A DNA stretch of 64,000 nucleotides from positions 124,001 through 188,000 of the forward strand of contig CACYVN010000001.1 of assembly GCA_902777855.1 (NCBI GenBank), read 5' to 3'. A program made the position numbers and the translations under genes. Positions 1 through 64,000 of the stretch are shown piece after piece. The first letter of the stretch is position 1. The number at the start of each line of letters is the position of its first letter. The DNA comes from an uncultured bacterium (GTDB lineage Bacteria > Cyanobacteriota > Vampirovibrionia > Gastranaerophilales > Gastranaerophilaceae). The notes beneath the pieces are model-generated. The model had not been told where the DNA came from. It saw only the letters and a program-made list of their open reading frames with translations, and did not search any database.

Positions 1-666
1 TATACCGCTCAAAGATGTACCTGTTTTAGCATTGTAAGATGCATTTTGTAATTCTTTTAAGCTGTATAATACTGCTTCATAAGAACCGGTTGAAGAATTT
101 CTCTGATAGCGTACAAGCCAATCATCATTAGCATATTTCTCCGATGCCATTGCAACATATTGCTGTTCGACCGCCAGCTTTTGTTGTCTCTCTTGTTCTG
201 ACATCGCTACCACTACTTCGTAAGGAATACCGGCTTTTGTAAATTTTTCAATAGAGTAATCATTATTCCCCGCCTCCTGTAATTCAATAGTGCCGATATT
301 ATATTTATCATTTGTTTTTGTAACGACAGAAGTTCCGTTACAAACCATATTGTGTGACGGAATTTCCTGAACATAATTAAGCATATAAAGTCCTGATTTA
401 GCCGTATTTCTTGTAGCTACAAGGGAAGTGACAGTATTTTTTGCACTACCGTCATTAAATGTATAGGTAATTTTTGTATAGTCCGCTGTAGACGGAGGAA
501 CAGGAACCGACATTGAAGTCAGCTGACTATAGTAGTTAGACGATTCGTTCGACAATGTTGTACGCTGCTGGTTTATCTGTTGACCTTCGTACTCAACATT
601 GGTCTTGCGAGCCGTCAAACTCAGAAATCTGGCTTGTGAAGCTGACATTCCCATAGTTTTAAGCAT
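1..666 (-). CDS. Conserved hypothetical protein, 3' part cut by window edge
   Basis: The reading frame is open from an ATG at 666 to the window edge, giving 222 residues with no stop. The start follows a strong AGGAAAGGA ribosome site. The N-terminus reads MLKTMGMSASQARFLSLTAR and is followed by a polar, Gln/Asn-rich segment and no membrane helix. I associate this N-terminal pattern with abundant hypothetical proteins of gut Vampirovibrionia; that is memory, not a search. The function is unknown. It is transcribed away from the polysaccharide locus. Confidence 0.8.
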   Translation of the reverse strand, partial: MLKTMGMSASQARFLSLTARKTNVEYEGQQINQQRTTLSNESSNYYSQLTSMSVPVPPSTADYTKITYTFNDGSAKNTVTSLVATRNTAKSGLYMLNYVQEIPSHNMVCNGTSVVTKTNDKYNIGTIELQEAGNNDYSIEKFTKAGIPYEVVVAMSEQERQQKLAVEQQYVAMASEKYANDDWLVRYQRNSSTGSYEAVLYSLKELQNASYNAKTGTSLSGI

Positions 667-796
667 TCCTTTCCTATATAATTACTCTATAGTTAACACG
701 TCGTAACATGCCGGCAAAAACTTTATAGCTATAAGGAATATTGTTACATATCTTAATATCTTAAAAATTTAAGAATTATAAATACTTATAATTTAG

Positions 797-825
797 TTTA
801 TAATTTTTTGTACTTGTATTATAAT
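797..825 (+). promoter_or_regulatory. Probable promoter of the polysaccharide locus
   Basis: A perfect TATAAT at 820-825 has TTTATA at 797-802, 17 bp upstream. A start near 832 would give a leader of about 42 nt before manC. The flanks are extremely AT-rich, so the -35 box is weakly supported. Confidence 0.45.
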
Positions 826-873
826 ATTTTTAAATTAGAGATGTGAAATATTCTGTTTTATATGGAGGGATAA

Positions 874-2262
874 ATGAAAAGCATTATTTTGGCTGGCGGA
901 AGCGGAAGCAGATTATGGCCGTTATCAAGAGATGAATACCCAAAACAACTATTATCTTTTGATGATAAAGAAAGTTTGTTACAAAAAACATTTAACAGAC
1001 TTTGTTCATTTTCTAAACCCTCAGAAATTGTAACGATTACAAACGTAAAACACTTTCAGAACATAAAACTTCAGCTTAATAAAATTGATAAAAACAATGT
1101 TGTTATCGGAGAACCTATAGGTAAAAACACTGCACCTGCAATAGCATCCACTCTCGAATATTTCAGACAGGCAGGAACAGATGATGACATAGTTCTGATT
1201 GTTCCGTCCGATCATTTGATAAAAGATACTGAAAAATTTAATAAAACCGTTGAACAGGGATTAGCTCTTGCAAAGCAGGGTAACATAGTAACATTTGGAA
1301 TAAAACCAAACTATCCCGAAACCGGTTATGGTTATATTAAAGTTGGGGCACCATTATCTTGCGGATACAAGGTAGAAAAATTTGAAGAAAAACCGGATTT
1401 TGAAACAGCCAAAAAGTATCTTGAAAGCGGAGAATACTACTGGAACGGAGGAATTTTCATGGGCAAAATTTCGACATTTTTGTCTGAATTTGAAAAATAT
1501 GCTCCGGATATTTATAGCAATTTACCGGAATTGAATTTCTTGCAAGATTTAAAAATTAAATATTCGGTCTATGAAAAAATGCCGTCAATATCGGTTGACT
1601 ACGCAATAATGGAAAAATCCGACAAAATTGCACTTGTCGAATTGTTATCAGACTGGAATGACTTGGGCTCGTGGCAATCCATGTATAAAGTTAAAGATAA
1701 AGACAGTGATGGAAATGTTTTAACAGGAAAAGTTATAACGGAAGGTGTAAAAAATTCTTTAATTTATTCACAAAAAGAAGTTGTTGCAGTTTCAGGTTTG
1801 GAAAATATTATTTTAGTTGAAACCGAAGATGCAATAATGGCTTGCAAAATGGATGAATCTCAGGATGTAAAAAAATTGTATGAAAAGCTAAAATCCGTTG
1901 AAAGTGACACGATAAAATTGCACAAAACAGTATTCAGACCCTGGGGCTATTACACCTGCATGAATAGCGGCGAAGGATATTTGACAAAAACAATTTGTGT
2001 TTTACCCAAACAAAAACTTTCAGTACAATCGCACAATCACCGCTCCGAACACTGGGTTGTACTTGAAGGAGAAGCATTAGTTTTGCTTGACGGAGAAAAG
2101 CATTATATAAAATCAGGAGAAAGCATTGATATTCCTGTTCAGGCAAAACACTCACTACAAAATCCTTATGATAAGGAGTTGAAAATTATTGAAGTTCAAA
2201 AGGGTGATTATATATCAGAAGATGACATTATCAGATACGAAGACTGCTACGGCAGAGTATAA
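874..2262 (+). CDS. manC: Mannose-1-phosphate guanylyltransferase / mannose-6-phosphate isomerase
   Basis: This 462-residue protein has the usual length of a bifunctional ManC/CpsB enzyme, which makes GDP-mannose for capsule or O-antigen. Residues 1-30 carry the nucleotidyltransferase signature LAGGSGSRLWPLSR with PKQLL. A FEEKP motif near residue 170 is the sugar-phosphate binding loop. Residues from about 350 form the type II phosphomannose isomerase cupin, with RPWG, the SHNHRSEHW metal ligands and VLEGEA. The ATG follows a GGAGG ribosome site. It opens the polysaccharide locus; nothing suggests damage. Confidence 0.93.
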   Translation: MKSIILAGGSGSRLWPLSRDEYPKQLLSFDDKESLLQKTFNRLCSFSKPSEIVTITNVKHFQNIKLQLNKIDKNNVVIGEPIGKNTAPAIASTLEYFRQAGTDDDIVLIVPSDHLIKDTEKFNKTVEQGLALAKQGNIVTFGIKPNYPETGYGYIKVGAPLSCGYKVEKFEEKPDFETAKKYLESGEYYWNGGIFMGKISTFLSEFEKYAPDIYSNLPELNFLQDLKIKYSVYEKMPSISVDYAIMEKSDKIALVELLSDWNDLGSWQSMYKVKDKDSDGNVLTGKVITEGVKNSLIYSQKEVVAVSGLENIILVETEDAIMACKMDESQDVKKLYEKLKSVESDTIKLHKTVFRPWGYYTCMNSGEGYLTKTICVLPKQKLSVQSHNHRSEHWVVLEGEALVLLDGEKHYIKSGESIDIPVQAKHSLQNPYDKELKIIEVQKGDYISEDDIIRYEDCYGRV

Positions 2263-2393
2263 GAACAAAATAAAGATAATAAAACAATTGCTCTGATGGG
2301 TATTTGCCGGTAATATAATTTCTTAATTTTTTTAATATTTCAATTGTAATGCGGAAATGTTCATGTTACAAAAATATTAGAAGGATATATCAG

Positions 2394-3746
2394 ATGAAAA
2401 GCTTATCAAAATCAACAAGAATTATGTTTTTATTTGACCTGATAGTTTTGTTTGTTTCAACATTTTATTGGGCAAAATTCTTTGATTACACGCCAAAAGC
2501 AGTAACATTATTATGCATTCTTGTTGTAATCGGAGGCTTGACAGTTCTTTATTTAAAAGGCAACTACAAAATCCGTGAATTTAATATCACTGTCAAAAAC
2601 GCATATCTTTTATTTGAAGGTATTGTTATGACCCATGTTTTGCCGGCGTTATATTTACTGATATACGCCGCTTCATTAAAATCTACAATAAATTTTTTAG
2701 CTATAAATGTTTTATCAATATTTATCTTACTAAGATTAGCTCGAGCCGTTAACCATTTTTATTTGTTTAAATATAAAAAAGTAAAAAACATTTTAATACT
2801 TGGCACTGACGAAAGAGCAAGAATTATCGCAGATGAAATTCAGGGGAAATTTGCTCTTAGAATGAAAGTCATCGGTTTCGTTCAGGAAAACGATTCAGAT
2901 GATGAATTTATCTCAGATAACGGTCTTCCTGTCTATAAAGGAATTACCGATTTACAACCAATTATAGATGAAAACAATGTTGATATTGTTGTAATTGCTC
3001 AGCCAACAGAATTGATAATTACAATTCCGAGAGATGTGGCAATATTTAAAATGCCGGATTTTTATGAAATGGTAACAAATAAATATTATATTGACGAAAA
3101 AACAATAACAGAACTTTATTATCAATATGCAACAAATCGTTCAAGAGGTTATGATTTTTGTAAACGTATTTACGATATAATCGCAGCATCAATCATACTT
3201 CTTGTAACTTTACCAATTACTGGATTTACCGCCCTGAGAATATGGTTAACAGACCACGAAAATCCTATATATACACAGACAAGAGTAGGAATCGACGGAA
3301 AAGAATTTAAATGTTATAAATTGCGCACAATGTGGGCAAATAATTATGTTCCCAAAAATCTTAAAAACGGCGGATATGCACAAAATCAGGAAACAGATGA
3401 CCGGGTAATTCCATGGTGCAAATTTGTCAGAAAAGCAAGATTTGACGAAATTCCGCAAATGATAAATATTTTAAAAGGAGAAATGTCTATTGTCGGACCA
3501 AGAGCAGAATGGGATGAAGTAGTTAATATTTATAAAGAGCAAATTCCTTATTATAAGTGCAGAATGTGGGTTAAAACAGGCTGGACAGGCTGGGCTCAAA
3601 TCAATCAGGGTCATTTATTTTCCGTTGATGACGAAGTGGGAAAACTTACTTACGATTTGTATTATATTAAACACCGAAATGTATTTTGGGAAATCTGTAT
3701 TCTCGTTAAAGCAGTATTTATGGCATTAGGAGGTCGTCATGACTAA
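2394..3746 (+). CDS. Undecaprenyl-phosphate sugar phosphotransferase (initiating glycosyltransferase)
   Basis: I place the start at the ATG at 2394, which follows AGAAGGA; an upstream in-frame ATG at 2349 lacks a ribosome site. The 450-residue product has four or so N-terminal membrane helices, a Rossmann-like CoA-binding domain starting at NILILGTDERAR, and a C-terminal bacterial sugar transferase domain. The latter shows YKLRTM, DEIPQ and SIVGPR, the catalytic and substrate motifs of the WcaJ/WbaP family. It would load the first sugar phosphate onto undecaprenyl phosphate at the inner membrane. It overlaps galE by 8 bp, so the two are probably translated together. Confidence 0.9.
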   Translation: MKSLSKSTRIMFLFDLIVLFVSTFYWAKFFDYTPKAVTLLCILVVIGGLTVLYLKGNYKIREFNITVKNAYLLFEGIVMTHVLPALYLLIYAASLKSTINFLAINVLSIFILLRLARAVNHFYLFKYKKVKNILILGTDERARIIADEIQGKFALRMKVIGFVQENDSDDEFISDNGLPVYKGITDLQPIIDENNVDIVVIAQPTELIITIPRDVAIFKMPDFYEMVTNKYYIDEKTITELYYQYATNRSRGYDFCKRIYDIIAASIILLVTLPITGFTALRIWLTDHENPIYTQTRVGIDGKEFKCYKLRTMWANNYVPKNLKNGGYAQNQETDDRVIPWCKFVRKARFDEIPQMINILKGEMSIVGPRAEWDEVVNIYKEQIPYYKCRMWVKTGWTGWAQINQGHLFSVDDEVGKLTYDLYYIKHRNVFWEICILVKAVFMALGGRHD

Positions 3747-4740
3747 TAAAAAAATATTAGTAACAGGCGGAGCAGGTTATATAGGAAGCCATTGCGTACT
3801 TGCACTTTTGAACAAAGAATACGAAGTTGTTATTTTTGATAATCTGTCAACAGGACATATTGAAACGGTAGAAACCCTTCAAAAGTACGGGAAAGTAAAT
3901 TTTTACAAAGGTGATTTGCTGAATACACCATCATTAGATGAAGTATTTGAAAAAGAAAATATTGATGCGGTTATTCATTTTGCAGCATTTTCTCAGGTCG
4001 GAGAAAGTGTAACAGATCCGCAAAAATATTATATAAACAATGTATGCGGGACTTTGAATTTATTGCAGGCAATGTTAAAACATAATGTTAAACAAATTGT
4101 ATTTTCTTCAACAGCTGCAACGTACGGAGAACCTGTTTATACCCCGATAGATGAAAAGCATCCTCAACAACCTATAAATACATACGGTCAAACCAAATTA
4201 ATGATTGAAAAAATTATGGATGATTATGACAGAGCTTACGGTTTAAAATCTGTTCGCCTGAGGTATTTTAATGTCGCAGGAGCAGACAGCCAAAACAGAG
4301 TCGGAGAATGGCACAATCCGGAAACTCATTTAATACCGAATATATTAAAATCTACATTCTCAGGCGGCAAAACATTTGAAATGTACGGAACTGATTATGA
4401 TACCAAAGACGGAACCTGTGTCCGCGATTATATAAATGTTGAAGATTTGTCAGATGCCCACGTTTTAGCACTTAAATATCTTGAAAACGGTGGAGAAACT
4501 GACTATTTTAATCTCGGAACAAATGAAGGGAATACGGTAAAAGAAGTATTTAAGGCTTGCGAAGGTATAACGGGACAAAATATTCCAGTTAATATTTGCC
4601 CAAGACGAGAAGGAGACCCTGCAGTTTTGGTCGCAGATAATTCTAAAGCAAAGGGAATTTTAAACTGGGAACCTGAAAAAGAATTGAAATACAGTATTAA
4701 AACAGCTTACCAATGGGAGAAAATAAATGAATTACGATAA
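3739..4740 (+). CDS. galE: UDP-glucose 4-epimerase
   Basis: A 333-residue extended SDR of normal GalE length. It carries the NAD-binding GGAGYIGSH at residues 10-18, the SSTAATYG strand, the YGQTK catalytic Tyr/Lys motif near residue 150 and RYFNVAGA, all typical of GalE. It interconverts UDP-glucose and UDP-galactose for polysaccharide synthesis. It overlaps both the upstream transferase (8 bp) and the downstream epimerase (14 bp), indicating one operon. Confidence 0.93.
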   Translation: MTNKKILVTGGAGYIGSHCVLALLNKEYEVVIFDNLSTGHIETVETLQKYGKVNFYKGDLLNTPSLDEVFEKENIDAVIHFAAFSQVGESVTDPQKYYINNVCGTLNLLQAMLKHNVKQIVFSSTAATYGEPVYTPIDEKHPQQPINTYGQTKLMIEKIMDDYDRAYGLKSVRLRYFNVAGADSQNRVGEWHNPETHLIPNILKSTFSGGKTFEMYGTDYDTKDGTCVRDYINVEDLSDAHVLALKYLENGGETDYFNLGTNEGNTVKEVFKACEGITGQNIPVNICPRREGDPAVLVADNSKAKGILNWEPEKELKYSIKTAYQWEKINELR

Positions 4741-5647
4741 AAAAACAGTTTTAGTCACTGGCGGTGCAGGATTTATAGGTAAACACACCGTTAAATCCTT
4801 AGTTGACAATGGCTTTGACGTTATTGTCGCCGACAGAAAAGAACAACCTTCGGATTTGAATTGCAAATATTATCAGGTCGATGTTGCATCAGATGAATTT
4901 GAAAATATATTCAAAGAAAACCTTGTAGATAATATAATTCATCTTGCAGCTCTGCCGTCAGTTGCAGATTCTATAGCAATGCCTCTTGTTGACTGCCACG
5001 ACAATTATCAGGCAACAGTAAATGTTTGTACAACTGCGAAAAAATACGGAGTAAAGAAAATCGTATTTTCTTCAACTGCAGCTGTTTATGCAAATCCGCA
5101 ATATCTGCCTGTTGATGAAAAGCACCCTACATCTTATCTTTCACCTTATGCTATAACCAAAAATGCATCAGAAAACTTTATTAAATATTGCGGTATTGAC
5201 TATATAATTTTCCGTTACGCAAATGTATACGGAGTAGGTCAGGACGCATTTGGAGAAGCAGGTGTTGTTGCAAAATTCTTCGATTTAATGACACAGAATA
5301 AGCCTGTTCAAATTCATGGTAACGGCAAACAGTACAGAGATTTTATTTATGTATCAGATGTGGCAAAATCAAATGTTTTAGCACTGCAAACAGACGTTAG
5401 TAATGAAATCATAAATGTTTCAACAAACAAGAAAACATCTATTAATGATTTATTTGAAGTATTAAAAGAAGAATTAAATTATACAATAGAGCCGATTTAT
5501 ACAGAATCAAGAGCAGGTGATATAGAAAAATCTATTCTGAATAACGGGAAACTGATTTCTATGTTTGATTTTACTCCGTCTATTGATATAAGAACAGGGA
5601 TAAAAACTATGATTGAGAATTACAAACAACAAGGAGCCTATGCTTAA
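4727..5647 (+). CDS. NAD-dependent nucleotide-sugar epimerase/dehydratase
   Basis: A 306-residue extended SDR with GGAGFIGKH at the N-terminus, SSTAAVYA and a YAITK catalytic motif near residue 150. It resembles UDP-glucose, UDP-glucuronate or UDP-GlcNAc 4-epimerases, but the substrate cannot be read from sequence. It is a distant paralogue of the preceding GalE and overlaps it by 14 bp. Its role is supply of a second nucleotide sugar to the same polymer. Confidence 0.88.
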   Translation: MNYDKKTVLVTGGAGFIGKHTVKSLVDNGFDVIVADRKEQPSDLNCKYYQVDVASDEFENIFKENLVDNIIHLAALPSVADSIAMPLVDCHDNYQATVNVCTTAKKYGVKKIVFSSTAAVYANPQYLPVDEKHPTSYLSPYAITKNASENFIKYCGIDYIIFRYANVYGVGQDAFGEAGVVAKFFDLMTQNKPVQIHGNGKQYRDFIYVSDVAKSNVLALQTDVSNEIINVSTNKKTSINDLFEVLKEELNYTIEPIYTESRAGDIEKSILNNGKLISMFDFTPSIDIRTGIKTMIENYKQQGAYA

Positions 5648-5712
5648 TCTCATAAAGAATTTCCAAATAGATTAATATACCCTCACGTAGCTGAAAGGAA
5701 AAATGAAATTTT

Positions 5713-6963
5713 ATGTCAGAAGCAAAACGCAATTTACTGGAAAATTTTTTATCTTTAGGTGCATTGCAAATTGTGGGATACATTATACCCTTAATTAATT
5801 TACCATATCTTTCTCGTATTTTGGGAGTTGAAAAATTCGGATTGGTATTTTTTGCGTTCGCATTTATGCAATACTTTATTATGCTTACTGACTATGGCTT
5901 TGGGCTGTCTGCTACACGTGAAATTGCTATTAACAGACATAATTCAAACAATATATCAAATATTTTCAGCGCAGTAACTTTTATAAAATTTTGCCTGCTT
6001 ATTATAAGCTTTTTAATTCTTTGCATAATGATAATTTTTATACCTAAGTTACATCAGAACTGGCTCATTTTTATTTTGTCTTTTTTGATGGTTGTAGGAA
6101 ATGCCATCTATCCTGTCTGGTTTTTCCAGGGTATGGAAAGAATGAAATATATTACTTTCTTAAATATTTTAGCTAAAATAATATTTTTGGTTCTAATCTT
6201 TATATTCGTAAAAAAAGAAAGTGACTATATAATAGTACCTTTGCTTAATTCTTTAGGCTTTTTAGTTTCAGGAATAATAGGTATGTATTTTGCAATTAAA
6301 GAACTTGGAGCAAGATTATATATCCCCAAATGGAGCACCATAAAAAAACAATTCAAATACAGTAGCGAATTTTTCTTATCCAGAGCATCTTTATCCATAT
6401 TTACAAACACAAACAGTTTTTGCTTAGGCTTAATCAGTTCTACAATTATGGTCGGCTACTATGTTGCGGCAGAAAAAATTTATGCAGCCATCAGCGGTTT
6501 AGTCGGGCCCATTACAGGTGCTTTATATCCGTTTATTGCCAAAAATAAAGATATAAAATTATACAAAAAAATATTTACAGGTGTTGTTATTGTAAATATT
6601 TTCATTTGTGCCTTTGTATTTATATTTGCACCTGACATAATTACAATATTTTACGGAAAAGATATGTATAATGCATACAAAATTTTAAGAATATTCTGTT
6701 TCTTAACAATGATATCAGTTCCGCACATGATGTTAGGATATCCGCTATTAGGAGCCATGGGGTATACAAAACAAGTTAATGCAAGTATAATAATTTCATC
6801 TTTTATTCACATAATAGGGCTTACAACACTGTATTTTACAGGAATTATGAATATATATACAATCGCTCTTATGGTTCTGGTAACAGAGAGTTTTGTCTTT
6901 ATACTCAGAGGATACTGGGTATTAAAATATAAATTACTAAAAACAAATAAGGAGGTAATATAA
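5713..6963 (+). CDS. Wzx-type polysaccharide flippase
   Basis: A 416-residue, very hydrophobic protein with about 12 membrane segments. The N-terminal region (NFLSLGALQIVGYIIPLINL, then YLSRILGVEKFG) is typical of the MOP/Wzx exporter family, which moves undecaprenyl-linked repeat units across the inner membrane. Its place next to an initiating transferase and Wzz fits a Wzx/Wzy-dependent route. No Wzy polymerase or further glycosyltransferases are visible in the window. It overlaps the next gene by 1 bp. Confidence 0.88.
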   Translation: MSEAKRNLLENFLSLGALQIVGYIIPLINLPYLSRILGVEKFGLVFFAFAFMQYFIMLTDYGFGLSATREIAINRHNSNNISNIFSAVTFIKFCLLIISFLILCIMIIFIPKLHQNWLIFILSFLMVVGNAIYPVWFFQGMERMKYITFLNILAKIIFLVLIFIFVKKESDYIIVPLLNSLGFLVSGIIGMYFAIKELGARLYIPKWSTIKKQFKYSSEFFLSRASLSIFTNTNSFCLGLISSTIMVGYYVAAEKIYAAISGLVGPITGALYPFIAKNKDIKLYKKIFTGVVIVNIFICAFVFIFAPDIITIFYGKDMYNAYKILRIFCFLTMISVPHMMLGYPLLGAMGYTKQVNASIIISSFIHIIGLTTLYFTGIMNIYTIALMVLVTESFVFILRGYWVLKYKLLKTNKEVI

Positions 6964-7661
6964 TGACAACAATAGGATTAATTATAGCCGGGGGAGTCGG
7001 TGCGAGAATGCAGCAGGCGATTCCAAAACAATTTATGACCGTTTACGATAAACCAATTATCGCTTACACAATGGAGAAATTTGAAAACCATCCGGCAATA
7101 GATGTAATAGCAGTAGTTTGTCTTGATGGTTGGGATAATGTTCTTGCAAGTTACGCAAAACAATATAATATAACAAAACTTAAACATATAATTCCCGCAG
7201 GTGCCGTAGGACAAGAATCAATTAAAAACGGAATTTTTGAGTTAGAAAAACATTATGATAAAGATTCTATCGTTTTAATTCATGATGCTATACGTCCAAA
7301 CCTTTCTAAAGATATAATTTCAGATTGTATAAGTTCAATAAAGAGAAACGGATATACTGTTGTAGTTGTTCCATGCAATGAAGCAATGATGGAAACATAT
7401 GATTTTGAAAGTTCTGAAAAATCTTTTCCGCGCGACAATTTAAAAAGAACACAAACTCCTCAAGGAGCGACTTTAGGAGATCTTGTAGATTTACATAACA
7501 AAGCGAAAGAAAAAGGTATTACAAATTCTATTGCAACTTGTACTTTAGTAACCGAAATCGGGAAGAAAATATATTTTTCAGCCGGTTCAAGCAAAAATAT
7601 TAAAATTACGACTCAGGAAGATATTGATATTTTTAAAGCTTTATTAAAACAAGGAGAATAA
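6963..7661 (+). CDS. IspD/TarI-like cytidylyltransferase
   Basis: A 232-residue member of the IspD family, with the CTP-binding loop GGVGARMQ followed by IPKQF, VLIHDAIRP near residue 104 and the RTQTPQG loop. Such enzymes make CDP-methylerythritol (IspD) or CDP-ribitol (TarI). Because it lies in a polysaccharide operon and a second copy is 1.8 kb away, a CDP-polyol or CDP-sugar product is more likely than isoprenoid synthesis; this is inference. It starts 1 bp inside the flippase gene after a GGAGG site. Confidence 0.85.
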   Translation: MTTIGLIIAGGVGARMQQAIPKQFMTVYDKPIIAYTMEKFENHPAIDVIAVVCLDGWDNVLASYAKQYNITKLKHIIPAGAVGQESIKNGIFELEKHYDKDSIVLIHDAIRPNLSKDIISDCISSIKRNGYTVVVVPCNEAMMETYDFESSEKSFPRDNLKRTQTPQGATLGDLVDLHNKAKEKGITNSIATCTLVTEIGKKIYFSAGSSKNIKITTQEDIDIFKALLKQGE

Positions 7662-8705
7662 ATGTACGCAAATAATTCATTATATATAGAGGACATTAAA
7701 AGAATTTTAAAGTTTGATTATTCCTTTTTAAAGGATAAAACAATATTTATCACAGGTTCAAGCGGGTTAGTAGGCTCTTGCCTGATTGATGTATTAATGT
7801 ATCTTAACAAGGCATTAAATTATAATATCAAGATTATAGCAACATTCAGATCTGAAACAAGTGCCCAAAAACGTTTTTACGACTATTTAAATGACAATCA
7901 TTTCAATATTTTAATTCAGAATATTAATGAATCCATAAAGTATGATGAAAACATAGATTATATAATACATACAGCAAGTAATACACATCCGGCACTTTAT
8001 GCCCAAAATCCTGCCGAAACCATAAAGCTTAATGTTTTAGGTACGCTTAATATTTTAGATTTCGCAAAAAAATATCCTCATTCAAAAACTATTTTTACAT
8101 CTACGTTAGAAGTGTATGGGGAGAATGAGAATTTAGAAAAATTTAAAGAAGATGATATTGGATATATCAACTTTATGAAAGCAAGAGCTTGTTATCCTGA
8201 AAGCAAAAGAGTATGTGAAACACTTTGTCATTCATACAAACAAGAATATAATGTAAATTTTAACATTGTAAGATTAGGATATATATATGGTCCAACTGTT
8301 AAAACAGATAGTTCGAAAGCAGATGTACAGTTTTTAAATAAAGCTTTGAACTCGGAAAATATTGTAATGAAAAGCAAAGGAATGCAAAGACGTTCATATT
8401 GCTATGTATTAGATACGGTTTCTGCAATATTGACAGTATTATATAAAGGAGTTTCCGGAGAAACATATAATATTGCTAATCAAAACGGGAATATTCTCCT
8501 GCGAGATTTTGCTCAAACTCTTGCAGAAATAGCAGGAGTTAAAATAATTTTTGAGCTCCCTACTGAAGCAGAAAAATTAGGTTATTCAACAGTCCAAAAT
8601 TCGACATTAGATAGTGCGAAATTAGAATCCTTAGGCTGGGAATCCGAATTCACATTTAGAGAAGGAATAGAACATACATATAATATAAAGAGGGAAATAT
8701 GTTAG
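7662..8705 (+). CDS. NAD-dependent epimerase/reductase (extended SDR)
   Basis: A 347-residue extended SDR. The nucleotide loop reads ITGSSGLVGS, the Asn/Ser strand IFTSTLEVYGE, and the catalytic motif YPESK lies near residue 179. The family includes epimerases, dehydratases and reductases of sugars. It begins right after the cytidylyltransferase stop and overlaps the following aldolase gene, so it probably acts on the same CDP-linked or phosphorylated substrate. The exact reaction is unknown. Confidence 0.82.
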   Translation: MYANNSLYIEDIKRILKFDYSFLKDKTIFITGSSGLVGSCLIDVLMYLNKALNYNIKIIATFRSETSAQKRFYDYLNDNHFNILIQNINESIKYDENIDYIIHTASNTHPALYAQNPAETIKLNVLGTLNILDFAKKYPHSKTIFTSTLEVYGENENLEKFKEDDIGYINFMKARACYPESKRVCETLCHSYKQEYNVNFNIVRLGYIYGPTVKTDSSKADVQFLNKALNSENIVMKSKGMQRRSYCYVLDTVSAILTVLYKGVSGETYNIANQNGNILLRDFAQTLAEIAGVKIIFELPTEAEKLGYSTVQNSTLDSAKLESLGWESEFTFREGIEHTYNIKREIC

Positions 8706-9382
8706 AACAATTAAAACAAGAAGTTTTTGAAGCAAATTTATTATTGGCAAAATATAATCTCGTAATTTTTACCTGGGGTAATGTATCCGCAAAGCAGGAT
8801 AATTACATAGTTATAAAGCCATCAGGAGTTAAATATGAAAATATGAGTTCCAAAGACATGGTAGTACTTGATCTTGACGGCAACATTATTGAAGGGGATT
8901 ACAGACCATCCTCAGATACACCTACTCATTTAGAATTATATAAAGCATTTTCTGATATAAAAGGTATTTGCCATACACATTCAACTTATGCGACATCTTT
9001 TGCGCAAGCAGGAAAAGGTATAGATTGTTTTGGCACTACACATGCAGATTATTTTTATGGAACAATTCCTTGCACCAGAAATTTAACCCAAGAAGAAGTG
9101 GAACAAAATTATGAAAAAAACACAGGCAAAGTGATAATAGAAACATTTAATAATAAAGATTACAAGGCAATTCCCGGAGTACTTGTAAATTCTCACGGAG
9201 TTTTTTCATGGGGAAAAAACGCAATAGAATCTGTTCATAATGCACGTGTTATGGAAGAACTTGCCGAAATGAACATGAATACACTATTTTTAAATTCAGG
9301 CAAGAACATAATACAACAATATATATTGGACAAACACTATAACCGAAAACACGGCAAAAATGCATATTATGGGCAAAGATAA
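8699..9382 (+). CDS. Class II aldolase / L-ribulose-5-phosphate 4-epimerase-like (AraD family)
   Basis: A 227-residue AraD/FucA family protein of normal length. The metal-binding HTHS and the later SHGVFSWG histidine are present, with GNVSAK and KPSG motifs for phosphate binding near the N-terminus. Family members epimerise L-ribulose 5-phosphate or cleave fuculose 1-phosphate. In this context it probably supplies a pentose phosphate for the neighbouring cytidylyltransferases. It overlaps the upstream SDR by 7 bp. Confidence 0.85.
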   Translation: MLEQLKQEVFEANLLLAKYNLVIFTWGNVSAKQDNYIVIKPSGVKYENMSSKDMVVLDLDGNIIEGDYRPSSDTPTHLELYKAFSDIKGICHTHSTYATSFAQAGKGIDCFGTTHADYFYGTIPCTRNLTQEEVEQNYEKNTGKVIIETFNNKDYKAIPGVLVNSHGVFSWGKNAIESVHNARVMEELAEMNMNTLFLNSGKNIIQQYILDKHYNRKHGKNAYYGQR

Positions 9383-9491
9383 AATAAATGAATATTTTTT
9401 CTTTGTACTATTTAGTAAAAAAATCTATATACATTAATAAACTTATGACTGATTATATCTTAAAATTGTTTTTAAAAACGGAGTTTATACA

Positions 9492-10181
9492 ATGAAAAAT
9501 TACGCAATAATATTAGCATCAGGAAACGGTAAGCGATTTGGAGCAAATATACCAAAACAATTTGTTCAAATAGCAGGAAAAACTATTTTGGAACATACGA
9601 TTGAAGTTTTTGAAAAATCTGCTCAGATTAATGAAATTATTATTGTTATAACTCCGGAATACAAAACAACAGCAGCAAAGATTTTGGCAAAAAATAATTA
9701 TATAAAAGTCTCAAAACTTATTGACGGGGGGAAAATAAGAAAAGAAAGTTCATTAATCGGAATCAATTCTATTACTGATAAGGAAGCAAATGTTCTTATT
9801 CACGACTGTGCAAGACCATTTTTAACACAAAAAATCATTTCTGACTGCCTTGAAGCTCTTGAAAAATATAATGCTGTTGTGCCTGCGATACCAACATCTG
9901 ATACAATTTATGAAATTGAAGAAAATAATATTATAAACAATGTTCCAAACAGAGAAATTCTCAGGAATGCACAGACTCCCCAATGCTTTAAGCTTTCTGT
10001 TATCAAAAAAGCCCATGAATTATCAAAAAACGATACAAATTTTACTGATGATTGCGCCTTAGTCGTAAAACACAATTTAGCAAAAGTTTTCGTCGTTAAT
10101 GGCGATACCAAGAATATTAAAATAACTTACCCTAATGATATTATTATTGCCGAGATTATATTAAAAAATAAAAATAAATAA
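9492..10181 (+). CDS. IspD-like cytidylyltransferase, second copy
   Basis: A 229-residue IspD family protein with ASGNGKRFG, IPKQF, VLIHDCARP and the RNAQTPQ loop. It differs clearly from the copy at 6963. One of the two could be the housekeeping 2-C-methyl-D-erythritol 4-phosphate cytidylyltransferase, or both could serve the polysaccharide. It stands 109 bp after the aldolase gene, so it may have its own promoter. A bidirectional terminator follows. Confidence 0.85.
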   Translation: MKNYAIILASGNGKRFGANIPKQFVQIAGKTILEHTIEVFEKSAQINEIIIVITPEYKTTAAKILAKNNYIKVSKLIDGGKIRKESSLIGINSITDKEANVLIHDCARPFLTQKIISDCLEALEKYNAVVPAIPTSDTIYEIEENNIINNVPNREILRNAQTPQCFKLSVIKKAHELSKNDTNFTDDCALVVKHNLAKVFVVNGDTKNIKITYPNDIIIAEIILKNKNK

Positions 10182-10187
10182 TAAAAA

Positions 10188-10207
10188 AGCCGGCAAATGA
10201 GCCGGCT
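10188..10207. terminator. Bidirectional rho-independent terminator
   Basis: A 7-bp stem AGCCGGC/GCCGGCT with a 6-nt loop is flanked by an A-run on the left and TGATTTTAT on the right. It sits between the convergent genes ending at 10181 and 10212 and could stop transcription in both directions. Confidence 0.8.
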
Positions 10208-10211
10208 GATT

Positions 10212-11570
10212 TTATATTAATACTTCTTTTAGTATTTGTTTATTATGTATTTTTAATGTTTCTTTTATTGATTTATACAACTCAGCATCTGTTTCTCCAA
10301 GTTTGGATAATAATACCGCTGAATCACTTTTTTTAATATCATCAACAAACTTTGTTGAAATTTCCGCTTTAATAATATTTATATTTTTAAATTTAGACAA
10401 AAGTTCTAATATGTCCTGCCCGGGGTTTTCAAATAGAATTAAAGACATATTTTTATCTTTATAACCTACTAAAAATTTATTGATATTAAAAAGGATTTTA
10501 CTGTCATTGTATATAATATTTTCATCTAAAGTAAAATATGAAACTTTTTTATCAGTTAATTCCGCATATATAACTGCAAACAATGATGAAATAAATCCAA
10601 ATACAATGCCTAAAATTATAAATATTAAAAGTTTTGGAGATGAATATTCAAAATCTCTTAACTTCTGCGGTTCTTTCAATACAATAACTTTTGAAGAATC
10701 TGACATATCTTCGACCAATTTTGCCCATTCAAGCTTTTGAGACAAACTATTTACTTTTGCCGCATGCTCAGAAATTTCAACTCTTGATTTTTCGCTTGCT
10801 ATATATTGCCCCTTAATATTACCTATAGTTTTTGAAGCTGATTTTGAAAAAGCACTCATTGCAGTCAAATTACCAGTACCTGAAAGGGCTCCCGAAGGTA
10901 AACCACCGGCAGCATTTACAGATTTATTTAATTCATTTTTTACTCTGTTATATTCTTTTTGAATAATCGCTTTATCAGATTTGGATTTATAACTGTTTAT
11001 TTCCTTATGCAATGCTATATAATTTTTTACGACAGACGAAACCACATTATATGCAGTTTCCGGATTTTTTGATTTATAAGAAATTGTAATTATATTTGTA
11101 TTTTTTTTATTCTCAATAGGAAGAGTTTTTCCTTTGCCTATAAAAGCCGAGGTAGTTATATATTCGCCTTCTTTCTTATTAGGAATAAAACCAAATTTCT
11201 TTTTATACTTTAAATTATTTTCTCTGATAACTTTATCTATGACCAAAGGGGACTGAATAAGTTCAATTTCATTGTTGATAGCTTTATCAGAGCCAAGTGA
11301 CAGCATACCACCGCCCCCAACCTCATCTATAACAAACGGATTTATTTCAGAAATGTTGGAATTGTTTGTTTTGTTTATATATAAATCTACCGAGACTTCG
11401 TATTTTTTCGGAAGAACAAAAGTCAACAATATAAAAAACAATAAAACCACAGAAAATACCTTTATTATTAAACTTTTACGACTCCACAAAATCATAAAAA
11501 TTTTTTTTAAGTCAATATTTAAATTATCGTCCAGTTCTTCCGGCGCATTATAATATATGTTCTGTTCCAT
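10212..11570 (-). CDS. Wzz-type polysaccharide chain-length determinant
   Basis: A 452-residue inner-membrane protein with a cytoplasmic N-terminus, a first membrane helix at about residues 34-53, a large periplasmic coiled region and a second helix at about 315-340 (LLIFIILGIVFGFISSLFAV). This is the Wzz/PCP topology that sets polymer length. There is no C-terminal tyrosine-kinase domain with Walker motifs; the extra 110 C-terminal residues are unassigned. It converges on the polysaccharide operon and probably works with the flippase there. Confidence 0.85.
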   Translation of the reverse strand: MEQNIYYNAPEELDDNLNIDLKKIFMILWSRKSLIIKVFSVVLLFFILLTFVLPKKYEVSVDLYINKTNNSNISEINPFVIDEVGGGGMLSLGSDKAINNEIELIQSPLVIDKVIRENNLKYKKKFGFIPNKKEGEYITTSAFIGKGKTLPIENKKNTNIITISYKSKNPETAYNVVSSVVKNYIALHKEINSYKSKSDKAIIQKEYNRVKNELNKSVNAAGGLPSGALSGTGNLTAMSAFSKSASKTIGNIKGQYIASEKSRVEISEHAAKVNSLSQKLEWAKLVEDMSDSSKVIVLKEPQKLRDFEYSSPKLLIFIILGIVFGFISSLFAVIYAELTDKKVSYFTLDENIIYNDSKILFNINKFLVGYKDKNMSLILFENPGQDILELLSKFKNINIIKAEISTKFVDDIKKSDSAVLLSKLGETDAELYKSIKETLKIHNKQILKEVLI

Positions 11571-11624
11571 AATTCACTCCTTTTTCAATATTATAATATA
11601 AAAACAGACAAAAATTTGCTATTT

Positions 11625-12395
11625 TTACTTAAGCTGAATACAACTTTTTAAAGATTCCATTCTGTTTTTAATTATATTTTTATCTGATAAGCAATTTGCT
11701 GCCATATATTCAAGCCATTTTATCTCAAATTCTATTGCTTTCGCTATTCCTTCCACAATATCTGTATCATTCAGCGCACCAGAATCAAAAACAACACGTC
11801 TGGTTTCAAAATTCACAAATTTCAGGCCTTTGAAATTACTCAGAAAAGCTTTTGCCCTTGGTCTTACTCCGCCTCCGACAGTAAATTTTTGTCCGTAGCT
11901 ATCCGCTTTATTTGCAATATTTAAAGCTATATCCAAAATTTCTTTTGAGTCAACATCATCAAAACTTAAAGATGCGGATTTTGTCATATCATCTCGTCCG
12001 AGAACAATACCCTGTATATATTTCATATTTTCATTTTTCAATATTAAATCTAAATTATTGTACGCATTGATTGTTTCAATATTTATAAGTAAATTAATAT
12101 GTTCGGTACTTCCATAAATCTGCATGCAATTATCCAAGAATTTTTGAACTGCATATTCTGACTCAATCATTGGACAAATAATTGAATCCGCTCCGGCTTT
12201 TTGAGCAACAAAAATATCCGTTAAAGCATCACAACCACCGATTTTTATAAAATATTTCAGCCCAAGTTCCCCGCAAAACTGCTTGAATATAATAAATTCC
12301 TGTTCAGAAATAACTTCAGATGCCATATCTGTACGGATTCCGATTATTCCATATTTTTGTTTTAATTCATGAAGTACCTGCTTTAACTTTTTCAT
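11625..12395 (-). CDS. HpcH/HpaI-like aldolase / citrate lyase family protein
   Basis: A 256-residue TIM-barrel type protein. The segments ADSIICPMIES, NLLINIETI and GIVLGRDD match the HpcH/HpaI aldolase and citrate-lyase beta family, in which Glu and Asp of these strands bind the metal. It lies 54 bp upstream (in plus coordinates) of the Wzz gene on the same strand, so it may belong to polysaccharide precursor synthesis. The substrate is unknown. Confidence 0.75.
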   Translation of the reverse strand: MKKLKQVLHELKQKYGIIGIRTDMASEVISEQEFIIFKQFCGELGLKYFIKIGGCDALTDIFVAQKAGADSIICPMIESEYAVQKFLDNCMQIYGSTEHINLLINIETINAYNNLDLILKNENMKYIQGIVLGRDDMTKSASLSFDDVDSKEILDIALNIANKADSYGQKFTVGGGVRPRAKAFLSNFKGLKFVNFETRRVVFDSGALNDTDIVEGIAKAIEFEIKWLEYMAANCLSDKNIIKNRMESLKSCIQLK

Positions 12396-12423
12396 TTAGT
12401 TTAAACTTTCTGATTCGTATCTT

Positions 12424-13335
12424 TTATTTATCTGTTTTATCACAATTATTCAAACATTTTTTCTTATAACAAATAGGCTCTGAATGAATAGATATTGAAC
12501 AATTAGGATATATCAGACAAATTTGTTTTTCTATTTCATCACAAATTTTGTGGCAATCACAAATAGAGGTATCAAAGGGGAATTGTAAAATCATATCAAT
12601 ATCTATTGCCGGACCGACCTGACGTGCTTTCAGACTGTTTCTTTTTAACTTAATTCCTGAATGAGCTTTTATTATCTGTTTGATTTCGTCAGTATCTTCA
12701 ATCGGTAATGAATGGTCCAAAAGATTGCTTCCCGCTCTTTTTGAAATATTATAACCTGCCCTGAATATTATTCCAGCGACAAGAATAGCGATAACAGGGT
12801 CGAGCATAACATGACCTGTCACTTTTATGAGTATTAAACCCAATAAAACCCCAAAAGAAGAATAAATATCCGTTCTCAAGTGCTCTCCATCCGCATATAA
12901 AGAAATTGAATTAGATTCTTTTGCGACTTTAAACAGCAAAGAACTTACTATTATATTGAGGACAACAGCAACAGACATCACTGCAATCCCCATAAAACTT
13001 TCATTATCAAAATTAGTCCCCAGAAGAATCTTGCGTGTTGCTTCAAAAATAATAAACAAAGCCGCAAGTATAATTAAAATACCTTCAACAAAACCTGCCA
13101 TATCCTCATACTTGCCATGTCCGTACGGATGATCTTTATCCGCAGGCTGTGAAGATTTAATAACAGAAAAGAATGTCAATACTGAAGCAAACAAATCACT
13201 GAGAGAATGAATTGCCTCAGATATAATACTGATACTTCCGCTGAAAACTCCGGTAATTATTTTTAAAACAGACAGTATTATATTGGATGCAATTGATAAT
13301 CCCGATACTAATTTCTTTTTCTGATTTATTTCCAT
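12424..13335 (-). CDS. Cation diffusion facilitator (FieF/ZitB family) metal exporter
   Basis: A 303-residue CDF transporter with about six membrane segments. The two metal-site motifs are visible: HSLSDLFAS near residue 43 and DGEHLRTD near residue 150. HPYGHGKYED is the family loop. The C-terminal cytoplasmic domain ends in a Cys-rich tail (CYKKKCLNNC) that could bind Zn, Fe or Mn. It exports divalent metal using the proton gradient. It stands alone on its strand. Confidence 0.9.
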   Translation of the reverse strand: MEINQKKKLVSGLSIASNIILSVLKIITGVFSGSISIISEAIHSLSDLFASVLTFFSVIKSSQPADKDHPYGHGKYEDMAGFVEGILIILAALFIIFEATRKILLGTNFDNESFMGIAVMSVAVVLNIIVSSLLFKVAKESNSISLYADGEHLRTDIYSSFGVLLGLILIKVTGHVMLDPVIAILVAGIIFRAGYNISKRAGSNLLDHSLPIEDTDEIKQIIKAHSGIKLKRNSLKARQVGPAIDIDMILQFPFDTSICDCHKICDEIEKQICLIYPNCSISIHSEPICYKKKCLNNCDKTDK

Positions 13336-13385
13336 AATCTTTACCTTACTAAATAATACTACGAAATTATCCCTGTTAACAAGAT

Positions 13386-13415
13386 TTGATAATTATTAAC
13401 AAAACATGCTATAAT
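13386..13415 (+). promoter_or_regulatory. Promoter of cstA giving a leaderless transcript
   Basis: TTGATA at 13386-13391 and TATAAT at 13410-13415 are 18 bp apart. The cstA ATG starts 7 bp after the -10 box, exactly where transcription should begin, and there is no ribosome-binding site before it. Confidence 0.65.
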
Positions 13416-13421
13416 TTTTCT

Positions 13422-14864
13422 ATGCAAACATTTATCTTGGGGATTTTAATTTTAATAACAGGTTATGTATTTTATTCCAAATACATTAGCAGTCTGTTTT
13501 CACCTGATGACAGAGAAACTCCTGCAACAAAAAATCATGACGGAGTTGATTTTGTTCCTATTTCAAAAAACAGAAATGCCCTCATTCATCTTTTAAATAT
13601 CGCTGGAATGGGTCCGATTATCGGAGCGGTCCAGGGAATTTTATTCGGTCCTGTTGCCTTTATACTTATCCCTATAGGTTGTATTTTCGCAGGAGGAGTA
13701 CACGATTATTTTGCAGGTATGCTTTCTATGCGCAATAAAGGAGCTCAAATCACAGGACTTATACACAGATATTTGGGGAAATCCGTTTTCAGAATTTTCA
13801 TTGTTATCGTATCGATAATGCTTTTACTGTTAGCTACGGTCTTTGTTTATACTTCAGGTGACATATTTGTCGAAAGATTCTTCGGAGTAAAAGATTTTGC
13901 CATATCAAATCCCGTAGTTTTAATAACTTATCTGGTAATTTTATTATACTTTATTACTGCAACACTTTTCCCGATAGACAAAATCATCGGCAAATTTTAT
14001 CCGGCTCTTGGCTTAATGCTTATCATAGGAACCGGATTGGTACTTTGCGGATTTTTTATAAACGGAGTAAATCTGCAAAATTTCAGTTTAGCAAATTATA
14101 ACATGCACCCCAAACACCTGCCACTGATACCGATGTTTTTTATGACAGTAAGCTGCGGACTATTATCCGGATTTCATTCAACACAGGCTACGATAATTTC
14201 AAGAACAGTTACAAGTGAATTGGACGGAAAAAGAATATTTTATGGAATGATGTGTGTTGAATCTCTTATTGCAATGATTTGGGCTGCCGCAGCTATGGAT
14301 GTTTACAGTCTTAATCTTGTTCCACAAAATATAATTGGAACCGCAAATGTCGTAAATATTATTGCTAACAAATTTGTACCGTTTAATTTAGCATTCCTTG
14401 TCACTCTGGCTGTTATAATTCTGCCGATTACATCAGGAGATACGGCGTTAAGGGGTTTAAGAATTACTATTGCGGATGCTCTTAATTTGGAGCAAAAGAA
14501 AATAATAAACAGATTGATAATTGTTGTACCCATTGTTTTATGTGTACTTGGCATTTTAGTATGGGCTAAACTGAATGCAGGCAGTTTTGGTTTAATTTGG
14601 CGCTATTTTACATTCTTTAATCAGTTAATCGCAATTCCGACACTTCTTTGCGCAAGTATTTATTTGGCAAAAGAAAAGAAAAATTATATTCCGACAATTA
14701 TACCGGCATTATTTTATATATTTATCACAATGTCTTTTATTTTCAGCGAAAAAATAGGTTTCAGCTTACCATTAATCTATGCTGAGATTATTGCAATCAT
14801 TATAACCGTATCCGCACTTTTTTATGTGTTTAATATAATTAAATCCAATAAATCCAAGAATTAA
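13422..14864 (+). CDS. cstA: Carbon starvation protein CstA-type transporter
   Basis: I start at the ATG at 13422 (480 residues): it gives a natural first membrane helix, and its position matches a leaderless transcript. An upstream in-frame ATG at 13386 overlaps the promoter itself. The protein has about 13 membrane segments. It carries the GMGPIIGAVQGILFGPVAFI block and the HDYFAGMLSMR loop typical of CstA, which takes up pyruvate and peptides in enterobacteria. It is shorter than E. coli CstA (about 700 residues) but matches the short family form. Confidence 0.88.
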   Translation: MQTFILGILILITGYVFYSKYISSLFSPDDRETPATKNHDGVDFVPISKNRNALIHLLNIAGMGPIIGAVQGILFGPVAFILIPIGCIFAGGVHDYFAGMLSMRNKGAQITGLIHRYLGKSVFRIFIVIVSIMLLLLATVFVYTSGDIFVERFFGVKDFAISNPVVLITYLVILLYFITATLFPIDKIIGKFYPALGLMLIIGTGLVLCGFFINGVNLQNFSLANYNMHPKHLPLIPMFFMTVSCGLLSGFHSTQATIISRTVTSELDGKRIFYGMMCVESLIAMIWAAAAMDVYSLNLVPQNIIGTANVVNIIANKFVPFNLAFLVTLAVIILPITSGDTALRGLRITIADALNLEQKKIINRLIIVVPIVLCVLGILVWAKLNAGSFGLIWRYFTFFNQLIAIPTLLCASIYLAKEKKNYIPTIIPALFYIFITMSFIFSEKIGFSLPLIYAEIIAIIITVSALFYVFNIIKSNKSKN

Positions 14865-14883
14865 AATAAGTTCTCAAACTTTT

Positions 14884-17800
14884 TTACTCTGTTTCATTAA
14901 CTTCTTTTTTATTATTAAAATATTTATCAACAGTTTCCTGAATGATTACATAAAATGCAGGGGTCAGGATAGTACCCAAGGTTGCTGCAGTTATCATACC
15001 ACCTATTACAGTCGAACCAACAGAAATTCTTGAATTTGCACCTGCACCGGACGCAAATAACAACGGTAATATACCTAAAATAAATGCCGCTTCTGTCATC
15101 ATGATTGCTCTAAATCTCAGTGCCGCAGCCTGAATTGCCGCATCCTGAATAGATAAACCATTTTTTTCATGTTCATCTTTTGCAAATTCAACAATCAAAA
15201 TGGATTGTTTTGCTGCTAACCCGATTAATGTAATCAATCCGACTTGAGAATACAAATCAAGTGACTGACCAATCATTAGTTGGAAGATAAGAGCTCCGAC
15301 AATTGCGACAGGAGATATTAAAAGTACCGCAACAGGTATCATATAGCTTTCATAAAGTGCAACAAGGAACAAATATACAAATAACAATGCAAAACCGACA
15401 ACTATCGGAGTTTGTCCTGCAGATTCTTTTTCTTGCAGAGAAGTTCCTGACCATGCAAAAGTATAATTATTGGGTAGAAGTTTTTCAGAAAGCTTTTCCA
15501 TTGCATTCATTGCATCTCCGGAGGTTTTGCCGTTTGCTTGAGTGCCCATAATCTGAACGGAACGGAATTGATTAAATCTTGTGATTGATACCGCTCCGGT
15601 AATTTGTTTTGCTGTTATTATTGTTGATATAGGAACAGTTTTTCCTTGTGTATTCATAACATATATTCTCTGTAAATCTTCAATTTTATCCCTGTAATTA
15701 CTTTCAGCCTGCATAAACACCCTAAAAATTCTTCCGATTTTATTAAAGTCATTTATGTAAGAATATGAAAGAGTTGAAGCAAGAGTATTATGCAATTCCG
15801 CAATATCAACATCTTGAGCAAGAGCTTTTTCATAATCAATATTTAAAATATATTGAGGTACATTTGCTTGAAATTGTGTATAAACATTTGCTAAATTTGA
15901 ATCAGCATTAGCTTTTTGTATAAATTCATTTGCAAAAGCAGATAAATCCTGAACCTTAGCATTATTTAACGAAAGTAATTGATATTCAAAACCTCCTGAC
16001 ATACTTAAACCGTCAATTGCCGGAGGAGAAAAAGTAATAATTGATGCTTCGTTTATGTCAGCAGTTCTTTTATATATTTCCGTTAAAATACCGTTATGAG
16101 ATAAATCAGTTTGTTTTCCTTGTATAAATCTGACAACTTTACCCAATATATTGACTTTTCTATCCCCCCATTCTTTCAGATTTGTTACTACAAATCCTTG
16201 ATTTGAAGGTCCCATACCACCAAAAGCAATAATTTTTTCTTTTTCAATCCCCTCAATATCTTTAATTGCTTTGGTAAATTTAATCATTACATCTTCTGTT
16301 CTATTCAATGAAGCACCGTCCGGAAGTGTTACTACACTTATCAAATATCCTTGATCTTCATCAGGAATAAATCCCGTCGGAATTATTTTAAATAGACCGA
16401 GCATTAAAAGCATAATGGAAATATAAGTAATAACGGTTAATTTTTTATTAAAAACAAATTTTTTGACCATTTCAATATAATATTTTGTTAATATGTCAAA
16501 GTATTTGTTAAAATAATCCAAACCTTTCTTGATATATAACAAACTTATTTTTATATATTCATTTGTAATTTCTTTTGTCTGTTTTGCTTTTTTAAGCAAA
16601 ATAGAGCACATTGCAGGTGATAAAGACAATGCACAAATTGCTGATATTGCAATTGATACTGCAATACAAACCGCAAATTGCTTATACATAGTCCCAGATA
16701 ACCCGCTCATAAAACACATCGGAACAAATACTGCCATCAAAACTGATGCCATTGCAACAAGTGATCCCCCAACTTCTTTCATTGTTATTTGAGTGGCCTC
16801 GGTGGCGGATTTGCCATCTTCCATATGTCGTTTGACATTTTCTATAACAACAATTGCATCATCGACAACTACGGCTACCGCAAGTACAAGAGCAAATAAT
16901 GTTAACAGATTTAGTGACATTCCGAGCATTTTTAATGCGATAAATGTACCAACTAAAGAAACCGGAATAGTAACACAAGGAATTAATGTAGCTTTAAAAT
17001 CCCCTAAAAATACAAATATGATTAAAATGACGATTAATGAAGTCAAAAGTATTGTGAATTCTACTTCATCCATTGATTCTGTAATGAATATAGCACTATC
17101 CATCATTGTATCTATTTTTAAAGAATCCGGAAGAGTTTTGGTCAATTTATTCATTTCTTTGTGTACATTTTTAACAATATCAACAGTATTAGCTCCCGGT
17201 AATGGCATAACCTGAATTAAAGCTCCCGGTTTCCCAGCAATTAAACCAAATTTAGAATAAGATTTTGCACCCAGTTCAACTCTGGCTAAATCTTTCAACT
17301 TAATTTTTGATCCGTTTGAATTTGAACGCACTACGATATTTTCAAATTCTTCGACTGAAGATAATCTGCCTTTGGTAAGCAAAGTTAATTTTAAACTCGG
17401 TTTTGATAAAGATGGCTCATCTCCTAATGATCCTGTTGAAATCTGAGCATTTTGATTTCTTACAGCATTTTGAATTTCTGATACCGTCATCTTATAACTT
17501 GCAAGTTTTTCGGGATCAAGCCAAATTCTCATACTGTAATCATCCGCGCCAAACACGTTGACTGCTCCAACACCGCTTATTCTTTTTATGGTATCTTTTA
17601 TGTATATATTTGCATAATTGGTTAAATCCAATTGATTCCAAGAATCATCTTCCGATGACAAGTTAAGTATTATAGCACCAATTCCGCTAACCTGATTTTC
17701 TGCCGTAATCCCTTGTTGAATAACCTCTTGCGGAAGCATTGATTGCACTTGTTGAAGTTTATTTTGAACATTCATCAAATTTAAGTCATTGTTAGTGCCT

Positions 17801-18102
17801 GTTTTAAAGAATATATTTAATGAATAAGCTCCGTCATAGCTGGTAGAATTCATATAGAGCATATCTTTAACACCGTTTAATTGTGTTTCAAGTAAGGATG
17901 CAATAGATGACTCTATAACTTCCGCACTCGCCCCGGGATAACTTGCCGTTACGGTAACCTGCGGAGGAGTGATATTCGGATATTTTTCCTGCTGCAATCC
18001 GCATAAGGATAAAACCCCTAATATAACTATAAATAATGAAATTACGACTGCAAAACGCGGTTTTCTAATAAAGAAATATAAATCCTCTTTTTTTATGCCC
18101 AT
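14884..18102 (-). CDS. RND efflux pump inner-membrane transporter (AcrB/HAE1 family)
   Basis: A 1072-residue HAE1 pump of full family length with 12 membrane segments in two halves. The proton-relay aspartates are in [11 protein letters not shown], and the matching lysine is in [16 protein letters not shown] in the second half. Periplasmic porter regions such as [10 protein letters not shown] are intact. It forms a trimer exporting hydrophobic toxins with the membrane-fusion protein encoded upstream. Its start overlaps that gene's stop by 1 bp. No TolC-like outer-membrane gene is adjacent. Confidence 0.93.
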
Positions 18103-19289
18103 TATTTTTTCTTACTTTCTTTTTTCTTATCTTCTTTTTTATAAGGTATTGTTTTCACTTTCTGACCTGATTTATAAATATTCTGAATACCGCTCATGAC
18201 AACTTCATCTTTATAATCAAGCCCTTTTTCAACAACCCAATAATTATCTATATTATAATTAACTGTTATATCTCTTTTTACCGCTTGTCCGTCTTTAACT
18301 ACCCATACATAATAACCTGTGCCGATATCCGTTTTGGTTGCGGACTGAGGGATTAGCATTACTTTTTCCGGCTTATTAACTCTTATTGTTACATTTGCAT
18401 AATCACCAGGTACAAGGATTTCGTCCGGATTTTCAAAAATTGCTCTTAGCGTAACGGTTCCCGTACTTTCATCAACTTTGTTATCTACAAATTCTATTTG
18501 CCCTGCGATTTCATACGTTGAGCCGTCCGCAAGACCTAACAGAACAGATGCCGTACTGTCAGAATTTGGATTTTTCTTATAATATTTTTTTAATTCAATA
18601 AAATCACCACTCTTTAACGGGAACACAACTCTCATCGGATTTGTACTGTATATTTGGGCAATTACCCCTGACGAAGGAGAAACATAATTACCGACCGAAT
18701 AGTTTGTTTTACCTATTCTTCCTGCCATTGGAGAGGTTATATTTGTATAACTCAAATTCAGATTTGCTTTTGATAATTCCGCTTTTGCTCCGTCAAGCGC
18801 TGCTCTGCTTTTATTCCTTGTGGTCACAGCATTGTCATAATCCTCACGACTTACCAAATCTTCTTTTACAAGAACTTCAGCCCTTTTTAATTCGGTTTCG
18901 GAATTTTTATATTCTTCATAATTTTCGTTTACCGTTGCCCTTGCATTCCTTGCTGCAAGTAAATATTCATCCTGCTCTATTAGAAAAAGCTTTTGACCTT
19001 TTTTTACCCGGTCGCCTTCTTCAAAATATTTTTGTTCCAACCAGCCTGAAACTCTTGCTATTACGTCCACAGACAAGTTCGCTTCAATCCTGCCTGTTGC
19101 CTTAATTTCAGGGAATATATCTCTGGCAATCGGCTTTGCAACTTCAACCGTTTTAGGCTGCATCATCATAAATGAAGCATACATACCTGATATCAAAGTT
19201 TTTGCCTGATTAAATATTATTGGGATTATAATCACGCATAATATAATTAAAATAATTTTAGTTTGTTTTGACTTAAAATCTATTTTCAT
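18102..19289 (-). CDS. RND efflux periplasmic adaptor (AcrA-like membrane fusion protein)
   Basis: A 395-residue protein with one N-terminal membrane helix (about residues 10-30), a lipoyl-like half motif ([20 protein letters not shown]), a coiled-coil hairpin and a second lipoyl half ([16 protein letters not shown]). A beta-barrel domain and a very Lys-rich tail follow. It links the pump to an outer-membrane channel. It is the first gene of a two-gene operon. Confidence 0.92.
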
Positions 19290-19410
19290 GTTTACCCTCT
19301 ACATTAAATTCCTGAGATTATTCTACCATAAAATTCTTAAACATATCAATTGGAAATGAATAAAATATTTGAGCTATATACAATGATACAATAAAATATG
19401 TCAAATCTTT

Positions 19411-19481
19411 CGTCATTCAGAGCAAAGCAAAAAATCTGTTATACGAAACAAATTTTTCAGGCTGAAACCATCTGAATAACG
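19411..19481. repeat. REP-like palindromic intergenic repeat
   Basis: CGTCATTCAGA at 19411-19421 pairs with TCTGAATAACG at 19471-19481 with one G-U pair, enclosing about 49 nt. The left arm (CGTCATTCAGAGCAAAGC) resembles dispersed CGTCATTCTGAGC-type repeats found in many bacterial genomes. Only one copy is visible here. It lies in the 239-bp gap between the efflux operon and the phosphatase gene. Confidence 0.5.
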
Positions 19482-19528
19482 AGGTTTTCTGTGAATTTGG
19501 GAAAAATTAATATATAATTACCTAATAT

Positions 19529-21481
19529 TTAACCTAAATATTTGATATCAAGTATTGTAATATCATCAAATTGAGATGCACCGTTTGAAAAATTATTAAT
19601 ATCGGCTTTTATATTTTCAATTATTTCTTTAGGGGCTTTAGGTTCATTAGCTCTATCATTCAAAAAATTAAGCAATCTTTCTTCTCCATAAAATTCTTCT
19701 TTTGTGTTTTGAGCTTCTGTCACGCCATCTGTATATATTAATATATCGTTTTCCGGTTTTAGAAATATTTTTGAAGATTTGTATTCATAATTTTCCATAG
19801 CTGATAATACTAAATTAGCATCGGATTTCAAATATTCAAATTTATCGCTTAATTTGATAACAGGTGGATTATGACCGGCATTTACATATTCAAGTTCTCC
19901 CGTTTCGGTGTTTAATATTGCAATGAATGCCGTCAAAAACATCCCGGCTTTATTGGTTGCGCAAAGTTCATTATTTGTTGTACTTATAGCAATATTTAAA
20001 GGAATCCCGCTCAATAAATTACTTTTTAGTAAGGATTTAGCATTCATCATAAATAATGCCGCAGGAATACCTTTCCCTGAAACATCAGCAATTAAAAATG
20101 CGAAACGATTTTCATCAATAAAGAAGAAATCATAAAAGTCTCCGCCAACTTCTTTGGCAGGATTCATAGAGGCATATATATCAAAATGACTCGTTTGAGG
20201 AAATTTGGCAGGTAATACCGAAGATTGGATTTTTGTAGCAATTTCAAGTTCGGATGCTCTTTTTTGTTCTTCTCTTGCATTTTCTTTTTGAATTTTTAAT
20301 AAATTCAAAAGATTATCTCTCATAGTATAAAATGCCTGAGTTAATATTCCTACTTCATCATTCGATATTACAGGCGGAAGTTCGGTTTCAAATTCCCCTT
20401 TACCATATTTTTCAGCGACATGAGATAATTTAACAATAGGATTTGTTGTAAACTTACATATCCAATTTATAAACAAAATTAGCAGAAAAATTCCAAATAT
20501 TGTTCCTGACAACAAAATCAACTGAAAATGTTTAACCGGTTTATAGAAACTATCGGAAGAATATACTAAGTACGAACTCCAATGCGTTTTTGGAATAGGG
20601 GAATAAACAAAAACGACTTCTCCGTTATGAACAGAAGATTTTGGCATTGTGATAAAACCGCTTTTCCCGCTTTTAACCTGATTAGCCACATATTTTAATT
20701 GCTCTGAATTAATTTCATCCGCAAGTTGAGATATAGTTTTTTTAAATTCAATATTTTTATCCGGATGTATTAAATATAATCCTTTGGCTGATGTTAAAAG
20801 ATATTTGCCGTTTGCTTCAAATTTATAATTGTTAAGCCAATCACGCATAGCATCCAAATTGCCTGATGTCCCGATAACACCATCCCAATCGGAGCTTCCT
20901 TTAAATTTGAAAGGAATAGAAACACTTGAAGATAATAATTTATCGCCATTGGGATCTTCAGCCATATATGGTTCTGTCCAATGAATTTTGCCTGTTTTTA
21001 ACGCAAAAGTAAGCCATTCACGATTTTGGGCAAAACCTGTTTCTTTCCAACTCAGGGTATACATTTTACCATTTTTTATGTAACTGTAATAAAAGGTGCC
21101 GTTAGCCAATTCTCCGTGTTTTGGTAGGACATATATAAAAAATTCATAGAAGTGCCCATACTGTTCCGTAATTGATTTTAAACCTGCCTGAGCCAACAAA
21201 TCCAAGTCTTGCTCGTTTACATTATTTTTTAATTCTAAAATTCTCGCAGTATTTACAATGGATTGCTCTGCGATATCAGCGCCCTGAGCAATGTTATGAT
21301 TTACATCCCCCAATGCTTTGTATGCAGCAGAAATAACTTGCTCTTTCAGTAAAGGTCTTGAATAATTTGATATAAAAATACTTAACGCCAATGAACCGAC
21401 TAAAATAGTTAAAAGAATACTTGCACTAAGTTTGAATACCAGTGAACTGTTTTTTATAAAGCCAATAAATCTTTCAAACAT
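19529..21481 (-). CDS. Membrane sensor with SpoIIE/PP2C-type serine phosphatase output
   Basis: A 650-residue receptor: membrane helix at residues 15-40, a periplasmic Cache-like sensor (about 40-310), a second helix near 325-345, a HAMP segment (NPIVKLSHVAEKYGKGEF), a short coiled coil and a C-terminal SpoIIE domain. In the last, GGDFYDF, ADVSGKGIPAALFM, NAGHNPP and IYTDGVTEAQN supply the metal-binding aspartates of PP2C phosphatases. Such proteins usually dephosphorylate anti-sigma-antagonist proteins; no such partner lies next to it. It is monocistronic. Confidence 0.92.
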   Translation of the reverse strand: MFERFIGFIKNSSLVFKLSASILLTILVGSLALSIFISNYSRPLLKEQVISAAYKALGDVNHNIAQGADIAEQSIVNTARILELKNNVNEQDLDLLAQAGLKSITEQYGHFYEFFIYVLPKHGELANGTFYYSYIKNGKMYTLSWKETGFAQNREWLTFALKTGKIHWTEPYMAEDPNGDKLLSSSVSIPFKFKGSSDWDGVIGTSGNLDAMRDWLNNYKFEANGKYLLTSAKGLYLIHPDKNIEFKKTISQLADEINSEQLKYVANQVKSGKSGFITMPKSSVHNGEVVFVYSPIPKTHWSSYLVYSSDSFYKPVKHFQLILLSGTIFGIFLLILFINWICKFTTNPIVKLSHVAEKYGKGEFETELPPVISNDEVGILTQAFYTMRDNLLNLLKIQKENAREEQKRASELEIATKIQSSVLPAKFPQTSHFDIYASMNPAKEVGGDFYDFFFIDENRFAFLIADVSGKGIPAALFMMNAKSLLKSNLLSGIPLNIAISTTNNELCATNKAGMFLTAFIAILNTETGELEYVNAGHNPPVIKLSDKFEYLKSDANLVLSAMENYEYKSSKIFLKPENDILIYTDGVTEAQNTKEEFYGEERLLNFLNDRANEPKAPKEIIENIKADINNFSNGASQFDDITILDIKYLG

Positions 21482-21632
21482 AAATAAAACTGCTCCCGAA
21501 TATACTTATTCCTAAATAATTTATAATAAATTCATTTATATGTAAATACTATCAACAAATTTGCTTTATCTTTCAATTTTTCACAAAATAATAAATAATA
21601 GTTAATAAAAGGGCAATAAAACAAATACATTA

Positions 21633-22259
21633 TTACTTATTATCCAAAATAGAATTTATGCCATCATATAGTTTCTGCAAATCATTAGATACTGATACAG
21701 ACGGGCATCTTCTCATATGATTCCCATTGTTATATTCAAAAATAACGTCATTTAATTCCTGAATAGGTTTTATACAAGTTCTATCCAATCTTTTTAAAAT
21801 AGCCATCCCTATTATCCAAATAAAAATCGATGGAAACATAATTATCCATATCCCAATTGTCCTTTGCTTTTTCGCAGCTACACCCGCATGTTCCATTGAT
21901 TGTCTATTTATTTTTGCAAATTCAGCTATTTCATTGATTGTTTCTTCTTCAACTTTTTTATTCCCCTTAAATGCTATTAAATAATTTGAGGCAATTTTAT
22001 CTAATGCCTCCTTTTCTCCAGTTTCTGTTATATTCTTTTGTGCTAAATTTAAATTTTTTTCAAATTTATTTAAGTCTTTCCGAGAAGAAATACTTGATAA
22101 CATTTGTTCTGCATAATATAAAGATTGTGTATTACTGCTGTTTAGTAAGTTTATAGCAGGTTCAAGTCGTTGAAAACCATAAATACCGGCAGCAGCAATT
22201 ATAGCAGAACATATCAAAAGAATTATAAAATATAAATATATCTTCCCTGAAAGATTCAT
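21633..22259 (-). CDS. Membrane protein with two helices and HAMP-like end, no output domain
   Basis: A 208-residue protein with helices at about 8-27 and 130-150, between them a helical bundle like the four-helix sensor of chemoreceptors, and a HAMP-like tail (KPIQELNDVIFEYNNGNH). It stops after the HAMP region, so no kinase, cyclase or methyl-accepting part follows. Its start shares one base with the stop of the KtrA-like gene, so it belongs to the potassium-uptake operon. It may sense membrane or osmotic state; this is inference. Confidence 0.65.
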   Translation of the reverse strand: MNLSGKIYLYFIILLICSAIIAAAGIYGFQRLEPAINLLNSSNTQSLYYAEQMLSSISSRKDLNKFEKNLNLAQKNITETGEKEALDKIASNYLIAFKGNKKVEEETINEIAEFAKINRQSMEHAGVAAKKQRTIGIWIIMFPSIFIWIIGMAILKRLDRTCIKPIQELNDVIFEYNNGNHMRRCPSVSVSNDLQKLYDGINSILDNK

Positions 22260-22918
22260 TAATTATCCCCTTTCATCATATTTTCAATATCATCATTTGT
22301 ACCTGTTACCAAAAGCCTGTCCCCGGGTTTAAATTTTTCGTCCGGTATAGGTCTTGAATATTTATTCTCTTTCATAACTCCAGCGACAATTACATTGTAT
22401 TTATCAGGTAATTGCAGTTCCTTAAGATTTTTATCAATCATAAAAGGTTGAACAGGGATTTCAAACAATTCGAGCCCATCCGCATTGTTATCAAGAAAAA
22501 GACTCTTAAATATAATCTTATGGGCAAATTTTTTCCCGTATTCATATTCCGGATTTATAATGCATTTTGCACCAATAGCCTTTAATATCCTTGCATGAAT
22601 TGCCTCTGACGCTCTTGCAACAATATTTTCGCACCCCATTTGTTTTAAAAGGGCAACTGTCAGTATTGAAGGTTCTCTTGAACCGATTGAACAGATTATT
22701 AAATCCCTGTTTTTAGGTGAAAGTTTTGAAAGCGATATTTCATCAATTGCATCCAAACAAATAGCATCTGTTGCATAATTTGAAGCTTCATTTACCAATT
22801 TTTTATCTATATCAACCGCTATAACTTCATACCCTTTTTCAAAAAGAGTTTTCGTTAAGGCCATACCAAATTGCCCTAAACCGATTATTAAAATTTGTTC
22901 TTTATTGCGCTTTTTCAT
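22259..22918 (-). CDS. KtrA/TrkA-type regulatory subunit of potassium uptake
   Basis: A 219-residue protein with a TrkA-N Rossmann domain (IIGLGQFGMALTKTL, then VIAVDIDKK) and a TrkA-C domain from about residue 140 (GLELFEIPVQ to LLVTGTND). It has the single-RCK length of KtrA. It binds ATP or ADP, and possibly c-di-AMP, and gates the KtrB-like channel encoded 10 bp upstream in the same operon. Confidence 0.92.
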   Translation of the reverse strand: MKKRNKEQILIIGLGQFGMALTKTLFEKGYEVIAVDIDKKLVNEASNYATDAICLDAIDEISLSKLSPKNRDLIICSIGSREPSILTVALLKQMGCENIVARASEAIHARILKAIGAKCIINPEYEYGKKFAHKIIFKSLFLDNNADGLELFEIPVQPFMIDKNLKELQLPDKYNVIVAGVMKENKYSRPIPDEKFKPGDRLLVTGTNDDIENMMKGDN

Positions 22919-22928
22919 AACTTTTCTC

Positions 22929-24281
22929 CTATGTTAAAGATATTTTTGCATTTGGATAGCTTAAATAAATTTCATTTGACCTTGAGTTAAGGTAATAAAT
23001 TACCATTGCAGGAAATACTCTGCCAAAAAACATTGTCAGAATTATAACTATTTTCCCAAATATATCAAGTTGAGATGTTACACCCATAGAAAGCCCGACT
23101 GTACCCATTGCAGATACGGCTTCAAAGACGAGTTTTGAATGAGACAACATTTGAGTTGTTAATAGCAAAAAACACGAAATCATTAGTATGAATAAATAAG
23201 CAAATATTAATGCAATTGCTTTATAAACAGTTTCATGCGAAATTTCTCTGTTTCTTGTTATATTTTTTCTTCCTAAAAATGTGTTATAGGCAGTTATTAT
23301 TAATATGGCAAAAGTCGTTGTCTTAATACCACCCGCTGTTCCTCCTGGAGACCCACCAACAATCATTAGAAATATTAAAGTAAAATAACTCCCGCAAGAA
23401 ATATTACTTAAATCAATAGAACAAAATCCTGCAGTTCTTGCACTTACTGATTGAAAGAATGCATTCAAGAGCTTGTCTGAGAAACTCATACCATTTAGAG
23501 CTCCTTCGAAAGAAGACATTAAAATGATTAATGTTCCCACTACAAGCAGCGTTATCGTTGTATTAAAAACTATTGTTGCAAGAGGCGAAAGTTTTTCCCC
23601 TCTTAAAAATTTAGGTAAAGTTATTGCTATAACCGGAGCAATTCCACCAAAAATAATCAAAAAAGACACTGTCATAATAATTAAAGGATCACTGTTATAA
23701 GGGATTAAATTATCAGGAATCAAAGCATATCCTGCATTACAGAAAGCAGATACAGCAAGAAACAAGCCTTGTTTTAATCCAAATAAAATATCTTTATTGA
23801 GATAAGAAAACCTTAGTGAAAGAATAATAAAACCTAAACATTCAAGTATAAACGTATATTTAAATATCAAGAACAATGATTCTTTTATTTCTTCTTTACT
23901 TTCTGCATAAAACATACTTCTGGCATTTTTTTCGTAAGCAACAGACATTTTTTTCCCTAATAAAAGGAAAATTATTGAAGAAATACTCATTATACCAAGT
24001 CCTCCAGCCTGAATTAGAAACATGAGTATAAATTGCCCAAAAACATTCAATTCTGTACTAATATCTTGAACGGATAACCCTGTTACGCATACTCCGCTCA
24101 CAGATGTAAATAATGCATCTATAAAAGACATTTTTCCACAGCAGGGGAGATATAATAATATTCCGCCTAAAACGCATAAAATGAAGAAAGTAACAGGAAG
24201 TATCCTCACAGGAGACTTAACGACTTCGTCATATAAATTACTTATAAATGAATTGTAAAACCCATCAAAAATTTTATTCAT
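22929..24281 (-). CDS. KtrB/TrkH-type potassium channel subunit
   Basis: A 450-residue membrane protein of the TrkH/KtrB superfamily. The four pore loops can be traced (TSVSGVCVTGLS, SAFCNAGY, SARTAGFCS, SAMGTVGLSMG), each with the selectivity-filter glycine. It is closer in length to KtrB than to TrkH (about 480). It is the first gene of the operon with KtrA and a HAMP-type membrane protein. Confidence 0.92.
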   Translation of the reverse strand: MNKIFDGFYNSFISNLYDEVVKSPVRILPVTFFILCVLGGILLYLPCCGKMSFIDALFTSVSGVCVTGLSVQDISTELNVFGQFILMFLIQAGGLGIMSISSIIFLLLGKKMSVAYEKNARSMFYAESKEEIKESLFLIFKYTFILECLGFIILSLRFSYLNKDILFGLKQGLFLAVSAFCNAGYALIPDNLIPYNSDPLIIMTVSFLIIFGGIAPVIAITLPKFLRGEKLSPLATIVFNTTITLLVVGTLIILMSSFEGALNGMSFSDKLLNAFFQSVSARTAGFCSIDLSNISCGSYFTLIFLMIVGGSPGGTAGGIKTTTFAILIITAYNTFLGRKNITRNREISHETVYKAIALIFAYLFILMISCFLLLTTQMLSHSKLVFEAVSAMGTVGLSMGVTSQLDIFGKIVIILTMFFGRVFPAMVIYYLNSRSNEIYLSYPNAKISLT

Positions 24282-24403
24282 AATAAGTATATTAGCATAA
24301 ATATGCAGTCATATTTTTTTTCATAAATTAGAAAATTTATAAAATATTTTTACAACTGCTAAAATATCATATAAAATTGTATTTATAAAGATTAAGTAAA
24401 AAA

Positions 24404-24428
24404 TGGCTCCGTTTTATATTTGGAGCCA
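24404..24428 (-). terminator. Orphan terminator-like hairpin on the minus strand
   Basis: TGGCTCC and GGAGCCA form a 7-bp stem with an 11-nt loop. On the minus strand the stem is followed by TTTTTTA, as in a rho-independent terminator. No minus-strand gene lies upstream of it in the gap. Confidence 0.5.
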
Positions 24429-24737
24429 CTTAATGGTTATCAAATCAAGATTACACTATTTTACAAATGTATCAATTCTTGCCGTAATACTATTTATAAG
24501 AGCATTTAGTAATATTTTAAATATTTACTATCTTACATTTGTGATATCACATTTTTAATATTTTTAAAGAGTGGCAATGTATGTATTAAATAATAAATAT
24601 CATCTTACAAAAGAGTTTGTTACATAGGATTTTTCTCAATTATTATGGAGCTTTTTTGTTAAACCAAAATATTCTTATGAGAAACTGATTTGTTTAAAAT
24701 TTTATTGTGTTTTATCAGATTAATATGCCGGTATATT

Positions 24738-24766
24738 TTTACGCCGCATATATTTTGAAGTATAAT
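24738..24766 (+). promoter_or_regulatory. Promoter giving a leaderless transcript
   Basis: TTTACG at 24738-24743 and a perfect TATAAT at 24761-24766 are separated by 17 bp. The flavoprotein ATG begins 7 bp after the -10 box, with no ribosome-binding site. Confidence 0.6.
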
Positions 24767-24772
24767 GCATTC

Positions 24773-26326
24773 ATGGACAAAAAAAATGTAATTATAATAG
24801 GAGCAGGACCTGCCGGATTGAGTTGTGCATATAGTTTAATCGGTACAGACTATACCCCGATTATTATAGAGGCTGATAGTAGTGTCGGCGGATTAGCAAA
24901 AACTATTTATGAAAACGGTAATGGTACTGATATAGGGCCACACAGATTCTACACAAAAAACGATAAAATAATGAACTTGTGGGATAAAATTTTGCCGATA
25001 CAAGGGGCTTTATCTTGTGATGACATATTGACTAACAGGAATATTATTTTAAATAAAAATGGGCCTGATCCAGAAAAAGAAAATAATGTTTTTCTTAGAA
25101 GAAAAAGATTTTCAAGAATATATTATTCAAATCATTTTTTGGATTATCCATTAAAACTAAATTTTCAAAATTTGTTTGCCCTTGGGATATCCAAAACTTT
25201 TATCGCAGGATTAAGTTATTTAAAATCTTGTTTTTATAAAATTCCAGAAACAAATCTTGAAAGCTATATGATTAATCATTTCGGTAAAGTTTTGTATGAG
25301 TTGTTCTTCAAAGATTATACACAGAAAGTTTGGGGTGTACATCCGGCAGAAATATCAAAAGAATGGGGGGTACAAAGAATAAAAGGGATTTCTTTGTCAA
25401 AAATTTTATTAAATGCTTTTTGTTTAATATTTGCAATTAAACAAAAGAAAGAAATTTCACTTACTGAAGAATATTTTTACCCCAAATTAGGCAGTTCGCA
25501 ATTGTGGGATGCAATGGCTGAAAAAATTAAACAAAGTGGTGGCAAAATTATTTTAAATTCGGAAGTTATTTATGTAAACAAAAAAGGAAATAAAATAGTT
25601 TCGGTAAAAGTTCGAAATAAAAACGGGTCAATTATGGAACTATTTGGGGATATTTTTGTATCTTCAATGCCGATAAAAACGCTTTTTACAAATATGAATG
25701 ATGTCCCTCAAAAAATATATAATTCTGCGGCAAACCTTTCGTATCGAGATTTTATTTTGGTTAATTTTGTTACAAAAAAAATTAATTTAAAAAATAATAC
25801 GAAATTCCCAACAATAAATAATATCGCACCTGATAGCTGGATTTACCTTCAGGATAAAGGGATAAAAGCTGGCAGGCTTGATATAATAAATAATTTTTCG
25901 CCATACATTGTAAAAAATTACAAAGAAAATGTTGTTATTAATTTAGAATACTTTTGCAATGAAAATGATGAATTTTGGAATGAATCTGATGAAAATATTA
26001 TAAATTTTGCTGTTTCTGAGTTGAAAAAACTTTCTGTAATTGATGACGGCGATATAAAAACTTCAAAAGTTATAAGGATTAAAAAAGCTTATCCTTCATA
26101 TTTTGGAAGCGGTTATGACAAATTTGAACAGATAAAGGATTACATAAACACATTTGATAATTTATATTGTATAGGTCGAAATGGTCAGCATAAGTATAAT
26201 AATATGGACCATTCGGTATTAAGCGGACTTACTGCATCTCGTGTAATAATGAAAGATTTTGACAAAAATATACTTTGGGGAATTAACACTGATTCTGAAT
26301 ATCAGGAATTTAAAAATTTAAAATAG
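24773..26326 (+). CDS. FAD-dependent oxidoreductase (amine oxidase / UDP-galactopyranose mutase-like)
   Basis: The start at 24773 places the dinucleotide-binding fold (VIIIGAGPAGLSCAYSL) at the very N-terminus; an upstream in-frame ATG at 24707 would add 22 unlikely residues. The 517-residue product has an FAD loop EADSSVGGLAKT and GPHRFYTKN, as in NAD(P)-binding amine-oxidase-like proteins and UDP-galactopyranose mutases. The C-terminus (YCIGRNGQHKYNNMDHS) resembles the FAD-end motif of these enzymes. It may act on a nucleotide sugar or lipid; the substrate is unknown. It overlaps the convergent glycosyltransferase gene by 17 bp. Confidence 0.82.
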   Translation: MDKKNVIIIGAGPAGLSCAYSLIGTDYTPIIIEADSSVGGLAKTIYENGNGTDIGPHRFYTKNDKIMNLWDKILPIQGALSCDDILTNRNIILNKNGPDPEKENNVFLRRKRFSRIYYSNHFLDYPLKLNFQNLFALGISKTFIAGLSYLKSCFYKIPETNLESYMINHFGKVLYELFFKDYTQKVWGVHPAEISKEWGVQRIKGISLSKILLNAFCLIFAIKQKKEISLTEEYFYPKLGSSQLWDAMAEKIKQSGGKIILNSEVIYVNKKGNKIVSVKVRNKNGSIMELFGDIFVSSMPIKTLFTNMNDVPQKIYNSAANLSYRDFILVNFVTKKINLKNNTKFPTINNIAPDSWIYLQDKGIKAGRLDIINNFSPYIVKNYKENVVINLEYFCNENDEFWNESDENIINFAVSELKKLSVIDDGDIKTSKVIRIKKAYPSYFGSGYDKFEQIKDYINTFDNLYCIGRNGQHKYNNMDHSVLSGLTASRVIMKDFDKNILWGINTDSEYQEFKNLK

Positions 26327-27629
26327 TGTTTTTATTTAGGAGTTTTGCCCTTGTTACATACCATATTATCGTTTCATATTCATCGCCATATTTAAAAGGT
26401 ATTGATGTATCATTAATTTTTTCTTTTGTAATTATCAATGTATTCGTTTTTTGTGAAGGAATTACATTTTTTGAAATATTTTTTCTTTCACTATTATTTA
26501 ATATTAGTACCTGAAATCTTGAATCTAAAAAAGGTTCAATTTCGCACATTTCTTCAAATATGTATATATTTTTAATATCATTTTCATTATTCAAATATTT
26601 TATCAAATCTAATTTAAAAATATTATGCGTAGTATAATCCAGATAATATGAGTTATAGAATGATAAACAAGCAAAAAATATTATAAACAAAGTGTTGAAT
26701 ACCGGCTTTGTATGTATTTTATCGATTAGCCAATATGCAAGTATAAGATATACATATAAAAATATCATATTATGATTATTTGCAATATATAGTGTTGCAT
26801 GAAATATAATAAAAATAATATTTGTTGTTAATATGAAGAAACGAGTTTTGTTATTGGCAAGAATAAAAATAATGAAAGATGTTATTAGGTAGTATAAAAA
26901 TATAAGATAATGTGTACCTCTGTAAAAACGGATAATATCACTTATGGATATTGTTTTTTTTATAAATACGCTGTTATAGCCTAATAATGTTCCACATAAA
27001 ATCGGATATAACCATAAAACAACCCCCGTCGTAAAAATCAAGAATATTGATAACTTGCATGCTGTAGAAAAATTATTTTTGTTCTTTATTAAATTATGTA
27101 TAAATATGAGTGCAAGGGGAGTAACTGCTATAGCTCCAAATAGATGAGTATGAGCAGTTAAAACAAGTAGTAATGTGTATAATATAGGTCTTTTCATTTG
27201 ATCTTTATATAGTGAAACGACCAGAAACAGTTCCAATATTTCTGCAGAATGCCATCTTGATACAATTGAAAAATAATTAAGGGATAGCCAGGAAAAAGTA
27301 ATTATAATCTTTACAACAGGATGAAATGGTGCCTTTTTCCACATAATTAGTATTGCGGCAAAATAACATACCCAGTTTACTAAAAGCATAGAATACGGAA
27401 AATAAAAATTACTTTTCGCAAAAGGCATCAATAACAAGTACCAAACAATAAAGTGCCCTTGATTCCCCAATATTTGTACAACATTATTAAATGTCATTTC
27501 TCTTGCATAAATCCAAGCCAAACACTCATCATGCCACGGAATATGATTAATTAATTTTGGAATTGTTATCATGCAAAACAATATAATTGACAGATACATC
27601 AATATATCTTGTTTTGAAATATTTTTCAT
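26310..27629 (-). CDS. Membrane protein, probable glycosyltransferase of the PMT/GT-C type
   Basis: A 439-residue protein with about ten membrane segments. The first extracytoplasmic loop carries HIPWHDECLAWIYARE, and the Asp-Glu pair after helix 1 is typical of GT-C lipid-dependent glycosyltransferases. A soluble C-terminal segment follows residue 360. Substrate and acceptor are unknown. It converges with the flavoprotein gene, and the two may share a cell-envelope role. Confidence 0.7.
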   Translation of the reverse strand: MKNISKQDILMYLSIILFCMITIPKLINHIPWHDECLAWIYAREMTFNNVVQILGNQGHFIVWYLLLMPFAKSNFYFPYSMLLVNWVCYFAAILIMWKKAPFHPVVKIIITFSWLSLNYFSIVSRWHSAEILELFLVVSLYKDQMKRPILYTLLLVLTAHTHLFGAIAVTPLALIFIHNLIKNKNNFSTACKLSIFLIFTTGVVLWLYPILCGTLLGYNSVFIKKTISISDIIRFYRGTHYLIFLYYLITSFIIFILANNKTRFFILTTNIIFIIFHATLYIANNHNMIFLYVYLILAYWLIDKIHTKPVFNTLFIIFFACLSFYNSYYLDYTTHNIFKLDLIKYLNNENDIKNIYIFEEMCEIEPFLDSRFQVLILNNSERKNISKNVIPSQKTNTLIITKEKINDTSIPFKYGDEYETIIWYVTRAKLLNKNTILNF

Positions 27630-27700
27630 ATAATAATTTTAACACAAAATATACGAGTAACTTACAAGGGTCTGATATATACGTGATATAATATTCTTGT

Positions 27701-27953
27701 CTTGATAAAATATATTCTCGTGCCTGCGATTTTATTCGGGATAGAGTTGCTCTGGCAGAACCCATAAACGACGGCAAACAAACCCCAATGCGAGGGCATC
27801 CGGTATTTATTGCTCAACACACGACCGTTACCTGCTACCGCGACTGCATTGAAAAACGGCACAAATCCCCCCCCCCACACACACAGAACTGACCAAAACC
27901 GAACAAGAATATCTTGTTTCCATAATTATGGAATGGATAAATAAGGCAAATTA
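27701..27953 (+). pseudogene. Decayed DUF4186 gene (N-terminus missing, frameshifted)
   Basis: Reading forward gives RACDFIRDRVALAEP, then HPVFIAQHTT and CIEKRHK, which match the intact DUF4186 protein at 56994-57350. At a run of nine C followed by an AC repeat (27867-27884) the frame shifts by one; afterwards ELTKTEQEYLVSIIMEWIN continues to match to a stop near 27953. The first 35 or so residues are absent. It marks the left border of the accessory island. Confidence 0.85.
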
Positions 27954-27991
27954 ATTAAGTTAATATTATATAGCCTGATTTATATATTCAT

Positions 27992-28165
27992 TTATCTTTG
28001 ATCAAAGCCCGATGCAATTTTCTCGGGGAATTTAGCGTGGTGGTCAAAATTTGGCAGGTTTTCTGCGTATCTTTGTGCATCATAAGATGAATATGCACTA
28101 ACCTGCATCCCCATTCTGGAGCCGTCTTTCGTAAAATACTCCACATAATAAGTGTCCATTGCCAT
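27992..28165 (-). CDS. Small conserved protein, 57 residues
   Basis: It begins MAMDTYYVEYFTKDGSRMGM and ends PEKIASGFDQR, after a clear AAAGGAG ribosome site. It has a homologue at 32827-32982 in another operon of the island (shared pattern Y-x-EY-x-TKDG-x-R-x-G and a P-x-K end), which shows it is a real gene. No membrane helix; a small one-domain fold. It is the third gene of the sigma-4-like operon. Function unknown. Confidence 0.75.
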   Translation of the reverse strand: MAMDTYYVEYFTKDGSRMGMQVSAYSSYDAQRYAENLPNFDHHAKFPEKIASGFDQR

Positions 28166-28168
28166 AGT

Positions 28169-28429
28169 TTAGTTCTCCTTTATTTCTATTTTTACAATTA
28201 TGTCGTTTTTGTTTAGATTTTCATTAACATTAGTTACTAAATTGATGTTTGTATCTTCAACTAAAACATTAGAAATTAAGGTTGAAATATTTGAAATTTC
28301 CATAAGTGTAACTTCTACCCCAATATTGTAAGTGATATCAATAGATTTCACATTTTCAGGATTACCTATAAACTTTTTGAAATCATCAAATTTTTCTTCA
28401 AAATTATTTATAAATACAAATTCTTTCAT
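28169..28429 (-). CDS. Hypothetical acidic protein, 86 residues
   Basis: Starts MKEFVFINNFEEKFDDFKKF and has alternating strands and helices without recognisable motifs. It lies between the sigma-4-like gene (3 bp away) and the 57-residue gene (3 bp away), so the three are one operon. Function unknown. Confidence 0.7.
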   Translation of the reverse strand: MKEFVFINNFEEKFDDFKKFIGNPENVKSIDITYNIGVEVTLMEISNISTLISNVLVEDTNINLVTNVNENLNKNDIIVKIEIKEN

Positions 28430-28432
28430 ATT

Positions 28433-28966
28433 TTATACCTCTTTTAGTGCTTTTATTCTGATTTTTGCGGTTTGAGATTCGCCTTCATCTGTAATATCAA
28501 AGACTTCATAATCAGATATTTCAGGAAATGAATCCATATCCTGTCTAATCCATTCTTCAATATCTAAATACCCCGAATCTTTCGGCATTGTTACATCTGC
28601 CGAAGCATAAAATTCTCCGTTGAGCGAATATGTAACACTATAATTTGTTTCTTCGTTTTCATTTTCACTATAACTTAATGAAACTTCTAAAACATCATTC
28701 TCTTTTAATAAAGGTGCTGATTCGCCCTCTCCTATATTGTCAAGTACAAATTTTAATTCTTCCTTTGGTATAGACTTTTTAATTTTAGACAGTGCTTGGT
28801 CTGCAATATTTGTAATCATTTCAGTATCAACGTTATATAAACATGCTATTTCTTCAGAGGTATAACGATGACCGCCTAAACCAAACAATAGCATAATTAC
28901 ATCTCGTTCTTTGGGTGATAAATCCTGCAAGGATTCTTTTAATAAGTCGATAATTTTGTTTTCCAT
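28433..28966 (-). CDS. Sigma-70 region 4-like HTH protein with unknown C-terminal domain
   Basis: A 177-residue protein. Residues about 10-67 (LQDLSPKERDVIMLLFGLGG, then SEEIACLYNVDTEMITNIAD, QALSKIKK) follow the sigma-70 region 4.2 pattern, including the FGLGG element and recognition helix. No region 2 is present, so it cannot act as a normal sigma factor alone. The acidic C-terminal domain (about 85-177) is unassigned. It heads a three-gene operon under one of the shared WYL-type promoters, whose lack of -35 boxes makes a region 4-like partner notable. Confidence 0.75.
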   Translation of the reverse strand: MENKIIDLLKESLQDLSPKERDVIMLLFGLGGHRYTSEEIACLYNVDTEMITNIADQALSKIKKSIPKEELKFVLDNIGEGESAPLLKENDVLEVSLSYSENENEETNYSVTYSLNGEFYASADVTMPKDSGYLDIEEWIRQDMDSFPEISDYEVFDITDEGESQTAKIRIKALKEV

Positions 28967-28998
28967 AATTAATACTCCTATGTTTTATCTATATTTTT

Positions 28999-29030
28999 AT
29001 TATAAATTCTTACTATGACAAAATTGGACA
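28999..29030 (-). promoter_or_regulatory. Shared-motif promoter 1 (sigma-4-like operon)
   Basis: On the minus strand TGTCCAATTTTGTCA (29030-29016) is followed after exactly 11 bp by TATAAT (29004-28999). No -35 box at 17 bp. It drives the operon starting at 28966. Confidence 0.85.
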
Positions 29031-29043
29031 TATATAAGGGTTT

Positions 29044-29313
29044 TTATAATCTGATTGCTGCAGAACATTTTTTCTTACCTTTTTGACAGGCTTTTATCGG
29101 GAGTTTTGTCCTATTTTGTTCCAAAAATGCTTGAGGGTCATTGAGAATTAGTCTTGGATCAATGTATTCGGGGCGCGTATATTTGTTATAATATTTTTGC
29201 GGATAATCATAAAGTATTCCGACACCTGTTGCACAAAACTCCCCGTAACATGCCTTTGCACTCGGGGAAAAACAAAATAATATAAATACAATTGTCAAAA
29301 TCCGTTTTTTCAT
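29044..29313 (-). CDS. Small secreted protein, 89 residues
   Basis: A typical signal peptide (MKKRILTIVFILFCFSPSAKA, cleavage probably after AKA) is followed by a 68-residue mature part with four cysteines, which could form disulfides in the periplasm. It lies 11 bp downstream of the TPR gene and has the ribosome-like AAAGGAC before its start, so it is co-transcribed with it. Function unknown. Confidence 0.7.
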   Translation of the reverse strand: MKKRILTIVFILFCFSPSAKACYGEFCATGVGILYDYPQKYYNKYTRPEYIDPRLILNDPQAFLEQNRTKLPIKACQKGKKKCSAAIRL

Positions 29314-29324
29314 AAATTAGTCCT

Positions 29325-30761
29325 TTATTTAATGCTATTTAATCCTATGGGTAAATCAGTATGTTTTTGAAATATTTGAAAGTTTTTATCTGATCTGTTG
29401 TGATAAGCAAGTATAATTGAGAGCAAAAACGGAATTTTCTCATCCATGTTTGATTCAATCTCAGGTTCAATTTCAATCGCTTTTGCAAAATCATTATAGG
29501 CTTCAAAATAATTTCTCAACTGACAGTTTACAAGTCCCTTGAGATAGCAAATTTCCGCACTAAATTTTATCTCAAGCGACTGACTAAAATAATTTAACGC
29601 CTCAATGTAATTCCCAAGTTTATAGTTTGCAAGTCCATATGTATTAGAAACGTCGTCATTTATAAAGCCTTTATTTATTTCGCAGTATTTATCGCAATCC
29701 GAAACAGCCGGCTGATACTGTCCGAGTTTTTCATAACAGAATGCACGCATTGAATAAAGAATATCATTTTCGGGCTCAAGCACTATTGACTTTGACAAAT
29801 ACTTAACAGCTTTTCCGTAATCCTGTAAGTATTCATACCTTGAGCCTAAAACGGCATAATGATAAGATTCTTCCGGTTCAAGAGCTATCATTTTTTTCAA
29901 ATCTCTAATATCAGATTTTGCCTGTTTTTCATTAAAACACTGAAAATTATCATCTCTACAGTCGAAGTTAATGTTTAGCAAAAGATTTTTCAGCATTTCT
30001 CTGCGCTGAAAAACTTTTCTGCGTGCAATAATTCTTGCAATATAATTTTCGACACACGGATTTATTTCTATCGCTTTGTTAAAATATTTCATTGCACCGT
30101 TTTTTCCGGTTTCAACCATACATAGACCGATTTTTATGCAGGCTTCGTCGTTTTCTTCCCATATTTCAACCGATTTTTTGAAATCTTTTATTGCGGAATC
30201 ATATCTTTCAGTCTGCATTTCAAGGCAGCCTCTGTGGTAGTACGGGGCACATTTGTCAGTATATTTCTCAACTGCAGCATTAAAATCACCCATTGCATAA
30301 TCAAACATCTCAAGGTTCATATAAGCATTGCCTCGGTAAATGTACCCCCACATATCCTGTTCCAAATTTAATTGAGCGGTAAAATCCTCAATTGCTTCTT
30401 TGTTTCTGTGCATATCCAGTTCAAGTCTTGCTTTGTGATAGTAATAATAAGGTCTTTTATCAAGTCTGATAGCTTTGTTGGCATCTACAATCGCATCTTC
30501 TAATTTATTCATTTGTTTGTATGCCCAGCTCCTGTCATAATAATACTCAGGATCATTCGGGTTTAAATCAATTGCTTTTGTATAATAATCAACTGCTGAA
30601 TCATATTCGCCGAGATAAAATTTTGCATCCCCGCTGTAATCGTAGGCATCAGGCAAATTTTCATTTATTTTCAGCGCCTTTTCGCAAAGAGAAATTACTT
30701 CATTGTATTTTTCATCTTCCATTTTTTTGCAGGCTTTTGCCAGATAGTCAAATTCATTCAT
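29325..30761 (-). CDS. TPR-repeat protein
   Basis: A 478-residue cytoplasmic protein consisting of about twelve tetratricopeptide repeats; for example A-x-DY-x-KAIDLNPNDPEYYYDRSWAY, then AIVDANKAIRLDK and AVKYLSKSIVLEPENDILYS. No catalytic motif or signal peptide. Such proteins are scaffolds for protein complexes. It is expressed from a shared-motif promoter that faces away from WYL1, with the secreted protein gene downstream. Confidence 0.9.
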   Translation of the reverse strand: MNEFDYLAKACKKMEDEKYNEVISLCEKALKINENLPDAYDYSGDAKFYLGEYDSAVDYYTKAIDLNPNDPEYYYDRSWAYKQMNKLEDAIVDANKAIRLDKRPYYYYHKARLELDMHRNKEAIEDFTAQLNLEQDMWGYIYRGNAYMNLEMFDYAMGDFNAAVEKYTDKCAPYYHRGCLEMQTERYDSAIKDFKKSVEIWEENDEACIKIGLCMVETGKNGAMKYFNKAIEINPCVENYIARIIARRKVFQRREMLKNLLLNINFDCRDDNFQCFNEKQAKSDIRDLKKMIALEPEESYHYAVLGSRYEYLQDYGKAVKYLSKSIVLEPENDILYSMRAFCYEKLGQYQPAVSDCDKYCEINKGFINDDVSNTYGLANYKLGNYIEALNYFSQSLEIKFSAEICYLKGLVNCQLRNYFEAYNDFAKAIEIEPEIESNMDEKIPFLLSIILAYHNRSDKNFQIFQKHTDLPIGLNSIK

Positions 30762-30840
30762 TTTCCTACTCCTTTTATTTTTATTATGAGATTTCCAAAT
30801 GTAAGGTTGTCAAGGTCAAATGATTTATCCCTGCATTATC

Positions 30841-30872
30841 ATCATAAAATATGACCGTGACAAAAATGGACA
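30841..30872 (-). promoter_or_regulatory. Shared-motif promoter 2 (TPR gene)
   Basis: Minus strand: TGTCCATTTTTGTCA (30872-30858), 11 bp, TATGAT (30846-30841). It drives the TPR gene at 30761. The element overlaps the promoter of the divergent WYL1 gene. Confidence 0.8.
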
Positions 30873-30895
30873 TATTTAATTTTTTATGATATAAA
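30867..30895 (+). promoter_or_regulatory. Conventional promoter of WYL1, overlapping the shared motif
   Basis: TGGACA at 30867-30872 and TATAAA at 30890-30895 are 17 bp apart. The -35 box lies inside the 15-bp motif of the divergent promoter, so a protein bound there would block or modulate WYL1, suggesting autoregulation. Confidence 0.5.
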
Positions 30896-30918
30896 TCTTT
30901 TGAAAAAGGAGTTTTCAT

Positions 30919-31893
30919 ATGGCAAGAGGTGATGATATAAAAAAGATTCTGAATCTTGCAAAAGATATGAGAGATTCGACTTTAGGTTATTCAATTCAGA
31001 TGATTCAGGATGAATTGTGTGTTTCACGCAGAACTGCAATGCGTATTAAAGATATTATTTCTGATGTTTTTGAAATTGAAGAAGTACAAAATCCCGATTC
31101 CCGAATAAAAAAATGGAGATTAAAACGTGGAACATTAGACAGAATTACGGCTTTTAGTGCCGACGAAATCGCAACGCTTGAAGATTGCCAGTCATATATG
31201 AAAAGCCAAAACTATACAAACCGATGCGACCTGCTGCCCGGGATTATACAAAAAATGAAGATTACAACAAACTCTATGGCAATTAATGATGACGTTTCTG
31301 ATTTGTTGGAGGTTCAGGGGTATGCAGTGCATCAGGCGCCAAAAATTAAACTTGACCCTCAAACAATTTCAAAAATTTCCGAAGCGCTTTTGGCTCAAAA
31401 ATATCTGACCTTCAGATACAAAAATAAAAAAGGCGAAGAAAAGCTCAGAAAAGTCGCACCTTATGCGGTGATATATGGGGAATACACATATCTTGTTGCC
31501 AAAGGTGATGAGGATGAAATTTATAAACACTTCCTTTTATATAAAATGCAAAACACAAGAGTTACAAACGAATATTTTGATAAAGACGAAACCTTTAATT
31601 TGCAGGAGCATTTGTCAAAAGCATTCGGTGCTTTCCAGGACAGAGAGCCGATGAAAATAAAATTATTGTTTTCAGAAAATGTGAAAGATATTATTGAAAA
31701 CTACAGCTTACACCCGAATCAGAAAATTATCCCCAATGACGACGGCACAACAACCGTAACATTTGAAGCCGGCGGAGCTTATGAAATTTGCTGGTTCCTT
31801 TTCCGCTGGGGCAAAGATGTTAAAATTCTTGAACCACAGGAATTGAAAGATACTTATAAAAAACTCCTGAACGAAGTTTTGGAGCAGATGTAA
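30919..31893 (+). CDS. HTH-WYL-WCX transcriptional regulator (WYL1)
   Basis: A 324-residue regulator. An N-terminal winged HTH (about 1-65; IQMIQDELCVSRRTAMRIKDI), a WYL domain (about 145-225; KYLTFRYKNKKGEEKLRKVAPYA, then EYTYLVAKGD) and a WCX domain (about 240-324; KIKLLFSENVKDIIENY, ending ICWFLFRWGKDVKIL) are all present. This is the PafB/PafC/DriD architecture, whose members sense single-stranded DNA or nucleic-acid ligands. It is divergent from the TPR gene across a shared motif and is a candidate controller of the 13-promoter regulon. It is paralogous to the regulator at 39110. Confidence 0.92.
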   Translation: MARGDDIKKILNLAKDMRDSTLGYSIQMIQDELCVSRRTAMRIKDIISDVFEIEEVQNPDSRIKKWRLKRGTLDRITAFSADEIATLEDCQSYMKSQNYTNRCDLLPGIIQKMKITTNSMAINDDVSDLLEVQGYAVHQAPKIKLDPQTISKISEALLAQKYLTFRYKNKKGEEKLRKVAPYAVIYGEYTYLVAKGDEDEIYKHFLLYKMQNTRVTNEYFDKDETFNLQEHLSKAFGAFQDREPMKIKLLFSENVKDIIENYSLHPNQKIIPNDDGTTTVTFEAGGAYEICWFLFRWGKDVKILEPQELKDTYKKLLNEVLEQM

Positions 31894-31913
31894 TAATTTT
31901 AAAGGAGAATTTT

Positions 31914-32288
31914 ATGTTTATAACATTCATTATTTTATTAATTTTTACTGTAATGATTACTTGGAGTTCTATTGATTTAGAAAAAAAACATAAAAAATGG
32001 TTAGAAGATGCTAAAAACGCTTATACAAAAAACGAATTTACATCAGAATATCCACGTTCACAAATTTCAATATTTAAAAATGAATATAAATACAATATGA
32101 ATTATAAATTTATTATAAGTGCTTGGATTATTTTATTAGTATGTCCTTTATTTTGCGACTTAAAAACATATATAATAATTTATTTAATAAATTATATGTA
32201 TAGCAGAGTTTTAATATGGTTAGCTAGTATTGAGTTAAAAATTGATACGATAAAAGATGAAATATATAAGGAAAACGAATATTTGTAA
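31914..32288 (+). CDS. Small membrane protein, 124 residues
   Basis: One N-terminal helix (residues 1-20), a Lys-rich linker, and two more hydrophobic segments at about 66-110. Start ATG after AAAGGAG, 20 bp downstream of WYL1, so probably in the same operon. No family recognised. Confidence 0.65.
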   Translation: MFITFIILLIFTVMITWSSIDLEKKHKKWLEDAKNAYTKNEFTSEYPRSQISIFKNEYKYNMNYKFIISAWIILLVCPLFCDLKTYIIIYLINYMYSRVLIWLASIELKIDTIKDEIYKENEYL

Positions 32289-32398
32289 TCCTGCTAAAAT
32301 AGCAAGTAAATAGCATATTAAAATCGAATAATCGTGCACTAATGTAGTGCAAAAGTAGTGTTAACCCTTGATTAAAATAATAAATAAATTTATGCCAA

Positions 32399-32433
32399 CC
32401 CTACGGTGTCCATTTTTGACACTGTAGGGTTTT
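32399..32433 (+). terminator. Strong terminator hairpin containing a shared-motif promoter element
   Basis: CCCTACGGTGTC (32399-32410) pairs with GACACTGTAGGG (32418-32429) in a 12-bp stem with one G-U pair and a 7-nt loop, followed by TTTT. It would end the WYL1 operon. The same bases hold promoter element 3. Confidence 0.7.
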
Positions 32434-32438
32434 ATTAT
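32407..32438 (+). promoter_or_regulatory. Shared-motif promoter 3
   Basis: TGTCCATTTTTGACA (32407-32421), 11 bp, TATTAT (32433-32438). It drives the small-gene operon beginning at 32481. The element sits exactly at the apex of a perfect inverted repeat. Confidence 0.8.
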
Positions 32439-32480
32439 GAGAATGTGAAGATCAGAAATTAGAGTAAAGGAGTAAAAATT

Positions 32481-32765
32481 ATGGCATTACATTCTCAAAT
32501 CAGAGCAGAACAAAGATACGGGCTTAGCGAATTCAACCCGCTGAAAGTTATGAAAGAAATTATGGCTGACAGATGCATTCAGGTCAGTGAAAGTTTTGAA
32601 AAGTTTTCAAGAATTTTCTATGTTCGTTACAACAACAAATATCTTAAAGTCGTAACCGATTACAATGTATCATTTGTGAAAACCGTTTTACCTGATGCAA
32701 ATGATTTCAATGTTCTTGAAAAACTGATTAATAAACTTGCGAATTGCACTGCAATCGCAGCATAG
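32481..32765 (+). CDS. Hypothetical protein, 94 residues
   Basis: Starts MALHSQIRAEQRYGLSEFNP after AAAGGAG and contains a beta-hairpin-like stretch (FSRIFYVRYNNKYLKVVTDY). No known domain seen. It is the first gene of a cluster of small genes under promoter 3. Confidence 0.7.
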   Translation: MALHSQIRAEQRYGLSEFNPLKVMKEIMADRCIQVSESFEKFSRIFYVRYNNKYLKVVTDYNVSFVKTVLPDANDFNVLEKLINKLANCTAIAA

Positions 32766-32826
32766 AATATCAGGAGTTCAATAATGGCACAATAGCAATT
32801 TAAAATAAAATATAAGGAGGTACAAA

Positions 32827-32982
32827 ATGTCAATGTATGAATTTTATTGTGAATACCGTACAAAAGACGGTCAGAGATGCGGCGAAACAATCTATGCGCG
32901 TGACAGTATAGAAGCAAGAGAAATCATTAAAAAACGCCCTGATTTTTCTTATCTGATGGATTCGCCAAAGAAAATGAGTTAA
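32827..32982 (+). CDS. Small conserved protein, 51 residues, homologue of the gene at 27992
   Basis: Reads MSMYEFYCEYRTKDGQRCGE and ends DSPKKMS; the ribosome site is AAGGAGG, 7 bp before the ATG. It shares the Y-x-EY-x-TKDG-x-R core and total layout with the 57-residue protein at 27992-28165. Function unknown. Confidence 0.75.
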   Translation: MSMYEFYCEYRTKDGQRCGETIYARDSIEAREIIKKRPDFSYLMDSPKKMS

Positions 32983-32992
32983 GGAGGAGATT

Positions 32993-33064
32993 ATGCCTTT
33001 TTGGCTTGTTTGTCTGATTTTGTATTTCGCATTTAGTGATTGTGATTTTTATGACGATGGTTGA
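32993..33064 (+). CDS. Possible microprotein, 23 residues
   Basis: MPFWLVCLILYFAFSDCDFY followed by DDG and a stop. A very strong AAGGAGGAG site lies 5 bp before the ATG and 2 bp after the preceding stop. The hydrophobic N-terminal 14 residues suggest a membrane peptide. It may be real or a chance frame. Confidence 0.4.
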   Translation: MPFWLVCLILYFAFSDCDFYDDG

Positions 33065-33088
33065 CAATATCAGAACATAATTTAAAAT
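33061..33088 (+). promoter_or_regulatory. Promoter of SAM-I riboswitch copy 1
   Basis: TTGACA (33061-33066) and TAAAAT (33083-33088) with 16 bp between them place the start near 33095, just at the riboswitch P1 stem. Confidence 0.6.
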
Positions 33089-33094
33089 AAAATT

Positions 33095-33219
33095 ACTCAT
33101 AAAGAGTGTACGAGGGACAAGCCCGTTGACTACACAGCAACCCTTTAAGTTGGGTGCTAATGCTTGGATGATGAGGACTTATAAAACGGCTCATCATCAA
33201 CGATGAGCCGTTTTCTTTG
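33095..33219 (+). promoter_or_regulatory. SAM-I-type riboswitch with transcription terminator, copy 1
   Basis: P1 pairs CTCAT (33096-33100) with ATGAG (33171-33175). P2 pairs GTGTA with TACAC around CGAGGGACAAGCCCGTTGAC. The core GCAACC and GGTGCTAA, which flank P3, match the SAM-I consensus. Downstream, AAAACGGCTCATC/GATGAGCCGTTTT (33183-33214) plus a T-rich run is a terminator. Its 5' arm can instead pair with the 3' side of P1 (GATGATGAG with CTCATCATC), giving the antiterminator. High SAM should switch the zinc-ribbon gene at 33265 off. Confidence 0.8.
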
Positions 33220-33264
33220 TCGCCTTTATGAGATGTAGTACACACTAAAACAGGAGACAAGACG

Positions 33265-33714
33265 ATGATTAAATTCATTTCAAAGAGTGAGTTGGACTCT
33301 CAAAAATCCGACAACAAAGAAACACATTATGTTGGCACAATTTACCCGCAAATTTTTTCTAATGACGAAGTGGAAGAATTTAGGGTCGGTATGCAGATGG
33401 AAACAGGTATTATCTGGCTTGGCGGGTATTGGCTTGACAGTAATCTTTTCCCGAAAGAAAAATGCCCGATATGCGGAAAAGAAGAAGTTTTAATACCGTA
33501 TAAAACTGTCGGTTCTGTTCTTTCAGGCTGTCATACGATTAAGTTCTGGTGCTCAAACTGTCACGAAAGATTTGTGACAAATGAGCATATTGAATATTTC
33601 AGATTAATTTACAAATATGTTCTTGCCCACAGACACGAATTTAAAAAGGAACAGGAAATCCCCGGATGCACCAAACTCCCTATGGGTGCAGAATTTATAC
33701 AAATTCACAAATAA
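33265..33714 (+). CDS. Zinc-ribbon-containing hypothetical protein under SAM-I control
   Basis: A 149-residue protein, start ATG after AGGAG. A CPIC-GK...WCSNCHERF pattern (about residues 72-106) forms a likely four-cysteine zinc site. The N-terminal half is mixed and unassigned. It follows a SAM-I-type riboswitch, but nothing in it suggests a known methionine or SAM enzyme. A terminator follows 6 bp after the stop. Confidence 0.7.
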   Translation: MIKFISKSELDSQKSDNKETHYVGTIYPQIFSNDEVEEFRVGMQMETGIIWLGGYWLDSNLFPKEKCPICGKEEVLIPYKTVGSVLSGCHTIKFWCSNCHERFVTNEHIEYFRLIYKYVLAHRHEFKKEQEIPGCTKLPMGAEFIQIHK

Positions 33715-33720
33715 TCACAA

Positions 33721-33744
33721 CGCCTCCAAAATGGAGGCGCTTTT
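33721..33744. terminator. Bidirectional rho-independent terminator
   Basis: CGCCTCCA (33721-33728) pairs with TGGAGGCG (33732-33739), followed by CTTTT. It separates the convergent zinc-ribbon and FtsW-like genes. Confidence 0.8.
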
Positions 33745-34904
33745 CATGTACTGCTAACAACCCGTCTTAGTTGAGTTTTTGAAATATTTAACAAAATTCC
33801 CATCATACACATTGTCACAAACAGTGACGAACCGCCGTAGCTTATGAATGGCAGGGTTATTCCGGTTGCGGGTAAAAATGATGTGGCAACGGAGATATTA
33901 AAAAATGCCTGCATAGTAACGGATATTGTTATTCCAAACGCAAGTAATCTGCCGTAAAGTGTCGGACTTTTTGATGCTATGTGCGTTCCTCTGTAAAACA
34001 AATGCAAAAACAACATTATAATAATCAAACAACCGTAAAATCCCATTTCTTCCGCTATCACAGAAAATATAAAATCCGTATGGCATTCAGGCAGCCAGCC
34101 TAGTTTTTCTTTTGATGCACCATAGCCCTGACCAAAAATTCCGCCTGATGATATTGCAATTTTTGAGTGAAAGACCTGATAACCTTCCCCCTGAAGATCG
34201 CTACCTGAATTGTTCCAGTTCATTATTCGCGACATCTGAAACGGTTCAATAAAATTTGATAAATCAATTATATTAAACTTAATCATACCAACAAGACATA
34301 CAAGAATACATAGTCCTGCAACAACCGGTTTCAATGTTTTCCCCGAACAAATATACATAAAAAAACTTATCCCTAGCAGAATCAAAGTCATACTCAAATT
34401 TGGCTGTTTCAGCACAATAAAAATCATTACGCAAAAAGTTAAGGCAAATTTTTGAATTTGTCTGAACATATTTTTTTTATCAAGCGAAAAGAAATGTGCA
34501 AGCAGCATTATTATTGCCAATTTTGTAAATTCTGACGGCTGAAACTGAAACAAGCCCAAATTCATCCAGCGTCTTGCGCCATTTATTGTGACTCCGAGCG
34601 GAGTGAATTTTACAAGCAATAACAAAACGATTACAAAAATTGCGAATTTAAAGGTTATTTTTTTTAGTTTTCTGTAATCAAAAAAAGAAAATAAAACAAG
34701 TCCAAAACCGCCAAGAATCGCCCAGAATAAATGCTGAATGATATAATAAAGCGGATTTATGTGTTTTGACATACACATAGGCAAACTTGCGGAAAATACT
34801 GCCATAAAACCAATAATGACAAGTATCATAACGGTTACAAAAAGTTTTTTATCCGCCGGAACCTTCACAGGAGCGTACTCAATATTTGTGTTTAGTTTAT
34901 CCAT
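33744..34904 (-). CDS. FtsW/RodA-type SEDS peptidoglycan polymerase
   Basis: A 386-residue membrane protein with about ten helices. SEDS hallmarks are present: NGARRWMNLGLFQFQPSEFTKL in pieces, the catalytic-loop region LPECHTDFIFSVIAEEMGF, and the C-terminal TGITLPFISYGGSS. It polymerises glycan strands together with a class B PBP; the FtsI-like gene directly upstream overlaps it by 1 bp. Being in an accessory island under a shared-motif promoter is unusual. Confidence 0.92.
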   Translation of the reverse strand: MDKLNTNIEYAPVKVPADKKLFVTVMILVIIGFMAVFSASLPMCMSKHINPLYYIIQHLFWAILGGFGLVLFSFFDYRKLKKITFKFAIFVIVLLLLVKFTPLGVTINGARRWMNLGLFQFQPSEFTKLAIIMLLAHFFSLDKKNMFRQIQKFALTFCVMIFIVLKQPNLSMTLILLGISFFMYICSGKTLKPVVAGLCILVCLVGMIKFNIIDLSNFIEPFQMSRIMNWNNSGSDLQGEGYQVFHSKIAISSGGIFGQGYGASKEKLGWLPECHTDFIFSVIAEEMGFYGCLIIIMLFLHLFYRGTHIASKSPTLYGRLLAFGITISVTMQAFFNISVATSFLPATGITLPFISYGGSSLFVTMCMMGILLNISKTQLRRVVSST

Positions 34905-36592
34905 TATTTTGCCCTCCGGTCTGAAGGAATATTAAGTAAAACTCCTACTTCTTTTGCAACTTTTGCCCAGGTCGGGGAAGCAACAGTGCTTCCGAAATTC
35001 GATGCAGTTCTTGGACTGTCTATTACGACATAAATTGCGACTTTCGGATCCGTTGCAGGGAAATACCCGATAGCAGAAGCAAAAACATCGCGCCCACTAT
35101 TTACATTTTTTCTTGAAGTCCCTGTTTTGGCTGCAACCGTGTAATTATCAAGATTTAATACACTTTTGCCGTTTGAAATACTTTTTGCAAGAATTTTGGT
35201 CAGAGTTTTTGCGTTGTATTCAGACATTACACGCCTTGATTTTACGTGTTGTGGTAACTCTTCCTGACTGTATTTTATAACATGAGGGGTGTTCCAGATT
35301 CCGCCGTTTGCAATAGCACTCACTGCACTAATCATTTGTATTGCAGTAACTGATGCTCCGTAGCCGTAACCCATACTTGCCTGTCTTGATTTGTACCAGT
35401 TCTCAGGTTCAGCTAAAAGTCCGATTGATTCAGCAGTCAAATCGATTCCTGTTTTTTGCCCAAAGCCAAAATCTTTCAGTTTTGCATAATATTTTACAGG
35501 ATCAAGCATAAGGGCAATATTTGCACTCCCGACATTACTTGAATGTTCAAACAGATATTCAAGCGAAATCATCCCGGGGTTTGGATGGCGGTCATAATCA
35601 TAGTTTTGAATCTTGTGTCCGTCTATTACAATTTTACCTGAATCAGGAATTTTAGAATTTTCATTTATTGCACCGAGTTCCATTGCTGTTGCAACAGTAA
35701 TTATTTTAAAGGTAGATCCCGGAGGATAAATATCCGTTAGCGACCAGTTTTTCATCTGCTCCTGAGAGAATTTCCAGTATCTGTTCGGGTTAAAATCCGG
35801 ATAAGACGCATAAGCAAGAATTTCGCCGTTTTTGACATCCATTACAATAATTGAACCCCTTTGTGCCTTTTTCTCTTTTACCGTATTTTCAAGTTCTTTT
35901 TCGCAGACGTACTGAACGGAAGTATCTATCGTCAGAGTAACATCTTCCCCTTTTTGTTTTTCGGTAAGCGATTTTACATCTGTTTTAAAATCAAATATAA
36001 CATCACCGTTCGCCCGTCTTTGGTAAGATATTTTTTTATCGGTTTTTTGCAATTTATCACCTGCGATATTTTCTATTCCGTTCGCGCTATCTGCCATTCG
36101 GTTATAAAAGCCGACTATATGCGATGCAACTTTGTCCTGCGGATAAAATCTTTTATTTATAGTTTCAACACTAATCGCCTGGTAATTCATTTCTCTGATT
36201 TTTTGTGCCATCTCTCTTGTGGCATCTTTTTTTACTGCAATAATATTTATTTTTTTGCTTTTCAGTTTCTTGAGCAATTCGTCTTCAGGCATTTTCAAAA
36301 TCGGGGCAAGTTTATGTGCAATTTCTTTTGGAGGGTGCTTCAGGGTGTATTTTGTCGGATGGGCATAAACCTCATAAATGTACTGATCCGTTGCAAGTAT
36401 CATACCGTTTCTGTCTTTTATATCACCCCGTAATACCCTCTGGTCTGTTGTTCTTATTGCAATACCGTCTTCTCTGCAATCGTCAAAATCCAGTATCTGA
36501 ACACAAAATAAATACCCAGTTAAAATAAGAAATAATCCGTTCATAAATATCTGGACAATTCCTATTCGCTTGTTTATTTCATTATTATTCAT
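34904..36592 (-). CDS. Class B penicillin-binding protein (FtsI/PBP2-type transpeptidase)
   Basis: A 562-residue protein: one N-terminal membrane helix, a PBP dimerisation domain (GDIKDRNGMILA at about 55) and a transpeptidase domain. The active-site motifs are complete: STFK (in PPGSTFKI), SSN (in HSSNVGSAN) and KTGT. It cross-links peptidoglycan with the SEDS partner. No PASTA domains. It is expressed from shared-motif promoter 4, which suggests induced cell-wall synthesis or division control. Confidence 0.93.
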   Translation of the reverse strand: MNNNEINKRIGIVQIFMNGLFLILTGYLFCVQILDFDDCREDGIAIRTTDQRVLRGDIKDRNGMILATDQYIYEVYAHPTKYTLKHPPKEIAHKLAPILKMPEDELLKKLKSKKINIIAVKKDATREMAQKIREMNYQAISVETINKRFYPQDKVASHIVGFYNRMADSANGIENIAGDKLQKTDKKISYQRRANGDVIFDFKTDVKSLTEKQKGEDVTLTIDTSVQYVCEKELENTVKEKKAQRGSIIVMDVKNGEILAYASYPDFNPNRYWKFSQEQMKNWSLTDIYPPGSTFKIITVATAMELGAINENSKIPDSGKIVIDGHKIQNYDYDRHPNPGMISLEYLFEHSSNVGSANIALMLDPVKYYAKLKDFGFGQKTGIDLTAESIGLLAEPENWYKSRQASMGYGYGASVTAIQMISAVSAIANGGIWNTPHVIKYSQEELPQHVKSRRVMSEYNAKTLTKILAKSISNGKSVLNLDNYTVAAKTGTSRKNVNSGRDVFASAIGYFPATDPKVAIYVVIDSPRTASNFGSTVASPTWAKVAKEVGVLLNIPSDRRAK

Positions 36593-36616
36593 ATCACACC
36601 TACTCCTTCAATTTTT

Positions 36617-36648
36617 AGTATAAAAGGTATGTATGTCAAAAATGGACC
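36617..36648 (-). promoter_or_regulatory. Shared-motif promoter 4 (FtsI/FtsW operon)
   Basis: Minus strand: GGTCCATTTTTGACA (36648-36634), 11 bp, TATACT (36622-36617), driving the gene at 36592. Confidence 0.8.
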
Positions 36649-36669
36649 CCATTAAACTTCTTATAACTA

Positions 36670-36701
36670 TGACCTATTTTGACACACATATATACAATAA
36701 T
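36670..36701 (+). promoter_or_regulatory. Shared-motif promoter 5
   Basis: TGACCTATTTTGACA (36670-36684), 11 bp, AATAAT (36696-36701). It is divergent from promoter 4, with 21 bp between the two elements, and drives the small gene at 36725. Confidence 0.75.
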
Positions 36702-36724
36702 TAAATCAATGAAAGGAGTAAGAT

Positions 36725-36898
36725 ATGTCAAAGCAAACCTGCACAACCCATAATTTTTTCAAAATTTTGGGGATAAAAATTTGGGAATACAGATCAGATT
36801 ATTTGTGGAATGATTCGGAACCGGATGATGAAAAATTATCTGATGATATAATAATCCACGAAAATATTATCAGAAAATGGAATCACGGAAATAACTAA
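36725..36898 (+). CDS. Small acidic hypothetical protein, 57 residues
   Basis: Starts MSKQTCTTHNFFKILGIKIW after AAAGGAG and has an acidic second half. No family recognised. It is expressed from promoter 5. Confidence 0.6.
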   Translation: MSKQTCTTHNFFKILGIKIWEYRSDYLWNDSEPDDEKLSDDIIIHENIIRKWNHGNN

Positions 36899-36944
36899 AA
36901 TTTTGTGATAATATAAAAACATAGTGTTTATGGAGGTATTTAAT

Positions 36945-37835
36945 ATGAGTAATAGTCCAGAAAATGAAAAAGAACGCAACATAGATAAAATTATTAAGTA
37001 CTTATATGATGTTGAGAAGCCAAATCAAAGAAAATCCAAAAATCGTTGGATAGATACTAAACCAGGATGGAAAAATTACAAGCATAATGAGGAAAAAGAA
37101 AACCTAATCAATAAAATTGAAGATAAATTTAAAGATAAAATTGATACACCAAGGAATAATTTAAAAGAACTTCCTTTACACAATGTATTCTTAACTGCAA
37201 AAAGTAAATACAAAGATGTGAATAAATGTAATAACGAAAAGAATATTGAAAAATTAATTGCAACGATATACGAAAAAGATAAAAGAGTTTCTAATCAGTG
37301 GTGCGTAGGAAAGAATCAGGAATCTGTTGATTTAGTAATATGTGACAACAATAAAAAATATACATTGGTAGAGTTGAAGTCTTTAAATAATAACAATGTA
37401 TCTGATTCCCCTATTTTTGCCCTTATTGAAACCATTAAAAATTATTGTTTATTAAAAAAATATTTTGAAAAAAAAAGTCACATTTTCGATATAGAAGAAT
37501 TTTGTTTATTAGCTCCAAAAGATTATTATGAACACTTTTTTAAAGGTAAAGATGCAATAAACAATATAAATGAATTTTATAAAACTGTTGAAAAATTTAA
37601 TGAAAAAAATAAGGTTTTATTTACAATGAAATTTATTAACAAAAATGGTAAAGACATAGTTAATAATGCACAAGACAAATATCATAATGGAAAAAAAAGA
37701 GAAGATAATGGGAGGTTTGAAATTAATAAACATGATATAAACTCGGATGAATATTTGAGATGTTTATTACTCGAAAATTGGCGTAATAATGATATTTCAA
37801 CAAGAGAGAAATTAAAAGAAAAATTAGGAATATAA
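36945..37835 (+). CDS. Probable PD-(D/E)XK nuclease
   Basis: The start at 36945 follows GGAGG; an ATG 21 bp upstream lies before the ribosome site. The 296-residue product is Lys-rich. At about residues 122-145, ESVDLVI followed by YTLVELKS gives the D...ExK pattern of the PD-(D/E)XK fold, and SPIFALIETIKNYCL would be the following helix. The rest is unassigned. It precedes an MBL hydrolase by 2 bp, so the two are coupled. A defence role is plausible but inferred. Confidence 0.6.
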   Translation: MSNSPENEKERNIDKIIKYLYDVEKPNQRKSKNRWIDTKPGWKNYKHNEEKENLINKIEDKFKDKIDTPRNNLKELPLHNVFLTAKSKYKDVNKCNNEKNIEKLIATIYEKDKRVSNQWCVGKNQESVDLVICDNNKKYTLVELKSLNNNNVSDSPIFALIETIKNYCLLKKYFEKKSHIFDIEEFCLLAPKDYYEHFFKGKDAINNINEFYKTVEKFNEKNKVLFTMKFINKNGKDIVNNAQDKYHNGKKREDNGRFEINKHDINSDEYLRCLLLENWRNNDISTREKLKEKLGI

Positions 37836-37837
37836 TA

Positions 37838-39043
37838 ATGCAATTGATCATCCACAGAGGAACACATGAAATTGGCGGGAGTTGTGTTGAAGTCAGAGAT
37901 GAAAGCACTAGACTTCTTTTTGATTTAGGCCTACCGCTTGACGACAGAGAAAATATTAAACTTAATATAAACGGTTTGTATAAAAATGATAAGCCGGAAA
38001 TTGACGGGATTTTTATCACCCATTCACATCCTGACCATTACGGGTTATTGAGTTCTGTAAATTCTGAAATACATGTTTACACAAGCAAAACAACTGCAAA
38101 TATTATTAAAAATGTTTCAAAAATTAAAGGCGAAAATAATTATCCCGATTCGAATTTGAGTATAATTGAAAACCCTGTAAATATCGGAGATTTTACAATA
38201 ATTCCGCATAAAGTTGATCATAGTGCCGGAGGGAGCTTAGCGTTTGAGATTATTCGTAGTGGCAAAAAGATTTTATACACAGGAGATTTGCGCTTTCACG
38301 GAAGAACTTCATATTTGAGCAGAAATCTTGCCAAAATAAAGAATGTCGATTATTTGATTATGGAAGGTTCAACACTTGGCAGACCGAACCAAAAGTTAAA
38401 AACAGAGGATGATGTTTTTGATGAAATTACTAATGCTTTTACAACAAACAAACTTTGTTTTGTAAATTTTTCTTCCCAAAATTTAGACAGATTTATTTCG
38501 GTTTACAAAGCGTGTTTGCGAACTAAAAAATCTCTTGTTATTGACCCTTACACCTGTTTTGTTTTGGAAAATTTTAAAGATATAAGTAAAAATATTCCTC
38601 AATGGAATTGGAATAATATCAGAGTTTATTTTGGCGGGGGTAAACATACAAAAAATTTGGCAGACAGTGGTAAACTTTTCACTTACAAAAACAAAAAAAT
38701 CTCGGCTGAAGAAATTTTATCTAATCCGGAAAAATATGTTGTAAAAACTGCAAAAGCAATATGTAAAAAGATTTTAAGCCGTTATGATATTTCAAAAATC
38801 GAGTACATTTATTCAATGTGGAGTGGATATTTGGATAATCCGTCTTATCTTGCTATTTTGAAACCGCAAATCAAACATATTCACACATCTGGTCATGCGT
38901 ATATTAGGGATTTACAGGAATTTGTGCAAAAAATTGAGCCAAAAGTTATTATTCCTATTCATACAGAAATGCCTCAAAAATATTCTCAACTCTATGATGC
39001 AAAGATAAAGATTTTAAAAAATGGTGAAATTTTAAACTTGTAA
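37838..39043 (+). CDS. MBL-fold metallo-hydrolase (RNase J/beta-CASP-like)
   Basis: A 401-residue protein. HSHPDHYG (near residue 64), HSAGGSLAF and YTGDLRFHGR are the metal-binding motifs of metallo-beta-lactamase-fold nucleases. The C-terminus has HTSGHAYIRDLQEFV and PIHTEMP, as in beta-CASP RNases. It probably cleaves RNA or DNA. It is translationally coupled to the upstream PD-(D/E)XK gene and ends 66 bp before WYL2. Confidence 0.85.
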   Translation: MQLIIHRGTHEIGGSCVEVRDESTRLLFDLGLPLDDRENIKLNINGLYKNDKPEIDGIFITHSHPDHYGLLSSVNSEIHVYTSKTTANIIKNVSKIKGENNYPDSNLSIIENPVNIGDFTIIPHKVDHSAGGSLAFEIIRSGKKILYTGDLRFHGRTSYLSRNLAKIKNVDYLIMEGSTLGRPNQKLKTEDDVFDEITNAFTTNKLCFVNFSSQNLDRFISVYKACLRTKKSLVIDPYTCFVLENFKDISKNIPQWNWNNIRVYFGGGKHTKNLADSGKLFTYKNKKISAEEILSNPEKYVVKTAKAICKKILSRYDISKIEYIYSMWSGYLDNPSYLAILKPQIKHIHTSGHAYIRDLQEFVQKIEPKVIIPIHTEMPQKYSQLYDAKIKILKNGEILNL

Positions 39044-39071
39044 AAACATTCAAATTTTGCTATTATTTATA

Positions 39072-39103
39072 TGTCCTAATTTGTCGGGGTCAAATTTTAT
39101 TAT
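39072..39103 (+). promoter_or_regulatory. Shared-motif promoter 6 (WYL2), leaderless
   Basis: TGTCCTAATTTGTCG (39072-39086), 11 bp, TATTAT (39098-39103). The WYL2 ATG at 39110 starts 7 bp after the -10 box, so the transcript is probably leaderless and the regulator autoregulated. Confidence 0.8.
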
Positions 39104-39109
39104 AGGGGT

Positions 39110-40087
39110 ATGAAAATGGCAGAAGAGCAAGGCAGATATACAAAACTGCAAAACATTTTGAAACTGATTACAACAATGCAGGCGCGGTCGTATGGGATTA
39201 CGCTAAATGATATTCAGCAGGAAGTTGAAGTTTCAAGACGCACGGCAGAACGACTTCGTGATGTTTTGCTAAATGAACTTCCGATTGAAGAACTTGATAA
39301 TTTTCACTCGAAAGAAAAACATTGGGGATTTAGGCGCAGCGGCTATTTAAAAGAAATTATTTCGTTTTCAAAAGACGAAATTGCAGAACTTGAAAATATA
39401 AAAAATGCCATTTCGCACGAAAATCAAAAAGAGCTTTTGGGTAATATTATTGAAAAGCTCAGAGCGTTATCAAATAAAAACGCTGCACAGATTGAAGATG
39501 CCGTCGAAATGCTTTTAAAAACCGAAGGCGTTGCAGTAAGCCAAAGACCGAATTATAAAATTGATGTTAAAAATCTGGAACTGATAAGGCAGGCGATAAA
39601 AGAAAATCGCAGGATAAAATGCAAATATGACGGCAGGGATAAAATCCTTTCACCGTACGGAATTGTATATGGAGAGAATGTATTTTTAATCGGGGTTGAA
39701 TCCAATTGGGAAAATCCTTATGTCTATCGATTCCACAAAATTACAGATATAGAACTGACTTCCCAAACTTTTGATAATGGTGATTTTGACATAAAAACAT
39801 ATGCAAACCGTTCGTTTGGTGTTTATCAAAACGAAGAAATGAAGGTTGAACTATTGTTTTGCGCTGACGTTGCGGAAGATGTTTTGAACTATAATTTCCA
39901 CCCGACACAAAAGGTTAAACGCAATGAAAACGGAACGGTAACGGTGAAATTTAAGGCATCAGGCGAACTGGAAATTTTGTGGCACTTATTCAAATGGGGC
40001 GATGCAGTAAAAATAATCTCTCCCCGTTCCCTCAAGAAAGTATATGTCGAGATGTTAGAGAATGTATTAGAAGCACAAAAGGGGTAA
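39110..40087 (+). CDS. HTH-WYL-WCX transcriptional regulator (WYL2)
   Basis: A 325-residue paralogue of WYL1 with the same order: winged HTH (about 1-70; TLNDIQQEVEVSRRTAERLRDV), WYL (about 145-225; RRIKCKYDGRDKILSPYGIVYG, then VYRFHKITD) and WCX (about 245-325; ILWHLFKWGDAVKII). An alternative ATG lies at 39116. It lies under its own copy of the shared promoter motif and is followed after 4 bp by a nuclease gene. With WYL1 it could form a PafB/PafC-like pair. Confidence 0.92.
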   Translation: MKMAEEQGRYTKLQNILKLITTMQARSYGITLNDIQQEVEVSRRTAERLRDVLLNELPIEELDNFHSKEKHWGFRRSGYLKEIISFSKDEIAELENIKNAISHENQKELLGNIIEKLRALSNKNAAQIEDAVEMLLKTEGVAVSQRPNYKIDVKNLELIRQAIKENRRIKCKYDGRDKILSPYGIVYGENVFLIGVESNWENPYVYRFHKITDIELTSQTFDNGDFDIKTYANRSFGVYQNEEMKVELLFCADVAEDVLNYNFHPTQKVKRNENGTVTVKFKASGELEILWHLFKWGDAVKIISPRSLKKVYVEMLENVLEAQKG

Positions 40088-40091
40088 GTGA

Positions 40092-41990
40092 ATGTCAGAT
40101 ATAAAAGAAAAAAATGAAGATAAAGAAGTTTTGATAAATACCGTATTCACAGGGGATTATACAAATGAAAATATCGGGCATGAAATTATAAACATGTATA
40201 AAACTAACAAAAACGAAAATTACATTTATATTTCTCCTTGGGGAACAGTTGCAAAAGAAAATTATAATAAAATAAAAGAAGTAATTTTTGTCCGTGCTGC
40301 AGGGAAAAATAAATTAGAAATTATTGGCAAAGCATCTGGTTTAAAATATTGGGGAAATGAAAAAATTAATGAAAAATTAAAACAAAAAATAAAAAACGAC
40401 CTTAAAAACTTGAGTTATCCAGAAGATTTTGATAAAAAATTTACCCAAGAAGTTAAAGATTTAGTAAAAAATATTGATGAAAATATATTACAAAAAAAAA
40501 TAAAAGATAAGTCAAAAACAAAAATTAATGTAGAATTTAAACGATTTTTAAATAAATCAGAAGATAACCCTACTAATATTTCGGAAGAACTTATTAATAA
40601 AATTCGTAATTTAGAAAATAATAACAATAAAGAAATAGATAAGTTAAAATTCAGTGCGTATGAAGAAATATATTCCAATACTTACATAGATACTATGATA
40701 TACATAGAATCTATTGTTGATATAATTAAAGAGGCAATTCAAAAGAAAGTAAAAGAAGAAGCAAAAAAAGAAGGTATTGAAAAATTTAAACTGAATACGA
40801 CAACAAAAGACGTTTCGGGTAATTTAAAACAAAGAGCAGAGAAACTTTTAAAAGAATATAATGACGTAAAACGTATTTGCAAATATTTTGAGGCCAAATA
40901 TATTCATGATTTACAACTTGAATATATAGAACAAAAAGAAGTTAAGTATAATTACAAATTCATAAATGAAGTGTTTGAAGGTAATTTTCATAGTGTTCCA
41001 CCAATATATTTAACATTTAAAGCAGATTGTGTAAAAAAAGCAAAGAACTCTATTATTATTGATTACAGTGATACAAAAATAAAAAATATTCTTAAAAAAG
41101 CTCAAGTCAAAAAAGATAACACTGAAGATAATGATGTAAAATTGCGCAATCAGAGTTGTTTATATTATTTATCACAAAAGGATTTTAATAAAATAATTGA
41201 TACAAGTAAAAACGGATATAACAATGATGCAAATTGGGTAGACACTACAAAATTACAAGAGTCCACAGATAAAAATGATGAAGAAACATTTATAGATATA
41301 ATAAGAAAACCATACGATGAACTTGTTTTTTCAAATATGATTGCATATTATTTTGAAAATGATAAAGAGTTGTTTAAAAAGTTTTATAAATATCTAAAAT
41401 CAATTATAAATAACGACACTATAAAAGAAGATGAATTAACAATAAATGAAACATACGAAATATCAAGAGAATATAAAGTCGATAATGGAAGAATTGATAT
41501 ATTAATCAGGACAGATGACAGTCTTTTTATAATTGAAAACAAAATAAAATCTGATATAAATGGTAAACAATATGACCCATACACAGGTAAATATTCAAAT
41601 CAACTTATAAACTATTATAAGCATTTTAATCCTGATGAAAAAAATGGAGTTGATGAGGATTTTAAAAATATAAAACAATATTATTTTATATTCACTCCAA
41701 ACTATAATAAAATTGATAAGGAAAAAATAAAAGAAATAATACAATCGTCCAAAAATATGCCCGAGAAAGAAATCAATAAATCATGTAAGATTATTGATTT
41801 ATATAATATTATTGCTTATGAAGATTTATATAAATTTTTTAAAGAAAATAAACCAAAACAGGTAACTTCTGTTAAACAAAAAATTTATTTCGAAGATTTT
41901 ATTAGTTCTTTAGAGCAACATTCACATAGTTGTGATGATGTTGTTGAACGCAGAATGGAAAATGAATTTAGACAAAAAACAAAAAAATAA
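40092..41990 (+). CDS. Large PD-(D/E)XK nuclease-domain protein
   Basis: A 632-residue protein. The C-terminal part (about 455-560) shows REYKVDNGRIDILI and LFIIENKIKSD, the D...ExK core of the PD-(D/E)XK nuclease superfamily, followed by QLINYYKHF. The N-terminal 300 residues are helical and highly charged; the start (VFTGDYTNENIGHEIINMY, then IYISPWGTVAKE) suggests a separate small domain I do not recognise. It is in the WYL2 operon. Nucleases controlled by WYL regulators are common in phage defence, so this is a candidate effector. Confidence 0.75.
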   Translation: MSDIKEKNEDKEVLINTVFTGDYTNENIGHEIINMYKTNKNENYIYISPWGTVAKENYNKIKEVIFVRAAGKNKLEIIGKASGLKYWGNEKINEKLKQKIKNDLKNLSYPEDFDKKFTQEVKDLVKNIDENILQKKIKDKSKTKINVEFKRFLNKSEDNPTNISEELINKIRNLENNNNKEIDKLKFSAYEEIYSNTYIDTMIYIESIVDIIKEAIQKKVKEEAKKEGIEKFKLNTTTKDVSGNLKQRAEKLLKEYNDVKRICKYFEAKYIHDLQLEYIEQKEVKYNYKFINEVFEGNFHSVPPIYLTFKADCVKKAKNSIIIDYSDTKIKNILKKAQVKKDNTEDNDVKLRNQSCLYYLSQKDFNKIIDTSKNGYNNDANWVDTTKLQESTDKNDEETFIDIIRKPYDELVFSNMIAYYFENDKELFKKFYKYLKSIINNDTIKEDELTINETYEISREYKVDNGRIDILIRTDDSLFIIENKIKSDINGKQYDPYTGKYSNQLINYYKHFNPDEKNGVDEDFKNIKQYYFIFTPNYNKIDKEKIKEIIQSSKNMPEKEINKSCKIIDLYNIIAYEDLYKFFKENKPKQVTSVKQKIYFEDFISSLEQHSHSCDDVVERRMENEFRQKTKK

Positions 41991-41996
41991 AACCTA

Positions 41997-42028
41997 TGAC
42001 CTAATTTGACATAGTGGAGTGATAATAT
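41997..42028 (+). promoter_or_regulatory. Shared-motif promoter 7 (candidate ncRNA)
   Basis: TGACCTAATTTGACA (41997-42011), 11 bp, TAATAT (42023-42028). No protein gene of normal size follows; it leads into the structured RNA region ending at 42146. Confidence 0.75.
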
Positions 42029-42034
42029 AAAAAT

Positions 42035-42146
42035 ATCGGCGGGTGGTTCGCCCGACCATGAATAATAACAGAGGCAAAACTGATTTCTCCCTTCGGTCGA
42101 AATCGTTTTCCCTTTTCAAAAACCGACCTTCACAGGTCGGTTTTTT
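42035..42146 (+). ncRNA. Candidate small structured RNA, convergent to the RT gene
   Basis: From the predicted start near 42035 the transcript would be about 112 nt. It has a GGCG/CGCC hairpin (from about 42038), a hairpin GATTTC/GAAATC (42082-42104) and a strong terminator (42123-42146). CGACC of the first hairpin could also pair with GGTCG of the terminator, allowing an alternative fold. A 47-codon frame (ATG at 42059) runs through it but lacks a ribosome site. It faces the reverse transcriptase gene from the other strand. Confidence 0.5.
42123..42146. terminator. Bidirectional rho-independent terminator
   Basis: CCGACCT (42123-42129) pairs with AGGTCGG (42134-42140), flanked by an A-run on the left and six T on the right. 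It ends the candidate ncRNA on the plus strand and the RT operon on the minus strand. Confidence 0.85.
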
Positions 42147-42190
42147 GATCGGAAAGGTTAGAGTAAATAAAAAGGATAGTATGAGGAACA

Positions 42191-43033
42191 TTAGAGATTA
42201 ACATTTAAACTTTTGGCATAATGCATCAATTTATTATAACTTTTTTCATCAACCTGTTTTGTGTAGGCTAGGTATCCTTTGAGTTTGGCGATAGATTTTT
42301 CATCCCAGGTTCTGAATTTAAGATCGATTTCTTTTGCTCCGCTTGATTGATAAACAGAATAACTATGTATCATTGCACGCAATTTTTTTCGCAAAGTTTT
42401 TGGTAACCTGACATCTTTATTATTCACAACAACACCTAATACATTTTGCTGTTTGTTATCAGAAATATATTTTGTCTTTCTATCATTCAATTTGTAACCG
42501 AAATTTTCCAAAGTTTTTTGCACAAATTTTTCAATCATATTAAGTAAATATTTATCCTCTGATGAAAAAATCATATCGTCCATATAGCGAGAATAATCAA
42601 CACAAAATGCATTGCAGTATGCTCTTATTCTTTTATCCACAGGCGAAAAACAGGCATTTGCGATATGAGCTGATGTTGGTGCACCTGTCGGAAGTTTACC
42701 GTTCAGGGTTGTAATCATCAGATAATAATTCACATCCGCATTTTTAATTTTTTTGCAGGTATTTTTTACGACTTTTTCAATATATTCATGCGGCACAGAG
42801 TTATAAAAATCTTTTATATCCATTTTTAAAACCCACTTTTTACCGCAATGAATTTTTGCAGATTTAAAAGTGTTTATTTTTAGCGGATATGTCCAATTCA
42901 GTGCCGTTTTAAAATACCTTTGAACTTTTTTTAATTCATCGCACGGTGCTAAGATTACACGCTTGCCGATTCGGAAAATCGTGTAATAAAGTTCTTGTGT
43001 TAAATATATCTTGTTTTGATTAAAATACGTCAA
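42191..43033 (-). CDS. Retron/group II-like reverse transcriptase
   Basis: A 280-residue RT. Motif A is DIKDFYNSVPH, motif B LPTGAPTSAHIAN, and the catalytic YMDD lies in DYSRYMDDMIF near residue 150; NVLGVVVNNK with LPKTLRKKLRAMI resembles the thumb region of retron RTs. The start is TTG (43033) after GGAG. It overlaps the DnaB-like gene by 14 bp, so both are made together. No maturase or primase domain. No msr-msd or template/variable repeats were identified near it, so whether it is a retron or another defence-type RT is open. Confidence 0.88.
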   Translation of the reverse strand: MTYFNQNKIYLTQELYYTIFRIGKRVILAPCDELKKVQRYFKTALNWTYPLKINTFKSAKIHCGKKWVLKMDIKDFYNSVPHEYIEKVVKNTCKKIKNADVNYYLMITTLNGKLPTGAPTSAHIANACFSPVDKRIRAYCNAFCVDYSRYMDDMIFSSEDKYLLNMIEKFVQKTLENFGYKLNDRKTKYISDNKQQNVLGVVVNNKDVRLPKTLRKKLRAMIHSYSVYQSSGAKEIDLKFRTWDEKSIAKLKGYLAYTKQVDEKSYNKLMHYAKSLNVNL

Positions 43034-43877
43034 AATATTTACTCCTTAAATCCGGATAAAATTTTGGGATATTTGCCCGAAACGTAATATGAATAATTCC
43101 ACACGTGCCGAACTTATTTTTGGCAACTATAACTTCGGCTTCTCCTTTTTTTCTTAATTCATCATCTTCTTCCATAAAATTGTAATATTCAGGTCGGTAG
43201 AGAAAAATCACCACATCTGAAATATTTTCGATTGCACCGGATTCCCTCAAATCCGACAGTAAGGGTCTTTTATCACATCTGCTTTCAACTGCTCTTGATA
43301 ACTGCGAAGCAATGAAAATTACAACCCCGTATTCTTTTGCAATCTGTTTTAGTACCTTCATATTTTCTTCGATTTGCGTCAATCTGTCTTGCTTTGGTTT
43401 GCCGCCAAGCAACTGAAAATAATCAATAAATACAACATCCGGTTTTAGCTCTTTTATTGTAAGTTCGATTTCTTCTGTTTTAGTATCTGTATTATCTTCA
43501 ACAAAAAAATCCCATTTAGAAAGATTATTCATCGCATCAGCTAATTTTTCCCAATCTTTTGCAACATAATTATTCAGCTTCGATTTTATAAAACTAACCT
43601 CAGCCCTTTGAAATAAAATCCGTTTTACAAGTTGTTCCTTTGACATTTCTAGTGAAAAATAAATGCACTTTTTATTTTTCAACAAAATATTTTCCATAAC
43701 CGAGAGCATAAAAGTAGTTTTACCCATTGCAGGTCTTGCCCCGATTGTGATAACGGCTCCCTTTTTCTCCTGAATCCCTAAAACCGAATCCAAATCTTCA
43801 AACCCTGTTTCAAAAAGGGTTTTGTTCTGATTTTCCAAATCGTCCCAAACATCTTGTAATAATTTTTCGTCTAACAT
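43020..43877 (-). CDS. DnaB-like replicative helicase, RecA-core only
   Basis: A 285-residue protein equal to the C-terminal ATPase of DnaB. GARPAMGKTT (near residue 50) is Walker A, VVFIDYFQLL Walker B, and ASQLSRAVESR with LSDLRESGAIE are DnaB sensor/arginine motifs. The N-terminal primase-interacting domain (about 150-200 residues) is missing and the start after AAAGGAG is well placed, so this is the natural form. It is first in an operon with the RT, under shared-motif promoter 8. Confidence 0.9.
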   Translation of the reverse strand: MLDEKLLQDVWDDLENQNKTLFETGFEDLDSVLGIQEKKGAVITIGARPAMGKTTFMLSVMENILLKNKKCIYFSLEMSKEQLVKRILFQRAEVSFIKSKLNNYVAKDWEKLADAMNNLSKWDFFVEDNTDTKTEEIELTIKELKPDVVFIDYFQLLGGKPKQDRLTQIEENMKVLKQIAKEYGVVIFIASQLSRAVESRCDKRPLLSDLRESGAIENISDVVIFLYRPEYYNFMEEDDELRKKGEAEVIVAKNKFGTCGIIHITFRANIPKFYPDLRSKYFDVF

Positions 43878-43898
43878 GTTATTTCTCCTTTTAATAAC

Positions 43899-43930
43899 AC
43901 ATTAGCATTTACTATCGTCAGAACAGGTCG
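43899..43930 (-). promoter_or_regulatory. Shared-motif promoter 8 (DnaB/RT operon)
   Basis: Minus strand: CGACCTGTTCTGACG (43930-43916), 11 bp, TAATGT (43904-43899), driving the gene at 43877. Confidence 0.75.
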
Positions 43931-43959
43931 TATAAGAAAAAGTAATTTTAGAATTTGCA

Positions 43960-43991
43960 TGACCTGTTTTGACATGATTTGTGTCTATAAT
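43960..43991 (+). promoter_or_regulatory. Shared-motif promoter 9
   Basis: TGACCTGTTTTGACA (43960-43974), 11 bp, TATAAT (43986-43991). It is divergent from promoter 8 and drives the small lipid- or membrane-anchored protein at 44010. Confidence 0.8.
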
Positions 43992-44009
43992 TATTTTGGT
44001 AAAATCAGG

Positions 44010-44378
44010 ATGAAGAAAAATATTTTTCTAATTTTAATATTAACGATAATTGGTTTTCTTTTTGGATACAGAAAGCCGCAATCTGATATTAAAAATTATG
44101 TTGAAAATGTTAAAGAGCCGAATGAAGTTTTTGTTGAATCTTTAAATACTAATATCCCAAAATCATTAAAAATAAATTTTAAAAATGGTATTGATTATTG
44201 TAAAACACAAAATATTGCCCAAAACGGAGCATTTGAAAATTGTGTACTTTACTATATTTATGAACGTAGTAAATCAGACCATGCAATTATTTTAAAAATC
44301 AATACTTATTGCGATAAAACAACCTCCAACGAATGTGACAGAAGAAATTGCATTGAAAAATATTTATTGTCGGATTAG
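44010..44378 (+). CDS. Small exported or membrane-anchored protein, 122 residues
   Basis: The start at 44010 gives MKKNIFLILILTIIGFLFGY, a signal anchor; an in-frame ATG at 43959 lies within the promoter. The mature part has paired cysteines (CKTQN, CVLYY, CDKTTSNECDRRNC) that suggest disulfides outside the cytoplasm. No family recognised. Expressed from promoter 9. Confidence 0.65.
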   Translation: MKKNIFLILILTIIGFLFGYRKPQSDIKNYVENVKEPNEVFVESLNTNIPKSLKINFKNGIDYCKTQNIAQNGAFENCVLYYIYERSKSDHAIILKINTYCDKTTSNECDRRNCIEKYLLSD

Positions 44379-44389
44379 TAAATCCGACC
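44370..44389. terminator. Hairpin between convergent genes, possible terminator
   Basis: GTCGGATT (44370-44377) pairs with AATCCGAC (44382-44389), an 8-bp stem with a 4-nt loop. T content after the stem is weak on the plus strand and moderate on the minus strand. Confidence 0.5.
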
Positions 44390-44396
44390 TACATTA

Positions 44397-45092
44397 CTAC
44401 ATATATTTTTTATAAATTTCTTGAGCATATTTTTTCTCTTGTCCTGATATATTAGTTGAATGACGACCACAATGCAAAAAAGTTGGTAAGCAAATGATAT
44501 TATCTATTCTATTATCTCTGGCATCATTACCTGGTATATTGACAATGTGATGTAAGGCTATTCCAAAAAAATGTTTACCATTTTTTTTCATAATATTTAA
44601 AAGTTCTGTTTTTTCTTTTTCATACGGATTAAAATAACCGCTACGAATAAGCTTATATATTGCATCATTTTGTAATTTCGGAAAATCTTTATATTTTTGA
44701 TTAAATTTTTCCCCCTTAATATTTCCATCATCATCAATTTCAATAAACCAACATTTATTATTTTTATCCTTAATTGCATACTCATAATTATTTTGGCCTG
44801 TTGTTTTAACAAGTATAACAATACCCAACTTATTTACATAATATTGATAATTTTTACTACATGACCAAGCATAATAAAACTTCTTTGCATTATTATGAAT
44901 GATAATGCTTTCTAAATCGTTGGCCTGCGTTTTTTCAATCTGTTTTATCCAGTCTTTAGCATTGTCTTTTAAATCATCGTGAGTGTAAAAATATTTTAAA
45001 AGTAATTTAAAATCATTATTACTAAGTTTATTACAAATAACATCATATAGAGCTTTGAGTAAAACACATTTTACTTTTGCTATATTAAGCAT
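44397..45092 (-). CDS. Hypothetical protein with possible C-terminal HNH-like site
   Basis: I choose the ATG at 45092, which follows GGAGGT and overlaps the stop of the upstream HNH gene; this gives 231 residues. The C-terminus (ALHHIVNIPGNDARDNRIDN, then LPTFLHCGRHSTN) has the H-H-N-H spacing seen in HNH nucleases, but the match is weak. The N-terminal half is unassigned. It is coupled to an HNH/NUMOD4 gene under promoter 10. Confidence 0.6.
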   Translation of the reverse strand: MLNIAKVKCVLLKALYDVICNKLSNNDFKLLLKYFYTHDDLKDNAKDWIKQIEKTQANDLESIIIHNNAKKFYYAWSCSKNYQYYVNKLGIVILVKTTGQNNYEYAIKDKNNKCWFIEIDDDGNIKGEKFNQKYKDFPKLQNDAIYKLIRSGYFNPYEKEKTELLNIMKKNGKHFFGIALHHIVNIPGNDARDNRIDNIICLPTFLHCGRHSTNISGQEKKYAQEIYKKYM

Positions 45093-45534
45093 TGCCACCT
45101 CCGATTTCAAACCCATGCACATAAGAATGTTCGTCTTTGGTTAATAATACAAGATTGTCTGTCGTATTATAATAACCGTCATTTGTGATGTGATGAACGT
45201 GCATCCCGTCACCCTCTATTTTACCCAAAAATGTATATGCTACAAAATTGTAAATATAATCTTTTCGCAAATTTTCATCAGCAAGAGTTACATAACCGGT
45301 TTTTTCATCTTTTTGTTTCTGAATTTGTCCTTTATATTTTATCCTGCCTAAATTGCTTACGGTATAATTCTCATCTAGCGGAAATGTTTTCCATATTTCA
45401 CCCTGAAAATCATTTTCGCAGTAATTAAATGCCGGTGAAATTGCTCTGCGTTTTTCCAAATCTTCAAATTGCGGCTTATAATCTTTTAGCGTTTTTTTTA
45501 ACTTGTCTAAATAAATTTTTCTTGTGTTGTCCAT
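45085..45534 (-). CDS. NUMOD4/HNH endonuclease
   Basis: A 149-residue protein. IWKTFPLDENYTVSNLGRIK (about residues 47-66) is the NUMOD4 DNA-binding motif, and MHVHHITNDGYYNTTDNLVL with HSYVHG (about 110-143) the HNH site. Such proteins are common homing-type or phage nucleases. Start ATG after AAGGAGG; promoter 10 is 24 bp upstream. Confidence 0.85.
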   Translation of the reverse strand: MDNTRKIYLDKLKKTLKDYKPQFEDLEKRRAISPAFNYCENDFQGEIWKTFPLDENYTVSNLGRIKYKGQIQKQKDEKTGYVTLADENLRKDYIYNFVAYTFLGKIEGDGMHVHHITNDGYYNTTDNLVLLTKDEHSYVHGFEIGGGNA

Positions 45535-45557
45535 AAATTACCTCCTTAATATTTTTA

Positions 45558-45589
45558 TTTATATAAATAAAACACGACAAATTAGGTCG
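45558..45589 (-). promoter_or_regulatory. Shared-motif promoter 10 (HNH operon)
   Basis: Minus strand: CGACCTAATTTGTCG (45589-45575), 11 bp, TATAAA (45563-45558), driving 45534. The element is nearly palindromic. Confidence 0.75.
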
Positions 45590-45609
45590 TGCAAAATTAT
45601 TTTTAAATA

Positions 45610-45641
45610 CAACCTGTTTTGTCGTATTTGGCATGTATTAT
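45610..45641 (+). promoter_or_regulatory. Shared-motif promoter 11 (tandem AAA+ gene)
   Basis: CAACCTGTTTTGTCG (45610-45624), 11 bp, TATTAT (45636-45641). Divergent from promoter 10; the left half is degenerate (CAACC). Confidence 0.7.
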
Positions 45642-45676
45642 GAATTTGTAATCAGAAAAAGTAGGAGTAAAAAATT

Positions 45677-47665
45677 ATGAACAATTTTGAAAAGCGTTTG
45701 TTTTTGGATTATTTAAGCAAATTATTACCTGAAACAGATTTTAAACATTACAACTTTGATCAGATATTTGAATTTTTCCTTCAGGAATTTAATATTCCTA
45801 AAAAAACTTTTGGACTTGAAGAAAATGAGGATTTGGCGATTGTATCATATAAAGAAAGAGATAAATTTTTAAAAACAATGAATAAAGTTGTTAAAAATTT
45901 ATCTGAAAAAATTAAACCACAAAACACTCTGTTAGAAAAACAATTTTTGATGATTAAAGATATTTATAATCTGAATAATGACGAATATAAAGTATTTTTA
46001 TACAGCGGGATAAAGGAAATTAACAACATCTTTAATATGTATTTTGATTGTATAAACGGAAATACTTTTGCTACGTTTGCCAAGGAGTATTTGAAAATCA
46101 GGGTAGGGAAAAAAGAGCGAATTACAAATAAACTTTATATGAAGAATATAATTACTCACAATCGTGGGAATGTTGAAATTAATGAGGATTTATTAAAAAT
46201 TTTTGACAATCCGAACTGCAACAGTTCAACCAAAGTTATGAATACAATTTTAGGTAAAACACAAAAATCCAAATTGTGTAAAAAAGATTATTCACATAAG
46301 CAAAAAGATTTTGAAACAGTTGCTAAAATCCTGTCTTCTGCAGTTGAACAAAATAAAACCGGCATTAATATTTTGCTTTATGGTGGAGTCGGAACAGGTA
46401 AAACCGAGTTTGCAAAGCTTGTCTGCAACAGTGCGAAAATACCTGTATATGAAGTTAAAACAGTTGATTCAGATTTTGAGGAAACCACTAGAAGAGAAAG
46501 GTTAGTCGATTTGTATTCAAAACAATATGTTTTGGCAAATACAAGAAAATCCTGCATATTATTTGACGAAGCTGAAGACGTTATGAACAGAGGATTTGGG
46601 AATAATGGTGAGGCCTCAAAAGGGTATCTGAATGATTTGCTTGATAAGGTTTCTGTTCCTGTAATCTGGACAACAAATAATATCTATGATGTTGATCCGG
46701 CGTTTTTGCGCAGAATGACATATTGTGTTGAATTTGAAAAGTTATCAGAGCAAAACCGACTTTCTGTCTGGCATAAAATTCTGAAAAAAAATCAATTTAA
46801 GGTTGATAACAAAAAAATTGAAGAACTAAATAAAAATTACGATATTCCGCCGTCATTGATTTCAAATGCTGTGCAAACAACCAAAATGATTGGCGGGAAT
46901 GAAGATGATTTTGAAGGTTTTATAGAAAATGTTGCCAAGGTAGTGACAAAGAAAAAGAATGTAAAAAACAAAAAGGAATTTGATGTTAAAAATTACGACA
47001 TAAATCTTGTAAATACCGACATTGATATGGACGATTTGACTAAAAAAATACAAAAATCAAGGAAATTAAATTTTTCACTTTGCATGTACGGGGAGCCCGG
47101 AACCGGAAAAAGTCTTTATGCAAGATATTTAGCAGACACCTTAGGGATTGAAGTTGTATTTAAACGGGCATCAGATCTTATAAGTAAATGGGTCGGTGAA
47201 ACTGAACAAAATATTGCCGCAGCTTTTGAGGAAGCAAAATCTAAAAAAGCAATGCTGATTTTTGATGAAGCAGACACTTTTTTGCAGAACAGAAATAATG
47301 CGCAACGCAGCTGGGAAATCTCTCAGGTAAATGAGATGCTTACCTGGATGGAATCTCATGAATATCCGTTTGTTTGCACTACAAATTTGCTTGAGAGTTT
47401 GGATGAAGCAAGCCTACGCCGATTCACTTTCAAAATTCGTTTTGACTTTATGACAAATGAACAGGTTAATCACGCGATAGAACACTTTTTTGGAATACAA
47501 GGCGCAAATGTTAATATTAAAGGTTTAACGGCAGGTGATTTTGCAACTGTCAAGAAGAAAATTGATTTTTTAGGGATAAAGGATTTAGACGAAATAACAA
47601 AAATGCTCAATGACGAAGTTAAAGTCAAAAAATCAAATGAGCTAAAAAACAGTATTGGGTTTTAA
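45677..47665 (+). CDS. Tandem AAA+ ATPase
   Basis: A 662-residue protein with an N-terminal helical region (1-215) and two AAA+ modules. Module 1: Walker A GGVGTGKT (about 235), Walker B ILFDEAED (about 295), RRMTYCVEFE sensor 2 region. Module 2: Walker A GEPGTGKS (about 471), Walker B LIFDEADT (about 530), SLRRFTFKIRF. The second resembles FtsH/spastin/Cdc48-type AAA domains. No protease site. It is a probable hexameric unfoldase or remodeller of the island, expressed from promoter 11. Confidence 0.88.
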   Translation: MNNFEKRLFLDYLSKLLPETDFKHYNFDQIFEFFLQEFNIPKKTFGLEENEDLAIVSYKERDKFLKTMNKVVKNLSEKIKPQNTLLEKQFLMIKDIYNLNNDEYKVFLYSGIKEINNIFNMYFDCINGNTFATFAKEYLKIRVGKKERITNKLYMKNIITHNRGNVEINEDLLKIFDNPNCNSSTKVMNTILGKTQKSKLCKKDYSHKQKDFETVAKILSSAVEQNKTGINILLYGGVGTGKTEFAKLVCNSAKIPVYEVKTVDSDFEETTRRERLVDLYSKQYVLANTRKSCILFDEAEDVMNRGFGNNGEASKGYLNDLLDKVSVPVIWTTNNIYDVDPAFLRRMTYCVEFEKLSEQNRLSVWHKILKKNQFKVDNKKIEELNKNYDIPPSLISNAVQTTKMIGGNEDDFEGFIENVAKVVTKKKNVKNKKEFDVKNYDINLVNTDIDMDDLTKKIQKSRKLNFSLCMYGEPGTGKSLYARYLADTLGIEVVFKRASDLISKWVGETEQNIAAAFEEAKSKKAMLIFDEADTFLQNRNNAQRSWEISQVNEMLTWMESHEYPFVCTTNLLESLDEASLRRFTFKIRFDFMTNEQVNHAIEHFFGIQGANVNIKGLTAGDFATVKKKIDFLGIKDLDEITKMLNDEVKVKKSNELKNSIGF

Positions 47666-48431
47666 TTCTAGCCAACAATATCAGTAACTTTGAGAGTGAA
47701 TTATCAGGGAGTTTAAGAATTTTTATCAGTTAGTTTTGAAATTCTTCCCCCGGAAGTTAAAATATGGTTTTTCGGACACTTTTGAAATCTGTTTTTGAGA
47801 TGTTTAATCGCTGTGTTTGGCTTGGTGTTTGAGTTGTACCCGCTTCCCCAAGTCTGAGAGTCGGGGTTTTGAAAAGTCCGAAATGTCCGGTTATTAGGAC
47901 TAAAATGTCCGGTATTTTTCCATAAAATTTTATAAAATCGCCGTGTTTCCCTATTATATTTGAATTACAGCCGAGTGCAAAAAGCGGACATTTTGTGTAA
48001 TTTGCTATTCAAAATTTATATTAAACTCGGAAAAAACCCGCAAATTGTGCCTTTTAGAATTTTAATTGTTTCGCATAATTCTATGATATTTACCCCTAAG
48101 TCGGAAGTAAAATTTTTAAGGGGGAAATGCTTCCCTGACTTTATTTTATAAAGATTTTATCGAAATAAATTTCAAAACTTTAAGATGAGTTTTCTAAAAC
48201 CAAGTTTAAAAAATATCGGATTAATTTTACCCCTCAAAGCTGGAAGCAGAATTGAGAGAAAATAGCAGGTTTTTGTCAAAGAATAAATTCAAACCCTGTT
48301 TAAATTGCGTTTTAAAATAGTTTTATGGGTGTTTTATAAAATTTTCTGCTTAAAATTCAGATATAATCAGACACAAAACAACACATTTCCTTTATTATTG
48401 GTTTTAAATTGAGAATATCGACAAGGAAATT
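47666..48431. other. 766-bp non-coding region with repeated CGGACA/TGTCCG sites
   Basis: No convincing gene; one 63-codon frame (47960-48151) has no ribosome site. It contains four CGGACA/TGTCCG sites (47773, 47884, 47906, 47985) and three loose copies of a CCCC...GGAAG-AAAAT motif (near 47746, 48092, 48229). It lies between the tandem AAA+ gene and the Mu-like module, so an element end or operator region is possible. Confidence 0.6.
47881..47924. repeat. Two 22-bp direct repeats with TGTCCG cores
   Basis: AAATGTCCGGT occurs at 47881 and again at 47903, exactly 22 bp apart; Mu-type transposases bind end sites of about 22 bp. They may be transposase sites at one end of the Mu-like element. 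Confidence 0.45.
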
Positions 48432-49205
48432 TTATGCTTTTAGTAAAATTCCTGATTTTTTTAAAAATAATTTATCATCAATAGAATCAATATTTACTTC
48501 TATAAGTTGGAGTTCTTTTTTTACTTTGTTATAAATCCTTGACGTAAAGTGAGAAGGTGTACCTTCTCTTCCTTTGCTATTATTTAAACGATATACTAAT
48601 TTTCTAGTTTTTTTTGAGTTGTTTAGTTCTTCAAGAATTTTCTGTGCTTCATCTGTTTTGTGATAATCTGCACCCCAAGCTAATATAAAGTCGCCTCCTT
48701 CATTTATTTTTGTTTTGATATAATTTAAATTTTCATTCCTATACTCACAATTATGGTCATATTTATTGAGTAGACACTCTAAAAATTTGCTATTTGCGGT
48801 CCTGATTGGAAATACATTTAGTATAATAAAATACGAGTAATGAAAATCTGAATCACATTTTGCATTTAATTTACATAAATAATCTTTAACATTTAATAAT
48901 GTATCATCCAAACCCATGTGACTGGCGTATGAAGGATTCATAAGAATTACGTTCATTGTTTTGCCTTTTTTATTATCAATTTGACATTTTAAAGATAAAC
49001 GGAACAGATGTTGATCATAAAATTTATTTAGCCTATTTATACTGATATCGCTTTTGCTATAGGAATTACTATGTGTTTGTTTATATATCTGTTCATCGCT
49101 TAAGCATTTGTTACGTAAATCCGAACAATTTCTTATATTTTCTTTTCCTATATATTCACATATTATCCGTTTATCTTGGGATAATTTAGTTTCTTTTTCA
49201 ATCAT
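48432..49205 (-). CDS. DUF1643 family protein
   Basis: A 257-residue protein. MNVILMNPSYASHMGLDDTL, FIILNVFPIRTANS and FILAWGADY are the conserved blocks of DUF1643, found in phages and mobile elements with unknown function. The C-terminal third is extra. It follows the Mrr-like nuclease by 45 bp on the same strand with GGAGAAG before the ATG, so the two probably form an operon under promoter 12. Confidence 0.75.
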   Translation of the reverse strand: MIEKETKLSQDKRIICEYIGKENIRNCSDLRNKCLSDEQIYKQTHSNSYSKSDISINRLNKFYDQHLFRLSLKCQIDNKKGKTMNVILMNPSYASHMGLDDTLLNVKDYLCKLNAKCDSDFHYSYFIILNVFPIRTANSKFLECLLNKYDHNCEYRNENLNYIKTKINEGGDFILAWGADYHKTDEAQKILEELNNSKKTRKLVYRLNNSKGREGTPSHFTSRIYNKVKKELQLIEVNIDSIDDKLFLKKSGILLKA

Positions 49206-49250
49206 ATCTTCTCCAAAATCTATTATTTAATTATAATAAGTTTCAAATAA

Positions 49251-50123
49251 TCAATCGCTTAATAGTGATAAATAGTTTTGAATTCTTTGCGGTAATATTT
49301 TTTTGTGTTTTCGAGCCCACTTAAATAATTCATCAAAAGTAATTTCTTCAATATTTCTTTTTTTATCTGTATAATTATTTTTTTGTCTTTCATCTAATAC
49401 ACATATAAAAATCTTATAATCAGCAAATTTGTTACATATTTTATCAACTTCAACGCTACTATTCCCGATTTTACATTGAATACAAGCTTTATTGCCATAT
49501 TTGTCTCTCATCTCATATTCTATGAGCTTTGCACCCTGTTTATTTGTTGATGGAATAATATAATATTTTTTTTCTTCTTGTAGATATAGCCCCGCTAAAT
49601 CTTCTAAATCATCATAGTGCAGTAAGTTTTTAATACTATTAATATGAATATCTTTTTCCTTATTTTCATATAGTTGGCGACAATATTCTTCAAGATCCTC
49701 AGAACAATGAACTTTACAAAGAACATATCCACGTCCGACAAATCTGCTTATGATATCACCTGGGATGTAATCAAACTTAATTTCTTTCCAAACACATTTT
49801 CTCGATGGTCCAATATCATCAATAATTTCGCAATCACCCACTACTTGTCCTAATCTATAATCAAGGCCGTCAATTTGTGTCCAAACCAAATCTCCCTTTT
49901 TAATATTTTCAATAGCGTTTAAAGAAACCTTCAATCCTCCGCTTAAGTTTTCATTATTAGAATAATCTTTATGATTTTTTGCTTGCTTTCGATAAGTATT
50001 GATATCCGCAACTCCGTTTATAGGCCAACCAATAGCCATAATATTATTATCAATACAATAATTTCTATCTTTCTTCTCATGACCTGATTCCGATGTAAAC
50101 AGTTTTAATCTATAAATAGCCAT
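49251..50123 (-). CDS. Restriction-type nuclease with EVE-like N-terminus and Mrr-like C-terminus
   Basis: A 290-residue protein. The N-terminal half (KKGDLVWTQIDGLDYRLGQV, then GRGYVLCKVH) looks like an EVE/PUA-type modified-base reader. The second half (DLEDLAGLYLQEEKKYYIIP, QGAKLIEYEM, ACIQCKIGN) has the D...QxK pattern of Mrr-like PD-(D/E)XK nucleases. This pairing is typical of modification-dependent (type IV) restriction. Both assignments are by eye. It is driven by promoter 12. Confidence 0.7.
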   Translation of the reverse strand: MAIYRLKLFTSESGHEKKDRNYCIDNNIMAIGWPINGVADINTYRKQAKNHKDYSNNENLSGGLKVSLNAIENIKKGDLVWTQIDGLDYRLGQVVGDCEIIDDIGPSRKCVWKEIKFDYIPGDIISRFVGRGYVLCKVHCSEDLEEYCRQLYENKEKDIHINSIKNLLHYDDLEDLAGLYLQEEKKYYIIPSTNKQGAKLIEYEMRDKYGNKACIQCKIGNSSVEVDKICNKFADYKIFICVLDERQKNNYTDKKRNIEEITFDELFKWARKHKKILPQRIQNYLSLLSD

Positions 50124-50194
50124 ATCACACTCCTTTGCTTTTTATATTACATTAAAAATAAATTTATTTTTCTCACGATTTATAATACAAACAA

Positions 50195-50226
50195 TTATAA
50201 AATCTAAAACTGTCAGAATAGGACAT
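50195..50226 (-). promoter_or_regulatory. Shared-motif promoter 12 (Mrr-like operon)
   Basis: Minus strand: TGTCCTATTCTGACA (50226-50212), 11 bp, TATAAT (50200-50195), driving the gene at 50123. Confidence 0.85.
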
Positions 50227-50338
50227 ATATTATTAAGAAAAATTGCAACACATTCAGACACATTTCCCCCTCAAACACTTCCATTTTGAGAGAAAGCAGT
50301 CTAACATACAGTAGCTGTAAATTAAATAAGGATACGGT

Positions 50339-52411
50339 ATGGCAGACATTAATAATAATGATATTTGGATTGATGTTGAAACACTCGCGAAATTGAAAAA
50401 CATTACTCGAAGAGCAGTTCGGCTTGCGTTGAATCAAAACAAATATGAATACAAGGTTGAAAATATTCGTGGCGGAAAAACATACAAAATTAAGTTATCA
50501 ACTTTGGAAGAAGAGCTTCAGCTTAAATATTTTCAAGAATATTATGACGATTATAAAACTTGTGATAATGAGGTTATTGAACTATCAAATCTCAATATTA
50601 AACAAGAAAAACTGATATCCGAAAACCAGAGAAAAATTGCACTTGCAAAGTATGATTTGATTTATGCATGGCTTGATTTTAGGAAAGAATATAAAAGAGA
50701 TAAGCTCAAAACTAACGGCAATATACCCGATAAGGAATTTTTGCAACTATATAATACAGGAATGTTTCAGGAAGAAATTTTCAAAATCTTAGGCAAAGTC
50801 TCAATAGGTTCCCTTTATCGCTGGCGGGCGTTATTAGATTATAACAAGGATTGGACTGCGTTAGTAGGGCAATATAAATATTCAACAAGAAAAGAATATA
50901 GAACAACCTTAAACGAAGAACATATAAAAATATTTATACAAATACTATTGTCCCCAAGTGCTTTTTCAATAGGTAAAGCTATTTCACTGACTAAACATAT
51001 ATTAAAAGAACGCGGTCAAGAGATTTTACCAAAAGATATTACATTTAGAAGATATGCAGAATGGTTCAGGGATAACAATTATGACAAATGGACTCTTGCA
51101 CGTGACGGTGAAAAAGCATTAAAGGATAAAGTAAGCCCCTTTATAGTCAGAAACGCAGCACTTTTAAAACCTGGGCAAGTGCTTGTTGCCGACGGGCATA
51201 CACTTAACTTCCAAGTGATAAACCCGTTTACAGGCAAACCCTGCCGAGCGACTTTGCTTGGGTTCTTGGATTGGAAATCCGGCGGGCTTGTCGGATACGA
51301 CATTATGCTTGAAGAATGTACGCAAAATATTGCATCAGCTCTTCGTAACGCGATTTTAAAAATGGATCATATTCCAGAATTCGTTTACCAAGATAACGGA
51401 AGAGCCTTCAAAAGCAAGTTCTTTAATGGGGACAAAAAGTTTGAGGAACTTGGTTTTACAGGAGTTTACAATAAACTCGGAATAACGCCAGTCTATGCCA
51501 CTCCTTACAACGCTCGAGCAAAAGTCATCGAGCGTTTCTTTTTAGACTTTCAGGAAAGCTTTGAAAAACTGATTCCAAGTTACATTGGTACAAGTATTGA
51601 AAATAAGCCGGCATATTTAATGCGAAATGAGAAGTTGCACAAAAACATTCACGAAAAATTCGGTTTCACCCCAACCATTGAACAAGCTCTTAAAATGATA
51701 GAAAAATGGCTTGAATTTAAACATTCTCAGCCCTGTCCGAACGCAAAAGATAAAACGATTCAAGAAGTTTTAAATGAAATTGAAAAACAAAATATTGACG
51801 AAAACTCGCTTGACGATTTGATGATGGCGCAAGAGATAAAGTCAATCGGCAGGAACGGAATCAGATTTTTGAAAGCTGACTATTTTGACGAGGCACTATA
51901 TGGTATCAAAGAGAAAACCGTCATAAAGTACAGTCTGTTCGACCTTTCATATATTAAGGTTTATTCGATGAAGGGCGAATTTATATGTAAGGCAAACCGC
52001 ATAACAGAAACCCACCCGCTTGCTTATCAAATGGGCGATATCAAAGATATCGAGGACTACAAACAGAAGATTGAAAAACAGCAAAAGCTCCGCAGAAAGA
52101 CGATTAAAGCTGTTCGGGAACATTTTAACTTAGAGGATATGGATTATCTTGAAAAAGAATTGATGCAAAATATCCGATTACCTGAACCCGAGCCAATTAA
52201 GGAAATAACAGTTCTATCTGAACCAAAGCCGAAACAGGATTTTGAGCCAAAGGTTAAGACTTCAATAGTTGCAAGACCGATATTTAAAAGTGCATACGAG
52301 CGTTATGAATGGCATATGCAGAATGGCTGTATCTGCCAAGAGGACAGGACGTGGCTAACAAATTATATTAAATCAGACGAATACAAAGAAATATACGGAA
52401 AGGAGCAGTAA
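50339..52411 (+). CDS. Mu-type transposase (MuA-like DDE)
   Basis: A 690-residue transposase. Residues about 9-60 (WIDVETLAKLKNITRRAVRL) form a Mu-type HTH. The catalytic core shows D in LVADGHTLNF (about 284), D in FVYQDNGRAFKS (about 352) and E in AKVIERFFLDF (about 397), a complete DDE triad. A Mu transposase C-terminal beta-barrel region follows. The length is close to MuA (663). It inserts the element together with the ATPase encoded next, whose start overlaps its stop. Confidence 0.93.
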   Translation: MADINNNDIWIDVETLAKLKNITRRAVRLALNQNKYEYKVENIRGGKTYKIKLSTLEEELQLKYFQEYYDDYKTCDNEVIELSNLNIKQEKLISENQRKIALAKYDLIYAWLDFRKEYKRDKLKTNGNIPDKEFLQLYNTGMFQEEIFKILGKVSIGSLYRWRALLDYNKDWTALVGQYKYSTRKEYRTTLNEEHIKIFIQILLSPSAFSIGKAISLTKHILKERGQEILPKDITFRRYAEWFRDNNYDKWTLARDGEKALKDKVSPFIVRNAALLKPGQVLVADGHTLNFQVINPFTGKPCRATLLGFLDWKSGGLVGYDIMLEECTQNIASALRNAILKMDHIPEFVYQDNGRAFKSKFFNGDKKFEELGFTGVYNKLGITPVYATPYNARAKVIERFFLDFQESFEKLIPSYIGTSIENKPAYLMRNEKLHKNIHEKFGFTPTIEQALKMIEKWLEFKHSQPCPNAKDKTIQEVLNEIEKQNIDENSLDDLMMAQEIKSIGRNGIRFLKADYFDEALYGIKEKTVIKYSLFDLSYIKVYSMKGEFICKANRITETHPLAYQMGDIKDIEDYKQKIEKQQKLRRKTIKAVREHFNLEDMDYLEKELMQNIRLPEPEPIKEITVLSEPKPKQDFEPKVKTSIVARPIFKSAYERYEWHMQNGCICQEDRTWLTNYIKSDEYKEIYGKEQ

Positions 52412-53142
52412 TGAAAAAAGTTTTCGTAAAAACAAAGAATGTAAAACAACTAATCTCGATGATGAATCGCCTGCGAGAAAGAGAAGATGGAGTCCCAGGA
52501 ATGGGGCTTGTTTATGGCGAACCGGGGCTTGGCAAAACTTACGCAATAACTTGGTGGGCGGCACAAAATGATGCAATATTAATCAGGAGTGCAAATCTTA
52601 TGTCTGCGAGGTGGCTATTAGAAGAAATGGTTGAAGAATTAGGAGAGATTCCATACAATAAATTTTCCGATATCTTCAATCAAGTAATAGCACAATTAAT
52701 CAAAACCCCAAGAACCATTATTATAGATGAAACGGACTATTTGACTATTGATTCTCGGGCAGTTGAAACTTTAAGGGACATTCATGATAAAACGAATGTT
52801 CCTATTGTTTTAGTCGGAATGGGTACGGCTAATAAAAGGCTCCAAAGGCACAAACATTTATATGACAGATTATTGGAGATTATAAAATTTGAACCGTTCT
52901 CAAAACAAGATATAACTTCAATAATCGACCAATTATCAGAAGTTCCGTTTACAGACTGTGCCAAAAAACTTTTATACACACGCACAAATCGATTCAGGCA
53001 ATTGGTAAAAACCATCAGTAAAGCGGAACAGGTCGCAAAATCAAACGGGATAAAAGAAATTGACGAAATAACATTGAAGGAGGTGTTGAAAAATGACGAT
53101 GCTGACGCAGAAGAAATTGAACTTACAAATGAAAATTCTTAA
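52411..53142 (+). CDS. MuB-like AAA ATPase (transposition target selection)
   Basis: A 243-residue ATPase: Walker A GEPGLGKTYAI (about 35-45), Walker B TIIIDETDYL (about 105), sensor region IVLVGMGTANK. It has the MuB/TniB role of binding target DNA and activating the DDE transposase. Its start follows GGAAAGGAG at the end of the transposase gene. No N-terminal HTH as in Mu MuB. Confidence 0.9.
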   Translation: MKKVFVKTKNVKQLISMMNRLREREDGVPGMGLVYGEPGLGKTYAITWWAAQNDAILIRSANLMSARWLLEEMVEELGEIPYNKFSDIFNQVIAQLIKTPRTIIIDETDYLTIDSRAVETLRDIHDKTNVPIVLVGMGTANKRLQRHKHLYDRLLEIIKFEPFSKQDITSIIDQLSEVPFTDCAKKLLYTRTNRFRQLVKTISKAEQVAKSNGIKEIDEITLKEVLKNDDADAEEIELTNENS

Positions 53143-54337
53143 AATAGCAAAGGGGCTTAATAAATTTACTCTGCCTGACATTCTGCCAATGCTTGAAGAA
53201 AATGAAAAAACAATTCAAAAAGCACTTAACGATTTAGAGTCTTTAAACCAAATTAAAAAGATATCAAATACAGAATACCTATATACGAATTTTAAAAAAC
53301 GTGTGAATAAACCTCTCCCCACAAGCCAAAGTGACGATTCAGATATTTGGCTTACGATATCCGAAGTTGCTCGTTTACTTAATATTCAGGAAGAAACCGT
53401 TAAAAGGAATTGTCTTAAAGGAAATTATGTTGTTAAACCAAATAAAGAGCCTGACTTAGAGGGGAAATATTTAATCAAACGCTCGTCCCTAAAACTCTAC
53501 GATTTTTTAGAAGATTCCGAACGGCGTGCGATGGATAAAGAAGTCAAGAAACTTTTCCATAATAAAGAGGAAGAACGCTTGTATGTTGTGGCATCAGACA
53601 GAGGCAAAGAATTTATTTACAGATACTTGAAACTTTTTAAATTGACAGAAGGAATGAATTGCAGAGAACTGCGGAACTTTTTGGAATTAATTCCGTTAAA
53701 GAATCCAAAACTTAAAGTTTCATATTCCGCATTTCATTCAAAACGAAAAAAATATCAAACAGAGGGAATGCTTGGGATATTCCCCAAATATTTCATGCCG
53801 GATAATAAAAACGAAGAACCCAAAGTTCGCAGGAATCTTAATCGTCTGCCTAAAGTCTATAACTTAGCGACAACAGAGCAAATCGAGATTATTTATAAAT
53901 GCTTCTGCTTTGGGATTCCCGCATCTCAAACAGCAAAAATTGCAAATATGGGGAACACAACAACGGAGACTTTTTATCAATTTATTAGGGCGAAAATCTT
54001 TGATAAACAATATCAGGAACTAGTTGAACGTTTTGACACAGACCCTCAAATTCCGCAGGTGAGGATTTTTATGAACGATGTTTCAATATGCTTGTATTGC
54101 TATAATGATAAAGTTTTTATTACGCACAAACCATTAAAATCGAAGTTGCCCCAACGCCGTCAACAGCCTAATGAAGTCAAAGAAGCACGCAGAATGTATA
54201 ACATTCTTTACCGCAAAAAATTTATGGCAAGTATGCGAAAATACCTTGACCACCACTTAGCAGTGCTTTTATGGAAAGAACGCAACCCCAACTTTGAAGA
54301 TCAGCTGAATTTGATTTATGAGTTGATACATATATAA
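53093..54337 (+). CDS. DNA-binding protein of the Mu-like module (third transposition gene)
   Basis: A 414-residue protein starting after GGAGG, with its first 50 bp overlapping the MuB-like gene in another frame. Residues 1-60 look like a winged helix (KFTLPDILPMLEENEKTIQK), residues about 83-135 like a second Mu-type HTH (WLTISEVARLLNIQEETVKR), and about 260-300 like a third (EQIEIIYKCFCFGIPASQTA). No catalytic triad seen. It may be a regulator or target-choice partner; homology is unknown. Confidence 0.7.
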   Translation: MTMLTQKKLNLQMKILKIAKGLNKFTLPDILPMLEENEKTIQKALNDLESLNQIKKISNTEYLYTNFKKRVNKPLPTSQSDDSDIWLTISEVARLLNIQEETVKRNCLKGNYVVKPNKEPDLEGKYLIKRSSLKLYDFLEDSERRAMDKEVKKLFHNKEEERLYVVASDRGKEFIYRYLKLFKLTEGMNCRELRNFLELIPLKNPKLKVSYSAFHSKRKKYQTEGMLGIFPKYFMPDNKNEEPKVRRNLNRLPKVYNLATTEQIEIIYKCFCFGIPASQTAKIANMGNTTTETFYQFIRAKIFDKQYQELVERFDTDPQIPQVRIFMNDVSICLYCYNDKVFITHKPLKSKLPQRRQQPNEVKEARRMYNILYRKKFMASMRKYLDHHLAVLLWKERNPNFEDQLNLIYELIHI

Positions 54338-54339
54338 AA

Positions 54340-55140
54340 TTATTGATTTAAGATACATGAGTCTTTTGTATCGTCATCATACAAAAATATTTTTTCAAAT
54401 TTTGAATCAAACTTGTGTTCAAATAGTATGTTGTCAAATGAACAGTAATTAGCATTATAAGCGTTTGGGACATATATTAATAAATAGCATTTGTCACAAC
54501 TTTCGCTATACAAGCTGGTTTTATTATTCTTTTTATCAATGCAAGTTTGCAATTCATCAATAGGATTTTGCTTGACCATGCCTGCATTATTGACGTGGCA
54601 ATCATATTTTCCAGTCCAAGGGCACGCAATGGGGTCCATTGATATTTTAAAATGTTCATCATCAACTTGAATCCATTCTTGAACAAGTAATCCTCTTCTT
54701 AATTTTTCTATATTGTTTTTTAAAATATTTTGCAATTTTTGTTTCAACTTTTTTGCATCAGGAATTTGTGAAAAGCCAGGGTTATAAGCATAATCAAAAT
54801 GGTCTTTCCAATGGATGCTAAATTCTCTGTCATCATACTTATTAATAAGTATATGCATATGAAGGTTATATTCTTTTTCCGCTTCCCTACAAATTTTATT
54901 ACCAATAGTGGTTAAAGCTTGAGAAAATTTAAGATTTTTATTTTCTGCTATAAAGTTTGTTAATTCCAATGCTATTGATTCACCATTTTTTGTTTTTAAT
55001 ACAAAATCCGGAGACTCTGATTTTATACAGTCAACAATATCGAGTTCTTCAAACCACTTTTGTCCAATTTTGGTTTTGAAAAACTTTTCAACTTGTTCTT
55101 TTTCTTCAGTTTCTTTTATATCATTTTTACTCATTATCAT
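54340..55140 (-). CDS. Hypothetical protein with possible PD-(D/E)XK-like N-terminus
   Basis: A 266-residue protein starting MIMSKNDIKE; the ATG at 55140 lies 7 bp after a TATGAT box and has no ribosome site, so a leaderless transcript is likely. Residues about 42-60 (SPDFVLKTKNGESIALELTN) have D...E-x-T, near the PD-(D/E)XK pattern but lacking the usual lysine. The C-terminal half has clustered cysteines (CDKCYLL). It converges on the Mu-like module. Function unknown. Confidence 0.6.
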   Translation of the reverse strand: MIMSKNDIKETEEKEQVEKFFKTKIGQKWFEELDIVDCIKSESPDFVLKTKNGESIALELTNFIAENKNLKFSQALTTIGNKICREAEKEYNLHMHILINKYDDREFSIHWKDHFDYAYNPGFSQIPDAKKLKQKLQNILKNNIEKLRRGLLVQEWIQVDDEHFKISMDPIACPWTGKYDCHVNNAGMVKQNPIDELQTCIDKKNNKTSLYSESCDKCYLLIYVPNAYNANYCSFDNILFEHKFDSKFEKIFLYDDDTKDSCILNQ

Positions 55141-55157
55141 TATGCTATCATAAATTT

Positions 55158-55208
55158 ATGGATATTTTAGATAGATTAGCAAAATCAAAATCAAGGAGCG
55201 AATGTTGA
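55158..55208 (+). pseudogene. 5' fragment of a DUF4186 gene
   Basis: It reads MDILDRLAKSKSRSEC and stops. The first 40 or so bp closely match the start of the intact gene at 56994 (MDIIDRLAKSKFRSRF). The fragment lies just upstream of the second SAM-I riboswitch, one cassette away from the intact copy. Confidence 0.75.
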
Positions 55209-55255
55209 TAAAATAAAATTATAATGTTAGTATTATAGAAAAGTTAATAATTTAT

Positions 55256-55377
55256 AACCTATAAAGAGTGTGCGAGGGACAAGCCCGTTGACCACACAGC
55301 AACCTTTTAAGTTAGGTGCTAAAGCTTGTATGATGGGTTGAAATAATACTCATCATAACCGATGGGTATTTTTGTTT
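55256..55377 (+). promoter_or_regulatory. SAM-I-type riboswitch with transcription terminator, copy 2
   Basis: P1 pairs AACCTAT (55256-55262) with ATGGGTT (55333-55339). P2 GTGTG/CACAC replaces GTGTA/TACAC of copy 1, and a C-G pair in P3 becomes T-A, so both stems covary between copies. The core CGAGGGACAAGCCCGTTGAC, GCAACC and GGTGCTAA is unchanged. The terminator AATACTCATC/GATGGGTATT (55345-55370) plus T-run can be broken by pairing of ATGATGGGT with ACTCATCAT. It controls the amidohydrolase gene at 55409. Confidence 0.8.
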
Positions 55378-55408
55378 GTGTACTCTTTTAGGTTGAAAGG
55401 GGACACAA

Positions 55409-56155
55409 ATGAACAATATTTTAATTCACATTCCACATAGTAGCTACGTTATTCCAGATGAATACAAAGATTTATTTTATTTAGTGGATAATGAGCTTTT
55501 ACAGGAACAAATCAAAATGTCAGACAGTTATACAGACGAACTGTTTGACGTTGAGGGAATTCAAAAACTTATATTCCCTATAAGCAGACTTGTTTGTGAT
55601 GTAGAAAGGTTTAGAAATGAAGAAGATGAAGAAATGTCAAAGCAGGGAATGTGGGTTTGTTATACCAAAACATCTAATTGTAAGCCTTTGAAAAGAGTTA
55701 ATAATGAGCATAAACTAGAAATTTTGCAAAAATACTATGATAAACACCACCTCAATTTTGAAAAACAAGTATCACAAATGCTCAAACAAGGTCAATGTTT
55801 AATTATTGATTCACACTCGTTTTCTTCTAAGCCACTACCTTATGAACTCCATGCACAAACTTTCCGTCCAGATATCTGTGTTGGAACAGATAATTTTCAT
55901 ACCCCATATAAAATAACTAATTATTTTTATAATGCATTTTCTGATTTTGGTTATAAAGTCGGTATAAATAATCCATTTTGCGGAACAATTGTTCCTTTGA
56001 AGTTTTATAGAAAAAATAAAAACGTAAATTCGGTTATGCTTGAGATAAATCGTTCTTTATACATGGATGAGGATAAGGGTAAGAAAAATAAAAATTTTGC
56101 AAGAATAAAAAGAAATATTGAACAAGTAGTTTCACTATGTCCGTTTCTGACATAG
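55409..56155 (+). CDS. N-formylglutamate amidohydrolase-like protein
   Basis: A 248-residue protein. HIPHSSYVIPDEY at the N-terminus, DRYTDELF-like SDSYTDELF, SRLVCDVERF and DSHSFSSKP are conserved blocks of the FGase family, a zinc hydrolase that acts on N-formylglutamate in histidine breakdown. Here it lies in an accessory cassette under a SAM-I-type riboswitch, so the substrate may differ. Its last codons contain shared-motif promoter 13. Confidence 0.8.
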   Translation: MNNILIHIPHSSYVIPDEYKDLFYLVDNELLQEQIKMSDSYTDELFDVEGIQKLIFPISRLVCDVERFRNEEDEEMSKQGMWVCYTKTSNCKPLKRVNNEHKLEILQKYYDKHHLNFEKQVSQMLKQGQCLIIDSHSFSSKPLPYELHAQTFRPDICVGTDNFHTPYKITNYFYNAFSDFGYKVGINNPFCGTIVPLKFYRKNKNVNSVMLEINRSLYMDEDKGKKNKNFARIKRNIEQVVSLCPFLT

Positions 56156-56169
56156 CTCTCGTTTATGAT
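56138..56169 (+). promoter_or_regulatory. Shared-motif promoter 13, inside the end of the amidohydrolase gene
   Basis: TGTCCGTTTCTGACA (56138-56152), 11 bp, TATGAT (56164-56169). It drives the DUF4160 gene at 56193. The element encodes the last amino acids of the upstream gene. Confidence 0.75.
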
Positions 56170-56192
56170 ATTATTTGAAAAAGGAAACATTC

Positions 56193-56546
56193 ATGAATAC
56201 CTTAAAATTTCTCGAAATGATATTATCCTATATAATAAAATCAACACAAATTTATGATGGTGTTGTTATTGAAACCCGCAAGAGAGTTGATAATATTGGT
56301 GATTTAAAAATTGAGATATATGCAAATGAGCATGCACCCTGCCATTTTCATGTGAAAAATGCCGATATTAATGCTTGTTTCCGAATTAATAATTGTGAAT
56401 TAATTGAGGGCAAAATATCAAAAGAAAATATAGCCAAAGTAAAATATTGGTATAATAAATTTAATGGCAAACAAAAATTAATTGAAGCGTGGAACGAAAC
56501 GCGTCCAGCAAATTGTCCTGTTGGACCATATAAGGAGAATGTATGA
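56193..56546 (+). CDS. DUF4160-like protein
   Basis: The start at 56193 follows AAAGGAA. The 117-residue product carries IEIYANEHAPCHFHVKNAD (about residues 44-62), the DUF4160 signature with conserved H-x-P-x-H-x-H-like spacing, then IEAWNETRP. DUF4160 proteins are often found in toxin-antitoxin-like or phage loci; function unknown. It overlaps the next gene by 4 bp. Confidence 0.75.
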   Translation: MNTLKFLEMILSYIIKSTQIYDGVVIETRKRVDNIGDLKIEIYANEHAPCHFHVKNADINACFRINNCELIEGKISKENIAKVKYWYNKFNGKQKLIEAWNETRPANCPVGPYKENV

Positions 56547-56992
56547 CTATATTAAAAGTTTTACAAGAAAATGCGGAATGGATGTGCGCTATTGCGATTG
56601 TTATATTTACAGCAGTACAATGCATCCTTACATACCAACAAAATATGCAAAATATAAAAATGCGCAGGCTTGAACTTGCAAACAAATTAGATCAAATTAT
56701 AACAATATTCTTGGGTTCTAATAATGAAGCAACAGAGGTTATGAATTGGTTAAGTGCTAATGCAAGTAACTTTTTCTTTCTTCTGAACAGCAAAGATAGA
56801 GAAAGCTATAAAAAATTATTATTTTATTTGCTTAATTACAAAAGAATTCCTGTTCACAGTGAACCAGAGATGATTGATGCAATTCAAACAGTTATGAAGC
56901 TCGTTGGAGAAATTGATTGTGCATTAGGAAACGCAAATTATGGTTTTGTAAGCGAAAAAGAAGAATTTGAACCTGCACACAAAGGGAAATAG
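56543..56992 (+). CDS. Membrane-anchored hypothetical protein, 149 residues
   Basis: One N-terminal helix (WMCAIAIVIFTAVQCILTY, about 13-31) followed by a cytoplasmic helical domain. No catalytic motif. It overlaps the DUF4160 gene by ATGA-type coupling and ends 1 bp before the DUF4186 gene. Could be an effector anchored in the membrane, but this is unsupported. Confidence 0.65.
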   Translation: MTILKVLQENAEWMCAIAIVIFTAVQCILTYQQNMQNIKMRRLELANKLDQIITIFLGSNNEATEVMNWLSANASNFFFLLNSKDRESYKKLLFYLLNYKRIPVHSEPEMIDAIQTVMKLVGEIDCALGNANYGFVSEKEEFEPAHKGK

Positions 56993-56993
56993 T

Positions 56994-57350
56994 ATGGATA
57001 TTATAGATAGACTTGCAAAATCAAAATTCAGGAGCAGATTTAAACTGCGAGCGAAAGAACTTGAATATATTAAAGACAAAGGACTTGATACAATCTATTC
57101 TCATGCCTGCGATTTCATTCAAGATAGAGTTGCGCCGGCTGAACCTGTGAACGACGGCAAACAAACTCCAATGCAAGGGCATCCGGTTTTTATTGCTCAA
57201 CACGCAACCGCCACTTGCTGCCGCGGCTGCATCGAAAAATGGCATCACTTTCCCAAAGGCAGAGAACTAACTGCAACCGAACAAGAATACCTTGTTTCAG
57301 TAATTATGGAATGGATAAACCGCCAAATTAATTCAAACCCTGTTTTATAA
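56994..57350 (+). CDS. DUF4186 family protein, intact copy
   Basis: A 118-residue protein starting MDIIDRLAKSKFRSRF. It contains CDFIQDRVAPAEP, HPVFIAQHATATCCRGC and a KWHHFPKGRELT segment with Cys and His residues that may bind metal. The family has unknown function. It is complete here, whereas three fragments of the same gene lie at 27701, 55158 and 60072. Its 3' end is repeated after the Gabija-like cassette. Confidence 0.85.
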   Translation: MDIIDRLAKSKFRSRFKLRAKELEYIKDKGLDTIYSHACDFIQDRVAPAEPVNDGKQTPMQGHPVFIAQHATATCCRGCIEKWHHFPKGRELTATEQEYLVSVIMEWINRQINSNPVL

Positions 57351-57420
57351 CCGTTCAAAACATGTTCAAATTCATGTTTGTGATAATCTAAAAGGGGAAA
57401 CTATTAACGGAGAATTAAAT

Positions 57421-58995
57421 TTGGGGTATATAAAGTCTTTATACATAAGTGGATTTAAAAAATTTGATGAAATTACTGTTCAATTTAATGAACACATGAA
57501 TATTATAGTGGGGGAAAATGAGGCAGGCAAAAGTACAATTTTAGAAGCTATAAAAATTGTACTAAATCAAATGTACAAAAATACTGATAAATCAATTTTA
57601 AAAGATTTATTTAATAAAACTCAAATGGATACTTTTAAAGCCAATCCTTCCATAGAAACATTGCCCAAAGTTGAAATTGAACTAGATTTGGTATTAGACC
57701 CAACAGAAAAAAATACTGAATATTTTTTCGGAGAAAATAGTAGAAATACTGAAGCAACTTTTGGAATAAAGTTTGAATGTGCTTTTAATGAAGATATCGG
57801 AGCTAATCTGGTAGATGTAATTAATAGTGGTGAAATACCCTATGAATACTATAATTTGGTTTGGAAAACATATTCACAACAACAATATTATTTAATAAAA
57901 CGACCTCTAAATTTCATATCTATTGATACTTCTGAAAATGATACTAATAGTTCTTTTAATTATTTCAATAAAACATTATTTAATAGTAGATATAGTGAAA
58001 AAGAAAAAATTGCATCTAAAAATAAATTCCGTAATGAATTGAATAAAATGTTTAAATCAATAGATCTTGAGGACATAGATGAACATAGGAAATTTGGAAT
58101 TAATGATAAAAAAGTTATTCTAGAATCAGTTTTGGCTGTATATGAAGATTCAATAGCGTTAGAAAATAAAGGTAGTGGAATGAGTAGTTTAATAAAAACT
58201 CAAATTGCACTTGATAAGTCTAAAAATAATTTAGATATTGTTTTAATAGAAGAACCAGAAAATCATTTATGCCATACAACTTTACTAAAAATGTTGTCAG
58301 AAATAGAAAAACGGCAATCAGATTCACAAATCATCATTACTACTCACAATAATCTTATTGCTAGCAGATTAAATTTAAAAAATGTTATTTGGATAACTGA
58401 TAATGAAGCGAAGTCTTTAGATAATATTTCTGAAGAAGATGCAAATTTCTTTATAAAAGCAGACAATAATAACTTTTTACAAATACTATTATCTAAGAAG
58501 GCTATTTTAGTTGAAGGTGCAACAGAATTTTTGTTGCTTCCCAAAATCTATCAACAAATAACAGGAAGAACGATTGAAGATGATGAAATTAACATAATAT
58601 CTTGTAATGGAATCTCTTACTCTAGATATTTAAATGCTGTTAATGATGCAAATAAAAAAATTGTGGTTTTAACCGATAACGACAATAAGAACACAAAAAT
58701 TGAGGAATCTATAAATTATAATAATGAGCACCAACATCAGCATATATTTTTAGATAACAATACGGATAATTGGACTTGGGAGAAATGTTTTTATACATTA
58801 AATCAAGAAGTTTTAAACAGTTTAATTAAAATTGATGAAAATGCTAATTATTTATTCCATGAAAAAGATTATGGCAAAGTTTTAGGTAAAATGCTTAATA
58901 ATAAAGTTGATACTGCTTATGCAATGTTAAATTCGGGAATTGATTTTGTAATTCCTCAATACATACAGGATGCAATCAAATGGCTAAACGAGTAA
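57421..58995 (+). CDS. Gabija GajA-like OLD-family ATPase/TOPRIM nuclease
   Basis: A 524-residue protein with a TTG start after GGAGA. ATPase: Walker A GENEAGKST (about 31-39), signature region GSGMSSLIKTQIA, Walker B IVLIEEPENH (about 273), switch His in IIITTHNN. TOPRIM domain: ILVEGATEFLLLPK (about 360) and VVLTDNDNK (about 415). This is the OLD/GajA layout. The next gene is a UvrD-like helicase overlapping by 16 bp, as in Gabija anti-phage systems. It is a little shorter than typical GajA (about 580). Confidence 0.85.
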   Translation: MGYIKSLYISGFKKFDEITVQFNEHMNIIVGENEAGKSTILEAIKIVLNQMYKNTDKSILKDLFNKTQMDTFKANPSIETLPKVEIELDLVLDPTEKNTEYFFGENSRNTEATFGIKFECAFNEDIGANLVDVINSGEIPYEYYNLVWKTYSQQQYYLIKRPLNFISIDTSENDTNSSFNYFNKTLFNSRYSEKEKIASKNKFRNELNKMFKSIDLEDIDEHRKFGINDKKVILESVLAVYEDSIALENKGSGMSSLIKTQIALDKSKNNLDIVLIEEPENHLCHTTLLKMLSEIEKRQSDSQIIITTHNNLIASRLNLKNVIWITDNEAKSLDNISEEDANFFIKADNNNFLQILLSKKAILVEGATEFLLLPKIYQQITGRTIEDDEINIISCNGISYSRYLNAVNDANKKIVVLTDNDNKNTKIEESINYNNEHQHQHIFLDNNTDNWTWEKCFYTLNQEVLNSLIKIDENANYLFHEKDYGKVLGKMLNNKVDTAYAMLNSGIDFVIPQYIQDAIKWLNE

Positions 58996-60071
58996 TATTG
59001 GCAGTTGCAGGAGCAGGAAAAACATACCATATATGTCACAATATAGATAAAGATAAAAAGAATCTTATATTAGCATACACTCACGAGAATATTAAAAATA
59101 TAAGAAAAGAACTTATTAACGCATTTGGATGTATTCCTGAATTAACAACAGTTATAACATTTGATGCGTTTGTATATCGATATTTAATTTTGCCATATGA
59201 ACCGAGTATACTAAGGTTCTTTCAAAAAGATAACTTTAAAACAAAGGGTATTACAGTAAAAGAACCTGAGTCTCAAACAATTGATAATAGACCTAATCCT
59301 AAATATAGAAGAAAGAGCAAAATAGGACATTACATTACCCAAAGTGGATTATATTATTGTGCCAATTTATCAGAACTTGTTATGTATATAAAAAATGGTA
59401 GAAATAGTTTAATAAAAAGAATTGCAAATAGTTTGAATAAATTTTACAACGAAATTCTAATAGATGAATTTCAAGATTTTAGAGAGCATGATTTTGATTT
59501 AATTACTGCTTTAGCAAAAGAAATCGATAATATAACATTGGTTGGAGACTACAATCAACATTCCGTATCAGCAAAAAATAATTCCGGAAAACCATTTAAA
59601 AAAAGAGGAACAGATGTCTCATATGAAGATTTTAAAAACACAATATCAGATTTAGGATTTGAAGTTGATGAAACAACTTTACAAGCATCTAGGCGGTGTC
59701 CAGAAAATATATGTAAGTTTGTACAAGAAAAATTAAATATTGTTTTTTCTCATAATAATGATAATAATGGGGATGTTATTTTTTTAAGTGAAAATATAGA
59801 AACCATTCTTGAAGATAATAATATTGTGAAACTTGTTTATAATGATGCAAGAAAATGTAATTTTCGAGCTTTGAATTGGTCATATTCAAAAGGGGATACT
59901 TTTGATAACGTTTGTGTTATTCTTACAAATAATTTTGAAAAAATATTTAATGATGATTTTTCTTGTCGTGGAATATCTCAACAAACTATAAATCAATTAT
60001 ATGTAGCCTTAACCAGAACAAAAGGCAATTTATATATAATTAAAAATAGTGATTATAAAAAAATAAAATAA
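58980..60071 (+). CDS. Gabija GajB-like UvrD-family helicase
   Basis: A 363-residue superfamily 1 helicase. Walker A AVAGAGKTYH (about 8-17), motif II LIDEFQDF (about 160), motif III GDYNQH, and motif VI YVALTRTKGNLYI (about 340) are present. It is shorter than typical GajB (about 490), with reduced 1B/2B insertions. It overlaps the GajA-like gene and presumably senses DNA ends or nucleotides with it. Confidence 0.82.
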   Translation: MAKRVILAVAGAGKTYHICHNIDKDKKNLILAYTHENIKNIRKELINAFGCIPELTTVITFDAFVYRYLILPYEPSILRFFQKDNFKTKGITVKEPESQTIDNRPNPKYRRKSKIGHYITQSGLYYCANLSELVMYIKNGRNSLIKRIANSLNKFYNEILIDEFQDFREHDFDLITALAKEIDNITLVGDYNQHSVSAKNNSGKPFKKRGTDVSYEDFKNTISDLGFEVDETTLQASRRCPENICKFVQEKLNIVFSHNNDNNGDVIFLSENIETILEDNNIVKLVYNDARKCNFRALNWSYSKGDTFDNVCVILTNNFEKIFNDDFSCRGISQQTINQLYVALTRTKGNLYIIKNSDYKKIK

Positions 60072-60188
60072 CCAAAATTGAATAAGAATACTGTGTTTTT
60101 ATAATTATGTAATTGATAAACCGCCAAATTAATTCAAACTCCATGTTATAACTGTTCAAAATACGTTCAAACCCATGTTTGTGATACC
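60072..60188 (+). repeat. Diverged duplicate of the DUF4186 3' end and its downstream region
   Basis: The stretch from 60072 to 60188 matches 57275-57390 at roughly 80% by eye, including the last DUF4186 codons, the sequence GATAAACCGCCAAATTAATT and the GTTCAAA-type tail ending in GTTTGTGATA. It brackets the Gabija-like cassette with the intact DUF4186 gene. Confidence 0.75.
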
Positions 60189-60210
60189 CTAAAGAAAAAA
60201 GGAATGGTCT

Positions 60211-61266
60211 ATGGAAGAGATAGAAAAGATCCGAAAAGAATTTAGAAATTATTTAAAGGAACAAGCAAGACTTAAAGGGTTAAGCAAAAAAGATGTAGAT
60301 ACTCAATATTCTGATGCAGATTATCCAAGGAAACATGCAAAAGAATTAGGCATTGATTATTGGGAATCATTTAAAAATAATGAAAATTTTGAATATATGA
60401 TTTCTGTTCTTAACGACAACTTTAAGCAAGAAGGAAAAAGTTCTTCAACAATTGCTCCGTACAAAAGAGCTCTAAATAGTTTTAGAAGTTTTATAAATGA
60501 ACACTATTCAGGAGTAGAAAATTTAACTAATAAATTTTTAAGTTCGTCTATGAATTCATATGAACAATTAATAATTTCATATTTAGAAAATCATGGTAAA
60601 ACAACAATAGACGAATTATATGAATATATATCTTCAATAAAAAACACAGGAAAAACAGGTAAAAGATACCTGCGAGAAGTCGTTACAAACAGATATCAAG
60701 GTTCGGATATTTTTGAATATGATAATCCTTATGTTTGGCTAAAAAATAGTAATAATGTAGATAAGACATTGTCTGATAAATCAAATGGAAGAACAGAAAA
60801 TAAAGAAAATCAAACAGACGAAGAAAATTATCAAATAACTATTGAAAAAACGATTAAAGATATAGGTATTATCTATAAAAAGAAAAATACTGCTGTAAAA
60901 AAACAACAAAGGACATCAATCAATTATATTAGAGATCCTCAGGCTGCGGCATATGTAAAACAACAAGCTGGATATAAATGCGAATTTAATAACGAACATA
61001 AAACTTTTATTTCTGATATTTCCGGCAAGCAATATGTTGAAGCACACCATCTAATACCGATAAAATATCAAGATCAATTTGAGTATTCTCTTGATATCCC
61101 TGAAAATATCGTAGCTCTTTGTCCAAATTGTCACAGAGCAATTCACCATGGAACAAAAGACTGCAAGAAAAAAATAATTTCTGCGTTGTTCAGCAAGCGT
61201 AAAAAGATATTAAAAGACAATGGTATTAATATTGATATAGAAGCATTAATTGAAATGTATAAATAA
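60211..61266 (+). CDS. HNH endonuclease
   Basis: A 351-residue protein. The N-terminal part (about 60-105) resembles an integrase SAM-like helical domain (SSSTIAPYKRALNSFRSFIN). The C-terminal HNH domain (about 250-330) has YKCEFNNEHKTFIS, EAHHLIPIKYQ, LCPNCHRAIHHG, with paired cysteines for zinc. It resembles stand-alone restriction HNH proteins. It follows the duplicated DUF4186 tail, whose end serves as its leader. Start ATG after AAAAGGAA. Confidence 0.82.
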   Translation: MEEIEKIRKEFRNYLKEQARLKGLSKKDVDTQYSDADYPRKHAKELGIDYWESFKNNENFEYMISVLNDNFKQEGKSSSTIAPYKRALNSFRSFINEHYSGVENLTNKFLSSSMNSYEQLIISYLENHGKTTIDELYEYISSIKNTGKTGKRYLREVVTNRYQGSDIFEYDNPYVWLKNSNNVDKTLSDKSNGRTENKENQTDEENYQITIEKTIKDIGIIYKKKNTAVKKQQRTSINYIRDPQAAAYVKQQAGYKCEFNNEHKTFISDISGKQYVEAHHLIPIKYQDQFEYSLDIPENIVALCPNCHRAIHHGTKDCKKKIISALFSKRKKILKDNGINIDIEALIEMYK

Positions 61267-61269
61267 TAA

Positions 61270-61503
61270 TCACATGCGTTCAATATACCAATTAGAAATC
61301 CCAAAATGATTAAAATTCCAATGAAGTTCAAAATAAAAATTAAACTCCAAAGAGTTGTCATCTTTGAAGTTCCAAGAGTATTTATTTAATTGTGTTTTAC
61401 GGTAACTTTCAAATGCATCTTGAATCTCTTTTGCAAACTTTTTTCTAAATTCAGAATACGGAATATCAAGTGTTTCTTTAGTCAATTTATTTTTCAAAAT
61501 CAT
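61270..61503 (-). CDS. Hypothetical protein, 77 residues
   Basis: The ATG at 61503 follows GAGG by 8 bp; a TTG two codons upstream is less likely. MILKNKLTKETLDIPYSEFR continues into an aromatic C-terminal half. It overlaps the upstream gene by 17 bp and is third in a small operon. Function unknown. Confidence 0.6.
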   Translation of the reverse strand: MILKNKLTKETLDIPYSEFRKKFAKEIQDAFESYRKTQLNKYSWNFKDDNSLEFNFYFELHWNFNHFGISNWYIERM

Positions 61504-61687
61504 CTTCAAATCCTCTTATATTATCGAGTTCAATGTTGTATCTTTTGCCTGTTTTATCAACACAGGTGGCGAAATCAACGGTTTTATCGGCAAACTTGTT
61601 CTCCCATAAGCAAATCAGCAAACCGATTTCTTGTGTTTTTAAGTTTAAAATCTTTCTCCCATATAGCTTGTAATTTTTTTCAACCAT
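61487..61687 (-). CDS. Hypothetical protein, 66 residues
   Basis: Starts MVEKNYKLYGRKILNLKTQE. Mixed strand/helix pattern; second gene of the small operon, 3 bp after the previous one. Its DKTGKRYNIEL phrase parallels the APDGERYVFD phrase of the next protein upstream, hinting at a common small fold. Function unknown. Confidence 0.6.
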   Translation of the reverse strand: MVEKNYKLYGRKILNLKTQEIGLLICLWENKFADKTVDFATCVDKTGKRYNIELDNIRGFEDDFEK

Positions 61688-61690
61688 AGT

Positions 61691-61903
61691 TTAACCTTTC
61701 GTTATTGTAATATCAGCGTATATTTCATTCGGCTTATCAGGATCAATTAAAAAATCTTTATCAAATACATATCTTTCACCATCCGGTGCGACACAGCCGA
61801 CAATATTGTGTTCGCCAAAACAAACAACTATAAACTCTTCGCTATCTTTTTCAAACCAACCTTTTAGCTTTTTTAATCTGTACTTTTTGCCGATTTCAAT
61901 CAT
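61691..61903 (-). CDS. Hypothetical protein, 70 residues
   Basis: Starts MIEIGKKYRLKKLKGWFEKD after AAGGAG. It looks like a small beta-barrel (KOW/SH3-like) by strand pattern; this is a guess. First gene of a three-gene operon in the Mu-like region. Confidence 0.6.
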   Translation of the reverse strand: MIEIGKKYRLKKLKGWFEKDSEEFIVVCFGEHNIVGCVAPDGERYVFDKDFLIDPDKPNEIYADITITKG

Positions 61904-62069
61904 AGTATGCTCCTTTCAAGCTACACCATTCATCGCTCTTTCAATGGGAAATTTCAACTCAAAATCTCGAAAACGTATCATTCGGACACATTTGGGACTT
62001 GATGTTTCTGCGAACCAGAGTTATTCTGTGTATGCACCCTATTTTATTATTTTTAAAAGGAGATTAATT

Positions 62070-62525
62070 ATGAAAAAACTCGCACTGGCACAAGATGCCT
62101 TTAAACTCTATGCTGAAAAATTTATGTCGTTAGAAGATATCGCAAGGCAGCTTCATTTGAACGAAAGAACGCTTCGCCGGTGGAAAAAGTCTGATAACTG
62201 GGAAACCAAAAGAGCTGAATATCTTCGGACTAAAACAACGTTACATTCGGATTTATATGATTTTACCCGCAGTTTAATAAATTCTATCGAGAAGGATATG
62301 GAGAATAACGATAAAGTCGAGCCTGCAAGGTATTATGCCGTTACTAAAATGCTGAAATTGATTGGGCCGGTTAAATCTTATGAGGATGAAGTGATAAGTG
62401 AAAAACAAAAGCTCCAAGAGGAAAAGCCGAAAGGTTTAACGCCTGATGTTATAAGAGAAATAGAAGAACGAATTCTCGGCATAACTCATGAAGAATTTTG
62501 TGAACACGATTTGAACGCCGATTAA
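62070..62525 (+). CDS. Phage terminase small subunit-like / DUF1804-type HTH protein
   Basis: The start at 62070 follows AAAGGAG; an upstream in-frame ATG at 61806 lies over other genes. The 151-residue product has an HTH (FMSLEDIARQLHLNERTLRR, with WKKSDNWETKRAEY) like DUF1804 and terminase small subunits of Mu-like phages. The C-terminal helices (LTPDVIREIEERIL) fit this. No large terminase or portal follows inside the window; restriction genes come next. Confidence 0.72.
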   Translation: MKKLALAQDAFKLYAEKFMSLEDIARQLHLNERTLRRWKKSDNWETKRAEYLRTKTTLHSDLYDFTRSLINSIEKDMENNDKVEPARYYAVTKMLKLIGPVKSYEDEVISEKQKLQEEKPKGLTPDVIREIEERILGITHEEFCEHDLNAD

Positions 62526-62543
62526 ACACCTTTTAAACGGCCT

Positions 62544-62765
62544 TTAAACTTCGACATCTTTTTCATGGTCGATAAAGAATGCGTTTAGCACATCTGCATC
62601 ATTTCGTAAATGTTTAACGACTGGCGCGAGATTATAGCATTCTTCAATCTCAGGTTGATTTGCAACAAAATAATCAATAACAACCGCTGTGTTATAAATA
62701 TTTTCCGACCACTTACTTAATTGCTTAAATTCCTTTGGTGTAATATTCAATCCGACTTTTTCCAT
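62544..62765 (-). CDS. Hypothetical protein, 73 residues
   Basis: The ATG at 62765 follows AAGGAGG, preferred over an in-frame ATG at 62789 inside the promoter. It reads MEKVGLNITPKEFKQLSKWS and is acidic and helical at the C-terminus. Function unknown; perhaps an antitoxin-sized regulator. Confidence 0.6.
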   Translation of the reverse strand: MEKVGLNITPKEFKQLSKWSENIYNTAVVIDYFVANQPEIEECYNLAPVVKHLRNDADVLNAFFIDHEKDVEV

Positions 62766-62788
62766 ACGACCTCCTTTATCGTGTCGCA

Positions 62789-62817
62789 TTCATAACTCTT
62801 ATGTGTACGGAAGTCAA
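62789..62817 (-). promoter_or_regulatory. Promoter of the gene at 62765
   Basis: Minus strand: TTGACT (62817-62812), 17 bp, TATGAA (62794-62789). Normal spacing, unlike the shared-motif promoters. Confidence 0.6.
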
Positions 62818-62819
62818 GT

Positions 62820-62847
62820 TTTACACATAGTATTTTAATATTAGAAT
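62820..62847 (+). promoter_or_regulatory. Promoter of vsr, leaderless
   Basis: TTTACA (62820-62825), 16 bp, TAGAAT (62842-62847). The vsr ATG at 62854 lies 7 bp after the -10 box without a ribosome site. Confidence 0.55.
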
Positions 62848-62853
62848 ATATTT

Positions 62854-63273
62854 ATGACAGACAATCTAACAAAAGAACAACGTCATAAGAATATGACACA
62901 TATTAGAAGTACGAATACACGGATAGAGAAAGATGTTACAAAAGCATTGTGGAATCTTGGTTATCGCTTTCGTAAGAATGTAAAAACTCTACCAGGCAAA
63001 CCTGATATTGCAATACAAAAGTATAAAATTGTTATATTTTTAGATTCTTGCTTTTGGCATAAATGTCCTGAACACTTCAAAAAACCAAAGTCTAATTTAG
63101 AGTATTGGGAGCCGAAAATAAAAAGAAATATTGAAAGAGATGCTGAAATCAACCAATATTATAAAGACAATAATTGGCATATATTAAGAATCTGGGAACA
63201 CGAAATTAAGAAAACAAATTTTCAAAATACAATTGAAAAGATTAAAAATTTTATTGAATTAAATAAACTATAA
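62854..63273 (+). CDS. vsr: Very short patch repair (Vsr) endonuclease
   Basis: A 139-residue protein of normal Vsr length. MTHIRSTNTRIEKDVTKALW, then YRFRKNVKTLPGKPDI (active-site Asp), VIFLDSCFWHKCPEHFK (zinc Cys/His) and WHILRIWEHEI are the family blocks. It nicks next to T:G mismatches that arise from deaminated 5-methylcytosine, so a cytosine-C5 methyltransferase is expected nearby, probably right of the window. Confidence 0.93.
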   Translation: MTDNLTKEQRHKNMTHIRSTNTRIEKDVTKALWNLGYRFRKNVKTLPGKPDIAIQKYKIVIFLDSCFWHKCPEHFKKPKSNLEYWEPKIKRNIERDAEINQYYKDNNWHILRIWEHEIKKTNFQNTIEKIKNFIELNKL

Positions 63274-63615
63274 TTCGGTGTATTTCTTACAGGTCCCTTT
63301 GGATTTTTCTATTGGATATTTTCTTCTATTTTTACTTAATTTATCAATTACAGCATTAGATAAATCAATATTTAAAACATCCGCCATTGATAGCAGATAT
63401 ATTAAAATATCCGCCATTTCTTCCTGAAGATGCTCCCGTTTATTTATTGCTGTATCGAAAGAACTTTTGTTGTCATCCCAAAGAAATAATTCAGCTAATT
63501 CTGAGACCTCAACCGAAAGGGCCATTGCTAAATTCTTTGGTGTATGAAACTGTTTCCAATCTCTTTCATCTCTAAATTTTTTTACTTCATTTTGCAAATC
63601 GTTAATATTTTCCAT
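63268..63615 (-). CDS. MazG-like nucleotide pyrophosphohydrolase
   Basis: A 115-residue protein. LAMALSVEVSELAELFLWDD and HLQEEMADILIYLLSMAD carry the E-x2-E...E-x2-D metal-binding pattern of MazG-type (dCTPase-like) enzymes. It hydrolyses (d)NTPs, often in phage or restriction loci. It overlaps the vsr gene by 6 bp at the 3' end and follows the restriction gene by 1 bp. Confidence 0.88.
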   Translation of the reverse strand: MENINDLQNEVKKFRDERDWKQFHTPKNLAMALSVEVSELAELFLWDDNKSSFDTAINKREHLQEEMADILIYLLSMADVLNIDLSNAVIDKLSKNRRKYPIEKSKGTCKKYTEL

Positions 63616-63616
63616 T

Positions 63617-64000
63617 TTAATCCACCAATGATATTCTTTTTACAGGCTGTAAATGATCTGGAACAATTATACATGACTTCATTGAAAAACGTGGTCTTCT
63701 TCCTTGTTCTTGCTGCATTTTAAATGTTTCTTTTTTTGCTTGATTTAATACAAGCGAATACACATCACGGGTAATGTGATAAAAATCGACAATACCATCA
63801 ACGCTACCATTAGGTGCAAAATCCACAAACCATAGTTCATCCCAAGTTGATTTCGGCCCAAAGGAAGTACAATCATTTGGTATAGATGCAGATTTAATTT
63901 GAATTCCTGCGCCTGTACTTATGTCTACACAGTCATAGGAATGAGCCGTCCCATTTGTTCTTACTGCATTAAAGAATATACAAAAAAGAGCTTCACTAAA
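63617..64000 (-). CDS. Bsp6I-like type II restriction endonuclease, N-terminus cut by window edge
   Basis: An open frame from the window edge to a stop at 63617 (127 residues seen). FNAVRTNGTAHSYDCVDIST and GIQIKSASI give the D...QxK pattern of a PD-(D/E)XK restriction enzyme, and the overall text is close to the Bsp6I family as I remember it (recognition GCNGC in that family). Together with Vsr and MazG it points to a restriction-modification locus continuing to the right. Confidence 0.7.
   Translation of the reverse strand, partial: FSEALFCIFFNAVRTNGTAHSYDCVDISTGAGIQIKSASIPNDCTSFGPKSTWDELWFVDFAPNGSVDGIVDFYHITRDVYSLVLNQAKKETFKMQQEQGRRPRFSMKSCIIVPDHLQPVKRISLVD

Follow-up and report, generated by a model that had tools for sequence, protein, structure and literature searches.

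A DnaB-type helicase motor, a retron-clade reverse transcriptase and a convergent structured RNA form a conserved three-part unit in Gastranaerophilaceae

Introduction

Retrons, which are divided into 13 types by effector (PMC12548924), join a short reverse transcriptase (RT) to an effector protein and a structured noncoding RNA (ncRNA); their msr-msd lies 5′ of the RT gene on the same strand and has a1/a2 pairing. DRT2, DRT9 and the other DRT (UG) systems also have an RT with a neighbouring ncRNA and rely on DNA synthesis in phage defence. Replicative DnaB and the phage DnaB-like helicases possess a RecA-like motor domain with a linker. Here, we describe a locus in a 64,000-nt window of a Gastranaerophilaceae genome that shares features with each of these groups (all coordinates without a locus name are positions in this window, position 1 being its first letter). 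The locus resembles retrons in the clade and fold of its RT, in the short length of that RT and its lack of an extra domain, in an effector-like second protein, and in its structured ncRNA, defence-island context and patchy distribution; the retron RT models of type X and St85/II-A are the closest. It differs from retrons in having a DnaB-type motor as partner, which lies outside the effector types described in the PADLOC models and the open-access papers searched, in altered NAXXH and VTG motifs, and in an ncRNA that is encoded 3′ of the RT on the opposite strand, from its own predicted promoter and with no a1/a2 pairing. Compared with the DRT systems, the RT is far closer to retrons, and compared with DnaB, the helicase keeps the motor domain, linker and catalytic motifs but has no N-terminal domain and stands in a fixed partnership with an RT.

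Results

Both genes were found at the places given for them by the original prediction (Table 1), and their 14-nt overlap (43020–43033) was confirmed provided that the TTG codon is the true RT start; in close relatives the ATG of the RT gene overlaps the dnaB stop codon by 1 nt. A single promoter-like site was seen 5′ of dnaB, and because the genes overlap they are likely to share a transcript, in keeping with the one-promoter operon that had been proposed. Pfam identified DnaB_C alone in the helicase ORF (residues 23–273, 3.1e-71), consistent with the claim that the DnaB N-terminal domain is absent, and comparison with the PDB gave DnaB matches down to 5e-47. Relatives of the helicase retain the Walker A (GARPAMGKT), Walker B (FIDY), DKRP and YR motifs, and dN/dS values of 0.05–0.32 indicate purifying selection on dnaB. 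None of the PADLOC retron models matched the DnaB_C protein, and mad8 matched it weakly.

Table 1. Predicted features of the unit, with their positions in the window.
Feature	Position	Strand	Basis or remark
DnaB-type helicase motor, 285 aa, ATG start	43020..43877	−	RecA-like C-terminal domain and linker, without N-terminal domain
Retron-clade RT, 280 aa, YMDD intact, TTG start	42191..43033	−	RVT_1, PADLOC, fold, tree
Conserved structured ncRNA, ~115 nt, convergent with RT	42034..42149	+	Covariance model, covariation
SL1 hairpin, conserved sequence, covarying stem	42038..42057	+	Probable protein-recognition element
SL2 hairpin, hypervariable sequence, hairpin retained	42070..42115	+	Candidate template (msd-like)
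SL3 hairpin, terminator-like, covarying stem	42120..42143	+	Alignment, folds
ncRNA promoter	41995..42028	+	Palindrome TATGACCTAATTTGACATA at 41995–42013, −10 TAATAT at 42023–42028
dnaB-RT promoter	43899..43932	−	Same palindrome type at 43914–43932, weak −10

The RT ORF contained Pfam RVT_1 (1.6e-22), and a search with the window RT as query returned it as the single RT gene of the genome. The top PADLOC model was retron RT_X (type X; 170.7 bits, 1e-50), with II-A only 4 bits lower and III-A also close, and the top curated NCBIfam model was retron St85 at 175.9 bits, under its cut-off of 235 bits. When PDB sequences were searched with phmmer, a retron RT was matched at 6e-19 versus 3.6e-4 for DRT2. 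The AlphaFold model of the RT (pLDDT 91.6) was compared with the PDB by Foldseek; the first 18 fold matches were all retron RTs, and the match to a DGR RT was far weaker. In a tree made with a limited reference set, 30 DnaB-linked RTs formed a single clade (support 100/99) among the retron RTs; long branches and the narrow reference set limit its exact placement, and the long branches leave the precise sister group uncertain. The RT is a member of the retron radiation, in which it forms a clade of its own that is not a known class always accompanied by a DnaB-type helicase. Of the earlier label "retron/group II-like", the retron half is upheld by profile, tree and fold, whereas the group II half is not, since the protein scores far better with retron models and structures; the group II model TIGR04416 gave 54 bits against a cut-off of 300. 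A group II intron RT was also rejected because the 280-aa protein comprises the RT only, without maturase X/En domains, and an Rfam search of the region matched no intron RNA. Assignment to the DRT/UG RTs was dismissed because the protein falls far below the curated family cut-offs (23–55 bits with the Drt2/3/4/5 NCBIfam models, versus cut-offs of 200–550).

Two retron signatures are modified in this clade. In region X, NAXXH has become xAXXH, with the N replaced, the A nearly invariant and the H invariant; the window RT reads SAKIH, and the other members mostly have S, A, C or T at the N position, which is also without N in 2 of 16 validated retrons (PMC6868368). In region Y, VTG has become xLG, with L199-G200 invariant across 28 aligned RTs; one validated retron has H in place of the T of VTG (PMC6868368). 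The RT relatives retain the RT motifs, including [YF]xDD, and dN/dS values of 0.11–0.16 in the measured pairs indicate purifying selection.

When 383 Gastranaerophilaceae genomes were searched with the window RT, we obtained 36 RT loci with 38–100% identity over most of the query (minimum of 36% in global alignment). A DnaB-C-only helicase gene was located directly 5′ of the RT in 36/36 clade members, so the pair is conserved. In a wider genome collection all 21 loci, which overlap with the family set or add to it, carried the pair; the records labelled Bacteroidales and Christensenella that contain it probably reflect mis-binning. A sample of 30 further retron-type RT loci from the phylum contained none with a DnaB neighbour within ~1.5 kb. 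RT relatives from viral contigs had no adjacent DnaB, the RT matches from phages and plasmids were <40% identical (gene neighbours were viewed in eight such records), and no close relative was found in these three sources. The DnaB-RT pairing is far beyond chance. It is described by no PADLOC or NCBIfam model and in no open-access paper searched, a scope outside which the main 2020 retron classification lies, and within that scope the original prediction that the pairing is not a recognised RT defence system stands; the open-access retron papers searched likewise make no mention of DnaB as a retron effector.

That prediction had also reported no visible msr-msd. This was correct for the usual retron site, but comparison of the sequences 3′ of the RT across loci revealed a structured RNA that reads best on the opposite strand, and the implied lack of a partner RNA is thereby contradicted. 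The elements follow in the order palindromic promoter element, TATAAT-like −10, SL1, SL2 and SL3. The SL1 consensus is GGC-RGYG-NUU-CGCY-GCC, and SL3 is close to the 3′ end of the RT gene, into which it overruns at some loci. A covariance model built from 22 loci, the window's own sequence included, scored the window ncRNA at 86 bits (E 4.7e-16) and also found the held-out loci L031, L032 and L043. In SL1 and SL3, 94.9% of the cells were paired versus 86.7% after shuffling (0/500 shuffles reached the observed value), with 39 double-change cells versus 11.9 in the shuffles, a covariation count that is somewhat favourable in that the alignment counted is the one whose consensus gave the structure. 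Sliding the partner along the alignment reduced the pairing to ~50% or less. The SL2 region folded as a hairpin in 32/32 RNAs examined (mean z −1.7), this hairpin being weak in many single RNAs (z < −1.5 in 14/32). The structure of the ncRNA is under selection.

The folding energy of the whole element does not distinguish the two strands, so the strand call rests on G-U pairs, the promoter and the terminator. In SL1, U-G is present in 8/22 sequences and C-G in the others, which points to the strand opposite the RT; about nine departing cells (two in SL1), fewer than the G-U cells, would favour the other strand. The folds displayed no a1/a2 pairing, and no template or priming site was identified in the ncRNA. 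An Rfam search of the region with curated and permissive settings yielded no family, the best matches, RNAI (E 0.028) and Clostridiales-1 (E 0.037), being at chance level and far under gathering. A small coding gene at this position was rejected on inspection, as some relatives, L037 and L006 among them, lack the ATG after SL1.

Across the family there were 34 ncRNA matches of at least 46 bits: 28 beside DnaB-RT, 2 beside DnaB alone, 3 standing alone and 1 (G278) split. With weaker matches beside RTs taken in, 31/36 RTs have the ncRNA no more than 1 kb away, always on the same, convergent side, and four RTs are without an adjacent ncRNA; G278, where RT and ncRNA are on different short contigs, is in neither count. 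G132 and G374 have no RT-adjacent ncRNA and carry a copy elsewhere in the genome, and in G142 (L028) the ncRNA is missing and dnaB is truncated. Matches below ~36 bits and not near any RT (G000:C1:95880, G288, G214, G310, G265:C40, G365:C6 and G028:C55) were discarded as terminators. RT, dnaB and ncRNA stay together by descent.

Several loci depart from the common arrangement. Single units show apparent decay, with one in-frame TAG in the RT of L018/L048 and the truncated dnaB of L028. The lone ncRNAs, which have neither RT nor DnaB as a direct neighbour, are at L096 (8214–8354), L097 (4733–4870) and L098 (8160–8271), the last being flanked by flavodoxin-like and folC-like genes. An extra ORF of family F13 is situated between RT and ncRNA at L031 (4150–4674), L032 (8840–9364) and L043 (between 3292 and 4126); at L031 and L032 it appears GIY-YIG-like by inspection.

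The predicted promoters of dnaB-RT and of the ncRNA carry the same type of operator. The palindrome was present 50–59 bp 5′ of the dnaB ATG in 25/30 loci and, at constant spacing, ~40 bp 5′ of SL1 in 21 loci, compared with a background of 0.0065 per 150 bp in a shuffled control. A regulon dedicated to the unit was not supported, since the palindrome also occurs 5′ of unrelated genes. Its recurrent form is TAYGWCC-N5-TGWCRTA, followed after about 11 bp by a −10, and it precedes several genes including the WYL gene; further sites in the window are at 29014–29032 (−), 36668–36686 (+), 39070 (+), 43958–43976 (+), 50227 (−) and 56136–56154 (+), and elsewhere in the genome it also lies 5′ of a UvrD-like helicase and a nuclease pair. 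The numbered promoters of the original prediction may be this palindrome.

The unit is located among predicted defence genes. A WYL regulator family is near the unit in 21/30 loci, and WYL regulators co-localise with phage defence (PMC9122601). Beside WYL the cargo changes among a PD-(D/E)XK protein, McrBC-like genes, other nuclease-like proteins and small tyrosine recombinases, names that, besides the window's own, were given by inspection of sequence. In the window (39110–41990, +), a WYL-WCX regulator is closely followed by a 632-aa PDC-S26-like PD-(D/E)XK protein (40092–41990; weak Pfam match, PADLOC PDC-S26 match), and the two are a candidate defence pair; at L032/L033, McrBC-like genes occupy the nuclease position next to WYL-WCX. 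A tandem AAA+ ATPase gene (45677–47665, +; IetA-like by PADLOC) was discounted as a fixed chromosomal flank, because its presence in only 3/46 genomes of the genus makes it part of a variable island. At 44397–45534 (−), an HNH/NUMOD4 protein overlaps a 241-aa ORF that matched no family; this may be a homing-type element. The window also contains two SAM riboswitches (33094–33209 and 55256–55339, +).

Discussion

We interpret the locus, at a probability of about 50%, as a tripartite, retron-like defence unit in which a DnaB-type ATPase serves as the effector. The three-part architecture of RT, DnaB-type motor and ncRNA is strongly supported; from retron biology (PMC13405049, PMC12548924) and the island context, we infer copying of the ncRNA by the RT, an effector role for DnaB and a function of the unit in phage defence. 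The RT would bind the ncRNA via the conserved hairpin SL1 and copy part of it into a short DNA, with the variable SL2 as the best template candidate. The resulting RT-RNA-DNA particle would keep the DnaB-like ATPase inactive, and interference by a phage with the particle would free the motor, which would then turn to replicating DNA and bring about abortive infection in the manner of retron effectors. This interpretation draws on the helicase pairing in all 36 loci, the ncRNA at 31 of them, the covariation of SL1 and SL3 and the retention of SL2; on an RT of retron type by HMM, PDB sequence, AlphaFold/Foldseek and tree; on the common operator type and purifying selection; and on the nearby WYL, McrBC-like and PD-(D/E)XK genes. 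Against it stand the altered NAXXH and VTG motifs, two loci that have no RT, the lone ncRNAs and the four RTs without one; given that no a1/a2 repeats, template or priming site could be identified, copying of the ncRNA stays a proposal. We use the term retron-like rather than retron because the locus has neither the retron signature residues nor an msr-msd with the a1/a2 layout.

More tentatively, the unit may represent a separate class of RT-RNA-helicase machine, in which the ncRNA would be copied or used without a1/a2 priming and either the product or the RNA would load or control the DnaB-type ring. In that case, reverse transcription would be tied directly to a replication motor.

The loci that have no RT bear on another explanation. 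At L094 (8232–9239) and L095 (8631–9638), from the G369/G108 pair of genomes, dnaB and the ncRNA remain in synteny with L039/L047, only the RT being gone, and the family-wide RT search gave no match in either genome. Both dnaB genes keep all motifs, and the three in-stem differences between the two ncRNAs preserve pairing as G-U on the ncRNA strand. Such loci are consistent with a helicase-RNA core, in which the ncRNA would restrain (RNA-antitoxin-like) or guide a toxic DnaB-like protein and the RT would have the accessory role of modifying or sensing that RNA. We consider this unlikely, as the pair represents one RT-less lineage only (five differences between its two dnaB genes), whereas the RT is present at the other 36 loci and is itself under purifying selection.

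It seems rather improbable that the locus is a module for the replication or maintenance of an integrative element, with helicase, RT and RNA serving element replication or cargo exchange rather than defence. The replicative type of the helicase, the varying cargo between the flanks (PD-(D/E)XK versus McrBC versus GIY-YIG) and the tyrosine-recombinase family F6 at some loci would fit such a module, but that family occurs in only 5/30 loci, we recognised no further replication gene among the recurrent neighbours, and viral contigs, phages and plasmids held no close relative. Least probable is an ordinary retron with a true msr-msd that escaped notice, in which case DnaB and the convergent RNA would be bystanders: the RT is clearly of the retron kind, with type X as its best PADLOC model, but inspection 5′ of dnaB and between the genes showed no other conserved element, DnaB and the ncRNA accompany the RT too regularly (36/36 and 31/36), and the other retron-type RTs sampled in the phylum are without a nearby DnaB.

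As a retron-like tripartite unit, the locus would extend the list of retron partners by a replicative-helicase motor, and would also supply an example of a retron-clade RT with an RNA encoded head-on under its own promoter. Searches for msr-msd limited to the 5′ side and the same strand would miss such RNAs. Thanks to the conserved ncRNA, priming and template choice can be tested directly in this RT clade, and the natural RT-less locus provides a built-in comparison.
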